From assembly GCA_937934595.1 (NCBI GenBank), contig CALGZA010000043.1, forward strand, positions 1 to 64,000: a DNA stretch of 64,000 nt, in the 5' to 3' direction. The stretch comes from an uncultured Verrucomicrobiales bacterium (GTDB lineage Bacteria; Verrucomicrobiota; Verrucomicrobiia; Verrucomicrobiales; Akkermansiaceae). The notes beneath the pieces were generated by a model. It was not told where the DNA came from. It searched no databases and worked only from the letters and a program-made list of their open reading frames with translations. Made by a program: the position numbers and the translations under genes. Of the stretch, positions 1 through 64,000 are shown one piece after another; the stretch's first letter is position 1, and every line of letters begins with the position of its first letter.

Positions 1-258
1 CACCCCACCCTTAACCGACCTCCCACTCAGAAAAACCTCCAACGACTTCTCACTCCCCTGAGCTAACCACCCCGTCTGAAACCTCTCAAACAAGCTCCTA
101 GACTCCGGACGCTTCAACAGCAACCTATGATACCGTGCCGACTTCTTATCAATCCCCACCTCCTCAACCACCTCAACCACCTCAACCTGAGCAAAACCCA
201 GCAAAGAAAAAGAAACAAACAACGAAATAGTAACCAATAGAGTAAATGATTTTTTCAT
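1..258 (-). CDS. Secreted protein of unknown function (partial, N-terminal 86 residues)
   Basis: An open frame begins at an ATG at 258 and runs off the left edge of the window, so only the N-terminus is visible. It opens with a clear signal peptide: MKKS, a hydrophobic stretch, then a likely cleavage after GFA-Q. Next comes a low-complexity V/E run (VEVVEVVEEV) encoded by a tandem 9-mer. The following segment is basic and amphipathic (KRPESRSLFERF), which could be the start of a helical repeat domain, but I do not recognise the family. It is probably periplasmic or secreted. Confidence 0.6.
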   Translation of the reverse strand, partial: MKKSFTLLVTISLFVSFSLLGFAQVEVVEVVEEVGIDKKSARYHRLLLKRPESRSLFERFQTGWLAQGSEKSLEVFLSGRSVKGGV

Positions 259-522
259 AAAATAAATTTAATAACGACTTATACTAGTTAACATACTTAG
301 ACACCCAGTCAATAATTTACTATAAAATAAAGAGTTATATGTAAAATAATTGATCAGTAGCTATACACAGAGCCGGCAGCAACTCAGCTTTAAGCGCCAC
401 TAAACCAACCGCTGGTAGCTAAATAATACAGTGACCTACCCACCTTACAGCTAAAAACCTGGCACACATTCGAGAGTGCGATTACATGACAATGACTTAA
501 ACAAAATTCAAGAAACACAGAA

Positions 523-2232
523 TCACCTAACACGCACCAACTTAGCCAACTGCTTCATATCGTGATCTAAGATCGATCCTTTCTTAGCATCAAATGAACG
601 CACAGATCGTTTCATAGCTGTCCGGGCAAATTCCACCTTACCCTCATCTAAGCAAATCCTAATATAAGGCTGCACCAAATTATAAAACAGCGCTCCTCCA
701 GCTTTCGTCCTCAGATACTTCATCGCTTTAGTAAAAACCTTATCAGCCTCTTCCCATTGCTTATCTTCAATAAGCACAAAAACCTTCTCAGCAGCAACCT
801 TGACCACCAAGTCCTCACGCTTGCTTTTGTTAGACTTCACCACACTACTTAACAGGCTATCATATTTCTCATCACTTCCTACTCTCTGATAATGAGCCAA
901 CAGGCGCTTCTGACCTCTAAATCTAAGATCTTCCTGCTTGTTAAAATTTTGAATCCAACGCCTCCAGAAATCCTCTCGCTCCCCCTCACTCTTCTTAGCT
1001 ATCGCCACTGACTCCAGATCCCATGCCAATACATTCTGAGGATTAACTTTACGCGCCATCTGTAAAGCCTTCATATAGCCCTCCTTCCCCATATTTAGAA
1101 ATGCCCAAATCAAATGAGTTCTCGATATTCTACTCTTACTTTTACTAACTTTACTAAAAAATTTGCACTCAGAATCCGTAAGTCTCCTCCATGTCTGAGG
1201 ATCATAAGACTGCCCTACTGGATAATCCTCATTCCTAAACTTCACAAAATCAAAGCCCCAGTTTCCATAACTCTTCATAGCTCCTATCCATGCATGCGCG
1301 CCTGAATTACCCTGCCCCATAAACATCATAGACGGGATACCCTTAGCCTTCGCTGTATGAATCGTCAAATAAGCCTGGTCCACACAGAGCCCACCTTTGA
1401 CATTAATAGTCTTCATCAAATACTTACCATGCTTCCAGATATAATCACCACTTCTCAAACGAGCCTTATCATAGCGGATCATCTTAAAAAGTTGCTCTAA
1501 ATTTTGCGGTGTCTTCACTTTCACACTATGCAAAAGACGCAACTCATCCAACCTAATAGGAGTATCTACCACAAACTTGAGATCCTGTGCACTCAACTTC
1601 CTTAACTTAAAGAATAATTTCTTTTCCTCATCAGCTTTTAAATAAAACGCAAAACGATCCACCGGAGAATCATCACCAAGCACGAGAGACTCCCTCTTAA
1701 CAAACGCATGAGGCCACCCCTCAGGAAAAGGCTGATCAAAAACTATACTAAAAGCAACAGCCAACTCCCCATAATCCACTATCTTCTTTGGATAAGCTTC
1801 GTATATCTGACAAAATATTTTAATCGCTTTCAACTGATCATCCTTGGGCGATACATTCCTTAGAAAAATAGATCTAAGCCCACTATTCATCCCTATATTC
1901 ACAAATGCATCCTGCCCATTCTTCGTCTTAAAATAATCATCATCCTCCCAATTCTCTGGAAATTGAGAAAGCCAAAAAAGATGCTCCATCCACGCCACAA
2001 AGTGTTTATTACTCATCGCCTTAGCTGCCCCTTCTCTGTCATAAAGCACCAGAAGCTGATCAAACATCGTACCTTTTTCTGAAACCCACTGAGCAGGAGC
2101 ACCATGTTCCTTCCACCACTGCATATGTTTCTTCTCTGACCAACTACCAACCTTAGAAGCCGCAAACAAAGTCATATTCATACCGAAATACGCAATCACC
2201 AAGAAAACGCAACATGGAGCAAAATTAAACAT
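523..2232 (-). CDS. Secreted transglutaminase-like cysteine protein
   Basis: This 569-residue protein has a hydrophobic N-terminus ending near FAAS, consistent with export. The middle carries the three-part signature of the transglutaminase/papain-like superfamily: Cys in GGLCVDQ (C283), His in GAHAW (H313) and Asp in GFDF (D328), in the expected order and spacing. The C-terminal third is helical and rich in K/A/E, with spacing that suggests degenerate TPR-type repeats. The superfamily includes peptidases and amide-bond-forming enzymes acting on proteins or peptidoglycan. The substrate cannot be read here. It is divergent from the next gene on the + strand (about 76 bp apart), so the two may share a promoter region. 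Confidence 0.7.
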   Translation of the reverse strand: MFNFAPCCVFLVIAYFGMNMTLFAASKVGSWSEKKHMQWWKEHGAPAQWVSEKGTMFDQLLVLYDREGAAKAMSNKHFVAWMEHLFWLSQFPENWEDDDYFKTKNGQDAFVNIGMNSGLRSIFLRNVSPKDDQLKAIKIFCQIYEAYPKKIVDYGELAVAFSIVFDQPFPEGWPHAFVKRESLVLGDDSPVDRFAFYLKADEEKKLFFKLRKLSAQDLKFVVDTPIRLDELRLLHSVKVKTPQNLEQLFKMIRYDKARLRSGDYIWKHGKYLMKTINVKGGLCVDQAYLTIHTAKAKGIPSMMFMGQGNSGAHAWIGAMKSYGNWGFDFVKFRNEDYPVGQSYDPQTWRRLTDSECKFFSKVSKSKSRISRTHLIWAFLNMGKEGYMKALQMARKVNPQNVLAWDLESVAIAKKSEGEREDFWRRWIQNFNKQEDLRFRGQKRLLAHYQRVGSDEKYDSLLSSVVKSNKSKREDLVVKVAAEKVFVLIEDKQWEEADKVFTKAMKYLRTKAGGALFYNLVQPYIRICLDEGKVEFARTAMKRSVRSFDAKKGSILDHDMKQLAKLVRVR

Positions 2233-2308
2233 AATAACTATATACTACCGCAAGCAGCGAATAACAAGGCACCATTGACAGAAATATAATTCCCCCTTAA
2301 ATCATACC

Positions 2309-3652
2309 ATGCGCCCGTTTCTCTATATCTGCTTTATCCTGCTTACCTTCAACTGCACCCATGCTGACGTAAAAGCTCCACTTGAAATGAAGCTAAAACT
2401 CACAAAGCTAACACCTCCACCAAAAATATCTAGCATCGGTACCTACAGTAGAGCCATGAGCATCTATGAATACCAGATACTCGACATCATCAAAGGCAAC
2501 TACTCCCAAAAAAGCATCCTCGTACTAAAATGGTCCATCTGGGAAAAACGCCTTCTCCCCAAGCTTCCAAACAAAACCGGCACCATAGAACATCTAAAAC
2601 TAATACCCCTCAATAACTTCCCTCAATACACCAACGACCGTATTCTAGGGACAATAAATGATAAATCCAGAATCCTCTACCTAGACATTTCCTCCATCCC
2701 AAAAGAAACCAACCTCAAACTCATCAAACTAAAATCAGAAATCGCCACCAGAGGAATCCAGAAAGAATGGCTCTTCCTAAGTGACGATGCCAGACACATC
2801 AATGCAAAAAACTACTGGAAACCATGGACCACCAAACTAACAAAAAATAAAACCGATGTGTTAGATATCCTTCTTGATTTCCAACAAAAGCTCCAAACAC
2901 AGGGAGTAGAGCTTCTACTAGTCCCCGTCCCACCAAAATCCACAATCTACAGTGATTACTTCATAGGCATTGAACCTAGCTCACTATCAAAACAAAACAA
3001 TTACATCAACCTGCTCAAGAAAAAGGGCCTCGACGTCCTAAACTTACAAAAAGAATTTCTACTACATCGAAAAAATAACTCCCGTGAGCTCTTCTGTAAA
3101 ACCGACAGCCACTGGTCTCCAGAAGCATGTAACCTAACTGCCTCACTAATATCCAACATAATAAAAAACAAAAAATGGTACCCCTCAGCAAATAAAAATC
3201 AATACGACATCGGCCTAACAAGCTTAATAGAAATCCAAGGCGACCTCACACCCCAAAACTCCACACCAAACCAAAAACTTGAAACGCTACCAATCGAATA
3301 CGTCACACTAAAAAACAACCCCATTTCTAAAACCACCCCTAACAGTCCCATCATCTTGCTAGGAGATAGCCATAACCTTGTATTCAGTGATGCCAAAACA
3401 TTCTTCACAGATGGAGCAGGGCTCCCTGATTATCTTGCTCTTCACTCCGGAATAGCTGTAGACGTCGTCGCTACTCTCGGATCTGGTTTAAATGGAGCCA
3501 GGGGAAGCCTCTACAGAAACCGATCCATAAACCCTAAAATACCCAACTACTGGAAAGGAAAAAAACTACTCATCTGGTGCTTCACAGAAAGAGAACTCTC
3601 AGCCACAGAACTCAATAAAAACAATCTTAACATCCCTCTAACAAAACCCTAA
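2309..3652 (+). CDS. AlgJ/AlgX-like SGNH-type O-acetyltransferase (first copy)
   Basis: This 447-residue exported protein has a signal peptide ending near FNCTHA; the Cys leaves open a lipoprotein form. It has both catalytic blocks of the AlgX/AlgJ SGNH family: the Asp/His motif TDSHW (D266, H268) and the nucleophile motif GDSH (S354). Family members transfer acetyl groups, delivered across the membrane by a partner MBOAT protein, onto an extracytoplasmic polysaccharide. The next gene, 22 bp downstream, is exactly such an MBOAT protein, and a second AlgJ-like gene follows it. The polymer acetylated is unknown because no polymerase or glycosyltransferase genes are adjacent. Confidence 0.82.
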   Translation: MRPFLYICFILLTFNCTHADVKAPLEMKLKLTKLTPPPKISSIGTYSRAMSIYEYQILDIIKGNYSQKSILVLKWSIWEKRLLPKLPNKTGTIEHLKLIPLNNFPQYTNDRILGTINDKSRILYLDISSIPKETNLKLIKLKSEIATRGIQKEWLFLSDDARHINAKNYWKPWTTKLTKNKTDVLDILLDFQQKLQTQGVELLLVPVPPKSTIYSDYFIGIEPSSLSKQNNYINLLKKKGLDVLNLQKEFLLHRKNNSRELFCKTDSHWSPEACNLTASLISNIIKNKKWYPSANKNQYDIGLTSLIEIQGDLTPQNSTPNQKLETLPIEYVTLKNNPISKTTPNSPIILLGDSHNLVFSDAKTFFTDGAGLPDYLALHSGIAVDVVATLGSGLNGARGSLYRNRSINPKIPNYWKGKKLLIWCFTERELSATELNKNNLNIPLTKP

Positions 3653-3674
3653 ATAAAGTAAATCCGCTAAAATA

Positions 3675-5120
3675 ATGGTATTCAGCTCAGGCATTTTCCT
3701 CTACGTTTTTCTCCCCATTGTCCTGGGAGTCTACTTCCTATTGCCTAAATCATCAGACCTCACAGAAAACGCATCAAAAATACAACCGCGCAACATTTGG
3801 CTACTCATCGCAAGCTATGCCTTCTATGCATGGGGAAGCATTCACTATGTTCCACTCCTCCTAGGATCAACCACAGTCGACTTCCTATGCGCCAAGAAAA
3901 TTTCAAATTCAACCTCACCGCAAAAAAGAAAAACCTACCTCTGGATATCCATCCTACTTAACCTCACTGCACTCTTCTGGTTTAAATACCTAGGACTGTT
4001 CGCCTCAACATATCAAGCGCTCACTCAAAGCCTTGAACTGTCCACCCTAGAATGGGCTTCCTCAGTAGCACTACCCATAGGTATCAGCTTCTACACCTTC
4101 CAGTCCATGAGCTACACCATCGATGTCTACAGACGCGAAGTCCCAGCATGTAAAAACTTCTTCACCTTCGCTACCTACGTCTCACTATTCCCCCAGCTAG
4201 TAGCGGGCCCCATAGTCAGATACAAAGAACTACATAAACAACTCAGAACACGATCAGAAAACTCCTCCACTATTGCCTCCGGCACGGGCATATTCATCAT
4301 CGGACTCAGCAAAAAAATTCTCCTTGCTAACCCACTTGGATGGGTCGCAGATCAAACATTCACAGCCTCCACCATCGATACGCTCACAGCATGGATTGGT
4401 ATCCTCTGCTACGGATTCCAACTCTATTTTGACTTCAGCGGATACAGTGAAATGGCAATCGGCCTCGGCCTCATACTAGGGTTTCACTTTCCTAGAAATT
4501 TCAACTCACCCTACCTATCTACATCAATCACAGAATTCTGGAGGCGCTGGCACATCACTCTAGGAACATGGATCAGAGACTATATCTACATCCCACTAGG
4601 CGGTAACCGGGGCAGTATAATCAAAACAACCCTATGCCTACTCCTCGTCATGCTCATCGCAGGCCTATGGCATGGCGCCATGTGGAGCTTCGTTCTCTGG
4701 GGTGGTGCCCACGGCCTTCTCATCATCACTGAGCGCCTCACAAAACGCAACCAAATCACAACAAAACGCAATAAATTAAAAACATTCACAGCCACACTCA
4801 TCACCTTCACAATAGTTCAACTCCTCTGGGTCTTATTCAGATCCGAATCCATCCCACTTGCTTTAGACTACTATAAACAACTATTCTCAATATCTACTAA
4901 TGCCCACCCACAAAGCAGCACAGCATTACTCATTCTAAACCAAGAAACCTACACCCTTCTTTTCGCCGCATTATGCATCACTATATTTGGTAAAAATGCA
5001 CACGATTTCATGCTCCATAGAACACGAACCAAATCAACCATAATCACCATCCTATTACTTCTCTCACTCGCCGTCCTCTCAGAACAGTCTCACAACCCCT
5101 TCATTTATTTTAAATTCTAA
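3675..5120 (+). CDS. MBOAT-family O-acyltransferase (AlgI/PatA-like)
   Basis: This is a polytopic membrane protein of 481 residues. It starts with the family's typical MVFSSGIFLYVFLPIV segment and carries the conserved block FWRRWHITLGTW (H293) and the catalytic-histidine segment GLWHGAMW (H333). AlgI-type MBOAT proteins move an acetyl group from a cytoplasmic donor across the inner membrane to an SGNH partner. It sits between two AlgJ/AlgX-like genes with gaps of 22 and 12 bp, so the three are very likely one operon. The length is normal for the family. Confidence 0.92.
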   Translation: MVFSSGIFLYVFLPIVLGVYFLLPKSSDLTENASKIQPRNIWLLIASYAFYAWGSIHYVPLLLGSTTVDFLCAKKISNSTSPQKRKTYLWISILLNLTALFWFKYLGLFASTYQALTQSLELSTLEWASSVALPIGISFYTFQSMSYTIDVYRREVPACKNFFTFATYVSLFPQLVAGPIVRYKELHKQLRTRSENSSTIASGTGIFIIGLSKKILLANPLGWVADQTFTASTIDTLTAWIGILCYGFQLYFDFSGYSEMAIGLGLILGFHFPRNFNSPYLSTSITEFWRRWHITLGTWIRDYIYIPLGGNRGSIIKTTLCLLLVMLIAGLWHGAMWSFVLWGGAHGLLIITERLTKRNQITTKRNKLKTFTATLITFTIVQLLWVLFRSESIPLALDYYKQLFSISTNAHPQSSTALLILNQETYTLLFAALCITIFGKNAHDFMLHRTRTKSTIITILLLLSLAVLSEQSHNPFIYFKF

Positions 5121-5132
5121 ACAATACAAATA

Positions 5133-6458
5133 ATGAAACGCCTTAACCTAAAACACCCAGACCACCTCCTCATCTGCACCACTACAGTCATCATAGCAAC
5201 ATGCTTCATAGGACAACTAACAACACTCCTAAAAACCAACACCTATCCCCCCCTAACCAAATCCGCCATTGAAGAACAAATAGAAAACAACACTTTAGCC
5301 AAAAAAATCAGTAAAGACCTCGTCCAGTCAGCCAAAAACAAACTCGGCTGGCATACTAACGGAATCATTCGAAGTAAAGGCACCTCATATTACATAAAAG
5401 ATCTCCAGCACCTAACAAATAGAACCAACTACACTCAAGGCAACAAAAGCCCATACCAAACAATCCTCAACTATAGAGACCTCCTGCAGGCCGAAAACAT
5501 CCAACTCATCATCACCATCATCAACGGTAAAGGCAATTTAACAAACCCTGCTACCAACGCCCTAGTCAGCAAATTAAAACAACAAAATATACCAACCATA
5601 CACGTAAAAAAAGAACCACTAAACCAATACCTTCAACACGACTCACACTGGCACCCAGACCTCATGGAGAAAACAGCACAACTATTAGCAAAAATCTCAA
5701 AAAAATATGTTTCCAGTAATCCATTCCCATATGAAGAAACCACACAAACCATCACCAATACAGGAGACCTAATACAGCAAAACCAACCAGAACTGCACAC
5801 TCAAACTATCAACATCCGAACAGTCCGCCCAACAAACACCACACCCCTCCCCCCATCTCAAATCCTAATATTAGGTGACAGCTTCACCAATATCTTCTCT
5901 GCCCCTGAAATGGGATGGGGCCAAAAAGCAGGACTCGCAGAAAGACTAAGCTTCCACCTATCCCATCCCTGTAAAGCAATAGCCATAAACGGAAACGGAG
6001 CAAACGCCAGCAGACAAGAACTAGCAAGAACCACTAAAACACTACCATCAATCAAGCTCGTCATCTGGCAATTTGCAGCTCGTGAACTAGACCACTCCCC
6101 ATGGCAGAACACCCCTATCAAATTCCATCCCCCCTCAGAAACACAACCAATCAAAACAAAAATATATAAATACAAAATCCTCACAATCCCAAAATGGAAC
6201 CTCAACACACCATACCCAAACAGCATCACAGAAATTCTCATAAAACGTCAGAGCGACGGAAAAGAATTTCTCATACGAATGCTCCTCAAGAAAAACCATC
6301 AATACACCGAAACAAAAAAACTAACAGAAGGCCAAACCCTCAAACTAAAAATCACCCCATGGGAAAAAGTAAAACCGAACCACAAAAAAAGCCAACTCTA
6401 CTCTCTAAATCGCTACGATCTAAACCCCTACTGGGCAGAACCCCAACACTCCAAATAA
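5133..6458 (+). CDS. AlgJ/AlgX-like SGNH-type O-acetyltransferase (second copy)
   Basis: This 441-residue protein has one N-terminal hydrophobic segment (roughly residues 12-33) that would anchor or export it. It has the same catalytic blocks as the first copy: HDSHWHP (D170, H172) and GDSF (S250). A C-terminal extension of about 90 residues, rich in K and T, is absent from the first copy and may bind the glycan or a partner. The stop codon TAA coincides with the left flank of a repeated element starting at 6456, so the 3' end of the gene has been met, and possibly set, by that element. Confidence 0.8.
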   Translation: MKRLNLKHPDHLLICTTTVIIATCFIGQLTTLLKTNTYPPLTKSAIEEQIENNTLAKKISKDLVQSAKNKLGWHTNGIIRSKGTSYYIKDLQHLTNRTNYTQGNKSPYQTILNYRDLLQAENIQLIITIINGKGNLTNPATNALVSKLKQQNIPTIHVKKEPLNQYLQHDSHWHPDLMEKTAQLLAKISKKYVSSNPFPYEETTQTITNTGDLIQQNQPELHTQTINIRTVRPTNTTPLPPSQILILGDSFTNIFSAPEMGWGQKAGLAERLSFHLSHPCKAIAINGNGANASRQELARTTKTLPSIKLVIWQFAARELDHSPWQNTPIKFHPPSETQPIKTKIYKYKILTIPKWNLNTPYPNSITEILIKRQSDGKEFLIRMLLKKNHQYTETKKLTEGQTLKLKITPWEKVKPNHKKSQLYSLNRYDLNPYWAEPQHSK

Positions 6459-6666
6459 TACCATTTGATCTGTTATAATGGATTGATTGCACGACAAGAT
6501 AGCAAGAGTAGCAAGGCAAGAGGAAAGCGAATAGTGGACTATGCAACTGACAAATAACGAAGCTAATCTTGATATATTGCTGTGCACTTCAAAAAAATCA
6601 GCTCTGCTGCTATACCCAAATGTATTAAAACTACCATCAACCCAGAATAACTGTGAAATGGTATTA
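6456..6666. repeat. MITE-like interspersed repeat, copy 1
   Basis: This is one of three ~210-bp copies (others at 47030 and 51582), alike at roughly nine of ten positions by eye. The ends are inverted: the left end reads TACCATTT and the right end AAATGGTA. Further in, GTTA and GGATTGAT-type blocks recur in inverted order, giving imperfect terminal inverted repeats of about 30 nt. TAA lies outside the left end and TTA outside the right. No protein is encoded. Here it lies immediately after, and overlaps the stop of, the second AlgJ-like gene. Confidence 0.85.
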
Positions 6667-6799
6667 CATTCAGTTTAACTTTAACCTTCTACTGCCTAAA
6701 TAACAATAAATACCACAATTTTAACCATCATCACACAATTCTACACTTTTTTACTGTGATATTACCCCATTATAGGCTTACTTCCACCTACACAGTATT

Positions 6800-8596
6800 A
6801 TGTCCCTAGAGCTAACAAGAAACTTTTCCATCATCGCCCACATCGACCACGGCAAAACCACACTCTCGGATCGATTACTCGAATTCACCCAGACAGTAGC
6901 TGAACGAGACTCACAAGACCAGCTACTCGATGCTATGGACCTTGAACGCGAACGCGGAATCACCATCAAATCACACCCCGTCAGCATGTACTACAATGCC
7001 AAAGACGGAAAAAGATACCAACTAAACTTCCTAGACACCCCTGGCCATGTCGATTTCTCATACGAAGTCTCCCGTTCACTCGCAGCCTGTGAGGGTGCCA
7101 TACTCATCGTAGACGCTGCTCAAGGTGTTGAAGCCCAAACCATGGCTAACCTTCACCTTGCAAACGAACAAGAACTCCAAATCATCCCAGTAATAAACAA
7201 AATAGATCTCCCTAACTCAGACCTCCCCAAAGTCCACAAACAACTCGAAGAAATCATCTGTATCCCAGCTGAAGAAGCCATTCCTGCATCAGCTAAAAAT
7301 GGTATCGGCATTGAAGACATACTCGAAGCTATCGTAGAAAGAATCCCACCGCCTCAGGAAAATCCTGACAAGCTACTCCGTGCATCAGTATTTGACTCCA
7401 TCTATGACACCTACCGTGGAGTCGTCTCATACGTTCGTATCATGAGCGGAACCATCGAGAGAGGAACACGCATCAAACTCTTCCATACCGCAAAAACATA
7501 CGAAGTGAAAGAAGTAGGTGTGTTCTCTCCCGCCATGAAAAAAAGAGATCAACTCAAAGCTGGAGATGTAGGATACGTCATCGCCAACATGAAATCATCA
7601 ACTGAAGTCAAAATAGGAGACACCATTACAAACAACGCTAACCCATGCTCAGAACCACTCCCTGGATTTAAAGTCATCCAGCCCATGGTATTCTCTGGCA
7701 TCTACCCCATAGACACATCAGATTTCGAAGCTCTCAAACTAGCCATGGGAAAACTTCAAATAAATGACGCCGCATTCACATGGCAAGCAGAATCATCAGC
7801 AGCTCTCGGTTTTGGATTCCGTTGTGGATTCTTAGGACTCCTGCACATGGAAATCATTCAGGAACGTCTCCGCCGTGAATTCAACATGGATATCATCTCA
7901 ACATACCCATCAGTTATTTACGAAGTCACACAGAATAACGGAGAAGAACTCATCGTCGACAACCCCTGTAAACTTCCAGACACTCAGCTCATACAAGAAA
8001 TTCGCGAGCCAATGGTAAAAGTCTACATCATGACTCCCGCAGAATATATCGGTGACATGATGAAACTCACCATGGAAAAACGTGGTTCAGTCGAAAACAC
8101 TGAAACTATCGATGACTTCAGAATCATGCTCACATGCCTACTCCCACTCTCAGAAATACTTATCGACTTCAACGATAAACTAAAATCCATGACCAAAGGC
8201 TACGGCTCCATGGACTACGAACACTGCGGCTACCGCCCAGATAAAATGATCAAAATGGACATCATGATAGCAGGTGAACCAGTAGACGCATTCTCCAGCA
8301 TCGTCCACAGAGACAAAGCCGAATCATACGGTCGAGGCCTCTGCAAAAAACTAAAAGAAGTCATACCTAAACAACTATTCGTAGTTGCTATCCAAGCAGC
8401 TATTGGAGGGAAAATCATAGCACGTGAATCCATCTCAGCCATGAGTAAAAACGTCACAGCTAAATGTTACGGCGGTGACATATCCCGTAAACGTAAACTC
8501 CTCGAAAAACAGAAAAAAGGAAAAGCCAAAATGAAAGCCATCGGAAAAGTAAATATCCCACAAGATGCATTCATCAGAGTCCTTAAAAATGACTAA
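6800..8596 (+). CDS. lepA: Elongation factor 4 (LepA), ribosomal back-translocase GTPase
   Basis: At 598 residues this is the standard length for LepA/EF4. The GTPase motifs are all present: G1 AHIDHGKT (residues 13-20), G2 [10 protein letters not shown]3 DTPGHVDF, G4 NKID and G5 SAKNG. After the EF-Tu-like domain 2 and EF-G-like domains come the LepA-specific C-terminal segment [15 protein letters not shown] and the GGKIIARE block. It acts on stalled or mistranslocated ribosomes. The start ATG has no Shine-Dalgarno sequence upstream, as elsewhere in this window. It is followed after 41 bp by an alpha/beta hydrolase, possibly co-transcribed. Confidence 0.97.
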
Positions 8597-8637
8597 AAAA
8601 AGCACCTCCCACTTTACAACCTCACCTAACAAGAAGT

Positions 8638-9447
8638 TTGGCTAAAACACGATCACCCAGATCCATCTGGAAAAAAATACTCTACCCACTCGCCTCCATA
8701 TACATCACACTGCTGCTCGTCACCATCTTCCTCGCAGATAAAATCATCTTCCGCCCACCTCCCATCAGCTACTCAGAAAGTATCAGTGGCTTCAAATACC
8801 TAACTAATGCCGACCAACAAAAAGTCGCCATCTCCTACACTAAAGCCAAAGCAAAAATGCCCACCATCCTCTGGTCACACGGAAACGCTGAGGACCTAGC
8901 TGCGGCTCAGTCATACTTGATCCAACTTCAGAAACAAGGCTTCGGAACACTTATCTACGACTACCCAGGCTATGGACTCAGCGACGGCAAGCCATCCGAA
9001 AACGGATGCTACCAAAATATCAGCGCAGCATGGAAACATCTCACGCAAGAACTAGCTATACCAGAAAACGAGATCTTCATCGTTGGCAGATCCATCGGCT
9101 CAGGACCATCAACCTGGCTCGCTGAAAAAAACAACCCAGCTGGCCTAGCTCTCATTAGTCCATTTAAAAGCATAAACAGAGTACCATTTACAATCAACCC
9201 ATTCCCATACGACCGCTTCCCCAATATAAAAAAAATGAAAAACGTAAGCTCCAAACTCCTCATCATCCACGGAGACCAAGACAACGTGATCGGACTCTCT
9301 CACGGCAAAGCCATCTACAACAAACACCAAGGAGACAAAAAATTCATCAACGCCAAAGGATATGGCCACAACGACATACTCAACAGCAAACAAGTAAACA
9401 CCGCACTATCCGAATTCTTCCTACCTCGTAATCTTCCTGCACGCTAA
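8638..9447 (+). CDS. Membrane-anchored alpha/beta hydrolase (ABHD13/17, BEM46-like)
   Basis: The reading frame starts at a TTG at 8638. The first ATG in frame is about 73 codons in, beyond the N-terminal membrane segment (about residues 13-34), so the TTG start is preferred. The protein has the alpha/beta-hydrolase elements: oxyanion HGN, nucleophile GRSIG (S152), acid HGDQD (D215) and His in GYGHND (H244). Family members are serine hydrolases, often acting on acyl esters or thioesters. The substrate here is unknown. It ends just before the stop of the convergent HtrA-like gene, the two overlapping by 4 bp. Confidence 0.8.
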   Translation: MAKTRSPRSIWKKILYPLASIYITLLLVTIFLADKIIFRPPPISYSESISGFKYLTNADQQKVAISYTKAKAKMPTILWSHGNAEDLAAAQSYLIQLQKQGFGTLIYDYPGYGLSDGKPSENGCYQNISAAWKHLTQELAIPENEIFIVGRSIGSGPSTWLAEKNNPAGLALISPFKSINRVPFTINPFPYDRFPNIKKMKNVSSKLLIIHGDQDNVIGLSHGKAIYNKHQGDKKFINAKGYGHNDILNSKQVNTALSEFFLPRNLPAR

Positions 9448-10502
9448 CGATCAGGCTTGCTCTTAAGTAAATTCTCAAGCACTTTACCCTCAATAATGTA
9501 AGTCTTTATCCTGCTTGCCTTAGCAACCACAACACCCACAAAAGCACCATTCAGATCCACCACAGGAGCTCCACAGAAATGACTCTTCACCTGGATATCA
9601 GACTGTAAAACCTGAGGAAAACCCTCGCTCACCTCATTTACTTTACCACCCATTCGCTTCATAGCATTCATCCGTGAACGTCTCACTTGAGGTATATCAT
9701 CACGCGCTCCCAGAGTCACTTCTAACCCAGCAGTCACCAAATCACCTCTACGATAGCTAATAGTAATTTTACTACCAGGCACTTGCTGCTGAAGGAAATT
9801 ACGCATCTCTAACATATTCGTCACCACCTTGCCATCAACAGTAAGAATCACATCACCAGGTAACAAACCCGCCCTATCCGCAGCAGTACGTGGCTCCACA
9901 TGAGTCAGCATCACACCTCCACCCTTCGGTGACTTCATCGCCATCACAACTCCCAAAAACCCCCTATCCTTCTCCTTAAGACTCCTAGGCTTCACACTCA
10001 CTACTCCCAGCGCCATAGCCTCAGCTGAAGCAGATGAAGCTAATATAAATGAACCCACATCAGGAGTCACAGACTTACTCAAATCAACAGCAGGAAGCTT
10101 CCCCACATTATCAATCACCGCTAAATCATAACTCCCATATATATGAAGTAACTTAACTGGGTAACTCTTATTAGCCTTAGAAACCATATGCATCTTAGAC
10201 TTACTCCGTAAACTCTCCTTAGCTAATTCACTATATTTAACAATGATCCCACTCGCAGTAACAGTCCCCATCCCTACTATCTTTTCCCCAGACTTTATCA
10301 CCACAGTACTATCAGAAATTTTATCAACCAGCGGATCAATCACTTTATAAAACCGCTGCGCCTGCTCATTCAGCAAATCCCTATTCTCAGGCTTAACTAC
10401 ATCTGGAAGGCTCTGCCCATGCAGTAAGCCACAAAATAAACCTAGCAACACAGCACTACTAATTACCCACTTTACATTCATTACATTTCTAATCTTCATC
10501 AA
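9444..10502 (-). CDS. Degenerate HtrA-like protein with PDZ domain nested in the protease fold
   Basis: This 352-residue exported protein (hydrophobic residues about 12-28) is a paralogue of the HtrA-like gene just upstream. The trypsin-fold catalytic Asp is kept (YDLAVID, D126). The His position is lost, with KYSEL where the active copy has SAAHVV. The Ser block GDSGGP appears as FCGAP, with Cys310 in the nucleophile position. Unusually, that block comes after the PDZ domain (about residues 180-265), so the PDZ is inserted inside the second barrel rather than following it. It is likely a pseudoprotease or regulatory partner. It lies 9 bp downstream of the active copy in the same operon. Confidence 0.75.
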   Translation of the reverse strand: MMKIRNVMNVKWVISSAVLLGLFCGLLHGQSLPDVVKPENRDLLNEQAQRFYKVIDPLVDKISDSTVVIKSGEKIVGMGTVTASGIIVKYSELAKESLRSKSKMHMVSKANKSYPVKLLHIYGSYDLAVIDNVGKLPAVDLSKSVTPDVGSFILASSASAEAMALGVVSVKPRSLKEKDRGFLGVVMAMKSPKGGGVMLTHVEPRTAADRAGLLPGDVILTVDGKVVTNMLEMRNFLQQQVPGSKITISYRRGDLVTAGLEVTLGARDDIPQVRRSRMNAMKRMGGKVNEVSEGFPQVLQSDIQVKSHFCGAPVVDLNGAFVGVVVAKASRIKTYIIEGKVLENLLKSKPDR

Positions 10503-10511
10503 CTCTACAAT

Positions 10512-11525
10512 TTAACGTTTAAACAAATCTCCCCTCTTACTCAGAACCACCTTCATTTTCTTCACTTCACCACGCCTCCTAATAGAAACAACCACTTCAT
10601 CCTTAGGATTATACCGACTTAAAGTCACAAGTAAATCCTTACCATTCTTTATCTTACGCTGGTCTATGCCTACCACCACATCACCCTTCTTCATACCTGC
10701 CTTATCCGCAGGACTATTCCCTAACACACCCATCACTATCACACCTTGATTTCCCTGAGTCTCCTCAAATATAAATCCCATCACAGGACTATCAGGATCA
10801 GTCATAGGATTGCGGTTGAGTCGCCCCCATGTATCTCCCTTCAAAAGCCTATCCCAGTCCTTAACTAGCGCAGAAATACCCGCATGATTATTCGTCTGCC
10901 ATGAATCCCCAATAGAAGAATTTATCCCCACCAACTTGCCACTCATATCAAACAACGGCCCCCCAGAATCACCACCAATCAAAACAGAATCAGTCGTTAT
11001 AAATCCACGCTTATTCTTAGATAACAACCTCCCAAAACGCACCGGAGCCGGCCTTCTCGTATCATAACCTCCCGCATGCCCCATCGCTACCAAATGAGCG
11101 CCTATCTTAAGATTATCAGAATCCCCTATCTCCACAAAAGGCCAGTCCCCCCTCTTCACTAACTGCAGCATAGCCACATCCTTCGTCCTATTAGATCCTA
11201 GCACTTTCGCTTTAAAAGCCTTTCCATCTGGAAAAATAACACTCATCTCCTTGTCCCCACTCACCACATGAGCCGCAGAAAGTATCAATCCACCTCGGTT
11301 CACGATCACGCCACTCCCAGAAGCTCCTGACCGGGTCGATGTCAAAGCCACAGTCGCAGGCCTCACTACCTTCACTACAGCCTTCACACCATCCTGAAGT
11401 TTCTTCAAATCCTCAAGAGTCTCCACCTTCACAGGCATCACGGACTGAGCACTCAACTCCAAAAGAGTTATACTAAAAATAAACAAACCAACAAATAGTC
11501 CAGTGCCTAATTTCTTCACATTCAT
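10512..11525 (-). CDS. HtrA/DegP-like periplasmic serine protease with one PDZ domain
   Basis: This is a 337-residue protein with a signal peptide (hydrophobic about 7-24, cleavage near LSAQ). The trypsin-like domain has the complete triad: His86 in SAAHVV, Asp116 in KDVAML and Ser187 in GGDSGGPL. A single PDZ domain follows at about 245-330 (PADKAGMKKGDVVVGID). Such proteases degrade misfolded envelope proteins or act as stress sensors. It is the first gene of a two-gene operon with the degenerate paralogue downstream, suggesting the two proteins work together. Its start is divergent from the ABC-F gene. Confidence 0.9.
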   Translation of the reverse strand: MNVKKLGTGLFVGLFIFSITLLELSAQSVMPVKVETLEDLKKLQDGVKAVVKVVRPATVALTSTRSGASGSGVIVNRGGLILSAAHVVSGDKEMSVIFPDGKAFKAKVLGSNRTKDVAMLQLVKRGDWPFVEIGDSDNLKIGAHLVAMGHAGGYDTRRPAPVRFGRLLSKNKRGFITTDSVLIGGDSGGPLFDMSGKLVGINSSIGDSWQTNNHAGISALVKDWDRLLKGDTWGRLNRNPMTDPDSPVMGFIFEETQGNQGVIVMGVLGNSPADKAGMKKGDVVVGIDQRKIKNGKDLLVTLSRYNPKDEVVVSIRRRGEVKKMKVVLSKRGDLFKR

Positions 11526-11680
11526 TATAAACTATAGCGCCATAACAACACCAATTTGTCTATCCAAATAACACAACAAACTCATCAACACCAAAAACGA
11601 ATCAAATCAAACATAACCAAAAATAAACATTTTGCGAATTTTTGCATTCCCTTCGCCACCAAATCCGCTAAACCACGGCT

Positions 11681-13675
11681 GTGCTAGCTATAAAACAACT
11701 CAGAGTCGAATTCGGACCGCGCGTAATCTTTTCAGACCTATCCTTCACCGTTCTAGAAAAAGAACGCATCTCATTCGCAGGTCACAATGGAGCAGGAAAA
11801 TCCACCCTCATGAAATGCATCGGTGGCATGCTAGAACCTAATGACGGACAAATCACCAAACCAAAACACTGCAAAATAGGTTACCTTCCACAAGAAGGAA
11901 TCCACATCTCAGGTATCACCCTTTGGGATGAAACAGAATCCGCATTCGCAGAAGCCACTAAAATCCAAGCAGAAATCGACCGCCTCGGTGAACTCCTAGA
12001 AACTCAAGACCCAAGAAAAGAAGAATTCTCAGAAACCCTAGACCTCATCGGCGGCCTCGAAATTCAACTAGAACACTTTGACCCAAACAGAATCAAACCC
12101 AAAATCGAATCCGTCCTCACAGGTCTTGGCTTCAAACGATCAGACTTCCAAAGAGACTGCTCAGAATTCTCAGGTGGATGGCAAATGAGAATCGCCATGG
12201 CCAAACTATTCCTTCAAGAACCCGCCGTCCTCCTACTAGACGAACCCACTAACCACCTCGATATCGACTCCCAGCAATGGATGGAGCAATACCTCATCAA
12301 CTACTCAGGTGCCATCATCATCATCTCCCACGACCTCGCTCTCCTAGACACCCTCACCAAAAGAACCATCGCCTTCCACCAAGGTAAAGCAGAAGAATAC
12401 GCAGGCAACTACTCCTACTACCTCAGAGAGTCCGCACTACGTAAAGAAATCAAAATGAAGCAATACCTTGCCCAGAAAAAAGAAATTGAAAAGGCAAAAG
12501 CATTCATCGATCGCTTCAGAGCCAAAGCCTCAAAAGCTACCCAAGCACAATCCAGACTCAAAGCACTAGAAAAAATCGAAATCATCGAAATCGAACAGGA
12601 AGACGCAGTCATGAACTTCACCTTCCCTAAACCCCCACCCAGCGCTCAGTCAGTCGCTAAACTAGAAAACGCATCAAAAGCATACTCATCAAAAAACAGA
12701 ACCACAGAAATATTCAAAAACTTCAGCTTCGAAGTTGAAAAAGGCGCTCGTATAGCCATTGTAGGACCTAACGGAGCCGGTAAATCCACATTCTGCAGAC
12801 TCATCACAGGACAAGAAGATCCAGACAACGGTCAATACACTCTAGGCACTAAATCAGCCATCTCATTCTTCTCACAGAACCACGCAGATGAACTAGACCC
12901 AGAACTATCCGTCCTCGAAACCTGCCAAGCAGTTTCATCTCGTGAAAACGCACCACTCGTCAGAAACATTCTCGGCTGCTTCCTCTTCCGTGGAGACGAC
13001 GTATTCAAAAAAGTAGGTGTCCTATCAGGAGGAGAAAGATCCAGAGTAGCACTCGTCAGAATGCTCATTCAACCCGCAAACTTCCTCATACTAGACGAAC
13101 CTACTAACCACCTCGACGTCCAATCACAAGCAGTCCTTCAGCGCGCGCTCAATGAATACCCCGGATCATACCTCATCGTATCCCACAACCGCTCATTCCT
13201 TGACCCCATCGTCACACACACACTCGAATTTAGACCAGAAGAAGAACCCAGACTATACCACGGCAACGTAACCTACTTCATAGACAAAAAAGCCGAGGAA
13301 AAAGACATCGCTAAAAAAGCAGCTAAACAAGCCAAAGCAAACCAACAAAAAATTCAAAAAACCTCCACAAAAGAAACAGAATCCAAACTCTCCAGAAAAG
13401 ACCAGCGAAAAAAAGACGCCGAGCTCAGACAGAAAAAAAACGCCATCCTCAAACCACTAGAAACCGAACTCACCTCTCTAGAAGCTCAAATCGCTGAGAT
13501 AGAAGCCGCTCAAGCCAAGCTCACCCAGCACATGTCATCACCAGATGTCTCAAGCGATGGAGAAAAAATGCAGGAAGCATCCACCGCATACGCAAACCTA
13601 TCAGAAAAACTCGAAAAAACTTATTCCAAATGGACCGAAGTCTCTGACAATATAGAAAAATTTAACGCCGAATAA
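11681..13675 (+). CDS. ABC-F family ATPase (Uup/YheS/EttA type), duplicated ATPase
   Basis: This 664-residue soluble protein has two ABC cassettes and no membrane segments. Cassette 1 shows Walker A GHNGAGKST, signature FSGGWQMR and Walker B LLLDEPTNHLD. Cassette 2 shows GPNGAGKST, LSGGERSR and LILDEPTNHLD. A linker helix rich in K/E/A (about residues 245-300) separates them, and a charged coiled coil of about 100 residues ends the protein, as in Uup and YheS. ABC-F proteins act on the ribosome or nucleic acids, not as transporters. The start is GTG at 11681, placed so that the first beta strand (LAIKQLRVEFG) is complete. Confidence 0.93.
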   Translation: MLAIKQLRVEFGPRVIFSDLSFTVLEKERISFAGHNGAGKSTLMKCIGGMLEPNDGQITKPKHCKIGYLPQEGIHISGITLWDETESAFAEATKIQAEIDRLGELLETQDPRKEEFSETLDLIGGLEIQLEHFDPNRIKPKIESVLTGLGFKRSDFQRDCSEFSGGWQMRIAMAKLFLQEPAVLLLDEPTNHLDIDSQQWMEQYLINYSGAIIIISHDLALLDTLTKRTIAFHQGKAEEYAGNYSYYLRESALRKEIKMKQYLAQKKEIEKAKAFIDRFRAKASKATQAQSRLKALEKIEIIEIEQEDAVMNFTFPKPPPSAQSVAKLENASKAYSSKNRTTEIFKNFSFEVEKGARIAIVGPNGAGKSTFCRLITGQEDPDNGQYTLGTKSAISFFSQNHADELDPELSVLETCQAVSSRENAPLVRNILGCFLFRGDDVFKKVGVLSGGERSRVALVRMLIQPANFLILDEPTNHLDVQSQAVLQRALNEYPGSYLIVSHNRSFLDPIVTHTLEFRPEEEPRLYHGNVTYFIDKKAEEKDIAKKAAKQAKANQQKIQKTSTKETESKLSRKDQRKKDAELRQKKNAILKPLETELTSLEAQIAEIEAAQAKLTQHMSSPDVSSDGEKMQEASTAYANLSEKLEKTYSKWTEVSDNIEKFNAE

Positions 13676-13816
13676 ATCAAAAAAAACACAACCAATCAGC
13701 CATACCAATAATCACTACCCATCCCACAAAAAGATTCACCATACATTTCACTTGTAGAATCATCAATTCAAAGATAAACCAATCATTCAAATCAATCACT
13801 TTAACTACATATAAAA

Positions 13817-14146
13817 ATGGACTACACACCTACAGACTCCACACCACTTTCCCCATCAGACTTCGTCGCCTCTAACCCCTCAGCAGACAGCCCTTCAAAC
13901 CTATCAGCAACGCAGCAACAAGCCGTAAAAGCCGCTGCAATAGAAAAAGCCCAGAATTTCCGCAGCTACGCAGGTGAAAAAGCAGCTGCCATCAAACAAG
14001 AAGCTGGTGCTAAATTTAAACAAGGCGCAGAAAGAGCCAAGGAACTACACGAAACCGCAGAAGACTACATCAGAGAAAACCCCACCAAAGCCGTCCTCGG
14101 TGCCGTAGGCGTTGGAGTCATTATCGGACTCATACTTCGCAGATAA
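13817..14146 (+). CDS. DUF883/ElaB/YqjD-like tail-anchored protein
   Basis: This small protein of 109 residues has a disordered N-terminus, a long Ala/Lys/Glu helix (about residues 35-88) and one C-terminal membrane helix preceded by RENPTKAVLG and ending in LILRR. This matches the DUF883 family (ElaB, YqjD), which in enterobacteria attach to the inner membrane by the C-terminal helix and associate with ribosomes in stationary phase. The next two genes resemble YqjE and YqjK in position and shape. Confidence 0.82.
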   Translation: MDYTPTDSTPLSPSDFVASNPSADSPSNLSATQQQAVKAAAIEKAQNFRSYAGEKAAAIKQEAGAKFKQGAERAKELHETAEDYIRENPTKAVLGAVGVGVIIGLILRR

Positions 14147-14231
14147 AACCTATCACACACCTCATTCCCTCCACCATGCTTCAGACTACAGATACCTCCC
14201 ATCAACAACAGAGCAACATCCAGCTCAAACC

Positions 14232-14753
14232 ATGGAGCCCACACATCCATCACAACTAGCGTCCCCACAAAGGCAAGCACAAGCAAGCCCTATGAAAGCA
14301 AATCCCAGGGAACCATCTACACCCCTAGAAAATCAAGGGCTCAAGCAAGCAGCCCTCTCACTCAAAGACTCCAGCCTCAGCTACATCCAGTCAAAAGCTG
14401 AGCTAGCCGCTATCGAATCCTCCGAGGCCGCCACATACGCTAAACAAAAGATCACCATCCTCATCCTCACAGCATTCTTCGGCCTATTCACCTACGCACT
14501 AATCCTCATCCTCTCACACGGAATCATCCTTAGCTCCTGCCCCACACTCATCAATAAAATAGCCAGTACCACAGGCCTCAATGAGTCAAATTCCTCCACA
14601 CTCATACTCCTAATTCTAAACTTCATCCTCTTCCTCCTCTACCTACTCAAACTCAGAAAAAAACCAAGTGAAGAACTCTTCGCACTAACCAAATCTGAAT
14701 TCAAAAAAGACAAACAATGGCTCGCAGAGATCAATCAAACGCACGAAAATTAG
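14232..14753 (+). CDS. YqjE-like membrane protein (phage holin 3_6 / DUF1469 superfamily)
   Basis: Start chosen at the ATG at 14232; an upstream ATG at 14112 would overlap the preceding gene by 35 bp and adds only low-complexity residues. The protein has an amphipathic helix (ALSLKDSSLSYIQSKAELAA), then two pairs of hydrophobic segments separated by a short loop, and a basic C-terminal tail. This is the arrangement of the YqjE/holin-X superfamily. Despite the family name it is not evidence of a prophage: the neighbours are a YqjD-like gene upstream and a YqjK-like gene overlapping its 3' end by 37 bp. Confidence 0.72.
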   Translation: MEPTHPSQLASPQRQAQASPMKANPREPSTPLENQGLKQAALSLKDSSLSYIQSKAELAAIESSEAATYAKQKITILILTAFFGLFTYALILILSHGIILSSCPTLINKIASTTGLNESNSSTLILLILNFILFLLYLLKLRKKPSEELFALTKSEFKKDKQWLAEINQTHEN

Positions 14754-15241
14754 AACTGCTCAATCAGCTCAATTCTCACCGCGAGGAAATCACTGCTAAA
14801 AAGCAAATCCTCGTCCAGCAAATCAATGAGAGTAAATCTCACATCAAAGACCAGATCAACCTCCCTAAACTCCTCAGCTCCAAAATCAAATCATCTCTCA
14901 CCAAAAACCCCACCAACTGGTTCATAGGCTCAGCGATCGGAGGACTCATTATAACAAAAATTACACTAGGCTCGGTCACCCCACTCAAGTCAGTATTCAG
15001 AAAACCCAAAAAAAATAAACCCTCACACGGAGTATTCTACACACTAGCCGGCATGGCTATCCGCCCCATGGTCAAATCCTTCATCATCAACAAAGCCAGA
15101 AACATCATCACTAACAGAATAATCGCTCAGCAACAACTCAACCAAGAATATTACGAGGAGCATTACCCAGAAAACCAATATAAATCAGAGGACTACTACC
15201 AAGAATATCTCCCAGAAAATCACCCACCAAAACAACCATAA
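14717..15241 (+). CDS. Hypothetical membrane-associated protein, YqjK-like by position
   Basis: This 174-residue protein overlaps the previous gene by 37 bp in another frame, suggesting coupled translation. The N-terminal half is a charged helix (residues about 8-48). A short hydrophobic segment follows (NWFIGSAIGG, about 67-82), then a basic stretch and a second weaker hydrophobic segment (about 105-125). The tail is strongly acidic and tyrosine-rich (EYYEEHYPE type repeats). I do not recognise a family. Placement after YqjD- and YqjE-like genes suggests an envelope-stress trio, which is inference. Confidence 0.68.
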   Translation: MARRDQSNARKLELLNQLNSHREEITAKKQILVQQINESKSHIKDQINLPKLLSSKIKSSLTKNPTNWFIGSAIGGLIITKITLGSVTPLKSVFRKPKKNKPSHGVFYTLAGMAIRPMVKSFIINKARNIITNRIIAQQQLNQEYYEEHYPENQYKSEDYYQEYLPENHPPKQP

Positions 15242-15321
15242 TCATAAACCCAACACCCCCCACAAATTAAAAAAAACACTTTAACATTTATTTATCCCAC
15301 AGCCCAGCTTCAATAACAGCA

Positions 15322-16431
15322 ATGATCGAACTACCAACATGGGACAGCACCTTCTACGCCATTGCTACATTCCTCCTCGGCATATGTGTCGGCTCCTTCC
15401 TAAACGTAGTCATCTACCGTGTTCCCCGTGGACTCAGCATCAATAAACCAAAACGCTCATTCTGCCCCACTTGTAAAAAAGAAATACCTATCTCGCGGAA
15501 CATACCACTCATCACATGGCTCACACAGAAAGGTAAATGCGCAGAATGCAAGTGCTCCATTCCTTCAAGATACTTCTGGATAGAGCTACTCACAGGACTA
15601 CTCTGGCTCAGTTGCTGGTACACATTCTCATCACCTGCAGAAGCCATCTTTTTCATCTTACTCGGCTCAATAGCTCTTGTCATATGTGCCGTTGACATAG
15701 AGCTCATGCTCATACCCAGACCCTTCACCATTACCGCAGCAGGCATCGCGCTCATCGGTGCTGCCATCATGCCTGAGCGCCTCGGCCAGCAATCTTGGAG
15801 TGATGGACTCATCTACGCCACATACGGACTAGCCATAGGCTGGGCATCACTCTGGCTCGTCGTCCTCCTCGGTAAAGCCATGTTCGGTTCGCGCAGCTTT
15901 AAATTCGAGCATGAAACTAACTGGCAACTTCGTGAACCCAATGAAAAAGAAGATAACCAAGAACTCTGCTTCATCATCGATGACGAAAGCATACCATGGT
16001 CAGACATATTCTTCCGCAAAACAGATAAAATAATCATCGATGGCCTAACCGAACTAAAAATCGACAACGCTATTCACACCGCCAACTCCATCGAAATAAA
16101 AGAACGCCACATCCTAGTAAATGGAGAAAAAATAGACATCGAAGAACTCCTATCTCTTCAAGGTAAGACCACATCAGCCACCATCCCCCGTGAAGCCATG
16201 GGAATGGGAGACGTTGACCTTCTTGCCGTCCTTGGTGCCATATTCGGCGCCCCGGCACTCCTTCTCATCGTCCTATTCTCATGCCTATTCACCATATTCA
16301 TCGCTCTCATAGGTAGACTAGGTCTGAGTAAACCTATACCCTTCGGACCAGCACTCATCGTAGGTGGCGTATTCTGGCTACTCTACGGAAAAACAACCTG
16401 GGACTGGTACATCTCACTATTCCTCAGTTAA
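15322..16431 (+). CDS. pilD: Prepilin peptidase / N-methyltransferase (PilD type) with ~100-residue insertion
   Basis: This polytopic inner-membrane aspartyl protease of 369 residues has the N-terminal GSFLNVVIYRVPRG block. The methyltransferase zinc-type cysteine pairs follow (C48/C51 and C73/C76). The catalytic aspartates are at D125 (CAVDIELM) and D297 (GMGD). Between the two aspartates lies a hydrophilic segment of about 100 residues (about 190-290) rich in E, D, N and I; standard PilD proteins (about 290 residues) lack it. The enzyme would process type IV prepilins and pseudopilins. The two PilT ATPases at 23.3 and 24.4 kb fit a pilus system, though no pilin gene is in view. Confidence 0.92.
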   Translation: MIELPTWDSTFYAIATFLLGICVGSFLNVVIYRVPRGLSINKPKRSFCPTCKKEIPISRNIPLITWLTQKGKCAECKCSIPSRYFWIELLTGLLWLSCWYTFSSPAEAIFFILLGSIALVICAVDIELMLIPRPFTITAAGIALIGAAIMPERLGQQSWSDGLIYATYGLAIGWASLWLVVLLGKAMFGSRSFKFEHETNWQLREPNEKEDNQELCFIIDDESIPWSDIFFRKTDKIIIDGLTELKIDNAIHTANSIEIKERHILVNGEKIDIEELLSLQGKTTSATIPREAMGMGDVDLLAVLGAIFGAPALLLIVLFSCLFTIFIALIGRLGLSKPIPFGPALIVGGVFWLLYGKTTWDWYISLFLS

Positions 16432-16472
16432 AAACATCAAGTTACACACCCAGAGAAGACTCCCCCCAAACA

Positions 16473-17270
16473 CTAAAGCAATACATAACGCTTGCCCACC
16501 ACCTTAAAACGAGGCGGAACTCGTTTCCGCTCAAACGCATCATAGCCAACCTGCAAATTCTTCCAGAACCCAAACCACTTATTTCCTCTCATACCCTCCA
16601 GATTTACCTTCGTCATCTTAAAAGGATAACTATGAACCTGAAAAGACTTCTGCCCAGACTTCTGAGCAGCAGCACATAGAGTATAAATTTCCTCCATATA
16701 ATAGTCAGACATCGCCATACACCCTGCAGAAACACTATTCCCGTGCAACATTAATGCACTACCAGTGCGCCCATAAGCCTTATCATAACGGTTAGGGTAA
16801 CCCAAATTAAACGAAAGATGAAACCTACTCTGAGGATTCATCGCACCACGCCAGACCCTATAAAACCCCTCTGGAGCCTGCATATCTCCCTCCCTTATCT
16901 TAGGGCCTATTACACCAGACATCCCTTTAATCTTATACGTCTTAAAAAGCACAAACTTCTTCGTCACCTTATTGAGCATCCATAATTCCAACTCATAACT
17001 CCTCTTAAATACGCGAATGTAAACATCATTACCCACCGCCAAATCACGCCCCACCATCTCCTTCTTAAGCCGCGGCCTAACACGTCTCGCAGCCTCAGCA
17101 GCTCGCTTAGCACCATTCCTATAGTCACTCGTTCCTAGTTTAGATGGATTCGTCGCGTCTTTCACTGTGCCAAAACTTAACAAACTCGTCAGCATCAAAC
17201 CAAGAACATAAACAAAACACCGTCCAGTTATGAACCCAAAAACAGAAAAATTTAATAATAACCTACTCAT
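16473..17270 (-). CDS. L,D-transpeptidase (YkuD domain, YafK-like)
   Basis: This 265-residue protein has a hydrophobic N-terminal segment. The YkuD active-site block reads HGNSVSAGCMAMSD, with catalytic His176 and Cys184. The preceding PNRYDKAYGRTG segment is typical of the YafK branch. YkuD enzymes form or cleave peptidoglycan cross-links, or attach proteins to it, in the periplasm. It is convergent with the prepilin peptidase gene and divergent from mtnP about 69 bp away. Confidence 0.87.
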   Translation of the reverse strand: MSRLLLNFSVFGFITGRCFVYVLGLMLTSLLSFGTVKDATNPSKLGTSDYRNGAKRAAEAARRVRPRLKKEMVGRDLAVGNDVYIRVFKRSYELELWMLNKVTKKFVLFKTYKIKGMSGVIGPKIREGDMQAPEGFYRVWRGAMNPQSRFHLSFNLGYPNRYDKAYGRTGSALMLHGNSVSAGCMAMSDYYMEEIYTLCAAAQKSGQKSFQVHSYPFKMTKVNLEGMRGNKWFGFWKNLQVGYDAFERKRVPPRFKVVGKRYVLL

Positions 17271-17339
17271 AGCTTACACTAACTACGCAACCAGCCATTT
17301 TCAACTTTCAAATAAATACAAACTCCATAACCTAAAATC

Positions 17340-18212
17340 ATGTCAAACCACATCGCTATCATCGGAGGAACCGGACTCTATAAAATGAAAGGCTTCTCGC
17401 TCAATGAAGAAATAATCATCCACACCCCATTCGGCCACCCATCAGATGCTATCATCAGCGGTAAAATAGCAGGCAGACAGGTTTACTTCCTTCCCCGTCA
17501 TGGCAAAAATCACACCATCCTACCTCATGAAATCAATCACCGCGCTAACATCTGGGCACTCAAATCTCTAGGCGTATCCTTCATCATCTGCGTTACAGCC
17601 GTAGGTAGCCTCAAAGAAAAATACGCCCCAAGAGACATCGTCCTATTCGATCAATACTTCGACAGAACATCCAGACGCTCAGAACACACCTTCTTTGGTA
17701 ACGGCATCGCAGCCCACATCCCATTCGCCAACCCCATCAGCGAAAACTTACGCACCACACTCAGCCAAGTGGCTAATGAAATAGGCTGCAACGTCCACGA
17801 TAAAGGAACATACGTAAACATGGACGGCCCAGCATTCTCAACCAGAGCAGAAAGCAACGCCAACAGACAACTCGGATTCGATGTCATCGGCATGACCAAC
17901 GTCGCAGAAGCCAAACTCGCTAGAGAAGCAGAAATCGCTCTCGCCACACTTGCCATGATTACTGACTACGACTGCTGGAAAATAGAAGAAGAACCGGTAT
18001 CTCTCCAGACCGTTCTCGAGCACCTCTCTGCTAACTCAGAAAACGCTCAGAAAATCATTCAACAAGCCATACCACATATACCTAATAAGGCCAACTGGCC
18101 TGAACATAACGCACTCAGCCAATCTATCGTTACAAGCCCAGATCAATGGCCACCAGAATCAATAGAAAAAATCCGCCCCATCATCCAGAAATACATACCA
18201 GCCTCTGACTAA
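17340..18212 (+). CDS. mtnP: S-methyl-5'-thioadenosine phosphorylase
   Basis: This 290-residue enzyme of the PNP/MTAP family phosphorolyses methylthioadenosine to adenine and methylthioribose-1-phosphate in methionine salvage. It has the phosphate-binding start IGGTGLYKM, the block MDGPAFSTRAE, the GMTN segment and LAREAEIALATLAMITDYD, whose aspartates select an adenine base. This points to MTAP rather than guanosine/inosine phosphorylase. Its stop overlaps the stop of the convergent exbD gene by 4 bp. Confidence 0.93.
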   Translation: MSNHIAIIGGTGLYKMKGFSLNEEIIIHTPFGHPSDAIISGKIAGRQVYFLPRHGKNHTILPHEINHRANIWALKSLGVSFIICVTAVGSLKEKYAPRDIVLFDQYFDRTSRRSEHTFFGNGIAAHIPFANPISENLRTTLSQVANEIGCNVHDKGTYVNMDGPAFSTRAESNANRQLGFDVIGMTNVAEAKLAREAEIALATLAMITDYDCWKIEEEPVSLQTVLEHLSANSENAQKIIQQAIPHIPNKANWPEHNALSQSIVTSPDQWPPESIEKIRPIIQKYIPASD

Positions 18213-18691
18213 AGCGGCTTCTCATCATAGTTACTAATAGCTATCTGGTTCACTCCCACACCCCTCAGACAGTTAAGAACATCAATAAATCTCTGATGAC
18301 TGACGTTCTCTTCAGTATGAATCTGCACAAACAACTCAGTCCCACTAGACTTAGCCAAATCATTCATCAACTTCAACCTCTCTCGAGTTTCAGGTAACTC
18401 ACTTTGAATACCCTGCTGATCTAAAACCTCCGCATCCTCCCCCATATTCAACACGATAGATCCATCACCTTTTACCCCTATCAGCATTTGCACCGACTCA
18501 TTCACACTAGGATTATATCCTCCAGGTAAAGTCATCGGCAAATCCTGCTCTCGTGGCTGAATCGTGCTCGTCACCAAAAAATAAATCAACAGCAAAAAAC
18601 ACACATCGATCAACGAAGAAATATCCAACACAGGCTCATCATCACTCAAATTTAAATTCCGTTTTCTTCTCATAACTATGTTCATTCTCAT
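18209..18691 (-). CDS. exbD: ExbD/TolR-family biopolymer transport protein
   Basis: This is a single-span inner-membrane protein with the family's N-terminal helix and its proton-path aspartate (DISSLIDVCFLLLIYF), followed by a periplasmic domain. Starts at 18691, 18685 or 18673 are all plausible. The longer frame to 18745 reads into a decayed IS element and its first residues are not ExbD-like. The final block (VLNCLRGVGVNQIAIS) matches the usual ExbD end. ExbD works with an ExbB/TolQ proton channel, usually encoded just upstream; here an IS remnant occupies that place, so the gene may be an orphan or displaced from its partner. Confidence 0.85.
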   Translation of the reverse strand: MRMNIVMRRKRNLNLSDDEPVLDISSLIDVCFLLLIYFLVTSTIQPREQDLPMTLPGGYNPSVNESVQMLIGVKGDGSIVLNMGEDAEVLDQQGIQSELPETRERLKLMNDLAKSSGTELFVQIHTEENVSHQRFIDVLNCLRGVGVNQIAISNYDEKPL

Positions 18692-18721
18692 ACTGTTCCC
18701 ATCTATAACGCACCTATGCGC

Positions 18722-19156
18722 CCATTTCTTTGATCTCGTGGTCATCTTTACTGATTTTATGGCGTTTTTCCTCTAGTCGATTACGGTTCACGTCTAATTC
18801 AGCTTGCTTACGGATAGATAATGTGTGCTGAGTATCGATCATGGCTTTACGTTCACGTCGATCCCCGGCTGTTCGCACTTTTTTAGCAAGAAGTCTTTCT
18901 CTAACACAAGTTGACCTACTTTGCGTTCCATCTGAGCCTCATTAAGCTCCAGTTTTTTCAACTTCTTTTTAGCCTGATTAGAGCCTTCAAAAAGCTCTAC
19001 CATCCTAGTTTCGAGTTCCTTTTTCCATTGACTCACCTGAGAAGGAGCCACTTCATATTACTGCGCAATATCATTCACACTACGCACTCCTTTGAGAGCT
19101 TCACTTGCCACAGTTGCTTTAAATTCAGCACTTAAGTGTCTTTTCTTTCGTTTCAC
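18722..19156 (-). pseudogene. Decayed IS3-family transposase (orfA with nonsense codon, truncated orfB)
   Basis: On the minus strand a GTG at 19156 opens an IS3 orfA-type frame (KRKKRHLSAEFKATVASEAL, then YEVAPSQVSQWKKELE and a coiled coil). A TAA replaces a sense codon just before YEV. Near 18890 the frame contains A-AAA-AAG, the classic slippery heptamer for -1 frameshifting. In the -1 frame the start of orfB follows (RRERKAMIDTQHTLSIRKQ, ending near KISKDDHEI) and then stops. The catalytic DDE domain is missing, so it cannot move. The decayed end touches the upstream side of exbD. Confidence 0.85.
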
Positions 19157-19251
19157 TGTATCTATTCTTTGATGTTAAATGCACCTTTGAACAGAAAGAT
19201 TTTTCAATATATCACTGGCTCAGAGTGGCATTACCACTTCTGATAGTTAAT

Positions 19252-20745
19252 TTAGTTTTCATCTTCTAAAAGTCCATCTTCTTTTAATTCTTCGTTTTTG
19301 AACTGTAATAGTATTCTAAGTGCTTCATTTAGTCGCTGCCATGAATTACTACGGTTGTGGCGAATTTCAAGATTATCTATCATACCGTCAATAAATACAT
19401 CGCAATATTTTCGGTCTGGGTTATCAAGTGGCCCAAGGAGGTGATAAGATGATTCATCAATATTTATCAACTTGGTGCCATGATATACACCCTCGAAAAA
19501 CCCTCTAGATTTTTCATTACATATTAGTCTAACCACTCCGTATGTGTAGGAGTTCTTATGGATTACGCCATTAGCCATAAATGAAACATCATGCCCGATT
19601 GCCTCAGCTGAAAGTATTTTTAGTGTGGAGTTTTCAAGAGAAGCAACTAATCCAGTATTAGCAAAATGGATAGTCTTTTGCGTCTTTTGGTTTTCTGAGA
19701 CACTTATATTTAATGAGCGGGCATTTAATAAACCTCGCCAGGTATTCGCGTGCATCAACCACCCTCCTACAGCTAAGTTAGCGCCAATTGAATCCGAGTT
19801 TATTTCTATATGTAGATTGGGCCTATCTAATTTTAAATTTAATCGCTGCTCGGGAATGCCTATACGAAATGAAAAAGGTAACCCTTTTTTATGGATGCTA
19901 CACTTTAATCGCCAGGCATAATTCACAACACCTAGATTAGAAGATTCACCTCCAGTATTTAGATCTGAACCATTCCAGACAATTTGCTGTTTGAATGATG
20001 AACCTCCAATATTACAACTTATCTGCCCTTCGGCAGGTTTTCCCGATATAGGAACAGCTACGCAAACTTGCTCTATACTTGCTAATTCATTTTTACCATA
20101 TCGGAAAGAAATATTAGCATTTTTTATATTGAACCATCGATTAGGCTCAGTATTTACAGTTTTTTGTAACCGATGAACTCTTGGTTTTAGTTGGGTCTTA
20201 GTTATGTTAACAGTTCTTTGATGCGTTTTTTTATGCGGCTCTGTCTGATTTGATGTTTTTGACTCTGGAGCGATTGTCGAACTGGTTGATTTTTCATCAA
20301 TGGATAAGTTATTACTGGGATGATTCCCATACATATTTTCAGAAGTAACTTTTTCCTTCAGCCACCCAATGTCTATATCCACAGTTACATCATGCGCTGT
20401 AATTTCTGCTTTAGATAGTGAACGCGAGAGAATATCTGCTAAGGATAAATCGATGTTGAGCTTATTTATTTTTACTCCCCCATCACCCATTAAAGATTCA
20501 ATATTACTGATTTTTATACCTTCGTAAGGAAACCAAGAAATAAAACCTACAGTCCAGTCACTGTCGGACTTTAATTTTAAATGATTAGTTATCTTATCTT
20601 TTACCCAATAAGAATTTAAAATCACTATGAAAAATATATAGACTAAAAAAAATACTAGGGCTGAAATCGTTAATAATTTTCGCCAATTTATTTTGCGCCC
20701 AGCGTTCACAATGAATGTAAGCTCGTTTGAACTGATTTCTGACAC
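19252..20745 (-). CDS. AsmA-like/DUF748-like membrane-anchored protein (hypothetical)
   Basis: This 497-residue protein has one membrane helix near the N-terminus (about residues 24-46), then a long soluble region rich in beta-type patterns (IKISNIESL, VKINKLNIDLSLADILS). That resembles the N-terminal repeat of AsmA/TamB/DUF748-type envelope proteins. Residues about 140-175 form a Ser/Thr/Lys-rich linker. The family is only tentative, as no invariant motif is visible. Its codons are more A/T-rich and its strands more balanced than in most of the window. It lies 33 bp downstream of another secreted hypothetical gene. Confidence 0.65.
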   Translation of the reverse strand: MSEISSNELTFIVNAGRKINWRKLLTISALVFFLVYIFFIVILNSYWVKDKITNHLKLKSDSDWTVGFISWFPYEGIKISNIESLMGDGGVKINKLNIDLSLADILSRSLSKAEITAHDVTVDIDIGWLKEKVTSENMYGNHPSNNLSIDEKSTSSTIAPESKTSNQTEPHKKTHQRTVNITKTQLKPRVHRLQKTVNTEPNRWFNIKNANISFRYGKNELASIEQVCVAVPISGKPAEGQISCNIGGSSFKQQIVWNGSDLNTGGESSNLGVVNYAWRLKCSIHKKGLPFSFRIGIPEQRLNLKLDRPNLHIEINSDSIGANLAVGGWLMHANTWRGLLNARSLNISVSENQKTQKTIHFANTGLVASLENSTLKILSAEAIGHDVSFMANGVIHKNSYTYGVVRLICNEKSRGFFEGVYHGTKLINIDESSYHLLGPLDNPDRKYCDVFIDGMIDNLEIRHNRSNSWQRLNEALRILLQFKNEELKEDGLLEDEN

Positions 20746-20778
20746 TTCTATGGTTTTAATAGATGAAATAAAAATGAG

Positions 20779-21528
20779 TTATTTTTTTGTTTTCTTAGAT
20801 TTTTTTGACTTTTTGCTTTGATTGAGCTTTTTAGGAACGAATCTGATCATTAGTAGGTCGTCAGCTAGAGGGCTGCCTTTGCTAGACAACTCTTGTAGTG
20901 AATAGACTATGAGACCGTATCTTCCATCACCTGTGCGACCTATAGCAATGTTCTCTTTTGTTTTTACTAGGTCTCCATCATTAAAATATCTCCACTCGTG
21001 TCCACTCCAGTCTCTGTAGATGCTCTCTTTAGGAGTTTTTATATCCTTAATTCTATCGAGGACTCCATTACTAGAAACGAATTGGTCTTTTTCGGTAACA
21101 TATTTTAATAGCGATACTGGCATACCTCTACCTGAAATATTAATAATCCAGCTCTTGTCACTGTCTTGCATTAACCTTAATATTACTTTCCCATTATCTA
21201 CACGCTTGTATGCCCTCTTATCCCATAATGCTAAATATTTATCATACTCAACCTTAGTCATCCCTAATTTTTTATGGTATAATGGTATGGGGTTGTCGCT
21301 ACTTGATTTTTTGATGTGTTTTTTAAACCACTCTGGATTAGCTAATTGAGACCGTCTGACCAACTCTCTAAATTTAAGAAATTCAGAAGGTATGTCTACT
21401 TGAACCACTTCGCCCCTCATTGCTTTATCTGCTTCTAGATACTGGCCTAGTATAGCTGGTGGTTTCGAGGCTATAAGGCTAGATGCAGTGAGCGCGAATA
21501 TGCTATTTATATATATAATGAATTTCAT
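20779..21528 (-). CDS. Secreted hypothetical protein with basic tail
   Basis: This 249-residue protein has a signal peptide (hydrophobic 3-18, cleavage near LIAS). The body is mixed alpha/beta with several Trp residues (PEWFKKHIKK, DSDKSWIINISG, YRDWSGHEWRYF). It ends in a repetitive Lys/Ser tail (KKSKKSKKTKK). I do not recognise the family. It is probably co-transcribed with the AsmA-like gene 33 bp downstream, and is separated from ppiB upstream by a strong hairpin. Confidence 0.65.
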   Translation of the reverse strand: MKFIIYINSIFALTASSLIASKPPAILGQYLEADKAMRGEVVQVDIPSEFLKFRELVRRSQLANPEWFKKHIKKSSSDNPIPLYHKKLGMTKVEYDKYLALWDKRAYKRVDNGKVILRLMQDSDKSWIINISGRGMPVSLLKYVTEKDQFVSSNGVLDRIKDIKTPKESIYRDWSGHEWRYFNDGDLVKTKENIAIGRTGDGRYGLIVYSLQELSSKGSPLADDLLMIRFVPKKLNQSKKSKKSKKTKK

Positions 21529-21583
21529 GATTTTGTATTATCAAAAAAGAGTAATAAACAAATGATTTATTTATTAACAGCCT

Positions 21584-21626
21584 GATGAGAGTCAAGTTGT
21601 AGAATGTTTCTACTTTGACTCTCATC
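21584..21626 (-). terminator. Strong hairpin between ppiB and the following gene
   Basis: A 12-bp perfect stem (GATGAGAGTCAA / TTGACTCTCATC) encloses an inner 6-bp stem (GTAGAA / TTCTAC) with a 3-nt loop. It lies just past the ppiB stop. No clear U-tract follows, so it may be a terminator, an attenuator or an mRNA-stabilising 3' end. Confidence 0.6.
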
Positions 21627-21638
21627 GGTATGGCAGAA

Positions 21639-22145
21639 CTATCCTAGAATTTTATTCCAATCTGCAACTCGTTCAGCGTTAGATTGAAAAAGTGCATCTG
21701 CAGAATCTATCACCTCAATAGACTCTATTATATCACCTCCTATAATGGAATTAACTACATCTAACCCATCCGTTACTTCACCAAATACGGTATGTTTGCC
21801 ATCTAAATGTGGAGTGGGGACATGAGTAATAAAAAACTGAGAGCCATTTGTGTTTGGTCCAGCGTTAGCCATAGAAAGAATACCAGGTTTATCATGTTTG
21901 AGCCAGGGCTTGCATTCACATTCAAACTTATAACCTGGCCCACCTGTGCCAGTTCCTGTTGGATCACCTCCTTGGATCATAAAATCTGGAATTACGCGGT
22001 GAAACTTCAATCCATTATAAAAGCCTTTTACTACTAAGTTTAAAAAGCTTGCACAGGTTACTGGTGCATCGTTTGCAAACATTGAAATAGTTATGTCCCC
22101 TCTCGATGTCTTTACATTAATTTTAATATTAGAAATATCCTTCAT
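21639..22145 (-). CDS. ppiB: Cyclophilin-type peptidyl-prolyl cis-trans isomerase
   Basis: This is a compact cyclophilin. Typical blocks are present: [35 protein letters not shown] and [12 protein letters not shown]. The ATG at 22145 gives a protein of about 168 residues without a signal peptide, so it is cytoplasmic. An upstream ATG at 22181 would add 12 residues that do not look conserved. It catalyses proline isomerisation during folding. It is divergent from rpmI. Confidence 0.93.
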
Positions 22146-22269
22146 AGCGCTCCAAAACAACACTCTTGTAAGCCGATTCACAACTTAAATCTCAAAAAAA
22201 TGATTAATTTACATAAAATAACTATATTTGCCTTGATTTCTTTTTGATTCTGGATAATTACAACCTCCG

Positions 22270-22479
22270 ATGGCCAGAAAATCAGGTAAAGCCAAGACAC
22301 GTAAGTCAGTAGCTAAACGTTTCAAAGTAACTGGTACTGGTAAACTACTCCGCCGCAAGCAAGGCAAGCGTCACCTTCTTCAAAAGAAGAGTTCTAAGCG
22401 CAAGCGTTCCCTCGGGAAAGCATGTCTTGCCTCCGTGGCAGATGCACCAAGGATTAAGGAATCTCTTCCTTTTCACTAG
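22270..22479 (+). CDS. rpmI: Large-subunit ribosomal protein bL35
   Basis: This 69-residue, highly basic protein has the bL35 pattern: KTRKSVAKRFKVTGTGK, then LLRRKQGKRHLLQKKSSKRKR. It is the first gene of an rpmI-rplT pair. The usual upstream gene infC (IF3) is absent here; a cyclophilin gene on the other strand takes its place. Confidence 0.96.
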   Translation: MARKSGKAKTRKSVAKRFKVTGTGKLLRRKQGKRHLLQKKSSKRKRSLGKACLASVADAPRIKESLPFH

Positions 22480-22536
22480 GTATTTAGTTTACTAATGCAG
22501 TTACAAGAAGCGAAGCAATCATATTGACCAAGCACC

Positions 22537-22630
22537 CTACCCGCATTTCGGGTAGACTCTACACAGCCTTTTCAGCTAAGCTGAAATACAACAGACGAGA
22601 CTGTGGGAGAAAGGATTAAAACAGTCTGTT
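22537..22630 (+). promoter_or_regulatory. Structured rpmI-rplT intergenic RNA, candidate L20 autoregulatory site
   Basis: Three helices lie in the 167-nt gap. The first is CTACCCG/CGGGTAG (22537-22555, loop 5). The second is TTTCAGC/GCTGAAA (22570-22586, loop 3). The third is a longer irregular helix in which AACAG and ACTGT (22590-22604, separated by five unpaired nt) pair with ACAGTCTGTT (22621-22630). An irregular helix with an asymmetric internal bulge just before rplT is the kind of site that L20 uses to repress its own operon in other bacteria. The role here is inference. Confidence 0.5.
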
Positions 22631-22646
22631 AAAGAAAAATAGAACA

Positions 22647-23018
22647 ATGCCAAGAGCAACAAACAGTCCGGCATCACGCGCCCGTCGTAAGAGAATACTT
22701 CTCCGCGCAAAGGGATTTCGTGGTTTCCGTTCAAAGCTATACCGCTATGCGAAAGACGCTGTTATAAAAGCACGTCAATACGAATACCGTGACCGCAAAA
22801 AGCGTAAGGGACAATTCCGTCGCCTATGGATCCAGCGTATTTCCGCTGCTTCTCGCGCTCAGGAGATAACTTACTCTCGCTTCATGGAAGGTGTAAAAGC
22901 TGCTAATATCGAAGTAGACCGCAAGATACTTGCGGATCTTGCAGTCAACGATATTTCAGCATTTAACGCTGTAGTAGAGATCGCTAAGGATGCACTCGCT
23001 AAAAAAAATGTAGCGTAG
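22647..23018 (+). CDS. rplT: Large-subunit ribosomal protein bL20
   Basis: This 123-residue basic protein has the bL20 pattern throughout: ARRKRILLRAKGFRGFRSK, RDRKKRKGQFRRLWIQRI and YSRFMEGVKAANIEVDRKIL. It assembles early on 23S rRNA and in several phyla represses its own operon by binding mRNA. It lies 167 nt after rpmI across a structured gap, and is followed by a strong intrinsic terminator. Confidence 0.97.
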   Translation: MPRATNSPASRARRKRILLRAKGFRGFRSKLYRYAKDAVIKARQYEYRDRKKRKGQFRRLWIQRISAASRAQEITYSRFMEGVKAANIEVDRKILADLAVNDISAFNAVVEIAKDALAKKNVA

Positions 23019-23056
23019 TCAAATTATTTAGTTTTCACTAAATATACAATATTAAC

Positions 23057-23093
23057 AAATAGCCACCGAGTTTATTCTCTGTGGCTATTTTAT
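23057..23093 (+). terminator. Intrinsic terminator after rplT
   Basis: A 10-bp stem AAATAGCCAC / GTGGCTATTT encloses a loop with a second short pairing and is followed by a T-rich stretch. It lies about 40 bp past the rplT stop and closes the rpmI-rplT unit. Confidence 0.85.
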
Positions 23094-23308
23094 TATGCGA
23101 AAGGTAGTATAAATCTTCTAAAAGAATAATTGATTCTAAGATTTATAGTCATTAAAAATAATACCAATCTTACAATATTTTGATCAGCAAAATTACCCAT
23201 CTAAGAAAGGGCAAAAAAAGAAACAAATTCATATATTATATTTTTTGCGTGCCAAACCTGTCATAATAATGTTTTTTAATAATAAGAATATATTCAACTA
23301 AATTCACC

Positions 23309-24391
23309 ATGCTAGAGAATCACTTTTACGAACACGTCGACGCTTACCTAAATATGGCTGTGGAGTATGATGCTTCAGACATCCACTTGTCCACAGGAGC
23401 CCCGCCTACTTGGCGAAGACACGGAAAATTAATGCCTATATGGGAAAACACAGCGGCCTTAACAGCTGACCAACTGGATATTCTCGTAGCTTCTTTTCTC
23501 GATAAAAAAGGTTATGATTCACTAACTGCAAAAGGTGATGCTGATTATGCATATGAGAATGAAAACGCCCGTTTCAGAGCCTCAGTTGTCCGACACCGGC
23601 TAGGAAAAGGTATCGTTTTCCGCATAATTAATACTCACATAAGAACTATGGATGAACTCAATCTTCCACAAGAATTCCTAGTACCCCTTACTCGTTATCA
23701 TAATGGCTTAATCTTAATTACAGGTTCTGTCGGGTCCGGTAAATCTACTACAATGGCAGCCATGTTAGATTTTATCAACAAGGACAGGAATGACCATATA
23801 TTGACACTTGAGGATCCAGTAGAATTCGTGCATAAGTCTCAAAATTGTCACCTTACTCAGAGAGAAATCGGAGAGCATTCTGAGTCTTTCCCTAGAGCGC
23901 TCCGTGCAGCATTGCGCGAAGATCCTGATGTTATTGTTGTCGGAGAGATGCGTAATCTGGAAACGATTCAACTCGCTGTGACAGCTGCGGAGACAGGCCA
24001 CCTAGTCCTAGGTACTCTGCACACAGGAAATGCACCGAGAACCCTCGATCGAATACTCGATGTATTCCCGATCGATCAACGTGATCAAATCAGAATCATG
24101 GTAGCTGAGTCGTTGAGAGGCATCATCTCTCAACAACTACTTCCTACTGCCGATGGTAACGGCCGATGCCTAGCTCTAGAAATCTTAGTAAATACACCTG
24201 CTGTGGCCGCGACCATTCGGGATGGAAATACTTACATGTTACCAGGCATAATGCAGACTGGCAAAAACATTGGGATGACCACAATGGACGATTCTCTTAG
24301 AGAGCTATACATAAGCGGAAAAGTTACCCATGAAGAAATTCTAAAACGAGCGGAAGACCAAACTACGATGAAGCAATTCCTTCAATCATAA
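23309..24391 (+). CDS. pilT: Type IV pilus retraction-type ATPase (PilT family), first copy
   Basis: This is a 360-residue secretion/pilus ATPase. Walker A is GSVGSGKSTT (about 139-148), followed by the Asp box TLEDPVEF, Walker B DPDVIVVGEM (205-214) and the His box HLVLGTLHTG. The C-terminal segment TPAVAATIRDG and IMQTGKNIGMTTMDDSL match PilT. PilT depolymerises type IV pili to retract them, powering twitching and DNA uptake. A second paralogue starts 33 bp downstream. The pair would depend on the prepilin peptidase at 15.3 kb. Confidence 0.94.
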   Translation: MLENHFYEHVDAYLNMAVEYDASDIHLSTGAPPTWRRHGKLMPIWENTAALTADQLDILVASFLDKKGYDSLTAKGDADYAYENENARFRASVVRHRLGKGIVFRIINTHIRTMDELNLPQEFLVPLTRYHNGLILITGSVGSGKSTTMAAMLDFINKDRNDHILTLEDPVEFVHKSQNCHLTQREIGEHSESFPRALRAALREDPDVIVVGEMRNLETIQLAVTAAETGHLVLGTLHTGNAPRTLDRILDVFPIDQRDQIRIMVAESLRGIISQQLLPTADGNGRCLALEILVNTPAVAATIRDGNTYMLPGIMQTGKNIGMTTMDDSLRELYISGKVTHEEILKRAEDQTTMKQFLQS

Positions 24392-24424
24392 CTCCTCTAA
24401 TAAAAAATTAATTTTCAGAAAAAC

Positions 24425-25522
24425 ATGACTAAAAGCATTGATAGATTATTTCAAATACTCATCCAACTTGGAGGATCTGACCTTCATCTAACTGAAGGGT
24501 ACCCTCCAAAAATAAGAATTCATGGTGGCGTCTCAGCCATTGAGGGCGAGCCTATTCTTGATCGTCATACCATTGAAGATCTTCTTTCTGGTATATGTGA
24601 ACCGGCAGCATTCGAAAAATTCCTTGAAGAAGGAGACCTTGATTTTGCATATGAAATGAATCTTGAATCCCGATTCCGTTGTAACTATCTCAAACAGCAG
24701 TTTGGCCTTGGTGCTGTTTTCAGATTAATACCTACTGAAATCGCTACACTCGAACAATTAGGAATTCCAGAAGTAGTTAAAAAATTTGCAGACATACGAT
24801 CTGGACTAGTTCTAGTAACAGGTCCAACAGGATCAGGTAAATCAACAACACTGGCAGCTATAATCGACTATATTAACATCAACTATAATAAACATATAAT
24901 TACTGTCGAAGAACCTATTGAATTTGTTCACAACAATAAAGCTTGTGTCATCACTCAGCGTGAAATTCCTACACAATGTGCCTCTTTCGCAGATGGGCTC
25001 CGAGCATCTCTTCGTGAAGATGCTGAAATAGTCTTAGTTGGAGAAATGCGTGATCTTGAAACTATCTCTCTCGCATTAACTTCAGCTGAAACTGGTATGC
25101 TTGTATTCGGCACACTGCATACTAATAATGCGGTTAAAACCATCGATCGTATTATTGATGTTTTCCCAGCGGATCAGCAGGCACAAGTAAGAACTATGCT
25201 TTCAGCATCCATAAGAGGTGTTCTTGCACAATTGCTTATGAAACGATGTGATCAACCAGGAAGAATTGCGGTAAATGAAATCATGTTCACTACACCAGCT
25301 GTTTCGGCGATTATTCGTGAAGGTAAAACACAAAAACTCAATGATGTGATAACTGCTGGAGCAGAACACGGTATGCAGTTTATGGATGATTCAATCTGGG
25401 ACAAGCTTCAGCGAGGTATAGTATCTCCTCAGGAAGCCTACATGAAAGCTATCGATAAGAGCAGATTTAAAAGGTTCCTTCCTGAAGATCAAGCCAATAT
25501 AGCTAATGCAGCAGGAGGATAA
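24425..25522 (+). CDS. PilT/PilU-family ATPase, second copy
   Basis: This 365-residue paralogue of the upstream gene has all the motifs: Walker A GPTGSGKST (133-141), Asp box TVEEPIEF, Walker B-type EDAEIVLVGEM and His box GTLHTNN. It has AIIREGKT in place of the PilT C-terminal segment. Such second copies (PilU in other bacteria) assist the main retraction motor. Note EDAEIV here where the first copy has EDPDVI. Which copy is the main motor cannot be decided from sequence. Confidence 0.93.
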   Translation: MTKSIDRLFQILIQLGGSDLHLTEGYPPKIRIHGGVSAIEGEPILDRHTIEDLLSGICEPAAFEKFLEEGDLDFAYEMNLESRFRCNYLKQQFGLGAVFRLIPTEIATLEQLGIPEVVKKFADIRSGLVLVTGPTGSGKSTTLAAIIDYININYNKHIITVEEPIEFVHNNKACVITQREIPTQCASFADGLRASLREDAEIVLVGEMRDLETISLALTSAETGMLVFGTLHTNNAVKTIDRIIDVFPADQQAQVRTMLSASIRGVLAQLLMKRCDQPGRIAVNEIMFTTPAVSAIIREGKTQKLNDVITAGAEHGMQFMDDSIWDKLQRGIVSPQEAYMKAIDKSRFKRFLPEDQANIANAAGG

Positions 25523-26146
25523 AAAATGTCTACCATAAACAAGTAACCTAAAAAAGAGCCCAAAAACTATAATAGAAGTCAACTTAGAGAAATTTTATGG
25601 TCGGTGTAAGTCTTGCTCCCCCCCTCTTTTTGTAGTCATTAATTTAGCAAAAGTTAATCAAATAATATACTACTGATGGTAGCTTGCGCAAACCTCAAAA
25701 TACAAAATAAATATAATCCTAAGAAATTAGACAACGCCAATTATGATCACACCTCTTACCACTGCAGTATTTGATCTAATCAATCGTAACTTAATTGTTA
25801 CGGATTAATTATCGGTATCCGATTAACACTTTAAAAGACGCCTAAAAATCAAGCTAGAGTGAATTAGCCTTATCGTGCCATCAACTCAATTGCTAATCAA
25901 ATATTCTACGAACTCATTAGAGTTCTCTGTTAATGCCCAAAAACATAATCAATATTGGGTCCGTCTCCTACAACTGTAAGCTAACCTAGGCCTCTCCTAT
26001 AGTTAGGAAAGATTGCCCCATTCAGTGTTTTAGCAGCAAAGTATTTAACTAAAGTTAAAAATATGATATAAATCATGAAAACCACTTGACCTTAAACCAC
26101 ATTACTGTATGTATCTGGCCACAACTAACAATCAATTTTAATAGAT
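25523..26146. other. 624-bp gene-free stretch with several hairpins
   Basis: No convincing protein is encoded. Hairpins seen: CGTAAC/GTTACG (25785-25802, loop 6), ATCGG/CCGAT (25811-25823, loop 3), and a two-part helix CTAAC+TAGG / CCTA+GTTAG (25981-26006). A promoter-like pair precedes rpmB at 26086-26113. The stretch could hold a small RNA or an unrecognised regulatory leader. No known RNA family was recognised. Confidence 0.4.
26086..26113 (+). promoter_or_regulatory. Possible sigma70-type promoter of rpmB
   Basis: A -35-like TTGACC is followed after 16 nt by TATGTA, about 34 nt before the rpmB start. The -35 is good and the -10 is weak, so this is tentative. Confidence 0.4.
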
Positions 26147-26413
26147 ATGGCAAGAGTATGTAGCATAAGAGGTTCCAAGGTCCGTGTAGGACGCAAGATT
26201 CACCGTTCAGGTCTTGCAAAGAAAAAAGGTGGTATTGGTCGTCACGTAACTAAAACAGTAAAGCGCAAGGTTACTCCAAACCTTCACACTAAAAACATAT
26301 TTGTTCCCGAGTTAGGGCGCACAGTTAAGGTCAAGCTTAGTGCAAAGGCCCTCAAGACAATCAATAAGAATGGTGCATATGTAACTTTGAAAAAGGCTGG
26401 CATCATCAAGTAA
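26147..26413 (+). CDS. rpmB: Large-subunit ribosomal protein bL28
   Basis: This is an 88-residue basic protein. The N-terminus MARVCSIRGSK, the middle KRKVTPNLHTKNIFVPE and the end VKLSAKALKTINKNG are the bL28 landmarks. The family's first zinc-type CxxC is not present (only C5 near the start), so it is probably a zinc-independent form. It stands alone with its own probable promoter and a strong terminator. Confidence 0.92.
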   Translation: MARVCSIRGSKVRVGRKIHRSGLAKKKGGIGRHVTKTVKRKVTPNLHTKNIFVPELGRTVKVKLSAKALKTINKNGAYVTLKKAGIIK

Positions 26414-26438
26414 ATATTTTTTCAATATATTTCTCACA

Positions 26439-26473
26439 AAAGACACAATCTGTTATAAGATTGTGTCTTTTTT
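26439..26473 (+). terminator. Intrinsic terminator after rpmB
   Basis: A perfect 12-bp stem (AAAGACACAATC / GATTGTGTCTTT) with an 8-nt loop runs directly into a T-tract, starting 26 bp past the rpmB stop. Confidence 0.93.
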
Positions 26474-26670
26474 ATGTAATCGAGAAGGCATAACTAACTT
26501 ATGCAGTAAGATCCACTCTGTTTTCGGTAGAAAGAATCTTCCCATGTATGAAGAAAAACAGTCTATGATTCATGATCTGAACAAAACTAAAAAAAATTCT
26601 AAACATAGCCAGTATCAGATACAAAATTGTGCATTATAATGCACTTTCATAAAACACTCATAATTAAACA

Positions 26671-26765
26671 TGGCGGAGAGGGAAGGAATCGAACCAACCC
26701 AGGACCATAACAGCCCCACAACGGTTTTGAAGACCGCGGCCACCACCAGGCATGCAACACTCTCC
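26671..26765 (-). tRNA. selC: tRNA-Sec (anticodon UCA)
   Basis: A 95-nt tRNA with encoded CCA. The anticodon arm is CGGT-CTTCAAA-ACCG, giving anticodon UCA for UGA. The variable arm is long, GGGGCTG-TTA-TGGTCCT, and all seven positions pair if G-U is allowed. The D-arm is compact (GCC-TGGTGGT-GGC). Length, arms and sequence line up with the E. coli selenocysteine tRNA. Departures: the 3' side between T-loop and discriminator is 12 nt rather than 13, the acceptor has a mismatch at position 7, and the T-stem has two U-U oppositions. It is either a divergent functional gene or one starting to decay. Confidence 0.85.
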
Positions 26766-26844
26766 CATGTCAAACTGAATAACAGTTACAGGATAACAGA
26801 AAATGTGCAATAATAATGTTACCAATAACATTATTGATCGATGA

Positions 26845-27150
26845 TTACTCTAGCTTTTCTTTAGATTGCTTAAGCTTCTTCAGCCTCTCAAGCTTTTGCA
26901 TGAAAAAATCTGGATTCAAATCAAAAGCATCATAACAATGGGTGCAACAAAATTTAACCTGCTGCCCCTTATACACCTTGGTAAATGTACGCTTCGTATT
27001 CTTCAATGGCTTATCGATAACCATACAAGTATCTAAAGGATACTCCTTAGCTCCAGCCAAAATCTGAGCACTAGGCTCAGGAATGGAGTGAGTCGCACAA
27101 GATACAAACATTAAAACAACAAATCCTGTTAACAGTGATAAAATCTTCAT
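26845..27150 (-). CDS. Small lipoprotein with YHS/TRASH-like metal-site motif
   Basis: This 101-residue protein has a lipoprotein signal (hydrophobic stretch ending VSCATHS, lipobox Cys18). The mature part contains YPLDTCMVIDKPL and, about 25 residues later, FCCTHCYDAFDLNPDFFM. That spacing of cysteines and the F-C-C-x-x-C..F...P-x-x-F ending resemble YHS/TRASH-type metal-binding domains. It may bind copper or another heavy metal in the envelope. It ends in a charged helix. It lies about 80 bp from the tRNA-Sec gene on the same strand. Confidence 0.75.
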   Translation of the reverse strand: MKILSLLTGFVVLMFVSCATHSIPEPSAQILAGAKEYPLDTCMVIDKPLKNTKRTFTKVYKGQQVKFCCTHCYDAFDLNPDFFMQKLERLKKLKQSKEKLE

Positions 27151-27259
27151 AATATTAAAAGCAATAATTTTTTGCTATGGTAATAAGAATCGTCCACGAG
27201 TAAATACGAAAATCCCCACCAAATGAAAGATCAATAACTCACAAAAGGTAAAAAGAACC

Positions 27260-28261
27260 ATGCCTCACCCTTCATACCTCAAAAAACACCGAAAACGTAT
27301 CCTGAAAATCTTAGGTATCTCCATACTTATCTTATCCTTAACCATCATCATTATCATAAATTACAGCGTTTACCACCTCGCCTCGCCTGCTCCGTCAAAC
27401 ATACCGCAAGGAGCCAGAGAAATACAAGACGCCCCAGAAAAATTCGGAATCAAGCTGAAATCAATCATCTGCCTCAATAATAAAGTCCCAACCATAGTAG
27501 CAGAACCCAGCTCCAACAAACCAATCACCAAGAAAGCCCTACTCATCAGAAAACAACTTTCAGATCTTGGATATAAAACTCCAAACTACGGAACTATAAA
27601 AGGTACTGTAGTCATCTTACATGGAAGAAACGGTCGTAAAGAAAATAGCCTAAGCATCGCCGAAAGATTCTGTGCCGTCGGTATACGCTGCATCCTCATA
27701 GACCTTCCATCACACGGTGATAGCCCAGTCGATAATGTCAAATTCGGAAGCACAGAATGGGAACAAGACATCCCATACAAAGTATTAACCGAATGCGCTG
27801 AAATATTCCAATTCAACAAACAACCAGCTGCTCTCTGGGGAATGTCTATGGGAGGCAGCTTCGCAACCGCCGCAGCAGCAGACCCAATTCACGGAAAAAC
27901 ATGGAGTAGCATCACCATCGTCTGCTCATTCGATGCACTAAATACCGTCATCAAGAAAAAATGTAAAACAGATTGGCTCACCAACCTCGCATCCACCCTC
28001 TGCCAAGTCCACGGTGGAGCAAACTTCAGTAAAGTCAACCCCGCCACATGGGCTGAAAATGTAAACACCCCAGTCCTAGTAGCTCACGGTGACAAAGACG
28101 AACTTATACCCATTTCCAACGGAAAAAAATTATATCAAAGCTTCGCATCAAACGATAAAAAATGGCTCACAGTAGAAGGAGGAAATCACAATAACATCCT
28201 CATCACTCCCATGCCACTATATGCAGAAATGGCACACTGGATTCTCACCCACCTCAACTAA
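27260..28261 (+). CDS. Membrane-anchored alpha/beta hydrolase
   Basis: This 333-residue protein has an N-terminal membrane helix (about residues 17-38) with a basic cytoplasmic end, so the hydrolase domain faces the periplasm. The oxyanion segment is VILHGRNGRK, the nucleophile is in GMSMGGS, the acid in HGDKDELIP and the His in GGNHNN. A serine ester or peptide hydrolase is likely; the substrate is unknown. Its stop lies 2 bp from the stop of the convergent recG. Confidence 0.8.
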   Translation: MPHPSYLKKHRKRILKILGISILILSLTIIIIINYSVYHLASPAPSNIPQGAREIQDAPEKFGIKLKSIICLNNKVPTIVAEPSSNKPITKKALLIRKQLSDLGYKTPNYGTIKGTVVILHGRNGRKENSLSIAERFCAVGIRCILIDLPSHGDSPVDNVKFGSTEWEQDIPYKVLTECAEIFQFNKQPAALWGMSMGGSFATAAAADPIHGKTWSSITIVCSFDALNTVIKKKCKTDWLTNLASTLCQVHGGANFSKVNPATWAENVNTPVLVAHGDKDELIPISNGKKLYQSFASNDKKWLTVEGGNHNNILITPMPLYAEMAHWILTHLN

Positions 28262-28263
28262 AG

Positions 28264-30249
28264 TCAAACCTCCCTCTTAAGAATCTCCTCCGCTAACCGC
28301 CTAGCCTCTCTTATCAAATCCACATCTGCCAAATACTCAATAAAGCGCATCCTAGCCAGCCCACTCTGCTCAGTACCCAACACATCTCCTGGACCTCTAA
28401 GCCTCAGATCAGCCTCAGAAATCTTAAAACCATCCCTAGTCTCAGCCAAGACCTCGAGCTTCTCAATAGACTCCGTATTCTTCACCTGCGTCACCAAAAC
28501 ACAATAACTCTTATGCTCACCACGACCTATCCTACCCCTTAACTGATGAAGCTGAGACAAACCAAACCTCTCCGCATCATAAACAATCATCACATTCGCA
28601 TTCGGAACATCCACCCCCACCTCTATGACCGAAGTCGAAACCAAAACCTGACTTTTATTATCCCTAAAATCTCTCATCACCCTCTCCTTCTCATCAGCAG
28701 ACATCTTCCCATGTATCAGTGACACCTCATAAGCTCCTAACCGCTTCTTCCACTTCTCATATTCCACACTTGCTGCACCAGCTTTCAATGTCTCACTCTC
28801 CTCAACCAGCGGATAAACAATATAAGCCTGGCGCCCCTTACTCAACTGCTCCTTAAGAAACTTAGTCACATCACTTACCTTAGCCTTAGGTCTCACCCCA
28901 GTCACTATCTTACCCCGCCCAGCCGGTAATTCATCTATCACGGAAACATCAAGATCGCCATAAATAGTCAGCGTCAAACTGCGTGGAATAGGAGTCGCAG
29001 TCATCACCAGAACATCAGGCATCAACCCCTTACTCACTAGCCTACCTCGCTGCTCCACACCAAACTTGTGCTGCTCATCAATGATAACCAAACTCAAATC
29101 ATCAAACCCACCCTCACCATAAAGCAACGCATGAGTACCTATCACTATCTGCGGATTCCCGGACCAACTAATTTCACCAGCCTCCTGCCTATCAGACGTC
29201 ATCAACCCAACCCTCACCTCCAATGGATCCAACCACTTTCGAAACGTCAAATAATGTTGCTCCGCCAATATCTGCGTCGGTGCCATCAAAGCCACCTGTG
29301 AACCACTATCCACAGCCAACAAAGCAGCACACAAAGCCACAAACGTCTTTCCTGAGCCCACATCCCCCTGAAGCATCCTATTCATTGGTAACTCACTTCG
29401 CATATCATGAATGATCTCCTTCACACAACGCTTCTGAGCACCAGTAAGGTCAAACGGCAAGCTCTGATAAAATTTCTTCAGCAAATCCATGTTCCTCCCC
29501 TGTACCCGCCCATCCTGCTGATGATAACGCAAACGCCTCCTAGCCACCTCCAACTGTAACCGAACAAATTCCTCCAATGCAAAATACCTTCTCGCCGCCG
29601 CCACCTGCTCCATCTCATTCGGAAAATGAACCTCCCTATAAGCATCTATCCTAGGATAACTCTCATCAACTGTAAAATCCACCTCCAAAGAACACTCCCT
29701 AACCCCATCTAACAAAAAAAATACAATCTCACGTAGCCTGCGCTGCGCGATACCAGACACATTCTTATACACAGGAACTATCCGCTCTACATGAACACTA
29801 GCCTTTCCCTCAGCACCCTCCTTAATTACCTCAAACTCAGGATGATCTATAATCAAACGCCCACTCACATCCTTCGGCTTACCATACAATATCACCTCAT
29901 GACCCACCGCCAAAACCTTACTAATATACGGCGCATTAAACCACCTACACGTAAGACTATTCTCACCAAATCCCACCTCATTACCAGCCTGTATAACCAC
30001 CTCATAAACACCACTTCGACCACCAAAAAATTTCCTACCCGCATCCACCACCACCCCCCTGAGACACACCGGATCACCACCTGCTTGCGTTGGAAAAGCA
30101 TCAAACCTTCGCCTATCCTCATAACGCTTAGGAACCCTATCTAACAAGTCTACTACCCTCACAACAGACGCAGAAGAAAGCGCTATCACCTCCTTAGGTG
30201 ATAAAACACCCATCTCAGCTATCACATCACTACCGGCCCAAGTATCCAT
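28264..30249 (-). CDS. recG: ATP-dependent DNA helicase RecG
   Basis: This 661-residue superfamily 2 helicase remodels stalled replication forks and Holliday junctions. It has an N-terminal wedge/OB region (VCLRGVVVDAG...YEVVIQAG), Walker A GDVGSGKT, DEQH box IIDEQHKFGVEQR, motif III TATPIPRS and motif VI LHQLRGRIGRG. The C-terminal block RLRGPGDVLGTEQSG is RecG-specific. It lies 13 bp downstream of recJ in the same direction, a compact repair operon. Confidence 0.96.
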   Translation of the reverse strand: MDTWAGSDVIAEMGVLSPKEVIALSSASVVRVVDLLDRVPKRYEDRRRFDAFPTQAGGDPVCLRGVVVDAGRKFFGGRSGVYEVVIQAGNEVGFGENSLTCRWFNAPYISKVLAVGHEVILYGKPKDVSGRLIIDHPEFEVIKEGAEGKASVHVERIVPVYKNVSGIAQRRLREIVFFLLDGVRECSLEVDFTVDESYPRIDAYREVHFPNEMEQVAAARRYFALEEFVRLQLEVARRRLRYHQQDGRVQGRNMDLLKKFYQSLPFDLTGAQKRCVKEIIHDMRSELPMNRMLQGDVGSGKTFVALCAALLAVDSGSQVALMAPTQILAEQHYLTFRKWLDPLEVRVGLMTSDRQEAGEISWSGNPQIVIGTHALLYGEGGFDDLSLVIIDEQHKFGVEQRGRLVSKGLMPDVLVMTATPIPRSLTLTIYGDLDVSVIDELPAGRGKIVTGVRPKAKVSDVTKFLKEQLSKGRQAYIVYPLVEESETLKAGAASVEYEKWKKRLGAYEVSLIHGKMSADEKERVMRDFRDNKSQVLVSTSVIEVGVDVPNANVMIVYDAERFGLSQLHQLRGRIGRGEHKSYCVLVTQVKNTESIEKLEVLAETRDGFKISEADLRLRGPGDVLGTEQSGLARMRFIEYLADVDLIREARRLAEEILKREV

Positions 30250-30262
30250 TCTAACATCTCCA

Positions 30263-31981
30263 CTAATCCGCCGCCCTTATATCCTGTATCACTACCTGAA
30301 GCGACGTCACCCCACGGAAAGTATTCCTATCAATAGTAAACGCCACATCCCATGGAGGATTCGGTAAATCATGCTCACCACCACCAAAATAAATTGCATC
30401 ATGCTCCACCACACCCTGACGCATAAATAACTTTAAATGCTGATGCTTCAGCCTACGGGGCGCCTCAGTTAACCATACCTGCTTACTCATAAATAAAGGC
30501 TGAGCATTCTTACTACCAAAAGGCTGAAGCAACTCATAACTATCCAAGAAACTGAGCGAAAGCTGTTCAAAATCTATCTCAGCATCCACATAAATACGAG
30601 GCGCCCTATCAGCAGCAGTCGTATTCTCTAACACATACCTACCAAACTCCTCACGAAATGCATCCAGCTTATCCTCACTCACACTCAAACCCGCAGCCAT
30701 ATCATGCCCACCACCAGTGATCAAATGCTCATCACAAGCCCTTATCGCTCCCACCAGACTCACCCCATCCACAGACCGCCCGCTCCCCTTACCCACTCCA
30801 TGCTCATCTATCGCTATAATAAAAGTAGGCTTATAATACATTCGCATCAAACGCGAAGCCACAATCCCCACAACTCCAGGATGCCAATCACGAGAACCAA
30901 GAACAATCACAGGATCATCCACAGGATCAAAATCATCTAACAGCATCTTCATAGCCTCATCCCTAATACGCTTCTCTAGCTGCTGCCTCTCAACATTAAA
31001 ATCATTCAACTTCGCCCCAAGCCTCTTAGCCTCTTCAGCACTATCAGCCATCAACAAATTCAAAGCCTCATCAGGCTGATCCATCCTACCCGCCGCATTC
31101 AACCTCGGACCTATCCGGAACCCCACATCCATACTAGTCAGCTTCCCCTTCAAATCAGCTATATCCTGGAGAGCTCGCAGACCATGATTACTAGTCAAAG
31201 GCAACCTATTCAAACCATGCCGGACCAGCAACCTATTCTCAGCAACCAATGGAACAATATCAGAAATAGTCGCCACAGCCACCAAATCCAAACACTCCTT
31301 TAAATCAAAATCATCTAACATCCGCTGCTTCAAAAGCGCATGAGCAAGCTTAAAAACGACCCCCGCAGCACACAGATAATGCAAATCATCACCCAGCTTA
31401 GGATTCACCACAGCCACACAAGCAGGGCTTCCCTCAGCACTCATCTCGTGATGATCCACCACTATCACATCCACCCCCTTAGCATTCAAAATATCAATTT
31501 CTCTCAACGACGCAGTACCACAGTCCACCGTTATCACCAGATCTACCCCCTCCTTACCCACACGCTTATTCTCAATATCCAGCATCCGCTCTATCGCCAG
31601 CTCACTCAGACCATAGCCCTCCTCACCTCGCTTCGGTATAAAATAACTAGCCTCTAAACCATAAGCACTAAGAATGCGTAACATAAGAGTTACACTCGTC
31701 ACGCCATCCACATCATAGTCACCATAAATCAGAACCCTCTCTCCACCATCAATAGCCCTAAAAATCCGCTCCACAGCCTTACTCATATCAGGTAACCCAT
31801 AAGGATCAGACAAATCCTGCAGCTTAGGATTCAAAAAGAAATCAACATCATCAGGATCCTGCACCCCCCTCTGAGCCAGCAAATGAAGCAATATCGCAGG
31901 AATCCCTCCATGATCCGCCAAAGCAGAATCCGGCGCATCCTTCAGCAACCATTGTACCTCTTTATCAATTATCTCACCCAT
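30263..31981 (-). CDS. recJ: Single-strand DNA exonuclease RecJ
   Basis: This DHH-family 5'-3' exonuclease acts in recombination and mismatch repair. Motif I DYDVDGVTS, VDHH motif III, the NPK segment and the DHHA1-domain block GKGSGRSVDG...GGGHDMAAG are all present, and the C-terminal OB-type segment follows. The start is placed at the ATG at 31981 (MGEIIDKEVQ), since the longer frame from 32056 adds a Trp-rich segment without family similarity. It is co-directional with recG. Confidence 0.95.
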   Translation of the reverse strand: MGEIIDKEVQWLLKDAPDSALADHGGIPAILLHLLAQRGVQDPDDVDFFLNPKLQDLSDPYGLPDMSKAVERIFRAIDGGERVLIYGDYDVDGVTSVTLMLRILSAYGLEASYFIPKRGEEGYGLSELAIERMLDIENKRVGKEGVDLVITVDCGTASLREIDILNAKGVDVIVVDHHEMSAEGSPACVAVVNPKLGDDLHYLCAAGVVFKLAHALLKQRMLDDFDLKECLDLVAVATISDIVPLVAENRLLVRHGLNRLPLTSNHGLRALQDIADLKGKLTSMDVGFRIGPRLNAAGRMDQPDEALNLLMADSAEEAKRLGAKLNDFNVERQQLEKRIRDEAMKMLLDDFDPVDDPVIVLGSRDWHPGVVGIVASRLMRMYYKPTFIIAIDEHGVGKGSGRSVDGVSLVGAIRACDEHLITGGGHDMAAGLSVSEDKLDAFREEFGRYVLENTTAADRAPRIYVDAEIDFEQLSLSFLDSYELLQPFGSKNAQPLFMSKQVWLTEAPRRLKHQHLKLFMRQGVVEHDAIYFGGGEHDLPNPPWDVAFTIDRNTFRGVTSLQVVIQDIRAAD

Positions 31982-32415
31982 AGAATTTAGCGCATACCAG
32001 CGTTCTCTAACCAGCAACCATAACCAAAGACTAAACACCAACCACCCACCACTCAAGACACTTTCTAAAAATACATCAATTAATCACAAAAAAACAAACA
32101 ACTCACTAAAAATCAACAACCTAAATCAAACTCAAATCAAACCAATATCACCCCCTCACCCCCCTCACAGACAACTGAAAACCCACACATAAAATCCCAA
32201 GCCTCTTAACCTCAAACACATCCCAGCCAAAAACAAAAAAATCATCATCATCATCATAAATAGAACATCTCATATTTCACAAAAAAAATCACCAGCTCTA
32301 AACCCCCATATAACTAAATTATAAAACATAGATAATTATTTATAGAAACTAGCCATTATTAATCCATATTTATAACTTGACGTTTCAATACCCGAAAGGC
32401 AAAAGAACAATTGTT
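31982..32415. other. Gene-free stretch between recJ and the next gene
   Basis: About 430 bp separate the divergent starts of recJ and the secreted protein gene. It is A- and C-rich, with a C/A-rich tract near 32150, an (ATC)n microsatellite of just under six units at 32241-32257 and A-runs. No gene, RNA or convincing promoter was seen. Confidence 0.5.
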
Positions 32416-33417
32416 ATGAAACTCATCATCTTCTGGATTATCGCCATATCTAAACTATCTGCCACACCAGACTGGGCCACAAAGATCAATGAAACCTACC
32501 TAGGTTCTAATGAAAAAACCTACGCCACATTCCTCACCGACACAGACAATCAAGGAAGCTACTACGAATGGAGAGAAATAAAAAAACTCGTCGAATACTC
32601 AAAACAAGACGGCTCCGTCATCAACTCTAACATCATTTCAGACATCCTATACACCATTGACGCTAACCACAACAACCCCAACAAACCACCACAGGTCAAA
32701 AGAAAAATCCAAAATCAAAACAAAGACATACTCCTAGCAGAAGTACTCACTACATTCCACATCCCACTCATACCCGCAAACAAACCAGAATGGATCTCCA
32801 GACTAGAATGGATCAACGGCAGCATCATGCTCGATAAAAAATTAACCGTCGTTAGTAAAAACATCCTCAAAGGCCTCAAAATACCCATAGACCTCATATC
32901 CACAGAACCAGTAAAAAAATCCATTCTCAAAGTACACTCAGACCCAGAAAGCTTCTACCTCGTCATCAAAGTCGAAACAGAGACAGACTACAACTCATAC
33001 GTCCTTCATATCTCAGAAGAAATAACCAAACAACTACGTAACAGAATCAACCTACTCAAAGAATACGTTTTCATCAAATCATTCAAAACACTCACTGAAG
33101 CCAACAAATTCGGCCTAGAAATTATCAAAAAATCACAATCCAAAAACTTCTACGGATTCAACCCAGAAATCTGGCTAACAGACGACGGCAAAGAAAAAAA
33201 ATACGCCCTCCTTCACCGTCCACTCGCTCTCCCCATTGACCCAGAAAAAATCAAACGTCTAGACGCATCCACAGGTATCAACTCCTCCATACTAAAAAGC
33301 GATCACTTCATAGAAAAATGGATACCCTATGACCCCAATACCCCACCACCAGGAGCAGATGAAACTGAAGACGACGAGCAAGCACCAGATGATCTCCTCA
33401 AAGAACCCATAAAATAA
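32416..33417 (+). CDS. Secreted hypothetical protein with acidic tail
   Basis: The start is placed at the ATG at 32416, giving MKLIIFWIIAISKLSA, a clean signal peptide; a TTG at 32377 would put 13 polar residues before it. The mature protein of about 315 residues is K/I/S-rich with no family motif I recognise. It ends with a proline/acidic tail (PPPGADETEDDEQAPDD). It stands alone. Confidence 0.65.
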   Translation: MKLIIFWIIAISKLSATPDWATKINETYLGSNEKTYATFLTDTDNQGSYYEWREIKKLVEYSKQDGSVINSNIISDILYTIDANHNNPNKPPQVKRKIQNQNKDILLAEVLTTFHIPLIPANKPEWISRLEWINGSIMLDKKLTVVSKNILKGLKIPIDLISTEPVKKSILKVHSDPESFYLVIKVETETDYNSYVLHISEEITKQLRNRINLLKEYVFIKSFKTLTEANKFGLEIIKKSQSKNFYGFNPEIWLTDDGKEKKYALLHRPLALPIDPEKIKRLDASTGINSSILKSDHFIEKWIPYDPNTPPPGADETEDDEQAPDDLLKEPIK

Positions 33418-33633
33418 ACTCACTAAAACAACAAATACCACAACCTCCTAATATCCACCCATCCCAACAATCAACAAAACCATCATAAAAAATTTAAAAA
33501 ACACACCCATACACACGCACCACACCCCACACGCCCCCCAAATTTCAAAAATAACAACCCATCAGCCCCCACCCCCCAAAACTCCTAAATTCAGACTTCT
33601 CACCCAACAAAATATCACAAGAATAACCGGAGA

Positions 33634-35973
33634 ATGACAGCTCCACTAAACCCTAATACCAACGCACAAAACCAGCACGACTTCACCGCCAAAATAGCAA
33701 AAGAACTAGGCATTCGTGATCAACAAGTCGCCGCCACCATCAAGCTACTCACAGAAGGAGCCACCGTCCCATTCATCTCTCGCTACCGTAAAGAAGCCAC
33801 AGGACTACTAGACGAAGTAGCCATCACACAAATCAGAGACAGAATGCAGCAACTCGCTGAACTAGATCGCCGCCGCAGCGCCATCATCAAAAGCCTCGAT
33901 GAAAGAAACCTCCTCAATACAGATCTACTCAAAAAAATCTCCACAGCAGAAACCATGACGCGTCTAGAAGACGTATTCGCACCATTCAGACCCAAGCGCA
34001 GAACGCGCGCAACAATGGCAAAAGACCGAGGCCTAGAACCACTCGCAGACATAATCTGGGAAAACCAAACAGACCCAAAAACCATCATCAGCCAATACGT
34101 TGTAATCAGTGACGACAAAGACAAAGCTGTCCCCACCCCAGAAGACGCCCTTGCAGGAGCTCGTGACATCCTAGCAGAAAGATGCGCAGACGATGCAGAA
34201 GCAAAATCCGAAATCCGCGAAATCATCAACAAAACCGGCACCATCGCATCTCGCGTCCTCACCTCAAAAGCAGAAGACCCAGCCGCACAGAAATTCAAAG
34301 ACTACTTCGAATGGTCAGAGCCACTTCGTGACGTCCCATCACACCGCCTACTTGCCATGCGTCGCGGAGAAAAAGAAGGATTCCTATTCATGAGAATCTC
34401 TGCAGACGAAGACACAGCACTCAATGCTCTCAGACAGCGCTTCCTGCCAGCTAACCCTATAAACGAACATTTAGAACTTACCATCACTGACTGTTACAAG
34501 CGCCTACTCTCACTCTCTCTTGAAACAGAATTCAGAATGCAAACAAAAAAAGACGCAGACAAAGAAGCCGTCCGCGTCTTCGCTGAAAACCTCCGTGAAC
34601 TCCTCCTCGCCTCACCACTTGGACAAAAACGCACACTCGCAATAGATCCCGCATTCAGAACAGGCTGTAAAACAGTTGTCCTAGACGCCCAGGGCACACT
34701 CCTCTACGACTGTGTCTTACACCTAACAATGAGCGCAGGACAAGCCAAAGAAGCCATCATGCAAGTCCGTAAACTCGTCGAGCAATTTAAAATCGAAGCC
34801 ATAGCCATCGGCAACGGCACAGCATCACGAGAAGCAGAAGGAGCCATCAAACTTGCCAAACTCCCATCCTCCATCCCTGTCGTCATCGTCAATGAATCAG
34901 GAGCATCCATCTACTCAGCAGGAGAAGTAGCCCGTGAAGAATTCCCAGATAAAGACGTTACTGTAAGAGGCGCAGTATCCATAGGCAGAAGACTCATGGA
35001 CCCACTTTCAGAACTCGTTAAACTTGACCCTAAATCAATAGGCGTTGGCCAATACCAACACGATGTAGACCAGAACTTACTCAAAAACAGCCTCGATGAT
35101 ACCGTCATATCTTGTGTCAACGGTGTAGGAGTCGAAGTAAACACAGCATCAAAACAACTACTTTCATACGTATCTGGCCTAAACTCAACCATCGCCGCTA
35201 ACCTCATCATATTCAGAAACGAAAACGGCCCATTCACATCCAGAGCACAACTCAAAAAAGTCCCCCGCCTCGGTGACAAAGCATTCGAACAAGCTGCAGG
35301 ATTCCTCCGCATCAGAGGCGCCGCCCACCCACTTGACGCATCAGCCGTTCACCCAGAACGATACAAACTCGTAGAAAAAATGGCCGCAGATACAGGCTCC
35401 TCCATAGATGAACTTCTAAAAAACGACTCAGCGAGAAAAAAAATCAACCTCCAAAACTACGTCTCAGACGAAGTCGGACTCCCCACACTTAAAGACATCT
35501 TCGCCGAGCTATCCAAACCAGGCCGCGACCCCAGAAAACAATTCGAACTATTCAACTTCGCAGACGGAATCGACAAACCATCAGACCTAATAACAGGAAT
35601 GAAACTACCAGGCATCGTCACTAATGTAACCAACTTCGGCGCCTTCGTTGACGTAGGTGTCCACCAAGACGGACTTGTCCACATCTCACAACTCGCTGAC
35701 CACTTCATCCAAGACCCTGCAGACGTCGTCAAAGTCGGCCAAAAAGTCCAGGTCACAGTCACAGAAATTGACCTAGACAGAAACAGAATTGCACTCTCCA
35801 TGAAAGCTAACCCAGAATCCACATCACCCAGATCAAACCCAGCAGGCAACAGATCAGCAAACTCAAACCAGAGACCACCACAAAGAAAAAAATCCCAATC
35901 CAATAACCCATCGAACAACAACCAACTCGGAGGTAACTGGTTCGACAACGCCCTAGATAAATCAAAAAAATAA
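33634..35973 (+). CDS. tex: Tex-family transcription/RNA-binding protein with S1 domain
   Basis: At 779 residues this is a normal-length Tex protein. The order is: N-terminal helix-rich domain with PFISRYRKEATG, YqgF-like RNase H fold (RTLAIDPAFRTGCKTVVLD), helix-hairpin-helix segment (VNTASKQLLSYVSG and RAQLKKVPRLG), and S1 domain (about 656-725, GIVTNVTNFGAFVDVG). A disordered tail rich in S, N, P and R adds about 50 residues. Tex binds RNA and RNA polymerase and affects transcription and stress survival. A 7-bp hairpin (36011-36029) lies past its stop. Confidence 0.95.
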   Translation: MTAPLNPNTNAQNQHDFTAKIAKELGIRDQQVAATIKLLTEGATVPFISRYRKEATGLLDEVAITQIRDRMQQLAELDRRRSAIIKSLDERNLLNTDLLKKISTAETMTRLEDVFAPFRPKRRTRATMAKDRGLEPLADIIWENQTDPKTIISQYVVISDDKDKAVPTPEDALAGARDILAERCADDAEAKSEIREIINKTGTIASRVLTSKAEDPAAQKFKDYFEWSEPLRDVPSHRLLAMRRGEKEGFLFMRISADEDTALNALRQRFLPANPINEHLELTITDCYKRLLSLSLETEFRMQTKKDADKEAVRVFAENLRELLLASPLGQKRTLAIDPAFRTGCKTVVLDAQGTLLYDCVLHLTMSAGQAKEAIMQVRKLVEQFKIEAIAIGNGTASREAEGAIKLAKLPSSIPVVIVNESGASIYSAGEVAREEFPDKDVTVRGAVSIGRRLMDPLSELVKLDPKSIGVGQYQHDVDQNLLKNSLDDTVISCVNGVGVEVNTASKQLLSYVSGLNSTIAANLIIFRNENGPFTSRAQLKKVPRLGDKAFEQAAGFLRIRGAAHPLDASAVHPERYKLVEKMAADTGSSIDELLKNDSARKKINLQNYVSDEVGLPTLKDIFAELSKPGRDPRKQFELFNFADGIDKPSDLITGMKLPGIVTNVTNFGAFVDVGVHQDGLVHISQLADHFIQDPADVVKVGQKVQVTVTEIDLDRNRIALSMKANPESTSPRSNPAGNRSANSNQRPPQRKKSQSNNPSNNNQLGGNWFDNALDKSKK

Positions 35974-36010
35974 AATAATCACATAAAAACATCCTCATCT
36001 AACCTCCCTC

Positions 36011-36029
36011 AGTTACTTCCCTAGTAACT
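36011..36029. other. Inverted repeat after tex
   Basis: AGTTACT / AGTAACT pair around a 5-nt loop. There is no T-tract, so it may be a weak 3'-end hairpin of tex or a protein-binding site for the following operon. Confidence 0.35.
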
Positions 36030-36123
36030 ACATAATCATCGTATGTAACTAAGACTAGCTCATGGATAGCTAAGAATTAGAGAATTGACTATAAGTGCAT
36101 ATCATTCTTATAATTAAATAATC

Positions 36124-39100
36124 ATGAAATCATGTTATTTATTTCTTCTCTTCTCATACTTTAGTTTTAATCAATACACCCAAGCCATCGTAGACCTGAA
36201 CAATAATCAAGTCAGTGACATCTGGGAACAAAAATATAATGCAGCATCTCTAGTCCAAGATCAAGCATCGCAGTCAGCAGATACCGACAATGACGGCTAC
36301 ACTAACCTTCAAGAAGCCAACGCTGGAACAGACCCACGCAGCTTCACCTCAAGACCACTAATTAAAATACTCTCCAAAAATGGAGATAATGTATCTCTTC
36401 AATATACCACTGAAATAGGCAAAAAATATCAAGTCTTCAGCACCTCCACATTAAACAATCCCAGCACCTGGAACGGATATGACCTACCTGAAATAGCAAA
36501 TGCTAACACAGAAACAAAAAACATTCCTAACCAAACATCTAACCATTCATTTTACCGAATTAAAATCACCGATGCAGACTCAGACAACGACGGAATCACT
36601 GACTGGGAAGAGCAAAACTTAGACGGCTTTGACCCTCAAAATGCATTCTCCTTCGGTAATGGTGTAAATGACGCAGACGCCATAGCAGAATTACAAGCTC
36701 AGCTCACTAACACTAACATTGCTGCATCTGCAGCAGAAGCATACGAAAAAGACCTATCCCCATCTAGCTTCACCATTACCAGACCCACTAATTCAGCATA
36801 CCCATTAACCGTCTATTACCACCTCACCGGCAGCACAGATCCCACTAAAAGCTCAGCATCAAATGACGACTACATCCTAAAAAATGCTGCGAATGAAGTC
36901 TTATCTAAAAAATACATCTCCATACCTGTCGGTAACAACTCAGTAGAAATCTTCGTCCACCCAGCTCCAGATAATAAAATCGAAGTACCAGAAACACTAG
37001 TATGTAACATCAGTAACACATCAAAAAATGCATCCACCAAAATAAATGATGCCAAAAATACAGACGAAAACAGAAGACTATTTGTAGCCAGACTCAAACC
37101 AGTCGCAGGAACAAATTCTACAGGATCAGGAATAGCATCAATGCTACTAAGAGGTGATAATAAACTAGGCTTCATTACTATCAATTTCTCAGGACTAGAA
37201 GGCACCCAAACCGGAGCTCACATCCAATACAGTAACATCAATACACAAACAAACCTAGAAAGCCTAGCAGGCGGGCAGTTCACCAACTACGCATATGGAC
37301 TATTCGCCTCAGAATTCCTAAACACAGACCAAAAAATCCTAGACGCATTACTAGCAGGAAAAATACTCATAAACGTCGAATCCAATAAAAACATCAACGG
37401 TGACATCAGAGGCCCATTCCTTCAGTCCATAGGCTCAGAGACCTTCGTCGCCCCCGCTCAGCCTCCCGCTATCGAAACACTTACAGGCTTTGACCTCGAC
37501 CGTGACATCATCAGATTCCTCACCCAGTCAACCTTCGGCGCTACTCCTCAAAGCTATAATCAACTAAAAGCCATGGTCACAGCAAAAGGCGGAGACCGAT
37601 TAGCCGCTTTTTCTGAATACATAGACATGAACTTCGGACTAAATGCGCAGACATCCATCCCCAGCCCATCCCTTGAGGTCATGACGTATGCCGCAGATGC
37701 TCAGGAAAACTACCTAGCCAGTATCGCAGGCTCACCAGATTTTGATCCAGAATACGACCACAGAAGAAATAACCGAAGAAGATGCTGGTGGACCATGACT
37801 CAAGCAGCCCAAGACCAAATCCGCCAAAGAGCAGCCTTCGCCCTCTCAGAAATCTTCGTCGTTTCCGGTGGTGATAACGTCATTGATAACCGCCAATACG
37901 GAATGGCTAATTACTATGATATGCTCAAAAACAGCACATCAGGAACATACAGAGATCTATTAGAAAATGTCTCAAAACACCCCATTATGGGACAATACCT
38001 CTCATCATTAAGAAATGCCAAATCAGACGGACTCATCGCACCAGATGAAAATTATGCCAGAGAAATTATGCAGCTCTTCTCCATCGGACTAGTTCACCTC
38101 CATGAAGATGGCTCACTAAAACTCTCACCAGAAGGAATTCCCATTCCCACTTATAACCAGTCAGACATCTCCGAAATGGCACGCGTTTTCACAGGTTGGT
38201 CATTTTCACTCAGAAACTCACCCAATGATTCACCTAACATCATCCCTAACACAAACTTCAACTACGGAGCCGGTAAATCATTCACATACCAAGATCAATG
38301 GACTAACCCCATGATCAACTTCGCCGAATTCCATGACAAAGGAACCAAAGAAATGACCACTCTCGGTCTCTCAATAAACGCAGGAAACACAGGTGAACAA
38401 GAACTCGATAAAGTACTAGACTACCTCGGAAAATACAATTCCAGCACCCCTCCCTTCTCTAACCACCAAACAACCCCTCCATTTATCATCAGAAGACTTA
38501 TCCAGAGATTTGTAACCTCTAACCCATCCAATGGCTACATCTACAGAATCACCCAAACATGGAAAAACACCAATGGCCACATCGGCGAAGTCATAAAAGC
38601 CATCCTACTAGACTATGAAGCCAGATCACTTCAGCCAACACTCGCTGCATCCTACGGAAAGAAAAAAGAACCCATCATCCACATATCAGCATTCATGAGA
38701 GCTCTCAGCACCAAATCACAACTACCCATCACAGACCTAGCAGATACTACTAATCTCACACCACACACATACTCAGCACCCAAATACTCACGCATCACAG
38801 CAGAAGTCGCTAAGTTCCCGCCCGGAACCACCAGATTCAGAATGCCAAATACAGATGCATCCATTGGCCAAACGCCACTCCAAGCACCCACCGTATTTAA
38901 CTACTTCTTACCTGACTACTCACCAGCAGGAACACTCTCCACAAATGGCCTAAACGCACCAGAATTTCAACTAGCCACAGAAGTCGGAGTCATCAACCAC
39001 ATCAACGCTCTTCATACACTCTTTAATACCAACGGCAGATCAGGCTCCGAAGTACCTAACCAAAATGAACCTAACCCTGCTCATAACCCCTACAACTATG

Positions 39101-39537
39101 GCCAATACGCAGATCACATGCTTCCAGACCGTAACCCATCATCCTCACACTTCATAAAAAAATACCTCGCCATCATGGACACAAACCTTGATGGAAAAGT
39201 AAATAACCTAGACTCCTCATTCGATCAACCAGTTTTCATATACGCAGCTGTAGCAGCGCTCGTTGATGAACTAGATTTGTTTCTCTCCGCAGGTAAAATA
39301 AAATCACGCTTCGCTGCAGGATACAACTACACCGCAGCTCGCCCTAATAACCCTCGTGACCAAATCATAGAAGCAGTAGCCAGATCATACTACTACTATG
39401 ACGATGACGGAGAATCAAACCCAGCTAATGCTAATTACAGCCGTGACGAAGGCAGACAGCTTACCATCCTACAGCAGCGCCTCAGATACGCAGCATACCT
39501 CATAGCCTCATCACCATACGGAATGATACAACGATAA
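36124..39537 (+). CDS. Secreted DUF1800 protein with Ca-binding-type repeats and CHRD domain
   Basis: This large exported protein of 1,137 residues starts with a signal peptide (LFLLFSYFSF..., cleaved near TQA). Two thrombospondin-type-3/dockerin-like Asp motifs follow (DTDNDGYTN and DSDNDGITDWEE). A CHRD-like domain spans roughly 325-435 (GFITINFSGLEG...INGDIRGPF). The remainder is DUF1800 (FLTQSTFGATPQSY, RRRCWWTM, ENYAREIMQLFSIG). DUF1800 proteins are usually encoded next to a DUF1501 protein, as here, 20 bp downstream. The pair is common in Planctomycetes and Verrucomicrobia; its biochemical role is not established. Confidence 0.87.
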   Translation: MKSCYLFLLFSYFSFNQYTQAIVDLNNNQVSDIWEQKYNAASLVQDQASQSADTDNDGYTNLQEANAGTDPRSFTSRPLIKILSKNGDNVSLQYTTEIGKKYQVFSTSTLNNPSTWNGYDLPEIANANTETKNIPNQTSNHSFYRIKITDADSDNDGITDWEEQNLDGFDPQNAFSFGNGVNDADAIAELQAQLTNTNIAASAAEAYEKDLSPSSFTITRPTNSAYPLTVYYHLTGSTDPTKSSASNDDYILKNAANEVLSKKYISIPVGNNSVEIFVHPAPDNKIEVPETLVCNISNTSKNASTKINDAKNTDENRRLFVARLKPVAGTNSTGSGIASMLLRGDNKLGFITINFSGLEGTQTGAHIQYSNINTQTNLESLAGGQFTNYAYGLFASEFLNTDQKILDALLAGKILINVESNKNINGDIRGPFLQSIGSETFVAPAQPPAIETLTGFDLDRDIIRFLTQSTFGATPQSYNQLKAMVTAKGGDRLAAFSEYIDMNFGLNAQTSIPSPSLEVMTYAADAQENYLASIAGSPDFDPEYDHRRNNRRRCWWTMTQAAQDQIRQRAAFALSEIFVVSGGDNVIDNRQYGMANYYDMLKNSTSGTYRDLLENVSKHPIMGQYLSSLRNAKSDGLIAPDENYAREIMQLFSIGLVHLHEDGSLKLSPEGIPIPTYNQSDISEMARVFTGWSFSLRNSPNDSPNIIPNTNFNYGAGKSFTYQDQWTNPMINFAEFHDKGTKEMTTLGLSINAGNTGEQELDKVLDYLGKYNSSTPPFSNHQTTPPFIIRRLIQRFVTSNPSNGYIYRITQTWKNTNGHIGEVIKAILLDYEARSLQPTLAASYGKKKEPIIHISAFMRALSTKSQLPITDLADTTNLTPHTYSAPKYSRITAEVAKFPPGTTRFRMPNTDASIGQTPLQAPTVFNYFLPDYSPAGTLSTNGLNAPEFQLATEVGVINHINALHTLFNTNGRSGSEVPNQNEPNPAHNPYNYGQYADHMLPDRNPSSSHFIKKYLAIMDTNLDGKVNNLDSSFDQPVFIYAAVAALVDELDLFLSAGKIKSRFAAGYNYTAARPNNPRDQIIEAVARSYYYYDDDGESNPANANYSRDEGRQLTILQQRLRYAAYLIASSPYGMIQR

Positions 39538-39557
39538 AAATAATCTGTAAAAATAAC

Positions 39558-41180
39558 ATGAAAAAGCATAAACAAGAACACCTTAACAACCGTCGTGACT
39601 TCCTTCGCCAGTCAGCATGCGCTTCACTCGGAGTCACAGGAATCGTAAATGCTCTCGCCCAAATGCGCCTCATGACTTCCGCTCTCGCTCAAGGAACAAA
39701 TAATCTAAATGACCCATATAAAGCATTAGTCTGCTTATTCATGCAAGGTGGTAATGATTCCACTAACATGATCATCCCCGCAGCTAACCCCGCTACTGAT
39801 GAAATGAGGCACGATTACGAGACCAATAGAGGCATTCTAGCCATCGACAGATCTACCCTTAACACCATTAACATCACTAACACTACAGCATTTCAAAAAC
39901 ACTACAGCAGCATCAGCACACCATCACTAGGCTTCCACCCCAATGCACCAAAACTCGCTAGCTTATTCAACAGCGGAGATCTCAGTGTCGTCAGTAACGT
40001 CGGAACACTAGCCTACCCCATCCCCACCAGAGAGGACTACACAGCAGGTATCATCCCTCGTCCCATCCAGCTCTTCTCCCACTCAGATCAAACCACCCAA
40101 TGGCAGTCATCCATATCAGACCAAGCATTCAAAACGGGCTGGGGAGGAAGAGTCGCAGAACTTATTAATGCTACTCAGAATCCATCATCTAACGTATCCA
40201 TGAACATTTCCCTAGCCGGAATTAACTCCCTTCAAGTAGGTTCCGCTAATGGAATTTCTCAATACGTAGTCAGTGAAAATGGCGCCATCCCGCTCTCAGG
40301 ATACAACTCAGGAAATACATCCAACAACAACTATATCCCATACGGCAACGCTTACACAAACGGAACAGATCCATCTGGTGGATACCAGAACTCAAACAGT
40401 GGAGAACGAATGAAGTCATTTGATGCCATCATGAACCTCTCCAGTGACCACCTCTTAGAAAACCATTACACTAAAATAATGCGCTGTGCACGTGAAAATG
40501 AAAAACACATCGGCGCTGCCACTCTCGCTACAGCCACACTTCTAATGGATGACCCTAATAACCCAGGAACCAACATCTCCATTTTTGACCACCATTTCAA
40601 AGACGCTAAATCCAAACTTGGAGACCAACTTAAAATGATAGCCCGCCTCATAGCTGGCAGAAACCAATTAGCCAATAACCGCCAAGTATTTTTCTGCGAA
40701 ATCAGAGGATTTGATACCCACCAAAACATGCTAGATAGTCATGCCAACCTCATGGAAGAACTATCAAACGCTATGGAAGCATTCAGAAACTGCCTGAAAG
40801 ACCCACAAATGAACATCTTTGACCAAGTCACCACATTCACAGCATCAGACTTCAACAGAACAATCACACCAAACGGAACAAACACCAGCGCCGGATCAGA
40901 CCACGCTTGGGGTGGCCATACATTAGTCATGGGGGGAGCTGTAAACGGCGGAAACATCTTTGGACACTTCCCTGCCCTAAAAACAGGATCCATCTCCGGA
41001 TCAATAGACTCTCATAACACTCGCGGCAGACTCATACCAGACACATCAGTTGACCAGTATTCATACGTCCTAGCAAACTGGATCGGAGTAGATTCTAACT
41101 CAAAAGAAATCATCTTCCCTAACATAAACCGGTTTGATAACCCTCTCACAGTCTCCAGCGCTAACCTAAACTTCCTCTAA
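39558..41180 (+). CDS. Tat-exported DUF1501 protein
   Basis: This 540-residue protein has a twin-arginine signal (NRRDFLRQSACASLG) and a hydrophobic stretch ending near ALAQG, so it is exported folded. DUF1501 blocks seen: KALVCLFMQGGNDSTNM near the N-terminus, GFHPNAPKLASLF, FFCEIRGFDTHQNM, FTASDFNRTI and DHAWGGHTLVMGG. The fold is alkaline-phosphatase/sulfatase-like in the family's usual classification. It is 20 bp downstream of the DUF1800 gene and almost certainly works with it at the cell surface. Confidence 0.9.
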   Translation: MKKHKQEHLNNRRDFLRQSACASLGVTGIVNALAQMRLMTSALAQGTNNLNDPYKALVCLFMQGGNDSTNMIIPAANPATDEMRHDYETNRGILAIDRSTLNTINITNTTAFQKHYSSISTPSLGFHPNAPKLASLFNSGDLSVVSNVGTLAYPIPTREDYTAGIIPRPIQLFSHSDQTTQWQSSISDQAFKTGWGGRVAELINATQNPSSNVSMNISLAGINSLQVGSANGISQYVVSENGAIPLSGYNSGNTSNNNYIPYGNAYTNGTDPSGGYQNSNSGERMKSFDAIMNLSSDHLLENHYTKIMRCARENEKHIGAATLATATLLMDDPNNPGTNISIFDHHFKDAKSKLGDQLKMIARLIAGRNQLANNRQVFFCEIRGFDTHQNMLDSHANLMEELSNAMEAFRNCLKDPQMNIFDQVTTFTASDFNRTITPNGTNTSAGSDHAWGGHTLVMGGAVNGGNIFGHFPALKTGSISGSIDSHNTRGRLIPDTSVDQYSYVLANWIGVDSNSKEIIFPNINRFDNPLTVSSANLNFL

Positions 41181-41261
41181 CATAAAAATAATTAACTTCA
41201 CCCTCTACCTATCCAGAATGAAACATTTATTAATTGGCAAATCAATGAAACCTAACAAAAA

Positions 41262-42050
41262 TCAACCTAAATACCCCTCTCTAACACGCTCTAACAGATC
41301 TTGATAAACTACCGGCTGAGCCGCCACCAACAAACTATCTGTAAATATATCATACGCAGCACCCTCCTCATTCGTAACCACCATACCACTCTCCCGTAAC
41401 ATCAACAAACCAGCCGCTATATCATAAGGCTGTAAATCAGTCTCCCAGAACCCCTGCACCCAGCCTAAACTAAGCTGAGCCACATCCAATGCAGCACTAC
41501 CAGACCTGCGGATCCCTCTACCCAGAGTCAATACCTTAGCTGCCGCCTTGAAAAAACCCTCAGCCCTATCCGGTGAACGATACGGAAAACCCGTCACAAA
41601 CAATGCCTCCGAAGCCTCACTGATCATCACAGGAACCTTCACCTCACCATTATAAGTAACACCCTCACCCTCACTTGCCTCAAACATCTCACCACTAAAC
41701 GGCTTATAAACTATACCAAAAACAGGCTGACCATCATTCACTAACGCCACAGAAACACAAAAATGATCAAGTCCACTCAAAAAATTAGTAGTCCCGTCCA
41801 AAGGATCAACCACCCACATCAACTCCTGTGAACCAGTCTTCCCGCTCTCCTCACCATAAAAACCAGCTCCCTCAACAAGCGGCATCAACCCATCCATAAG
41901 CATCTTCTCAGACTCCACATCCACAAAAGACACAGTCTCCCTTAAACTCTTAATTTCAGCAGAACCGCGCTCCATTGAACGAAAATAACCTAACTGAAAT
42001 GCCCCCACCTTTACCACCAGCTCCCTAACTACATCCTTATTGAATTCCAT
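41262..42050 (-). CDS. Inositol monophosphatase family enzyme (SuhB-like)
   Basis: This 262-residue Mg-dependent phosphatase has the motifs GEESGK (metal-binding Glu), WVVDPLDGTTNFLSG and the C-terminal QPYDIAAG. In the last, Tyr replaces the more usual Trp before the Asp. The family includes inositol-1-phosphatase, SuhB and histidinol-phosphatase-type enzymes. Since hisC lies nearby on the same strand, a histidinol-phosphatase role (HisN type) is possible but not shown. The start at 42050 is preferred to the frame start at 42080. Confidence 0.88.
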   Translation of the reverse strand: MEFNKDVVRELVVKVGAFQLGYFRSMERGSAEIKSLRETVSFVDVESEKMLMDGLMPLVEGAGFYGEESGKTGSQELMWVVDPLDGTTNFLSGLDHFCVSVALVNDGQPVFGIVYKPFSGEMFEASEGEGVTYNGEVKVPVMISEASEALFVTGFPYRSPDRAEGFFKAAAKVLTLGRGIRRSGSAALDVAQLSLGWVQGFWETDLQPYDIAAGLLMLRESGMVVTNEEGAAYDIFTDSLLVAAQPVVYQDLLERVREGYLG

Positions 42051-42190
42051 AACCCATTCATAACAAAAATCCACACGCAAGCAAACCTATCATGCGCACC
42101 AACAACAAAATCCCACTCCCCAAAATTAATAAATAACTTCACCGCCACCCCAGCATCCCCAAAATCAACAATAAAATCCTCTAGTAAAAA

Positions 42191-43543
42191 TCACTTACCT
42201 ATACAAAACGCTCCAAAAATAGCATCAAAAATCTCCTCCGTATCAACCCTCCCAGCAACCTCACCAATAGCTTCCAAAGCATCTCTTAAATCTAATGCCG
42301 CAAACTCAGCACCAATAGAAGACTCTATGCCAACCCTAGCAGACTCCAAAGACTCCTTCCCCCTGCGCAGACATTCTTTATGGCGAGCATTAATCGCCAC
42401 AGCATGACCACCCCAAGCACTCTCACTCAACAACAACTTATCCGCTATCACCTTGCCCAGAACATCCGCACCAGCACCATCACCACAAGAAAAAGGCACA
42501 CCATCCACTCCCACCCAGTGCGAGTCCACCCCCAAGTCCTGTTTATTTATAACTAATACGTGAGTCCGCCCAGCTATCTGCGCATCACCTAAAAGCCTCT
42601 TACCCGCCCTAGACCCATCCACCACCTCTATAATCAAATCAGCTAACTCTATCTGCTGCTCTGATCGTATAATCCCCTGCTGTTCTATCTTATCTTCAGA
42701 AACCCTCACCCCAGCAGTATCAATAAGCCTAAGCGGTATCCCCTCTATATTAACCACCTCCTCCACCGTATCTCGCGTCGTACCCTCAATATCACTAACA
42801 ATAGCCCTCTCATAACCTAACAAAACATTCAGTAAGCTAGACTTACCCACATTAGGCTCACCACAGATCACCGTCCTTACTCCCTCACGTAATATTCTAC
42901 CCTGCTCAGCAGTAGAAAGCATCGCATCAATTCCAGACAGCACCTCATCAATACGCATCAACATCGCCGCACCCGTATCAGGATCTATATCTTCATCTGG
43001 AAAATCTATAAAAGCTTCCACATGGGCTACCACTCCTATCAAATTCTCACGCAGAACCTCACTCTGATCTCCCAGCTTACCCTGCATCTGCTCATGAGCA
43101 GCACGCATCGCCAAATCAGTCTGCGCAGATATCAAATCCATGATCCCCTCCGCCTGAGTCAGATCTAACTTCCCATTCTCAAAAGCCCTTCTACTAAACT
43201 CACCAGGATCCGCAGACCGTGCCCCACACCCTAACAAACGCTCAAGAACTCGCCGCGTTACTAAAACCCCACCATGACAAGCCAGCTCAACCACATCTTC
43301 CCCAGTAAAACTACGCGGATTCCGAAACACCGTAGCCAAAACCTCATCAATAACAACACCATCAGAAGACACAACCTTACAAAGATTAGCATAACGCTCA
43401 TCAGCATTCTCCAAGCCCCCACGGCAAAGCACCGCATCGGCACATATCTTCACCGCATCAACTCCTGAGACACGGATTAAAGAAATTGCACCCACCCCAG
43501 GAGCTGTCGCTATCGCTGCTACCGTAGTAGAAAACTCACTCAT
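42191..43543 (-). CDS. mnmE: tRNA modification GTPase MnmE
   Basis: This 450-residue MnmE modifies the wobble uridine of tRNAs together with MnmG. The N-terminal tetrahydrofolate-binding domain includes TAPGVGAISLIRVSG. The G-domain has GEPNVGKSSLLN, the switch DIEGTTRDTVEE, DTAG and NKQD. The protein ends with the characteristic C-terminal CIGK containing the catalytic Cys. The second of two adjacent ATGs (43543) is taken as start. It lies about 10 bp downstream of hisC. Confidence 0.96.
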   Translation of the reverse strand: MSEFSTTVAAIATAPGVGAISLIRVSGVDAVKICADAVLCRGGLENADERYANLCKVVSSDGVVIDEVLATVFRNPRSFTGEDVVELACHGGVLVTRRVLERLLGCGARSADPGEFSRRAFENGKLDLTQAEGIMDLISAQTDLAMRAAHEQMQGKLGDQSEVLRENLIGVVAHVEAFIDFPDEDIDPDTGAAMLMRIDEVLSGIDAMLSTAEQGRILREGVRTVICGEPNVGKSSLLNVLLGYERAIVSDIEGTTRDTVEEVVNIEGIPLRLIDTAGVRVSEDKIEQQGIIRSEQQIELADLIIEVVDGSRAGKRLLGDAQIAGRTHVLVINKQDLGVDSHWVGVDGVPFSCGDGAGADVLGKVIADKLLLSESAWGGHAVAINARHKECLRRGKESLESARVGIESSIGAEFAALDLRDALEAIGEVAGRVDTEEIFDAIFGAFCIGK

Positions 43544-43554
43544 CACAACAAATA

Positions 43555-44652
43555 CTAAAACCCGCTCAGCACAGACTTCATCACACTAAGACAACGCTCA
43601 TTCTCAGCCTCAGTTCCTATAGATATCCGGACCCATCCAGGCAGCTTATAACCACGCATCGCCCTCACTATCACCCCCTGCTTAAGCATCTCAGCAAATA
43701 ACCGATCCCCATCTCCCACATTCACCAACACAAAATTAGCCAAACTAGGAACATACTCTAATCCCATCTCCTGAAAATGGGTCTCATAAAAAGCCAATCC
43801 ATGAGCATTGTTCGAGACCGTTGCCTCAACATGCTCCAAATCAGCTAGCGATGCCAACGCCGCACGCTGTGCCACCTCATTCGCATTAAATGGCTGCCTC
43901 GCCTTCTCCAAAATGCCAGTCACCTGCCTCGCCCCCAGTCCATAACCAATGCGCAGCCCAGCAAGACCATACGCCTTAGAAAAAGTCCTCAAAACAATCA
44001 CATTCCTACCCTCCCTCACATACTTAAGAGTATCAGGTGCATCATTCACAAACTCATAATAAGCCTCATCAAATACCACCACCACATGATCAGGAACCTT
44101 CGCCATAAAACGATCAATCGTCGCCTCATCCACCATCGTCCCAGTTGGATTATTCGGATTCGCTATGAACAATAAACGCGTCTCATCAGTCACAGCATCA
44201 GCCATCGCATCAAGATCATGAACAAAATTCGGATCCGCAACCTCCACATATTTCGCACCAAACAACGTAGCCATTAACTTATAAACCACAAAAGCATGCT
44301 CAGCTGCAATCAACGCAGCACCCTCATTCAAAAAACAATGACACAACAACTCAATAACCTCATTAGAACCATTCCCCAAAACAACATTCTCAAGATCCAA
44401 ATCAAATTTCTCAGCCAGAGCACTACGTAACTTATACCCACCACCATCAGGATAAATATGCATCTCACCCGCAGCGTTACGGATCGCATCCAATGCCATC
44501 GGCGCAGGACCCAAAGGATTCTCATTCGATGCCAACTTAACTATACTATCAGGATCTAAACCTAATTCACGTGCAGTCTCCTCCACCGGCTTACCCGGCT
44601 CATAAGCCTTTAAATCACATACATACTGGTTCGCATATTGTTGAATACTCAT
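43555..44652 (-). CDS. hisC: Histidinol-phosphate aminotransferase
   Basis: This 365-residue class I/II PLP-dependent aminotransferase has the N-terminal block KLASNENPLGP, NGSNEVIEL, NPNNPTGT, DEAYYEF and the PLP lysine in FSKAYGLAGLRIGY. It converts imidazole-acetol phosphate to histidinol phosphate; some homologues also accept aromatic amino acids. It stands at the head of a run with mnmE. No other his genes are in the window. Confidence 0.93.
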   Translation of the reverse strand: MSIQQYANQYVCDLKAYEPGKPVEETARELGLDPDSIVKLASNENPLGPAPMALDAIRNAAGEMHIYPDGGGYKLRSALAEKFDLDLENVVLGNGSNEVIELLCHCFLNEGAALIAAEHAFVVYKLMATLFGAKYVEVADPNFVHDLDAMADAVTDETRLLFIANPNNPTGTMVDEATIDRFMAKVPDHVVVVFDEAYYEFVNDAPDTLKYVREGRNVIVLRTFSKAYGLAGLRIGYGLGARQVTGILEKARQPFNANEVAQRAALASLADLEHVEATVSNNAHGLAFYETHFQEMGLEYVPSLANFVLVNVGDGDRLFAEMLKQGVIVRAMRGYKLPGWVRISIGTEAENERCLSVMKSVLSGF

Positions 44653-44952
44653 GCGCGGAGACTAACCCATCATAACAACCGTGCAAGCCTGTTTTACACC
44701 CATCTAAACCCACCACCAATGGCCACCTCATTTTGAATCCCTTATTTGTAAAAGGTAACTAGATTTTGAAATGCAAGAACTGAGCTAAGACTCCAACACA
44801 CATCACCCCCAGACTGTATTTTGCCCTTTAGTGACTATACCAGCTGCTTTAAGAACAAAAAAACTCTCCAAAAAAAGGTGACAAATTCAGACCGCACAAG
44901 GCTAATCTTATGGCATTTCAAAATGAAATAACCTTGAACCCACTACCTAACC
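44653..44952. other. 300-bp intergenic stretch with inverted ends
   Basis: No gene is seen. TCATTTTGAA at 44728-44737 and TTCAAAATGA at 44917-44926 are perfect inverted copies 199 bp apart end to end. TTTTGAAATGC near 44765 echoes the right end again. This may be a remnant of a small inverted-repeat element different from the three-copy repeat. Confidence 0.4.
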
Positions 44953-45642
44953 CTACCCATTAAGTTCCTTTATCCTTATGTTTCGGAACCTATAGGTCTT
45001 CCCCTTCTCACCATGATGCTGAATCCCTATATGCCCCTCAGCATCTTCCTTATCATGCAGATCAGTCGTCAACAGCCCATTAACCCACACTCTCAAATGA
45101 TCACCCTTCGCAACAATCTTATATTTAATCCACTTACCAAGTGGAGCCTGCACACTATGCGTTTTTTTCTTCTGTTCCTCAGTGAGCAATTTCCACTTCC
45201 TGCGCCCCTCATCAAATAGCCTACCACTATATGCTCGCTTCGTAGGATCACACTCAGCCTGATACCCACTTACCTTATGACGCTTCTTATCCTTATCCAC
45301 ATGACATCGATACATCACACCACTATTCGCAGGACCAACCTCCGGTAACATAATCTCAACCTCTAACTCAAAATCACCAAACCTCTTCTCCGTAGTCAAA
45401 AAGAATTTACGGTCACCAGTCATATGAATCTCTCCATCCACAACCTTACAAACACCATAAGGATACACATTCTTCCACCCGCTCAGATCCTTGCCATTGA
45501 ATAAATCAACCCACCCCTCACCCTTCTTAACTACCTCCACACCTTCATCAGCATTTACCGCATCCTGAGAAAACACTTCCCCCATACCCAAAATCACCAA
45601 CAAAACGTGAACTAAGAATTTACCTTTATACATACCAAACAA
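44953..45642 (-). CDS. Secreted DUF1080 (3-keto-disaccharide hydrolase-like) protein
   Basis: This 229-residue protein has a signal peptide (hydrophobic, cleaved near VFSQ). DUF1080 landmarks are GWVDLFNGKDLSGWK, FGDFELEVEIMLP, NSGVMYRC and GHIGIQHHGE. The fold is a concanavalin-like beta sandwich. Some members hydrolyse 3-keto-glycosides and others are annotated only by family. Such genes are multiplied in PVC bacteria that use glycans. Confidence 0.9.
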   Translation of the reverse strand: MFGMYKGKFLVHVLLVILGMGEVFSQDAVNADEGVEVVKKGEGWVDLFNGKDLSGWKNVYPYGVCKVVDGEIHMTGDRKFFLTTEKRFGDFELEVEIMLPEVGPANSGVMYRCHVDKDKKRHKVSGYQAECDPTKRAYSGRLFDEGRRKWKLLTEEQKKKTHSVQAPLGKWIKYKIVAKGDHLRVWVNGLLTTDLHDKEDAEGHIGIQHHGEKGKTYRFRNIRIKELNG

Positions 45643-45726
45643 TTACCCCAACACACCTACAATATCAAATAAAATGATTCAGTCATATTTACTTTACATC
45701 TATCGAATCTAAATTATTTTCCCCAC

Positions 45727-45873
45727 ATGATTAAAAACATTCTCACTATCACAGCAATTGCACTAGCAGCCATCTCATCCTCATCATGCGCCACCATGGC
45801 AGGTGTAGGCCAAGATGTTAAAAAACTAGGAACTACTTTACAGAACACTGCCATCAGAAGTAGCCAAAGATAA
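45727..45873 (+). CDS. Entericidin-like small lipoprotein
   Basis: This is a 48-residue frame. A hydrophobic N-terminus leads to the lipobox-type SSSSCATMAG, followed by VGQDVKKLG. That matches the small entericidin family (Cys then V/M-A-G-V-G-x-D). The mature lipoprotein would be under 30 residues. In enterobacteria the family acts in stress-linked toxin/antidote lipoproteins; no such role can be claimed here. A strong terminator follows at once. Confidence 0.8.
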   Translation: MIKNILTITAIALAAISSSSCATMAGVGQDVKKLGTTLQNTAIRSSQR

Positions 45874-45900
45874 TATTTCTATTACACTTATAATTCTGTC

Positions 45901-45938
45901 AATAGCATGCTGGATATTCCAACATGCTATTTTTTTTA
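45901..45938 (+). terminator. Intrinsic terminator after the small lipoprotein gene
   Basis: A 9-bp stem AATAGCATG / CATGCTATT with an inner TGGA/TCCA pairing is followed directly by eight or more T. It lies 27 bp past the stop. Confidence 0.92.
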
Positions 45939-46044
45939 TAAAAACATCCCCATACTCAGAAAAAACAAAACTTAATATCATAAACCACTGGACAGAGCAC
46001 CACATGGCTCTTAGTTTACCGCCAATTACAACCATAATAATAAA

Positions 46045-46899
46045 ATGAATAAGAAAAATATCACCTCCGTTTTAGGAGGCCTAGCACTATCAAGCCTCGC
46101 AGGCATCAGCCCTGCCTCAGCCCAAGCTCCAGCAGCTCCAGCAGCTCCAGCCAAAGTAGCCCCTAAAGTGACTCCAGCTGAGATCAAAGCTATCTCATCT
46201 CACTTCCTCGGCTTCCAGCAAGGCAGTGGCCTACACGCAGCAGGATTTAAAGCTGAAGAATTCAGCACCGAAGACCTAGTAAAAGGATTCCTAGCTGGAA
46301 TGAGTGGAAAAAAAATGGAAATCCCTGAAGCTAAGATCGAAGAAGTCATGCGCGCCATGCAGGAAACTTCTAAGAAACGTGAGGCAGAAAAAGCTACGGC
46401 TAAACTCGCAGAAGGAACTGCATTCCTTGAGAAAAACGGCAAACGTAAAGGTGTCATCACCACAAAAAGCGGCCTCCAATACGAAATCCTAACCAAAGGC
46501 ACTGGTGTATCATACACAGCACCTGCAGGCGGTGGTCCAGACCAAGGCACTAAATTCATGGTTCGCTATAAAGGATCACTCATCGATGGCACTGAATTCG
46601 ACAGCTCTATCAAGCATAACCCAGACAACTCACCAGCTGAATTCAACCTCATGGTTGTTCCTGGATTTGCAGAAGCACTTAAAATCATGCCTTCTGGATC
46701 TAAGTGGAAACTATTCCTTCCACCATCACTAGGATACGGATCAAGCCCAAGAGGACCAGGTGGACCAAACAGCGTTCTCATCTTCGAACTCGAGCTCGTT
46801 GAAATCAAGCCAGCACCCCCAGTCGCTAAGCCAGCACCAGCAGGTAAAGCTAAAGGTGCCGTGACTCCTCCAGTTAAACTCACTACCCCTAAAAAGTAA
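46045..46899 (+). CDS. Periplasmic FKBP-type peptidyl-prolyl isomerase (FkpA/MIP-like)
   Basis: This 284-residue exported protein has a signal peptide (cleaved near ASAQ) and a short Ala/Pro repeat. A helical dimerisation-type domain (about 40-140) precedes a linker, and the FKBP domain spans about 155-255 (TKFMVRYKGSLIDGTEFDSS, GSKWKLFLPPSLGYG). The usual Trp at the base of the pocket (PGW) is Phe here (VPGFAEAL). The tail is Pro/Ala/Lys-rich. It assists folding of envelope proteins. It is flanked by its own strong terminator. Confidence 0.9.
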   Translation: MNKKNITSVLGGLALSSLAGISPASAQAPAAPAAPAKVAPKVTPAEIKAISSHFLGFQQGSGLHAAGFKAEEFSTEDLVKGFLAGMSGKKMEIPEAKIEEVMRAMQETSKKREAEKATAKLAEGTAFLEKNGKRKGVITTKSGLQYEILTKGTGVSYTAPAGGGPDQGTKFMVRYKGSLIDGTEFDSSIKHNPDNSPAEFNLMVVPGFAEALKIMPSGSKWKLFLPPSLGYGSSPRGPGGPNSVLIFELELVEIKPAPPVAKPAPAGKAKGAVTPPVKLTTPKK

Positions 46900-46946
46900 T
46901 CCTTCTAACCTAACAACATTAGTTAGAACTTACACATTAAATTTTC

Positions 46947-46981
46947 AAAAGCTACCGATCAAAATATCGGTAGCTTTTTTT
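46947..46981 (+). terminator. Intrinsic terminator after the FKBP gene
   Basis: A 13-bp perfect stem (AAAAGCTACCGAT / ATCGGTAGCTTTT) with a 6-nt loop runs into T residues. It is one of the strongest terminators in the window. Confidence 0.93.
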
Positions 46982-47029
46982 ACTTCTGACCCACTCTAGT
47001 AACCAAACACACTCCCATCACAAGGCTAA

Positions 47030-47240
47030 TAATACCATTTGAACTGTTAGAATAGATTGATAGCACAACAAGATAGCAAGAGTTGCAAGGCAAGAGGACA
47101 GCGAATAGTGGACTATGCAACTGACGATTAACGAAGCTAATCTTGATATATTGTTTTGCACTTCAAAAAATCAGCTCTGCTGCTGTTCCCAAATGTATTA
47201 AAACTACTATCAACCCAGAATAACTGTAAAAATGGTATAA
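47030..47240. repeat. MITE-like interspersed repeat, copy 2
   Basis: This is the same element as at 6456 and 51582, here between the FKBP terminator and kdsB, not touching a gene. The left end TACCATTT and right end AAATGGTA are inverted, and TAA flanks both sides, as expected of a short target duplication. Shared inner landmarks are AGATAGCAAGAGT, AACGAAGCTAATCTTGATAT and TCAGCTCTGCTGCT. Confidence 0.85.
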
Positions 47241-47358
47241 AACACACTCACGTCCATTCAAAAAAGCCAAACTCTCTCGTCAGAACGAAAAACAAATTAT
47301 TACCAAAAAGAATCTTGCACCTTATACACACTATTCCTAAAGTGACCTAGCTTACGTC

Positions 47359-48117
47359 ATGAAACGGACTTCTGATTCTACTACACATGTTATTGGAATG
47401 ATTCCAGCTCGTTGGGCCTCTACACGTTTCCCAGGGAAACCTCTCCACATAATCGCTGGTAAACCACTAATTCAGCATGTTTGGGAACGCTGTCAGAAAT
47501 GCTCACAACTGGACAGCATCATCGTCGCCACAGATGACGACCGTATCGCCAAAATCGCCAACTCATTCGGTGCCAACACTGTCATCACATCACCTAACCA
47601 CCCCACAGGAACAGACCGTCTTGCTGAAGCCCTAAAAAACCTTCCCCACCCCACACACATCATCAATATCCAAGGCGATGAACCCATGATAGAACCCAGC
47701 TTGATCGACCAGTTAGCATCCTCCCTCACTGAAGATCCTCATCTCGAAATGACTACAGCAGCTAACGAGATATCAGACCCCAAGCTCATCGCAGACCCAA
47801 ACATAGTCAAAGTCGTTCTCAAACATAATAACGAAGCACTTTACTTCTCTCGCAGCCCACTTCCATTCAGCAGAGAAAACAGCCCACAACTTAAATTCTA
47901 CAGACACAAAGGAATTTACGGTTACAGAAGAAACTTTTTAGAACAATTTGTTCACTGGAAACCATCTCCTCTAGAACTAGCAGAAAGCCTAGAACAGCTC
48001 AGAGCACTAGAAAACGGCGCCCGCATCAAAGTCATCATAACCAACGATGAATCCGGAGGAATTGACACCCTCGATCAAGCTAACGAACTCGAATCACTTC
48101 TCAACGCAAAATCATAA
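47359..48117 (+). CDS. kdsB: 3-deoxy-manno-octulosonate cytidylyltransferase (KdsB)
   Basis: This 252-residue enzyme activates KDO as CMP-KDO for LPS inner-core synthesis. It has MIPARWASTRFPGKPL, the HVWERC segment, IINIQGDEPMI and the ending GGIDTLDQANELE. It is the first of a run kdsB-pyrG-ridA-pepP with 21, 12 and 69 bp gaps. The pairing with pyrG is sensible because PyrG supplies CTP for KdsB. Confidence 0.96.
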   Translation: MKRTSDSTTHVIGMIPARWASTRFPGKPLHIIAGKPLIQHVWERCQKCSQLDSIIVATDDDRIAKIANSFGANTVITSPNHPTGTDRLAEALKNLPHPTHIINIQGDEPMIEPSLIDQLASSLTEDPHLEMTTAANEISDPKLIADPNIVKVVLKHNNEALYFSRSPLPFSRENSPQLKFYRHKGIYGYRRNFLEQFVHWKPSPLELAESLEQLRALENGARIKVIITNDESGGIDTLDQANELESLLNAKS

Positions 48118-48138
48118 TCTCACACACTTACTATCATC

Positions 48139-49761
48139 ATGGCTAAAACAACCAAATATATCTTCGTCACTGGAGGTGTCGTATCATCACTCGGAAAAGG
48201 CCTCGCCGCTGCATCACTAGGCACGCTCCTAGAACACCGCGGACTCAAAGTCCTCCTCCAAAAGTTCGACCCCTACCTGAACGTAGACCCAGGAACAATG
48301 TCTCCTTTCCAGCACGGTGAAGTCTATGTCCTAGCCGATGGCGCAGAAACTGATCTAGACCTCGGACACTACGAGAGATTCACCAACAGCGAATGCTCTC
48401 GCCTTAACAACATAACCTCAGGACAGGTCTTTGAAAAAGTCATTAACAACGAAAGAGCAGGTGTCTACCTCGGAAAAACCGTCCAGTTCATACCACACTG
48501 CACAGACGTCATCAAAGATCGTATTCATGAAGTCACAGCAGCCAGCGACGCAGACGTCATCATCACAGAAATAGGTGGAACCACAGGAGATATCGAAGGT
48601 CACCTCTTCCTCGAAGCTCTCCGCCAGTTCTCACTCGAAGTCGGACGCTCTAACGTCTGCTTCATCCACGTTACCCTACTCCCATACATCGCAGCCGCTG
48701 AAGAAATTAAAACCAAACCCACCCAACAATCAGTCGCCAAATTACGCGAAATAGGTATCCAGCCAGACATCATCGTTTGCAGAACTGAACACGACCTAGA
48801 CGAAGACAATAGAGCAAAAATCGCCATGTTCTGTAACGTCGAACAACAAAACGTTGTCGCATTCAGAGACGTAGACCACACCATCTATGAATGCCCACTA
48901 GACCTCAGAAGAGATAAACTAGACCGCCTCGTATCTGATAAACTAGGACTCGAGTCCGCCACACCTGACCTAGAAAACTGGCGCCGCTTCGTTGACCGTA
49001 TTATCAACCCAACATTCGAGACAAACATCGCAGTCGTCGGTAAATACATCGAACTCCAAGACGCATACAAATCCATCTACGAGTCCCTAACATTCGCCGG
49101 TGCCCACCATGATACACGTGTCAATGTCCACCGAATTGACGCTGAGAAAATCGCCACAGAAGGACCTACTGTTATCCTAAAAGGCATGGACGGTATCCTC
49201 ATACCTGGTGGCTTCGGTGACCGCGGAACCCAAGGTAAAATTATCGCCACACAGTTCGCTAGAAAAAATAACATCCCATTCTTCGGCATCTGCCTCGGTA
49301 TGCAAATCGCAACCATCGAATTTTCAAGAAACGTTTGCGGACTCGAAAACGCCAACTCAACAGAATTTGATAAAGACACACCACACCCAGTCATCTCACT
49401 TCAAGAAGAACAAAAAGGCCTCACCACCATGGGCGGTAACATGCGCCTAGGAGCATCACTATCAACAGTAATTAAAGACACTAAAGCATTTGAACTCTAC
49501 GGAACAGATACCATCACGGAAAGACACCGCCACCGCTACGAGTTCAACCCAAGCTACCGTGAGCAACTCGAGTCTGCAGGCCTAAAAATAAGTGCCGTAT
49601 CTCAGCCAGAAGGACTCGTAGAAATAGTAGAAATCGCAGATCACCCATTCTTCATCGGCGCACAGTTTCACCCAGAATTCTTATCAAAACCTAACAAACC
49701 TCACCCCATCTTCGCAGGATTCGTGAAAGCTTCTCTAGATTGCACAAAATCAAACGCCTAA
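48139..49761 (+). CDS. pyrG: CTP synthase
   Basis: This 540-residue bifunctional enzyme makes CTP from UTP and glutamine. The synthetase domain opens with [15 protein letters not shown] and contains [21 protein letters not shown]... The glutaminase domain has the nucleophile in GICLGMQ and the His/Glu in QFHPEF. It is translated 21 bp after kdsB, whose product uses CTP. The length is standard. Confidence 0.97.
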
Positions 49762-49773
49762 CACCACTTCAAC

Positions 49774-50229
49774 ATGTCCATTGAAAACAAAATCACACAA
49801 CTTGGCTACACTCTTCCGGAACCACCTCCTCCAGCTGGATCATACGTAAACTACACCCGCGCAGGTAACCTCCTCTTCCTAGCAGGCGGAATCCCACCAG
49901 TTACAGATGAATTCACAGGAAAGGTACCATCAGACACCACTCTTGAAACAGCACAAGAAGCAGCCAGAATCATCACTCTCAACCGCCTCGCGGTGGTTAA
50001 AGAAGCCACAGGATCACTAGATAATGTCAAACAAATCGTTACCGTAAATGGATTTGTTAACTCAGAACCAGACTTCTACCTACACCCAGCAGTAATAAAC
50101 GCTTGCTCTGACCTCCTTGTAGAAATTTTCGGGGACAAAGGTATCCACTCACGCACCGCTATGGGAGCAGCAGCTCTCCCCCTTAACGTCTCAGTAGAGA
50201 TTAACATGGTCGTCGAAATCGAAGACTAA
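49774..50229 (+). CDS. RidA/YjgF-family enamine/imine deaminase-like protein
   Basis: This 151-residue protein is of the longer YjgF subclass. It has a GNLLFLAGGIPPV block and the ending SRTAMGAAALPLNVSVEINM, whose Arg aligns with the carboxylate-binding Arg of RidA. Family members hydrolyse reactive enamine or imine intermediates. It lies 12 bp after pyrG. Confidence 0.87.
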   Translation: MSIENKITQLGYTLPEPPPPAGSYVNYTRAGNLLFLAGGIPPVTDEFTGKVPSDTTLETAQEAARIITLNRLAVVKEATGSLDNVKQIVTVNGFVNSEPDFYLHPAVINACSDLLVEIFGDKGIHSRTAMGAAALPLNVSVEINMVVEIED

Positions 50230-50298
50230 TCTTATCTAACAAAATAGATCCTCCCACTGAACCTATTTTCTCCCCCTAAAAACCCCACCCATTTAAAA

Positions 50299-51594
50299 AT
50301 GCGATACGACACCATCGACAACCAGCTCTTCATCGACACCAGAAAAGAGCTAACTAAACACCTCAAACCCAACAGCATTGTCGTCATACATTCTAATGAC
50401 GTATACCCCACCAACGCTGATGCAGAACTCACCCTAAAACAATACGCTGACCTACTCTACTTTTCAGGAGCTGACCAAGAAGAATCTATCCTCATCCTAT
50501 TCCCTGATGCAGAAAATAAACGAAACCGTGAAATCCTCTTCGTCAGAGAAACCAATAAACAAATAGCCATCTGGGAAGGCGAAAAACTCACCAAAAAAAA
50601 AGCATCAGAAGTCTCAGGGATCAAGCGCATCGAATGGACCAAAAACTTTGACAAAATCTTCAAAAACATCGTCTTCGAAGCAGATAACATCTACCTCAGC
50701 AATAACGAACACTGCAGAGCTAATACCCCAGTCGAAACAAGAAACGACCGCTTCATAAAAAAATGTAAAAAAGAATACCCGCTCATGAACTATGAGCGAC
50801 TCTCTCAAATCACAAACCGTCTGCGTGACATCAAACACCCCATAGAAATCAATCTCATGCAGAAAGCATGCGATATCACAGAAAAAGGATTCAGACGCGT
50901 CTTAAAATTCGTAAAACCAGGAGTCGGTGAATGGGAAATAGAAGCAGAATTCATCCACGAATTCACAAAAAATAAATCCAAAGGATTCGCCTACACTCCC
51001 ATCATAGGTAGCGGTAGTAATGCCTGCGTCCTCCACTACATAACTAATAACTGCATAGTCAAGGACGGAGACATCATCCTCATGGATGTAGCCGCAGAAT
51101 ACGCAAACTGGAACTCAGACATGACCCGCAGTATTCCCGCAAATGGTAAATTCACACAGCGCCAAAAAGACGTCTACAATGCAGTCTTAAGAACCATGCG
51201 CTTCGCTGACTCCATCCTCAGACCCGGCACCTACCCCGCAGAATATCAAAACCAAGTAAAAGCATTCATCGAGAAAGAACTCATTAACCTCGGCCTCATT
51301 GACCCAGATGAAGCCAAACAACAAAGCGCATCCAAGCCACTCGTCAGTAAATACTTCATGCACGGAACGTCTCACCAAATAGGTCTCACCGTTCATGACG
51401 TATCAGACCCTAAAGCACCCTTCAGGGAAGGCCAAGTCCTAACCATAGAACCAGGTATATACATCCCAGAAGAAAACCTAGGCATCAGACTAGAAAATAA
51501 CTACATAATCGGTAAAAAACGCAACATCGACCTCATGGCTAACATCCCCATAGAAGTCGATGAAATAGAATCCCTAATGGCTAATACCATTTGA
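50299..51594 (+). CDS. pepP: Xaa-Pro aminopeptidase (PepP type)
   Basis: This 431-residue M24 metallopeptidase removes N-terminal residues before proline. The metal ligands are all visible and nearly at E. coli PepP numbering: D263 and D274 (DVAAEY...SDMTR), H355 (HGTSHQIG), E384 (IEPGIY) and E399 (RLENN). The last codons and the TGA stop (ANTI-stop) are supplied by the left end of the third repeat copy, which starts at 51582. The final residues may therefore not be original, though the catalytic core is complete. Confidence 0.93.
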   Translation: MRYDTIDNQLFIDTRKELTKHLKPNSIVVIHSNDVYPTNADAELTLKQYADLLYFSGADQEESILILFPDAENKRNREILFVRETNKQIAIWEGEKLTKKKASEVSGIKRIEWTKNFDKIFKNIVFEADNIYLSNNEHCRANTPVETRNDRFIKKCKKEYPLMNYERLSQITNRLRDIKHPIEINLMQKACDITEKGFRRVLKFVKPGVGEWEIEAEFIHEFTKNKSKGFAYTPIIGSGSNACVLHYITNNCIVKDGDIILMDVAAEYANWNSDMTRSIPANGKFTQRQKDVYNAVLRTMRFADSILRPGTYPAEYQNQVKAFIEKELINLGLIDPDEAKQQSASKPLVSKYFMHGTSHQIGLTVHDVSDPKAPFREGQVLTIEPGIYIPEENLGIRLENNYIIGKKRNIDLMANIPIEVDEIESLMANTI

Positions 51595-51793
51595 ACTGTT
51601 AGAATGGATTGATAGCACAACAAGATAGCAAGAGTAGCGAGGAAAGAGGAAAGCGCATAGTGGACTTTGCAACTGACGTATAACGAAGCTAATCTTGATA
51701 TATTGTTTTGCACTTCAAAAAAATCAGCTCTGCTGCTGGTCCCAAATATATTGAAACTACTATCAATCCAGAATAACTGTGAAAATGGTTTAA
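51582..51793. repeat. MITE-like interspersed repeat, copy 3
   Basis: This copy has the longest match between its own ends: GGATTGATAG near the left end and CTATCAATCC near the right. TAA flanks it on both sides. The left end provides the stop codon of pepP. It lies between pepP and the convergent MYG1-like gene. No protein is encoded. Confidence 0.87.
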
Positions 51794-51820
51794 CTCACCC
51801 CCAAATTAAACCTAAACTCA

Positions 51821-52678
51821 TTAACCCACCCAAGCCATCTTCACTAACTCAATAAGCCTACTCTTCTCAGTAGCAGTCGTCTTAGCCATGAAGCCCGCAA
51901 CATGCGCAAAGTGAACATCAGTGCAGTCATTGAGATTAGTAAACTCTAAACGCATATCATCATTATAGCGTGATAGCGCATAACCATCACCCCTCCTATC
52001 AGGATATATCATTGCCACACAACCTTGTGCACTAGGATCCAGCTCAATAAATTTACCCATCCCAGCAGATGGCTCACCTGGCATAGGCTCAGTACGTGGC
52101 ATATAAAGCACACGCAAATCACAGCCTAAGTCAATCACCTCCGCATTCTCAGCTATATACTCTAAGCGCTCTCTCGCACTACTTATATAGTATACCAGAT
52201 CCTCACCAACCATTCGCATTAACTCCCAGATCACATCACCCGGATTCAGCTCACTATACTTTGCAAACCTCCTCAAACACGTAATATCCAAAGGTGAATT
52301 CAACTTAGCCATCACCCCCCTATCCACATCCAGCCACTTAGCCGTCTTCACAGCTCCTCGCGTATCAAACCACTCCGCTGGCTCCAACCATTCACAAAAT
52401 TTACGCCCATCATCATATAGATCAAAATACCGAAGCACTAAAGACAATGCACATGTTGGAACATAATCCCTAGGAAACTGGTGATGATCAAAATTATGCT
52501 TCGCCGGATCATGCTCACCACCAACATCTATCACACAGACACTCGGATCTGATAAATCATCAGCCGTAGGCTCTTGCCGAAATATAGGAACATTATGGTG
52601 ATATATCATCACACTGCAGGCTAAAAAATCATCTTTATGGGCTCCTCCCGGATGAGTTACTATTTTTTTAATATCCAT
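51821..52678 (-). CDS. MYG1-family (UPF0160) DHH-like phosphoesterase
   Basis: The start is placed at the ATG at 52678 (MDIKKIVTHPGGAHKDD). Landmarks are HPGGAHKDDFLA near the N-terminus, DVGGEHDPAKHNFDHHQF with the DHH-type histidines, and FVHVAGF-like segment HFAHVAGFMA near the C-terminus. MYG1 proteins are best known in eukaryotes, where the human protein is a 3'-5' RNA exonuclease. Bacterial members are less characterised. It is convergent with pepP and divergent from the next permease gene. Confidence 0.88.
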   Translation of the reverse strand: MDIKKIVTHPGGAHKDDFLACSVMIYHHNVPIFRQEPTADDLSDPSVCVIDVGGEHDPAKHNFDHHQFPRDYVPTCALSLVLRYFDLYDDGRKFCEWLEPAEWFDTRGAVKTAKWLDVDRGVMAKLNSPLDITCLRRFAKYSELNPGDVIWELMRMVGEDLVYYISSARERLEYIAENAEVIDLGCDLRVLYMPRTEPMPGEPSAGMGKFIELDPSAQGCVAMIYPDRRGDGYALSRYNDDMRLEFTNLNDCTDVHFAHVAGFMAKTTATEKSRLIELVKMAWVG

Positions 52679-52758
52679 AAAACCACTAACTACAACCTTA
52701 CAAAAAACACAACATTTTACCATCGCATTACGCACTTAATTACGCTTTCATCACACGC

Positions 52759-54096
52759 ATGGAATTAAACGGACCGACTGATTACCAAAAAAGAACTATC
52801 TGGAAAGCCATCACGGGCCTTGCTATACTAATCATCGGTCTTCTCCTAGTTGGTCTTATATGGGTCACAAGCTCCGTCATATCATTTCTCCAGCCAGTTC
52901 TGCTACCCCTCGCAGTCGCTGGTGTTATCGCCTACCTCCTAGATCCCATAGTCTCATGGCTGAAAAAAAAAGGCATGAGCAGAATAAAATCCGTACTAGT
53001 AGTCTTCGCATCATTCCTACTCATTCTTTCCATACTCGCAGCCATCGTCCTACCACCCATCGTCAAACAAGTCACAGATGACGATCAACGAAATAAAATC
53101 GGCGAAAGCATTCAAAGCACCATAGAATCCGTCAGTGAAACTTCTTGGCTAAAACCTGTCCTCTCATCACTTCTCTCTAAACACGAAGAACCTGAAGCTA
53201 TAACCACATCTCCCATTCAGAACCATAATGAAAACCTCCCCAGCACATCAATAAATCAAAACAAAACCAAATTCTCAGAAACCAACCTAGCCAACTACTT
53301 ATCTCAAAACGCAGGTAAAGTCGCTGCATTCACAGGTAAACTCATCACATCAGGAACTTCCACATTCATTGGAACTCTCGGATTCATCATCGGCCTAGCC
53401 ATGGTGCCCATCTACCTCTACTACTTCCTCAAGGAAGGATCAGCAATCAAAAGCAGCTGGCATGACTACGTCCCACTCAAAGCTTCCAGATTCAAAACAG
53501 AAGTCGTAGAAACCCTCGCTGAAATTAATGGCTACCTCATCTCATTCTTCCGTGGCCAAGTCTTAGTCGCCATGATAGACGGACTTCTCGTCGGCATCGC
53601 CCTCGCCATTTTCCAGCTCCCATACGGTGTCCTCATCGGGCTCATCCTCGGCATCATAGGAGTCATTCCATTCATTGGCAACATCATCTGCCTAGTCCCC
53701 GCATGCCTCATCGCATACGTTCACTTCTCTAACCCATCAGTCGATACCCACGAATGGCTACTCGGCTCTAACCCATGGGCATACGTTGCCGCAGTCGCAG
53801 CCATCTTTGTCATCGTCCAGCAAATTAACTCACTCGTCACCGCACCTAAAATCGTAGGAGAATCAGTCGGACTTCACCCCATGACTGTCATCTTCTCCAT
53901 GCTCTTCTGGTCACTCATACTCGGTGGCATGCTCGGCGCACTCCTCGCAGTACCCATGACCGCAGCTGTAAAAGTCCTATTCAGACGCTACGTCTGGGAA
54001 AGAAAAATCAACGCCGCTAACTTTGAAGAACACGCCGCATTCGCAGACCTACCAGAAGACCATATAAGCAATTCATCAACAAAATCCACAACCTAA
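52759..54096 (+). CDS. AI-2E-family (PerM/YhhT-like) membrane permease
   Basis: This 445-residue polytopic protein has an N-terminal pair of membrane helices (PVLLPLAVAGVIAYLLDPIV), a cytoplasmic or periplasmic loop enlarged by a Ser/Asn-rich segment (about 145-185), and several C-terminal helices with GLILGIIGVIPFIGNI and PKIVGESVGLHPM, the family's signature. Members export autoinducer-2 or act as Na+/H+ antiporters in different bacteria; the cargo here is not known. osmC follows after 8 bp. Confidence 0.9.
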   Translation: MELNGPTDYQKRTIWKAITGLAILIIGLLLVGLIWVTSSVISFLQPVLLPLAVAGVIAYLLDPIVSWLKKKGMSRIKSVLVVFASFLLILSILAAIVLPPIVKQVTDDDQRNKIGESIQSTIESVSETSWLKPVLSSLLSKHEEPEAITTSPIQNHNENLPSTSINQNKTKFSETNLANYLSQNAGKVAAFTGKLITSGTSTFIGTLGFIIGLAMVPIYLYYFLKEGSAIKSSWHDYVPLKASRFKTEVVETLAEINGYLISFFRGQVLVAMIDGLLVGIALAIFQLPYGVLIGLILGIIGVIPFIGNIICLVPACLIAYVHFSNPSVDTHEWLLGSNPWAYVAAVAAIFVIVQQINSLVTAPKIVGESVGLHPMTVIFSMLFWSLILGGMLGALLAVPMTAAVKVLFRRYVWERKINAANFEEHAAFADLPEDHISNSSTKSTT

Positions 54097-54104
54097 CATC
54101 ACTC

Positions 54105-54512
54105 ATGGTTAACATAAATATCAATTACGACGGTGAACTCCGTTGCACAGCCACACACACACCCTCAGGAAGCACTCTCTCCACTGACGCCCCACTTGAC
54201 AATAACGGCAAAGGAGAAACATTCTCACCCACAGACCTCGTAGCAACAGCTCTCGCTAACTGCATGGCAACCATCATGGGAATCGTAGCAGAAAGAAAAG
54301 GAATCTCACTAGCAGGCATGAACCTCAGAGTCGAAAAACACATGTCAGTAGACTTACCCCGCCGCATCAGTAAACTTCCCGTCACCATCAACATGCCCAT
54401 GGCTGAAGATGATAAATACAAAGACCTAATGATAAACGCTGCACTTACCTGCCCAGTTCATCAGAGCCTCCACTCAAGCATCGATATTCCTATCGAATGG
54501 GTGTGGCTCTAG
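54105..54512 (+). CDS. OsmC/Ohr-family thiol peroxidase-like protein
   Basis: This is a 135-residue protein. The two catalytic cysteines of the family are in ALANCMATIMG and LTCPVHQSL. The block ETFSPTDLVATALANC is typical of OsmC. It would reduce organic peroxides using thiols. Its 3' end overlaps the 3' end of the convergent M23 peptidase gene by 23 bp. Confidence 0.9.
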   Translation: MVNININYDGELRCTATHTPSGSTLSTDAPLDNNGKGETFSPTDLVATALANCMATIMGIVAERKGISLAGMNLRVEKHMSVDLPRRISKLPVTINMPMAEDDKYKDLMINAALTCPVHQSLHSSIDIPIEWVWL

Positions 54513-55653
54513 CTCCTGAATCAGGATTAACAGTATCAACCTGATCAACCTGATCAACCTTATCAACCTGATCATCATTACCCTCAGGCTTCTTGACCTC
54601 AGGCTTAGGAAAATCTCCTGTCAGCAAAGAAACTGACCTCAAACCTAACTTAGTCAGTCTAGCTGAGCGTTTCTTCCCAGATAATATCCCTTTTGTGTAG
54701 TTCTTATGATCACTCGCAGTAGGCTTCACATAACTCACCACAGGACGACTCACCTCCCTCAAACTAGGCGCCACTGCCAAAGGAAACCCAGATGAAGCAT
54801 AACTAATCTCCCATGAAGGAGTAGCCTTACCATGGTCTCCTTTCCTAATCCAAGGATAACGCCTCGCTATATCCAGTGCCTCCCCACCATTCCTAGGAAC
54901 GGTTACCTTATAATACACAGGTATCTGCCTAAGAAAATCACTCATCTTTAACGCTTTATCCTTGTTGTGCCTTATTAAAAGCTCAGCAATGTTCAAACCA
55001 CTCATATTCATACCATTAAAGGCACCCTGGTAACTAGCTGATCCAAAATAATACTTATACCAATGCGTAAACCCCGTATGTATCATCACATTTAACTCCA
55101 AATGTAAATGCGCCCGCTCCCGGTTTATTCCGGCACCAGTATAACCCATCTTCGCTATTACCGTACCACTATCAACAGGCTGACCAACCTCGCAATCTGC
55201 ATGATGCAAATGAGCATAAATTGAATAAAAAGATCCCAGATTATTGCCTAAATGATGTTCTATCACCACATACTTGCCGTAATTACTCATCTTCGCCAAG
55301 TTATTCACATACACCACCTTACCCTTCGCAATAGAACGTATTAAATCCAAAGGCCTCCCAGCTGCATCACGCTTCAGTGGACGTATGTCTATCCCCTCAT
55401 GAAATCGTGTGCCTATCACACCCTCAGGCGCTCGCTTCATATTTCTCACATATCCATACTGACCAGCAGTCCAGGGCTTAGACTTCTTTCCCTCAAAATA
55501 ACGAGAGGTATACATATAAAACTTCTGAGGTTCAGAACCAAAAATATGACGATTGTAAGTCGGCAGAGACAAGCCCAAAGGCTCCTCACCAGCCACTACT
55601 AAAGGCCAGCACAACAAAATCGAAAACAAACTAAATATAAAGGAGGGTCTCAT
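54490..55653 (-). CDS. M23-family (LytM) metallopeptidase, secreted
   Basis: This 387-residue protein has a signal peptide (cleaved near VVAGE). The zinc-site motifs are FHEGIDIRP (His and Asp) and HLHLEL (second His pair); they are separated by about 90 residues as in LytM domains. It hydrolyses or remodels peptidoglycan cross-bridges, or works as a lipoprotein-type peptidase. The C-terminus after about 340 is a tandem VDQ/VDK-type repeat (VDKVDQVDQVDTV), so it is low complexity. It is convergent with osmC. Confidence 0.9.
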   Translation of the reverse strand: MRPSFIFSLFSILLCWPLVVAGEEPLGLSLPTYNRHIFGSEPQKFYMYTSRYFEGKKSKPWTAGQYGYVRNMKRAPEGVIGTRFHEGIDIRPLKRDAAGRPLDLIRSIAKGKVVYVNNLAKMSNYGKYVVIEHHLGNNLGSFYSIYAHLHHADCEVGQPVDSGTVIAKMGYTGAGINRERAHLHLELNVMIHTGFTHWYKYYFGSASYQGAFNGMNMSGLNIAELLIRHNKDKALKMSDFLRQIPVYYKVTVPRNGGEALDIARRYPWIRKGDHGKATPSWEISYASSGFPLAVAPSLREVSRPVVSYVKPTASDHKNYTKGILSGKKRSARLTKLGLRSVSLLTGDFPKPEVKKPEGNDDQVDKVDQVDQVDTVNPDSGARATPIR

Positions 55654-55671
55654 CTTATCATCAAATACAAT

Positions 55672-56202
55672 TTAACGCTTAGACTTAGCATCCTTCTCCT
55701 CCTGCTTTATACGCTTTTTCCAGTCCTTCGGCTTCTCACCTATCTTAGGTAGTAATGGATTAATAATAGACAATATCTTCTCATCTAAACCACGCCAGAC
55801 AGTGATCACCCTCCCATCTACCTGCTTATCAACATAGATCATATCAACAACAACACCGTTAATATTCGCCACTATATACTTCCCCTTATTTGCCGCAGAT
55901 AACATCTTCAGCCGCTGGGCTGCTGTCTTTCTTAACTGCAGTGACACACCATACTTCCCATCAGCATGAGGAGAAGGAAACGGATAGTAAGCGATGAAGT
56001 CAGTCGTACTAAAAGTCGGTGACTTCTGTATATACTTCGTCCCCATAGGCGTCTTTGCCGGTATACTCAGCTTCCTACCCTCCATCTTATTAGCCTCTAA
56101 ATGAAACGTTATCGAAACCGGAGGACGCTGCTTCCCCTTACCAAAAGCAAAATCACCAGAAATAACACCGAGACTTATAATTATTGCAAAAAATCGTATC
56201 AT
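55672..56202 (-). CDS. Exported protein resembling the SecD periplasmic head domain
   Basis: This protein has about 176 residues, with a signal peptide (hydrophobic, cleaved near FAFG). The middle, YGVSLQLRKTAAQRLKML followed by NKGKYIVANINGVVVDM and DGRVITVW, follows the pattern of the SecD/SecDF first periplasmic (P1) head. There the sequence reads as a beta strand, a T-rich helix, G-K-x-I-A-x-x-x-D/N-G-x-V. No SecD membrane parts are present. The tail is Lys-rich. It is a single-domain paralogue or an adaptor. A start at 56223 is also possible. Confidence 0.6.
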   Translation of the reverse strand: MIRFFAIIISLGVISGDFAFGKGKQRPPVSITFHLEANKMEGRKLSIPAKTPMGTKYIQKSPTFSTTDFIAYYPFPSPHADGKYGVSLQLRKTAAQRLKMLSAANKGKYIVANINGVVVDMIYVDKQVDGRVITVWRGLDEKILSIINPLLPKIGEKPKDWKKRIKQEEKDAKSKR

Positions 56203-56361
56203 AGATCTATGCTGAATGCTCATTGTTCATAGATAAAGCAAAATATCACCCACACTTTACTTTAATCCCAACATGCCAAAAAAAAACAAAATCACCCCCA
56301 CATTTAAAACCCTCCCGCCAACACTCACAAAAAAACAACTCACCCATTTAATGACAATCAC

Positions 56362-56390
56362 TTGACCTCACCTCACCTCAGATCTAATCT
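56362..56390 (+). promoter_or_regulatory. sigma70-type promoter giving a near-leaderless mRNA
   Basis: -35 TTGACC and -10 TAATCT are separated by exactly 17 nt. The -10 ends 6 nt before the GTG start of the next gene, so transcription would begin at or within a few nt of the start codon. Confidence 0.7.
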
Positions 56391-56396
56391 AAACAC

Positions 56397-56954
56397 GTGG
56401 ATAAACCTACTCACTCATTCAAACCGCCCATCAACGGGTCACTTCTTCTAGCCTCACCATCACTCCAAGATGGGTTATTCGATGATTCTGTCATTCTAGT
56501 CCATACCCACCATAAATCAGGCACTGAAGGCTTAATACTAAACAGACCTATTGGCCAAACCGTAGGAGACTTCATGTGCAGCAACCACTTCGAATTATTA
56601 AAAGACCTACCTCTCTATTTCGGAGGCCCTGTCGATGAAGACCAACTAAGCTTCGCAAGCTTCAGCTGGAAAAAAGATGGCCAAATTAAATGCAAACCAT
56701 CCATCTCAGCAGAAGAAGCCATCGAAACCATGCACCAGAGCGGATCTCTTCTCAGAGCATATCTAGGAAGCTCAACATGGACACAAGGCCAACTCGAAGA
56801 AGAATTAGAAAATCACCTCTGGTTCGTTGCCCCAGCCATCCCCAAACTTCTCAGCATGCCTCAAGATGAATCACTCTGGAAAAATACCATGCAGTCACTC
56901 TCACCCTTCCACCACATCATCTCACTCACTCCAGAAAACCCATTACTAAACTAA
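56397..56954 (+). CDS. YqgE/AlgH family protein (UPF0301)
   Basis: This 185-residue protein starts with GTG at 56397. Family blocks are GSLLLASPSLQDGLFDDSVI, EGLILNRPIGQTV, LYFGGPVDEDQ and GSSTWTQGQLEEELE. The molecular function of the family is unsettled. It is the first of a run with dtd, a hypothetical, rarA and an RND pump. A good promoter lies so close that the mRNA should be leaderless. Confidence 0.92.
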   Translation: MDKPTHSFKPPINGSLLLASPSLQDGLFDDSVILVHTHHKSGTEGLILNRPIGQTVGDFMCSNHFELLKDLPLYFGGPVDEDQLSFASFSWKKDGQIKCKPSISAEEAIETMHQSGSLLRAYLGSSTWTQGQLEEELENHLWFVAPAIPKLLSMPQDESLWKNTMQSLSPFHHIISLTPENPLLN

Positions 56955-56982
56955 ATCACACCCTCATTTCATAATTAATCAT

Positions 56983-57435
56983 ATGAAAGCAGTCATTCAG
57001 CGAGTTACATCCGCAAAAGTTGAAATTTCTAACCAAACCCACAGCCAAATCAATCATGGCGCACTCATCCTTATCGGAATAGAAAGTAGTGACTCAAACG
57101 AAGATATCGAATGGTTATCCAAAAAAATCTCCAACATGAGAATCTTTGATGACTCAGATGGAATCATGAACCTCTCAATAAATGACATTTCTGCCCAAGC
57201 TCTCGTCGTCTCACAGTTCACACTTCACGCATCAACTAAAAAAGGTAACCGCCCTTCATACACTAAAGCAGCTCGCCCAGAAATATCAGAACCTCTTTAC
57301 CATCACTTCATCAAATCAATAAATTCTCACTTAAAAAATCCATGCCAGACTGGTAAGTTCGGCGCTGATATGCAAGTATCACTCATCAATGATGGTCCAG
57401 TTACCATTATAATCGACTCTAAAAATAAAGAATAA
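56983..57435 (+). CDS. dtd: D-aminoacyl-tRNA deacylase
   Basis: This 150-residue enzyme removes D-amino acids from tRNA. It has MKAVIQRVTSAKVEI, the catalytic block VVSQFTLHAST, the segment GNRPSYTKAA and the ending GKFGADMQVSLINDGPVT. The stop and the next start share the sequence TAATG, a one-base overlap that suggests translational coupling. Confidence 0.96.
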   Translation: MKAVIQRVTSAKVEISNQTHSQINHGALILIGIESSDSNEDIEWLSKKISNMRIFDDSDGIMNLSINDISAQALVVSQFTLHASTKKGNRPSYTKAARPEISEPLYHHFIKSINSHLKNPCQTGKFGADMQVSLINDGPVTIIIDSKNKE

Positions 57436-57857
57436 TGTTAGATACAAACCCCATCTCCATTCAATTTGAAATCCCAGCCACAGACCACCTAGGAAAAGAC
57501 CACGTCGAAGGCAAAATCCGATTCCTCGCAGAAAGCATAGAACTCGACTGGAGACTAAAAGGAAATGTCTTCCGCGGTGATACACCAAAAGTCGTCACCA
57601 TCTCAATGCCATATAGCCAAATCGAACACGTAGAATTACGTAAAAAATGGTGGAAAGTAAGAGACATCATCCTCCACATCGCTGACCCCACCATCGTCGC
57701 AGACATTCCAGGTGTCCAAATGGGTAAAATGACCCTCAAAATCGACAGCCGCTCACGCGAAGAAGCAGAAAAACTCGAGTCCCTCATCGACTACAAACGC
57801 TCAATATTCATCTTAGACGAACAAACTAAACGTCTCGATAAACTCAAAGAATCATAG
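57435..57857 (+). CDS. Hypothetical small protein, possibly PH-like
   Basis: This 140-residue soluble protein has a strand-rich core with IRFLAESIELDWRL, VVTISMPYSQIEHVELRKK and WKVRDIILHIADP, reminiscent of bacterial PH-like domains, and a final charged helix (EEAEKLESLIDYKRS). The family is not recognised with certainty. It is translationally coupled to dtd (TAATG) and followed after 14 bp by rarA. Confidence 0.75.
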   Translation: MLDTNPISIQFEIPATDHLGKDHVEGKIRFLAESIELDWRLKGNVFRGDTPKVVTISMPYSQIEHVELRKKWWKVRDIILHIADPTIVADIPGVQMGKMTLKIDSRSREEAEKLESLIDYKRSIFILDEQTKRLDKLKES

Positions 57858-57871
57858 CAATTATCCACTAA

Positions 57872-59239
57872 ATGAGTGAGCTATTCCCAGAAGGAAACCC
57901 AGAAGGCAATATCAACGAACAGGCCTCCCCTATCCATGATCAGCCACTCGCAGCTCGCCTCCGCCCAAAGACACTTAACGAAATAGCTGGTCAGCAGCAT
58001 ATCCTAGGTGAAGGCAAACTACTACGCAGAGCCATCGAAGCAGACCGTTTCTCATCACTCATATTCTACGGACCACCAGGCACAGGTAAAACCACCCTCG
58101 CCACCGTCATCGCGCACACCACTAACTCCAGATTCGAAATGCTCAACGGCGTCGAATCAAATGTAAGTGAAATCAGAGACAAAATAGCACAAGCTCGCAC
58201 CTGGAAACAGCTCAGAAACCAGACCACCATCCTCTTCATCGACGAAATACACCGCTTCAACAAAGCCCAACAAGATGTTCTCCTACCCCACATAGAACGC
58301 GGCACAGTCAGATTCATCGGAGCCACCACACACAACCCATATTATTACATTAACTCTCCACTCACCTCCAGATCACAAATCTTTCAGCTAGAACCAGTCC
58401 ACACCAATGACCTCATCCCTATCCTAGAAAACGCTCTTAATGACAAACATCTCGGCCTAGGTAACAACAAAATAATAGCAGCCCCAGATGCTCTCCTCCA
58501 TATCGCTGAAAAAGCTGACGGAGACGTCAGAAAAGCTCTCACAGCTCTCGAATTAGCCGCGCTCACAACACCAGAAAACAATACCGGGAATATCCTCATC
58601 ACCATCCAAATCGCTGAAGAATCCATTCAGCAAAAAGCCATCGTTTACGATGCCACAGGTGACTCACACTACGATACCATCTCAGCCTACATCAAGTCCA
58701 TCCGCGGCTCAGACCCTGACGCAGCACTCTACTGGTTAGCTAAAATGCTAGTAGCAGGTGAAGATCCCCGCTACATCGCCAGAAGAATGGTCATTTCAGC
58801 CAGTGAAGACATAGGTCTCGCAGACTCTAACGGACTAAGAGTCGCCATGGACGCCCAACAAGCATTCGAGTTCCTAGGAATGCCAGAAGGTCGCATCCCG
58901 CTAGCTCACGCCACTGTTTACCTCGCCACTTCCCCTAAATCAAACAGCGCATACGCCGCTCTCAACGATGCAATACATGATGTAGAACACGGAAAAACCC
59001 TTGCAGTCCCGCCTCACCTCAGAACTCCAACTCGCAAAAAACTAGCCTCAGCATCAGGCACCAAAGACTCTGAACTAGAATACCACTACTCCCACGCATT
59101 TGAAGGAAACTACATCCCTCAAGCCTACCTACCAGAGGGCAGAAAATACTACATACCAACTGAAAACGGATTAGAAAAACGAATTAAAGAACGTCTCGAC
59201 TTCTGGGCCAAACAACACAGCTCATCCCAACAACCCTAA
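57872..59239 (+). CDS. rarA: Replication-associated recombination protein A (RarA/MgsA)
   Basis: This 455-residue AAA+ ATPase acts at stalled replication forks. It has ARLRPKTLNEIAGQQHILG, Walker A YGPPGTGKTT, Walker B ILFIDEIHRFNKAQQD, arginine-finger-type HIERGTVRFIGATTHNP, and a C-terminal tetramerisation segment (SEDIGLADSNGLRVAMDAQQ). It is clustered with dtd and an RND pump. The length is standard. Confidence 0.96.
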   Translation: MSELFPEGNPEGNINEQASPIHDQPLAARLRPKTLNEIAGQQHILGEGKLLRRAIEADRFSSLIFYGPPGTGKTTLATVIAHTTNSRFEMLNGVESNVSEIRDKIAQARTWKQLRNQTTILFIDEIHRFNKAQQDVLLPHIERGTVRFIGATTHNPYYYINSPLTSRSQIFQLEPVHTNDLIPILENALNDKHLGLGNNKIIAAPDALLHIAEKADGDVRKALTALELAALTTPENNTGNILITIQIAEESIQQKAIVYDATGDSHYDTISAYIKSIRGSDPDAALYWLAKMLVAGEDPRYIARRMVISASEDIGLADSNGLRVAMDAQQAFEFLGMPEGRIPLAHATVYLATSPKSNSAYAALNDAIHDVEHGKTLAVPPHLRTPTRKKLASASGTKDSELEYHYSHAFEGNYIPQAYLPEGRKYYIPTENGLEKRIKERLDFWAKQHSSSQQP

Positions 59240-59254
59240 TCCTATAACAATCTC

Positions 59255-62200
59255 ATGATAAGATGGTTCACTAAAAATCACGTGGCAGCTAATGTTCTCA
59301 TGCTTGGGATCCTGCTTTTCGGTGGATACCTATCTTACTTTAAACTCGGTGTAGAAGTAGAACCTTCTATGTCCTTTGCTAAAGTAAATATCAGAGTCCC
59401 ATACAAAGGTGCTTCGCCAGACGCAATAGAATCTCAAATCATCTTACCCATAGAAAAAGCGCTTCAGAACCTATCTGGAATGGAATCCATCTATGCATAC
59501 GCCAGAAAAGACCAAGCTCACATAGAAGTTCAAGTTACTGATGGATTCGATCCAAAAGAACTAAAAATAGAAATACAATCCCGGGTTGAAAGAATCTCCA
59601 CATTCCCTCAAAATGACGATAAACCAAAGTTTTACATCCCAGACACTGCCCTATGGAAAGAAGTCATCTCAGTCGCCGTCCACGGCCACCTCTCTGATAC
59701 AGAACTACTCAAAGCAGCCAGAAAGGTAAGAGATGACCTTACCGCCCTCCAAGGTATATCCAAGGTAAGTATCGTCGGTGACAAAACAAAACAAATATCA
59801 ATTGAAGTCCAGCCAGATAAACTAAACGCATATGGATTAACATTTAATGATGTCATCAGAGGAATTCGTAGTGCATCAGTAGACGTCTCTGCCGGTGCTA
59901 TCAAATCCAACGGCGAGAGTGTAATCATTCGCTCTAACAATAAAGCATACACGAGCGAAAAGTTTGCAAACCTTGTCATAAAATCAATGAAAGGGTCCTC
60001 TATCAAAGTTGCTGACGTAGCCAGAGTTATCGACAGTTTTGAAGATATACAAAGAGAATCCAGGTTCAACGGAATGCCTGTTTTAATGGTCGAAGTCATG
60101 CGCCTAGAAGGAGAAAACGCCCTAGCTACCGCAGATATCGTTCAAGATTACATCAAACGTTCACAAGAACTATTCCCCGCAGGTGTTAACCTAGCTACCT
60201 GGGACGATGACTCCATCAGCCTCAGAGGAAGAATACACACACTATACACGAACCTACTTCAAGGCGCTGTACTTGTCATGATTCTGCTAGGACTATTCCT
60301 ACGTCCTAAAATTGCCTTCTGGGTAACTGTGGGAATTCCTGTTAGCTTCATGGGTGCCGCCATTTCCATGTATTACACAGGTGTAACGGCTAACAACATG
60401 AGCCTATTCGGCTTCATTATCGTACTCGGAATGGTAGTCGATGACGCCATTGTTACCGGAGAGAACATCTACGCTAAAGTGAAAACAGGAAAATACTCAC
60501 CCCTGGAATCAGCCGTCATAGGAACACAAGAAGTCGCTACTCCCGTTACCTTCGGCATCATTACCACGATTGTAGCCTTCTTGCCACTAATGTATTTTGA
60601 TGACGGATACTTCGGTAACATGGCTAAACAAATTCCACTCGTAGTCATCCCCGTACTCATCTTCTCATTGATCGAATCTAAGCTCATTCTACCAGCACAC
60701 TTAAAAAACCTGAAACCCATCTCACCAAAACATAACATCATTGCAAAGGTTCAAGACCATATCGCTAACCTACTAAACAGCGGTATCCGTAAAATTTATA
60801 CACCACTCCTAAAACTCGCTATGCAGCATCGCTATGCTGTAATCCTATTCTTCCTCGGTCTCTTAGCCATAACCTACGTCTATCAGGCAGAGCGAATGGA
60901 GACAAAGTTCATGCCATCTACAGAACGCTATTACTTATCAGCGAGTGTGCAGATGAAAGTAGGAACAGAACGCCAAGTAACTGAACAAAAACTCAATAAA
61001 GTTCTTAATGCAATCGATGATTTAAAAGAACACTTCATCGATGAAGGCACCGGCAAAAGCATAGTCGGTAATGTCGTTAGCACACTCGGGGGCAGACTCT
61101 CATGGGGCAGAACCGGTGACCACATATCTAGTGTCATGGTTGAAATCACCCCTCCAAGCTTGAGAGAATCAAAGCAAGCCAAAAGCATCCGTAACTCAGA
61201 AATCGTAACAAAGTGGCGTGAACTAACAGGTCCTATGCCAGAAGTGAACAGATTCCTCATCAGAGGGGAAAGAACTCAGGGCAAATTTTCTAATAGAAAT
61301 AATGACGGCACACTATCCCTCCAACTCCGTGGCAACAATGAAAATGATAAAGACAAAGTGGTCGAACTCATGAAACAATGGCTCAATGATCAAGAATTTG
61401 TCACCAGAGCATGGGGAGATCGATCAAAAGGAGGCAGACAGTTAGACATCTCCCTCAAACCTATCGCTAAACAATCTCAATTGTCAGAAGACGATATTTC
61501 AAAACAAATGCGTACCGCATTCTACGGTCAACAAATACAAAAAATTCAACGTGGTGAGGATGAAATTAAAGTCATGCTCAAACTACCAAAAGAAATGCGT
61601 AATTCCATACACACCCTAGAATCACTTCGCATCAATCTTAAAAACGGCCAAACCGCACCATTTTCTCAGCTCGCCACCATTACAGAGTCAACTACTCCCG
61701 CAAGAATCATTCGTGAAGACAATTCACGCATCTATGACTTCGGCGCCATGGTAACAAGTGTTAGTGATCTCATACAAGCTGAACCATCCATCACAAAAAA
61801 AATGAACGAACTCTGCATAGCCTTCCCTTCCGTATCCTGGAAATATGAAGGAGAAGTCGCTGAGCACTTGAACTCAAATAATAGAACCATAATATTATTC
61901 TACCTCCTCATATTCACCCTCTATGCCCTATTAGCCATTCCATTTAAATCATTCCTCCAGCCTATCTACGTGCTCACCGCAGTTCCATTCGGTATTGTAG
62001 GAGCCATTTGGGGACACGCAGTCCTAGGCGTTGACTTATCCATACTCAGCTCCTTCGGTGTCCTCGCTCTAACAGGAATAGTAGTAAATGACTCACTCGT
62101 CCTCGTTGACTATATCAACACCAGAAGACTACAGGGTATACCACTACATGAAGCCATTCTAGAATCAGGAGCCAGACGCTTCCGCCCCATCATACTAACC

Positions 62201-62437
62201 TCCATCACCACATTTGTTGGACTCATGCCCCTCATGTTCGAGACTTCTATCCAAGCTCAGTTCCTCATCCCTATGGCTATATCCCTAGGCTTCGGAATTC
62301 TATTTGCCACAGCCATCACTCTGATCCTTATCCCATGCATCTACATGATAGGAGAAGAAATAAAGCAATCCATCATTGGCAAAACCTCAGATCAAAATAA
62401 ACCACCCTCCATTATAAATCAATCAGTTAAAGAATAG
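59255..62437 (+). CDS. RND-family efflux transporter (AcrB-like inner membrane pump)
   Basis: This 1,060-residue protein has twelve predicted membrane helices and two large periplasmic loops. Motifs: first helix MIRWFTKNHVAANVLM, the TM4 proton-relay segment GMVVDDAIVTGENI (two adjacent Asp) and the TM10 counterpart GIVVNDSLVLVDY. It probably exports small hydrophobic compounds. No membrane-fusion or outer-membrane partner is encoded next to it in this window. A TetR regulator lies convergent 8 bp downstream and may control it. Confidence 0.93.
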   Translation: MIRWFTKNHVAANVLMLGILLFGGYLSYFKLGVEVEPSMSFAKVNIRVPYKGASPDAIESQIILPIEKALQNLSGMESIYAYARKDQAHIEVQVTDGFDPKELKIEIQSRVERISTFPQNDDKPKFYIPDTALWKEVISVAVHGHLSDTELLKAARKVRDDLTALQGISKVSIVGDKTKQISIEVQPDKLNAYGLTFNDVIRGIRSASVDVSAGAIKSNGESVIIRSNNKAYTSEKFANLVIKSMKGSSIKVADVARVIDSFEDIQRESRFNGMPVLMVEVMRLEGENALATADIVQDYIKRSQELFPAGVNLATWDDDSISLRGRIHTLYTNLLQGAVLVMILLGLFLRPKIAFWVTVGIPVSFMGAAISMYYTGVTANNMSLFGFIIVLGMVVDDAIVTGENIYAKVKTGKYSPLESAVIGTQEVATPVTFGIITTIVAFLPLMYFDDGYFGNMAKQIPLVVIPVLIFSLIESKLILPAHLKNLKPISPKHNIIAKVQDHIANLLNSGIRKIYTPLLKLAMQHRYAVILFFLGLLAITYVYQAERMETKFMPSTERYYLSASVQMKVGTERQVTEQKLNKVLNAIDDLKEHFIDEGTGKSIVGNVVSTLGGRLSWGRTGDHISSVMVEITPPSLRESKQAKSIRNSEIVTKWRELTGPMPEVNRFLIRGERTQGKFSNRNNDGTLSLQLRGNNENDKDKVVELMKQWLNDQEFVTRAWGDRSKGGRQLDISLKPIAKQSQLSEDDISKQMRTAFYGQQIQKIQRGEDEIKVMLKLPKEMRNSIHTLESLRINLKNGQTAPFSQLATITESTTPARIIREDNSRIYDFGAMVTSVSDLIQAEPSITKKMNELCIAFPSVSWKYEGEVAEHLNSNNRTIILFYLLIFTLYALLAIPFKSFLQPIYVLTAVPFGIVGAIWGHAVLGVDLSILSSFGVLALTGIVVNDSLVLVDYINTRRLQGIPLHEAILESGARRFRPIILTSITTFVGLMPLMFETSIQAQFLIPMAISLGFGILFATAITLILIPCIYMIGEEIKQSIIGKTSDQNKPPSIINQSVKE

Positions 62438-62445
62438 AGCCTAAT

Positions 62446-63063
62446 TCATCCCGCCATAAAACCAGCCTCAGCAAATTTTACCGCATCATCAAAAAAATCT
62501 TCTATACCCTGCGTATCATCATTACCCACAGCCCTCGCTGCTAAACCCGAAAATGCCTGGAACATAAAAACAGCCCCAGTAGAAAATAACAACTTCTCAA
62601 GGGCCTTCTTAGGATCATTCCCAGGACAACGCGCACCTATCGCTACACCAAATATCTTATAAACATCACCAAAAGAATCCATTACCTTCGCCGGCACATC
62701 ATAATCTCGGTCTATCAAATACCTCGCCATCAACCGAGCCATCATATTTGAACACCCTCCGTAATCCTCCGGACTCACTACTGGTCGTAAAAATGACCTA
62801 ATAATAGCACTCATATCTGCATGCTCTACACCCCCTACCTTTTCTCCCTCAGCCTGTAGTAACCTTACCCTTTGCTTGTTCATAGGAACCAAAGCCTCTA
62901 CTATAACCTCCTGAACTAAACCACTTTTCCCCCCAAAATGATAACTGACAGCAGCCAAATTAACATCAGCATCTTGTGTGATATCCCTAACAGAAACACT
63001 CTCAAACCCCTCAGCAGCAAACAACTTCCATGCTGACTTTAATATCTTCTCTCGTGTTTTCAT
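62446..63063 (-). CDS. TetR/AcrR-family regulator, CecR-like
   Basis: This 205-residue protein has an N-terminal HTH (KTREKILKSAWKLFAAEGFESVSVRDIT, DADVNLAAVSYHFGGKSGLV) and a ligand domain of the CecR (YbiH) type. It sits convergent to the RND pump, with the stops 8 bp apart. The pump is a plausible target, but the promoter of the pump run is at 56.4 kb, so this is only inference. Its own start is 6 bp from the stop of the upstream pRiA4b-like gene, which places both in one operon. Confidence 0.9.
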   Translation of the reverse strand: MKTREKILKSAWKLFAAEGFESVSVRDITQDADVNLAAVSYHFGGKSGLVQEVIVEALVPMNKQRVRLLQAEGEKVGGVEHADMSAIIRSFLRPVVSPEDYGGCSNMMARLMARYLIDRDYDVPAKVMDSFGDVYKIFGVAIGARCPGNDPKKALEKLLFSTGAVFMFQAFSGLAARAVGNDDTQGIEDFFDDAVKFAEAGFMAG

Positions 63064-63069
63064 AATACA

Positions 63070-63609
63070 CTAAAGACTCAAATCAATAGCAGTTGGATCA
63101 AATAACTCAGGTTCAAACTCATCATCCATCCAGTCTACCTCACCCTCAAGAGCACTCATATAACCCCACGCCCCTCCACAATCCTCAGGCGGACAAGCAC
63201 GCTCACCCTCGAGTAACTCAGCTAACACTTCTTCCCCCTCAGACAGCTCCTCCTTCTTTTCAATGACTAATTCATGCACCCAGTCCTCAAGAAAATCATA
63301 CCGATACAGCATCCGCAATGGAGTCCTCCTACGCCCCATAAATTGATCAACTGTTATATCCTTCTCATCCGTAAAGTCACCACCACCAACTACCTCCTCA
63401 CTGTCCGCAGCTATAACATTAGTCAGATTCTTCCCTTTACCATATCTAAATTCATGCTGCTCCTTATCCTCCCACCCCATCGCTAACTGCAATATCTCAT
63501 GTAACTCAGCAAACGTAGTATCACCAGACACTGAAAGCCTGCGCCAGATCTGTGGCGTTATCTCATACAAAAATATTTTTAACGTGTATTTTCTTATACC
63601 CTTATTCAT
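63070..63609 (-). CDS. Plasmid pRiA4b ORF-3-like protein
   Basis: This 179-residue protein has the pRiA4b ORF-3 family blocks: YTLKIFLYEITPQIWRR, TTFAELHEILQLAMGWED and HEFRYG, and the acidic end with CPPEDCGGAWGY. The function of the family is unknown. It lies upstream of the tetR-like gene in the same direction, with a 6-bp gap. Confidence 0.9.
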   Translation of the reverse strand: MNKGIRKYTLKIFLYEITPQIWRRLSVSGDTTFAELHEILQLAMGWEDKEQHEFRYGKGKNLTNVIAADSEEVVGGGDFTDEKDITVDQFMGRRRTPLRMLYRYDFLEDWVHELVIEKKEELSEGEEVLAELLEGERACPPEDCGGAWGYMSALEGEVDWMDDEFEPELFDPTAIDLSL

Positions 63610-63649
63610 AAATAAGAAACTACATCATGAACTTCTTAATGATCAAGTA

Positions 63650-64000
63650 TCAATCACTAACAACCTCATTTTGCATGCTCCCATCTAAAATAAACGCCTT
63701 AGTCATCTTCATGACTCGCGCATCACTACTAATAAATGTATGATCCGCATTCACCACTTTAAACTCCTTTACCCCCATTAGCCTCCCTTTATCAACAGAC
63801 AATATCCCATCATTAGACGCATCTAACAAACTCCTAAAAAATGGTATCGCACTCCTCTCTCCCATTATCACAGCAGCTTCCACCCCCTCAGTAAATCCAC
63901 CAGAACGCTCTGACATCTGCGCACTACTCAGAAACTCACCAGCTGGACCTAAAACGCACTTTAGTCCCCTCAATGGTGAGCTTCTGAGCCAATCCACAAT
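63650..64000 (-). CDS. Lipase/esterase-like alpha/beta hydrolase, C-terminal part (cut by right edge)
   Basis: The frame remains open to the window edge, so the start lies outside. The visible C-terminal 116 residues contain SPLRGLKCVLGPAGEF, the acid-residue segment ASNDGILSVDKG and the His in NADHTFISSD. In secreted lipases these form the acid and His of the triad (NDG-V and DHT). The nucleophile is upstream of the window. Functional assignment is tentative. Confidence 0.6.
   Translation of the reverse strand: MVDWLRSSPLRGLKCVLGPAGEFLSSAQMSERSGGFTEGVEAAVIMGERSAIPFFRSLLDASNDGILSVDKGRLMGVKEFKVVNADHTFISSDARVMKMTKAFILDGSMQNEVVSD

Follow-up and report, generated by a model that had tools for sequence, protein, structure and literature searches.

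A probable selenocysteine tRNA of the 12-layer (7/5) class in a Verrucomicrobiales bacterium

Introduction

Work on E. coli has established the 13-pair branch formed by the acceptor and T-stems as the characteristic feature that lets SelB and EF-Tu distinguish tRNASec. The window analysed here, a 64-kb stretch of DNA from an uncultured Verrucomicrobiales bacterium, holds a tRNASec gene in which the 3' strand of this branch is one nucleotide shorter and several bases are mispaired. The locus raises the question of whether such a gene encodes a functional tRNASec, a degenerating one, or a tRNA of another kind. The organism appears to be a Rubritalea-like marine bacterium congeneric with Rubritalea profundi SAORIC-165: the tRNASec of this strain (L087, genome G436) and that of G005, a genome listed in the window's genus, agree in place and E-value.

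Results and discussion

Identity and layout of the tRNASec gene

The gene (selC) lies on the minus strand at 26671–26765 and is 95 nt long including the CCA. ARAGORN calls it as tRNA-SeC(tca), the single tRNA in the window, and the Rfam tRNA-Sec model (RF01852) matches it at full length (model 1–91 of 91), scoring 57.1 bits where the gathering cut-off is 47, with an E-value of 6.4e-9. This is also the only Rfam match in the 64 kb. The tRNASec identity proposed in the first-pass annotation, which was made from the letters alone, is thus borne out, and the score extends over the whole model and not over the variable arm only. The same-strand upstream neighbour is a gene for a YHS-domain protein, and on the other side lies the gene for ribosomal protein L28. 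A terminator-like hairpin is found downstream on the same strand (26629–26644; one found in a pattern scan, with 0.1 expected). Elsewhere in the window, at 23309–25522, two adjacent genes for PilT-like twitching ATPases form a tandem pair, as judged by eye from the translation.

All parts of the tRNA are given here as minus-strand positions. The 5' strand of the acceptor stem (GGAGAG, 26760–26765) forms pairs 1–6 with 26675–26680. It is followed by U7 (26759), which is unpaired and lies opposite C66, and by G8 (26758). The D-arm (26739–26755) consists of a 6-bp stem, whose 5' strand has one nucleotide bulged, and a UGGU loop; this arrangement, 7 nt against 6 nt with a 4-nt loop, is observed in nearly all relatives. 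The anticodon arm (26719–26738) carries the anticodon UCA at 26730–26728 and has one additional nucleotide on its 3' side, comparable to the bulge at 43a in known 12-bp tRNASec. The long variable arm (GGGGCU-GUUAU-GGUCCU, 26701–26717) is completely paired if G-U is allowed, both by direct reading and in the fold. In the T-arm (GUUGG-UUCGAUU-CCUUC, 26682–26698), pair 49–65 is G-C, 50–64 and 51–63 are U·U, and two G-C pairs follow. The 3' strand from the T-loop UUCGAUU to the discriminator is CCUUCCCUCUCC (26675–26686), in which 5 nt belong to the T-stem and 7 nt to the acceptor stem. The discriminator G73 and the encoded CCA complete the gene (26671–26674). Direct reading agrees with the earlier description in every one of these respects: the UCA anticodon, the 95-nt length, the paired variable arm, the 12-nt strand, the C opposite position 7 and the two U-U oppositions in the T-stem.

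The gene shares with the E. coli-type 8/5 tRNASec (RF01852) the features by which tRNASec is recognized, namely UCA, G73, a long variable arm, a 6-bp D-stem (here with one bulge) and a 4-nt D-loop, and also the 95-nt length. It differs in that its 3' strand has one nucleotide fewer, 12 nt in place of the canonical 13 between T-loop and discriminator, and in the unpaired nucleotide 7 and the T-stem mismatches. The 7 nt from the T-stem to G73 are those of a 7/5 tRNASec, and nucleotide 7 provides the bulged or extra nucleotide that most 7/5 members have in the acceptor stem or linker. Typical members are described as having standard pairs in all 12 layers, which is a description and not a stated requirement; the window branch has ten, with U50·U64 and U51·U63 being non-standard.

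Conservation of the short branch across Verrucomicrobiales

The 12-nt 3' strand is present in all 29 complete tRNASec genes of the order, the window gene included. Other classes of the phylum have a tRNASec with 13 nt and an 8-pair acceptor stem. The layout stands above chance because it is common to all complete relatives and because five of its stem pairs have changed on both sides.

This conservation bears directly on the possibility that the tRNASec is degenerating and the organism is losing Sec, in which case the shortened 3' strand and the U-U oppositions would be damage. Such a reading would account for a branch that is one nucleotide short and has three non-Watson-Crick oppositions, and for a modest Rfam score. 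It is refuted by the 12-nt strand and U50·U64 being conserved order-wide, other stem positions having changed in a compensatory manner; moreover, selA and selB are intact and selD is of the Sec type (see below). Decay is accordingly given almost no probability and is excluded within the limits of what sequence can show. The short stem and the mispaired bases are instead, on this comparison, an inherited, clade-wide form.

A DNA pattern for the tandem U-U T-stem matched 65 stretches among approximately 85,000 species genomes, nearly all from Verrucomicrobiales. Two matches outside Verrucomicrobiota (L088 and L106) were rejected as not being tRNASec, and for three others outside the phylum (L090, L097 and L108) a tRNA-Sec match was absent from the genome. 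Low-scoring tRNA-Sec matches of 83–88 nt, for example L037 with a UGA anticodon, look like tRNASer and were also set aside; raw tallies of tRNA-Sec matches are too high for this reason.

In a tree of SelB proteins, a branch with support of 100/100 sets the 19 sequences from genomes with the 12-nt type apart from the others. This grouping is consistent with one origin followed by vertical descent. Alignment of SelB from 12- and 13-type genomes also reveals class-level differences, such as an insertion in domain 2; these are confounded by relatedness and no adaptive change is claimed.

A 7/5 branch with a probably bulged nucleotide 7

Three pairing models were compared by counting the percentage of cells paired across 24 distinct branch sequences. 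A 7/5 model with six outer pairs, nucleotide 7 bulged, a G8-C66 pair and a 5-pair T-stem gives 86.5%, compared with 79.9% for plain 7/5 pairing and 78.1% for 8/4. Within the bulged model, the five pairs with changes on both sides include 4–69 and 5–68. Among relatives, position 7 varies between U, A and C (with a single G) while position 66 hardly departs from C (a single U), and nucleotide 7 is for this reason best read as a bulge. Of the 55 distinct sequences from the order, 53 have a G8-C66 pair, as do 20 of the 24 distinct branches; the four branches in which it is broken count against the preferred model. The 5' strand of 8 nt with a 2-nt linker to the D-stem retains the spacing of an 8/5 tRNA such as that of E. 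coli.

The same branch can be drawn as 7/5 with no bulge at 7, U7 and C66 then being mismatched and the linker one nucleotide longer (type D of Santesmasses et al.). This drawing is favoured by the few relatives that lack G8-C66, having C8 (L015 and L022) or A8 (L069), and by a possible G7·U66 in L099. It sits poorly with a G8-C66 pair that is otherwise so well kept, with the free drift of position 7 and with the E. coli-like spacing of the 8-nt strand and 2-nt linker, and is regarded as a possible but less likely arrangement. A further point against the preferred reading is that the single-sequence fold favours an alternative T-arm (GGG-UU-GG/CC-UU-CCC), with a weak z-score of −0.84.

The 12-nt branch and the tRNASec-like long variable and D arms also recall the allo-tRNAs and selC-like tRNACys; the first-pass annotation had likened the short branch to allo-tRNA shapes. 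Allo-tRNAs are 8/4 or 9/3 and mostly have anticodons other than UCA (PMC7609411). If the window gene were such a serine or cysteine tRNA, acting without Sec use, pair 8–65 would be needed for 8/4; it is broken in 5 of the 24 distinct branches, whereas 49–65 (G-C, A-U or C-G) is intact in all 24. Covariation thus fixes a 5-pair T-stem and supports 7/5 with nucleotide 7 bulged, not 8/4 or 9/3. The window gene further differs from these tRNAs in lacking an A51a bulge and in having UCA and G73, and no other gene of its genome, which has the complete Sec set, scores as tRNASec above the cut-off. The allo-tRNA likeness is not supported, and this identity for the gene is very improbable.

Selenocysteine machinery and UGA decoding

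The genome from which the window derives is 95.9% complete and contains selA (510 bits), selB (301 bits) and selD (375 bits), each above its curated cut-off. Pfam confirms the SelA domain and finds GTPase, beta-barrel and winged-helix domains in SelB. The sel genes are scattered on other contigs and none lies beside the tRNASec gene. The tRNA-Sec search gave one match above the cut-off in the whole genome, and a second, 13-nt tRNASec was not found by it.

The selD gene (L047:1486–2529) has one in-frame TGA at the active site, which places Sec in the sequence SCGG-U-ASK. A 7-bp hairpin with the five-base loop AGUUC starts 25 nt past the TGA, and the 31-nt stretch containing it folds 4.4 standard deviations better than shuffled sequences (z −4.4). 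Its position and the G in its loop are those expected of a bacterial SECIS. SelD is therefore itself a predicted selenoprotein. A search for formate dehydrogenase, one of the places where the annotation had suggested looking for in-frame UGA, gave weak matches only, none with a TGA.

Because selA, selB and selD are all present and selD has an in-frame UGA with a SECIS-like hairpin, UGA very probably serves as a Sec codon in this organism. The first-pass annotation had left it that the organism reads some UGA codons as Sec or recently did so; the former part stands, and the latter is at odds with a short branch and U-U oppositions that are conserved, and stem pairs that covary, across the order. 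Among the 32 genomes with the 12-nt tRNA type, selD is above the cut-off in 31, with one in-frame TGA in 25, and a query of 39 genomes of both the 12- and the 13-nt types found selB above the cut-off in 37. One genome of the same phylum (G224, L158) has two selB-like matches, on contigs C8 and C13.

Taken with the layout, these results make it highly probable that the window gene encodes a bacterial tRNASec that is functional and belongs to the 12-layer (7/5) class. In the established bacterial pathway, tRNASec is serylated by SerRS, the serine is converted to Sec by SelA with selenophosphate from SelD, and SelB delivers the product to UGA codons followed by a SECIS. By analogy, SerRS would charge the window tRNASec with serine, SelA would convert this to Sec using selenophosphate supplied by SelD, and SelB would bring Sec-tRNASec to SECIS-bearing UGA codons, that of selD among them. 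SelA and SelB of the Verrucomicrobiales lineage would have to accept the shortened branch. The simplest history is that an 8/5 ancestor lost the one nucleotide of the 3' strand opposite position 7, which would have left nucleotide 7 bulged.

The U-U oppositions of the T-stem

Of the 55 distinct sequences from the order, 54 have U50·U64 and 47 have U·U at 51–63, where the others have G-C, G·U or C-G, although part of this set came from the pattern search that selects tandem U-U. Among the 29 relatives of the order collected without that selection, U50·U64 is found in 28. It occurs in none of the 13 tRNASec of the phylum with 13 nt, and it is also absent from the Cloacimonadota 7/5 type, in which the T-stem is fully paired (GCAGG/CCUGC). 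Two 12-nt relatives from outside the order (L058 and L065) have U50-A64 in its place.

The opposition invites a functional reading because pair 50:64, along with 7:66 and 49:65, is an EF-Tu antideterminant of E. coli tRNASec (PMC11231383). As an addition to the 7/5 assignment and not an alternative to it, U50·U64, with U51·U63, might be a lineage element that stands in for the lost length cue, either by keeping Ser- or Sec-tRNASec from EF-Tu or by marking it for SelB. Its near-fixation in the order and its absence from the 13-nt and Cloacimonadota types are compatible with such a role. However, the engineered tRNASecUx has C50:U64 alongside an improved EF-Tu affinity (PMC11231383), such that a pyrimidine mismatch at this pair need not repel EF-Tu. 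The distribution also represents one lineage and so provides no independent correlation, and the U50-A64 pair of L058 and L065 shows that some 12-type members dispense with the opposition. The role as a lineage element is therefore doubtful, and the broader proposal, that U·U at 50–64 and the bulged nucleotide 7 together replaced branch length as the signal separating SelB from EF-Tu in Verrucomicrobiales, is slightly more so. U50·U64 may aid SelB recognition, may aid EF-Tu rejection, or may be neutral.

A different mismatch is observed in 13-nt tRNASec from other lineages of the phylum (L053–L057, L059 and L061–L063), where U49 lies opposite C65 (U·C), also at an EF-Tu contact pair.

Relation to known tRNASec types

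The short branch is not new, since 12-pair (7/5) bacterial tRNASec has been published for other phyla. A Cloacimonetes type of 12-bp (7/5) tRNASec was reportedly described by Mukai et al. in 2016. Santesmasses et al. (2017; PMC5330540), whose main text does not name Verrucomicrobia, described tRNASec from several bacterial phyla in which the AT-stem has 12 bp, the acceptor region contains a bulged or extra nucleotide and a further bulge lies at 43a. The tRNASec of Aeromonas salmonicida, reported along with its SelA, also has a 12-pair branch (PMC6267555). The window tRNASec agrees with the group of Santesmasses et al. in the 12 nt from T-loop to G73, the 7-nt acceptor 3' strand, the extra or bulged nucleotide of the acceptor region, the extra nucleotide near 43a and the full sel set. 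It differs in having its bulge at 7 and not at 3a, 4a or 5a, in U50·U64 and U51·U63, and in sel genes that are scattered and form no operon; Cloacimonadota members have, besides their paired T-stem, a shorter D-arm. It is thus a new lineage variant of the known 7/5 class and not a new class. The bulge at 7 and the nearly invariant U50·U64 constitute the Verrucomicrobiales version, of which no earlier description was found.

An order with a 12-layer branch and a fixed U·U at an EF-Tu contact pair offers a natural test of how SelB reads its tRNA, and the 12-layer tRNASec, SelA and SelB sets are on offer for selenoprotein engineering. Finders of Sec tRNA that assume 13 pairs may place G73 wrongly in this clade.

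Three further families of the phylum (L067, L070 and L072) have a 12-nt tRNASec of another build, in which the T-stem is fully paired and the D-arm short. These resemble the Cloacimonadota type, and SelB from the L067 and L070 genomes lies apart from the Verrucomicrobiales type. The Verrucomicrobiales-type tRNASec also occurs in two records under other names, Akkermansia muciniphila MAG AH-24oct19-279 (L121) and Planctomycetota JA3.bin7 (L113), which are possibly mislabelled or mixed bins. Finally, second or 5'-truncated copies of the 3' half of tRNASec, from the anticodon loop to CCA, are observed at L093, L095, L101, L105/L140 and L089/L120. They lie either close to the full gene or away from it, and are such as would be left by mobile elements integrating into the tRNASec gene.
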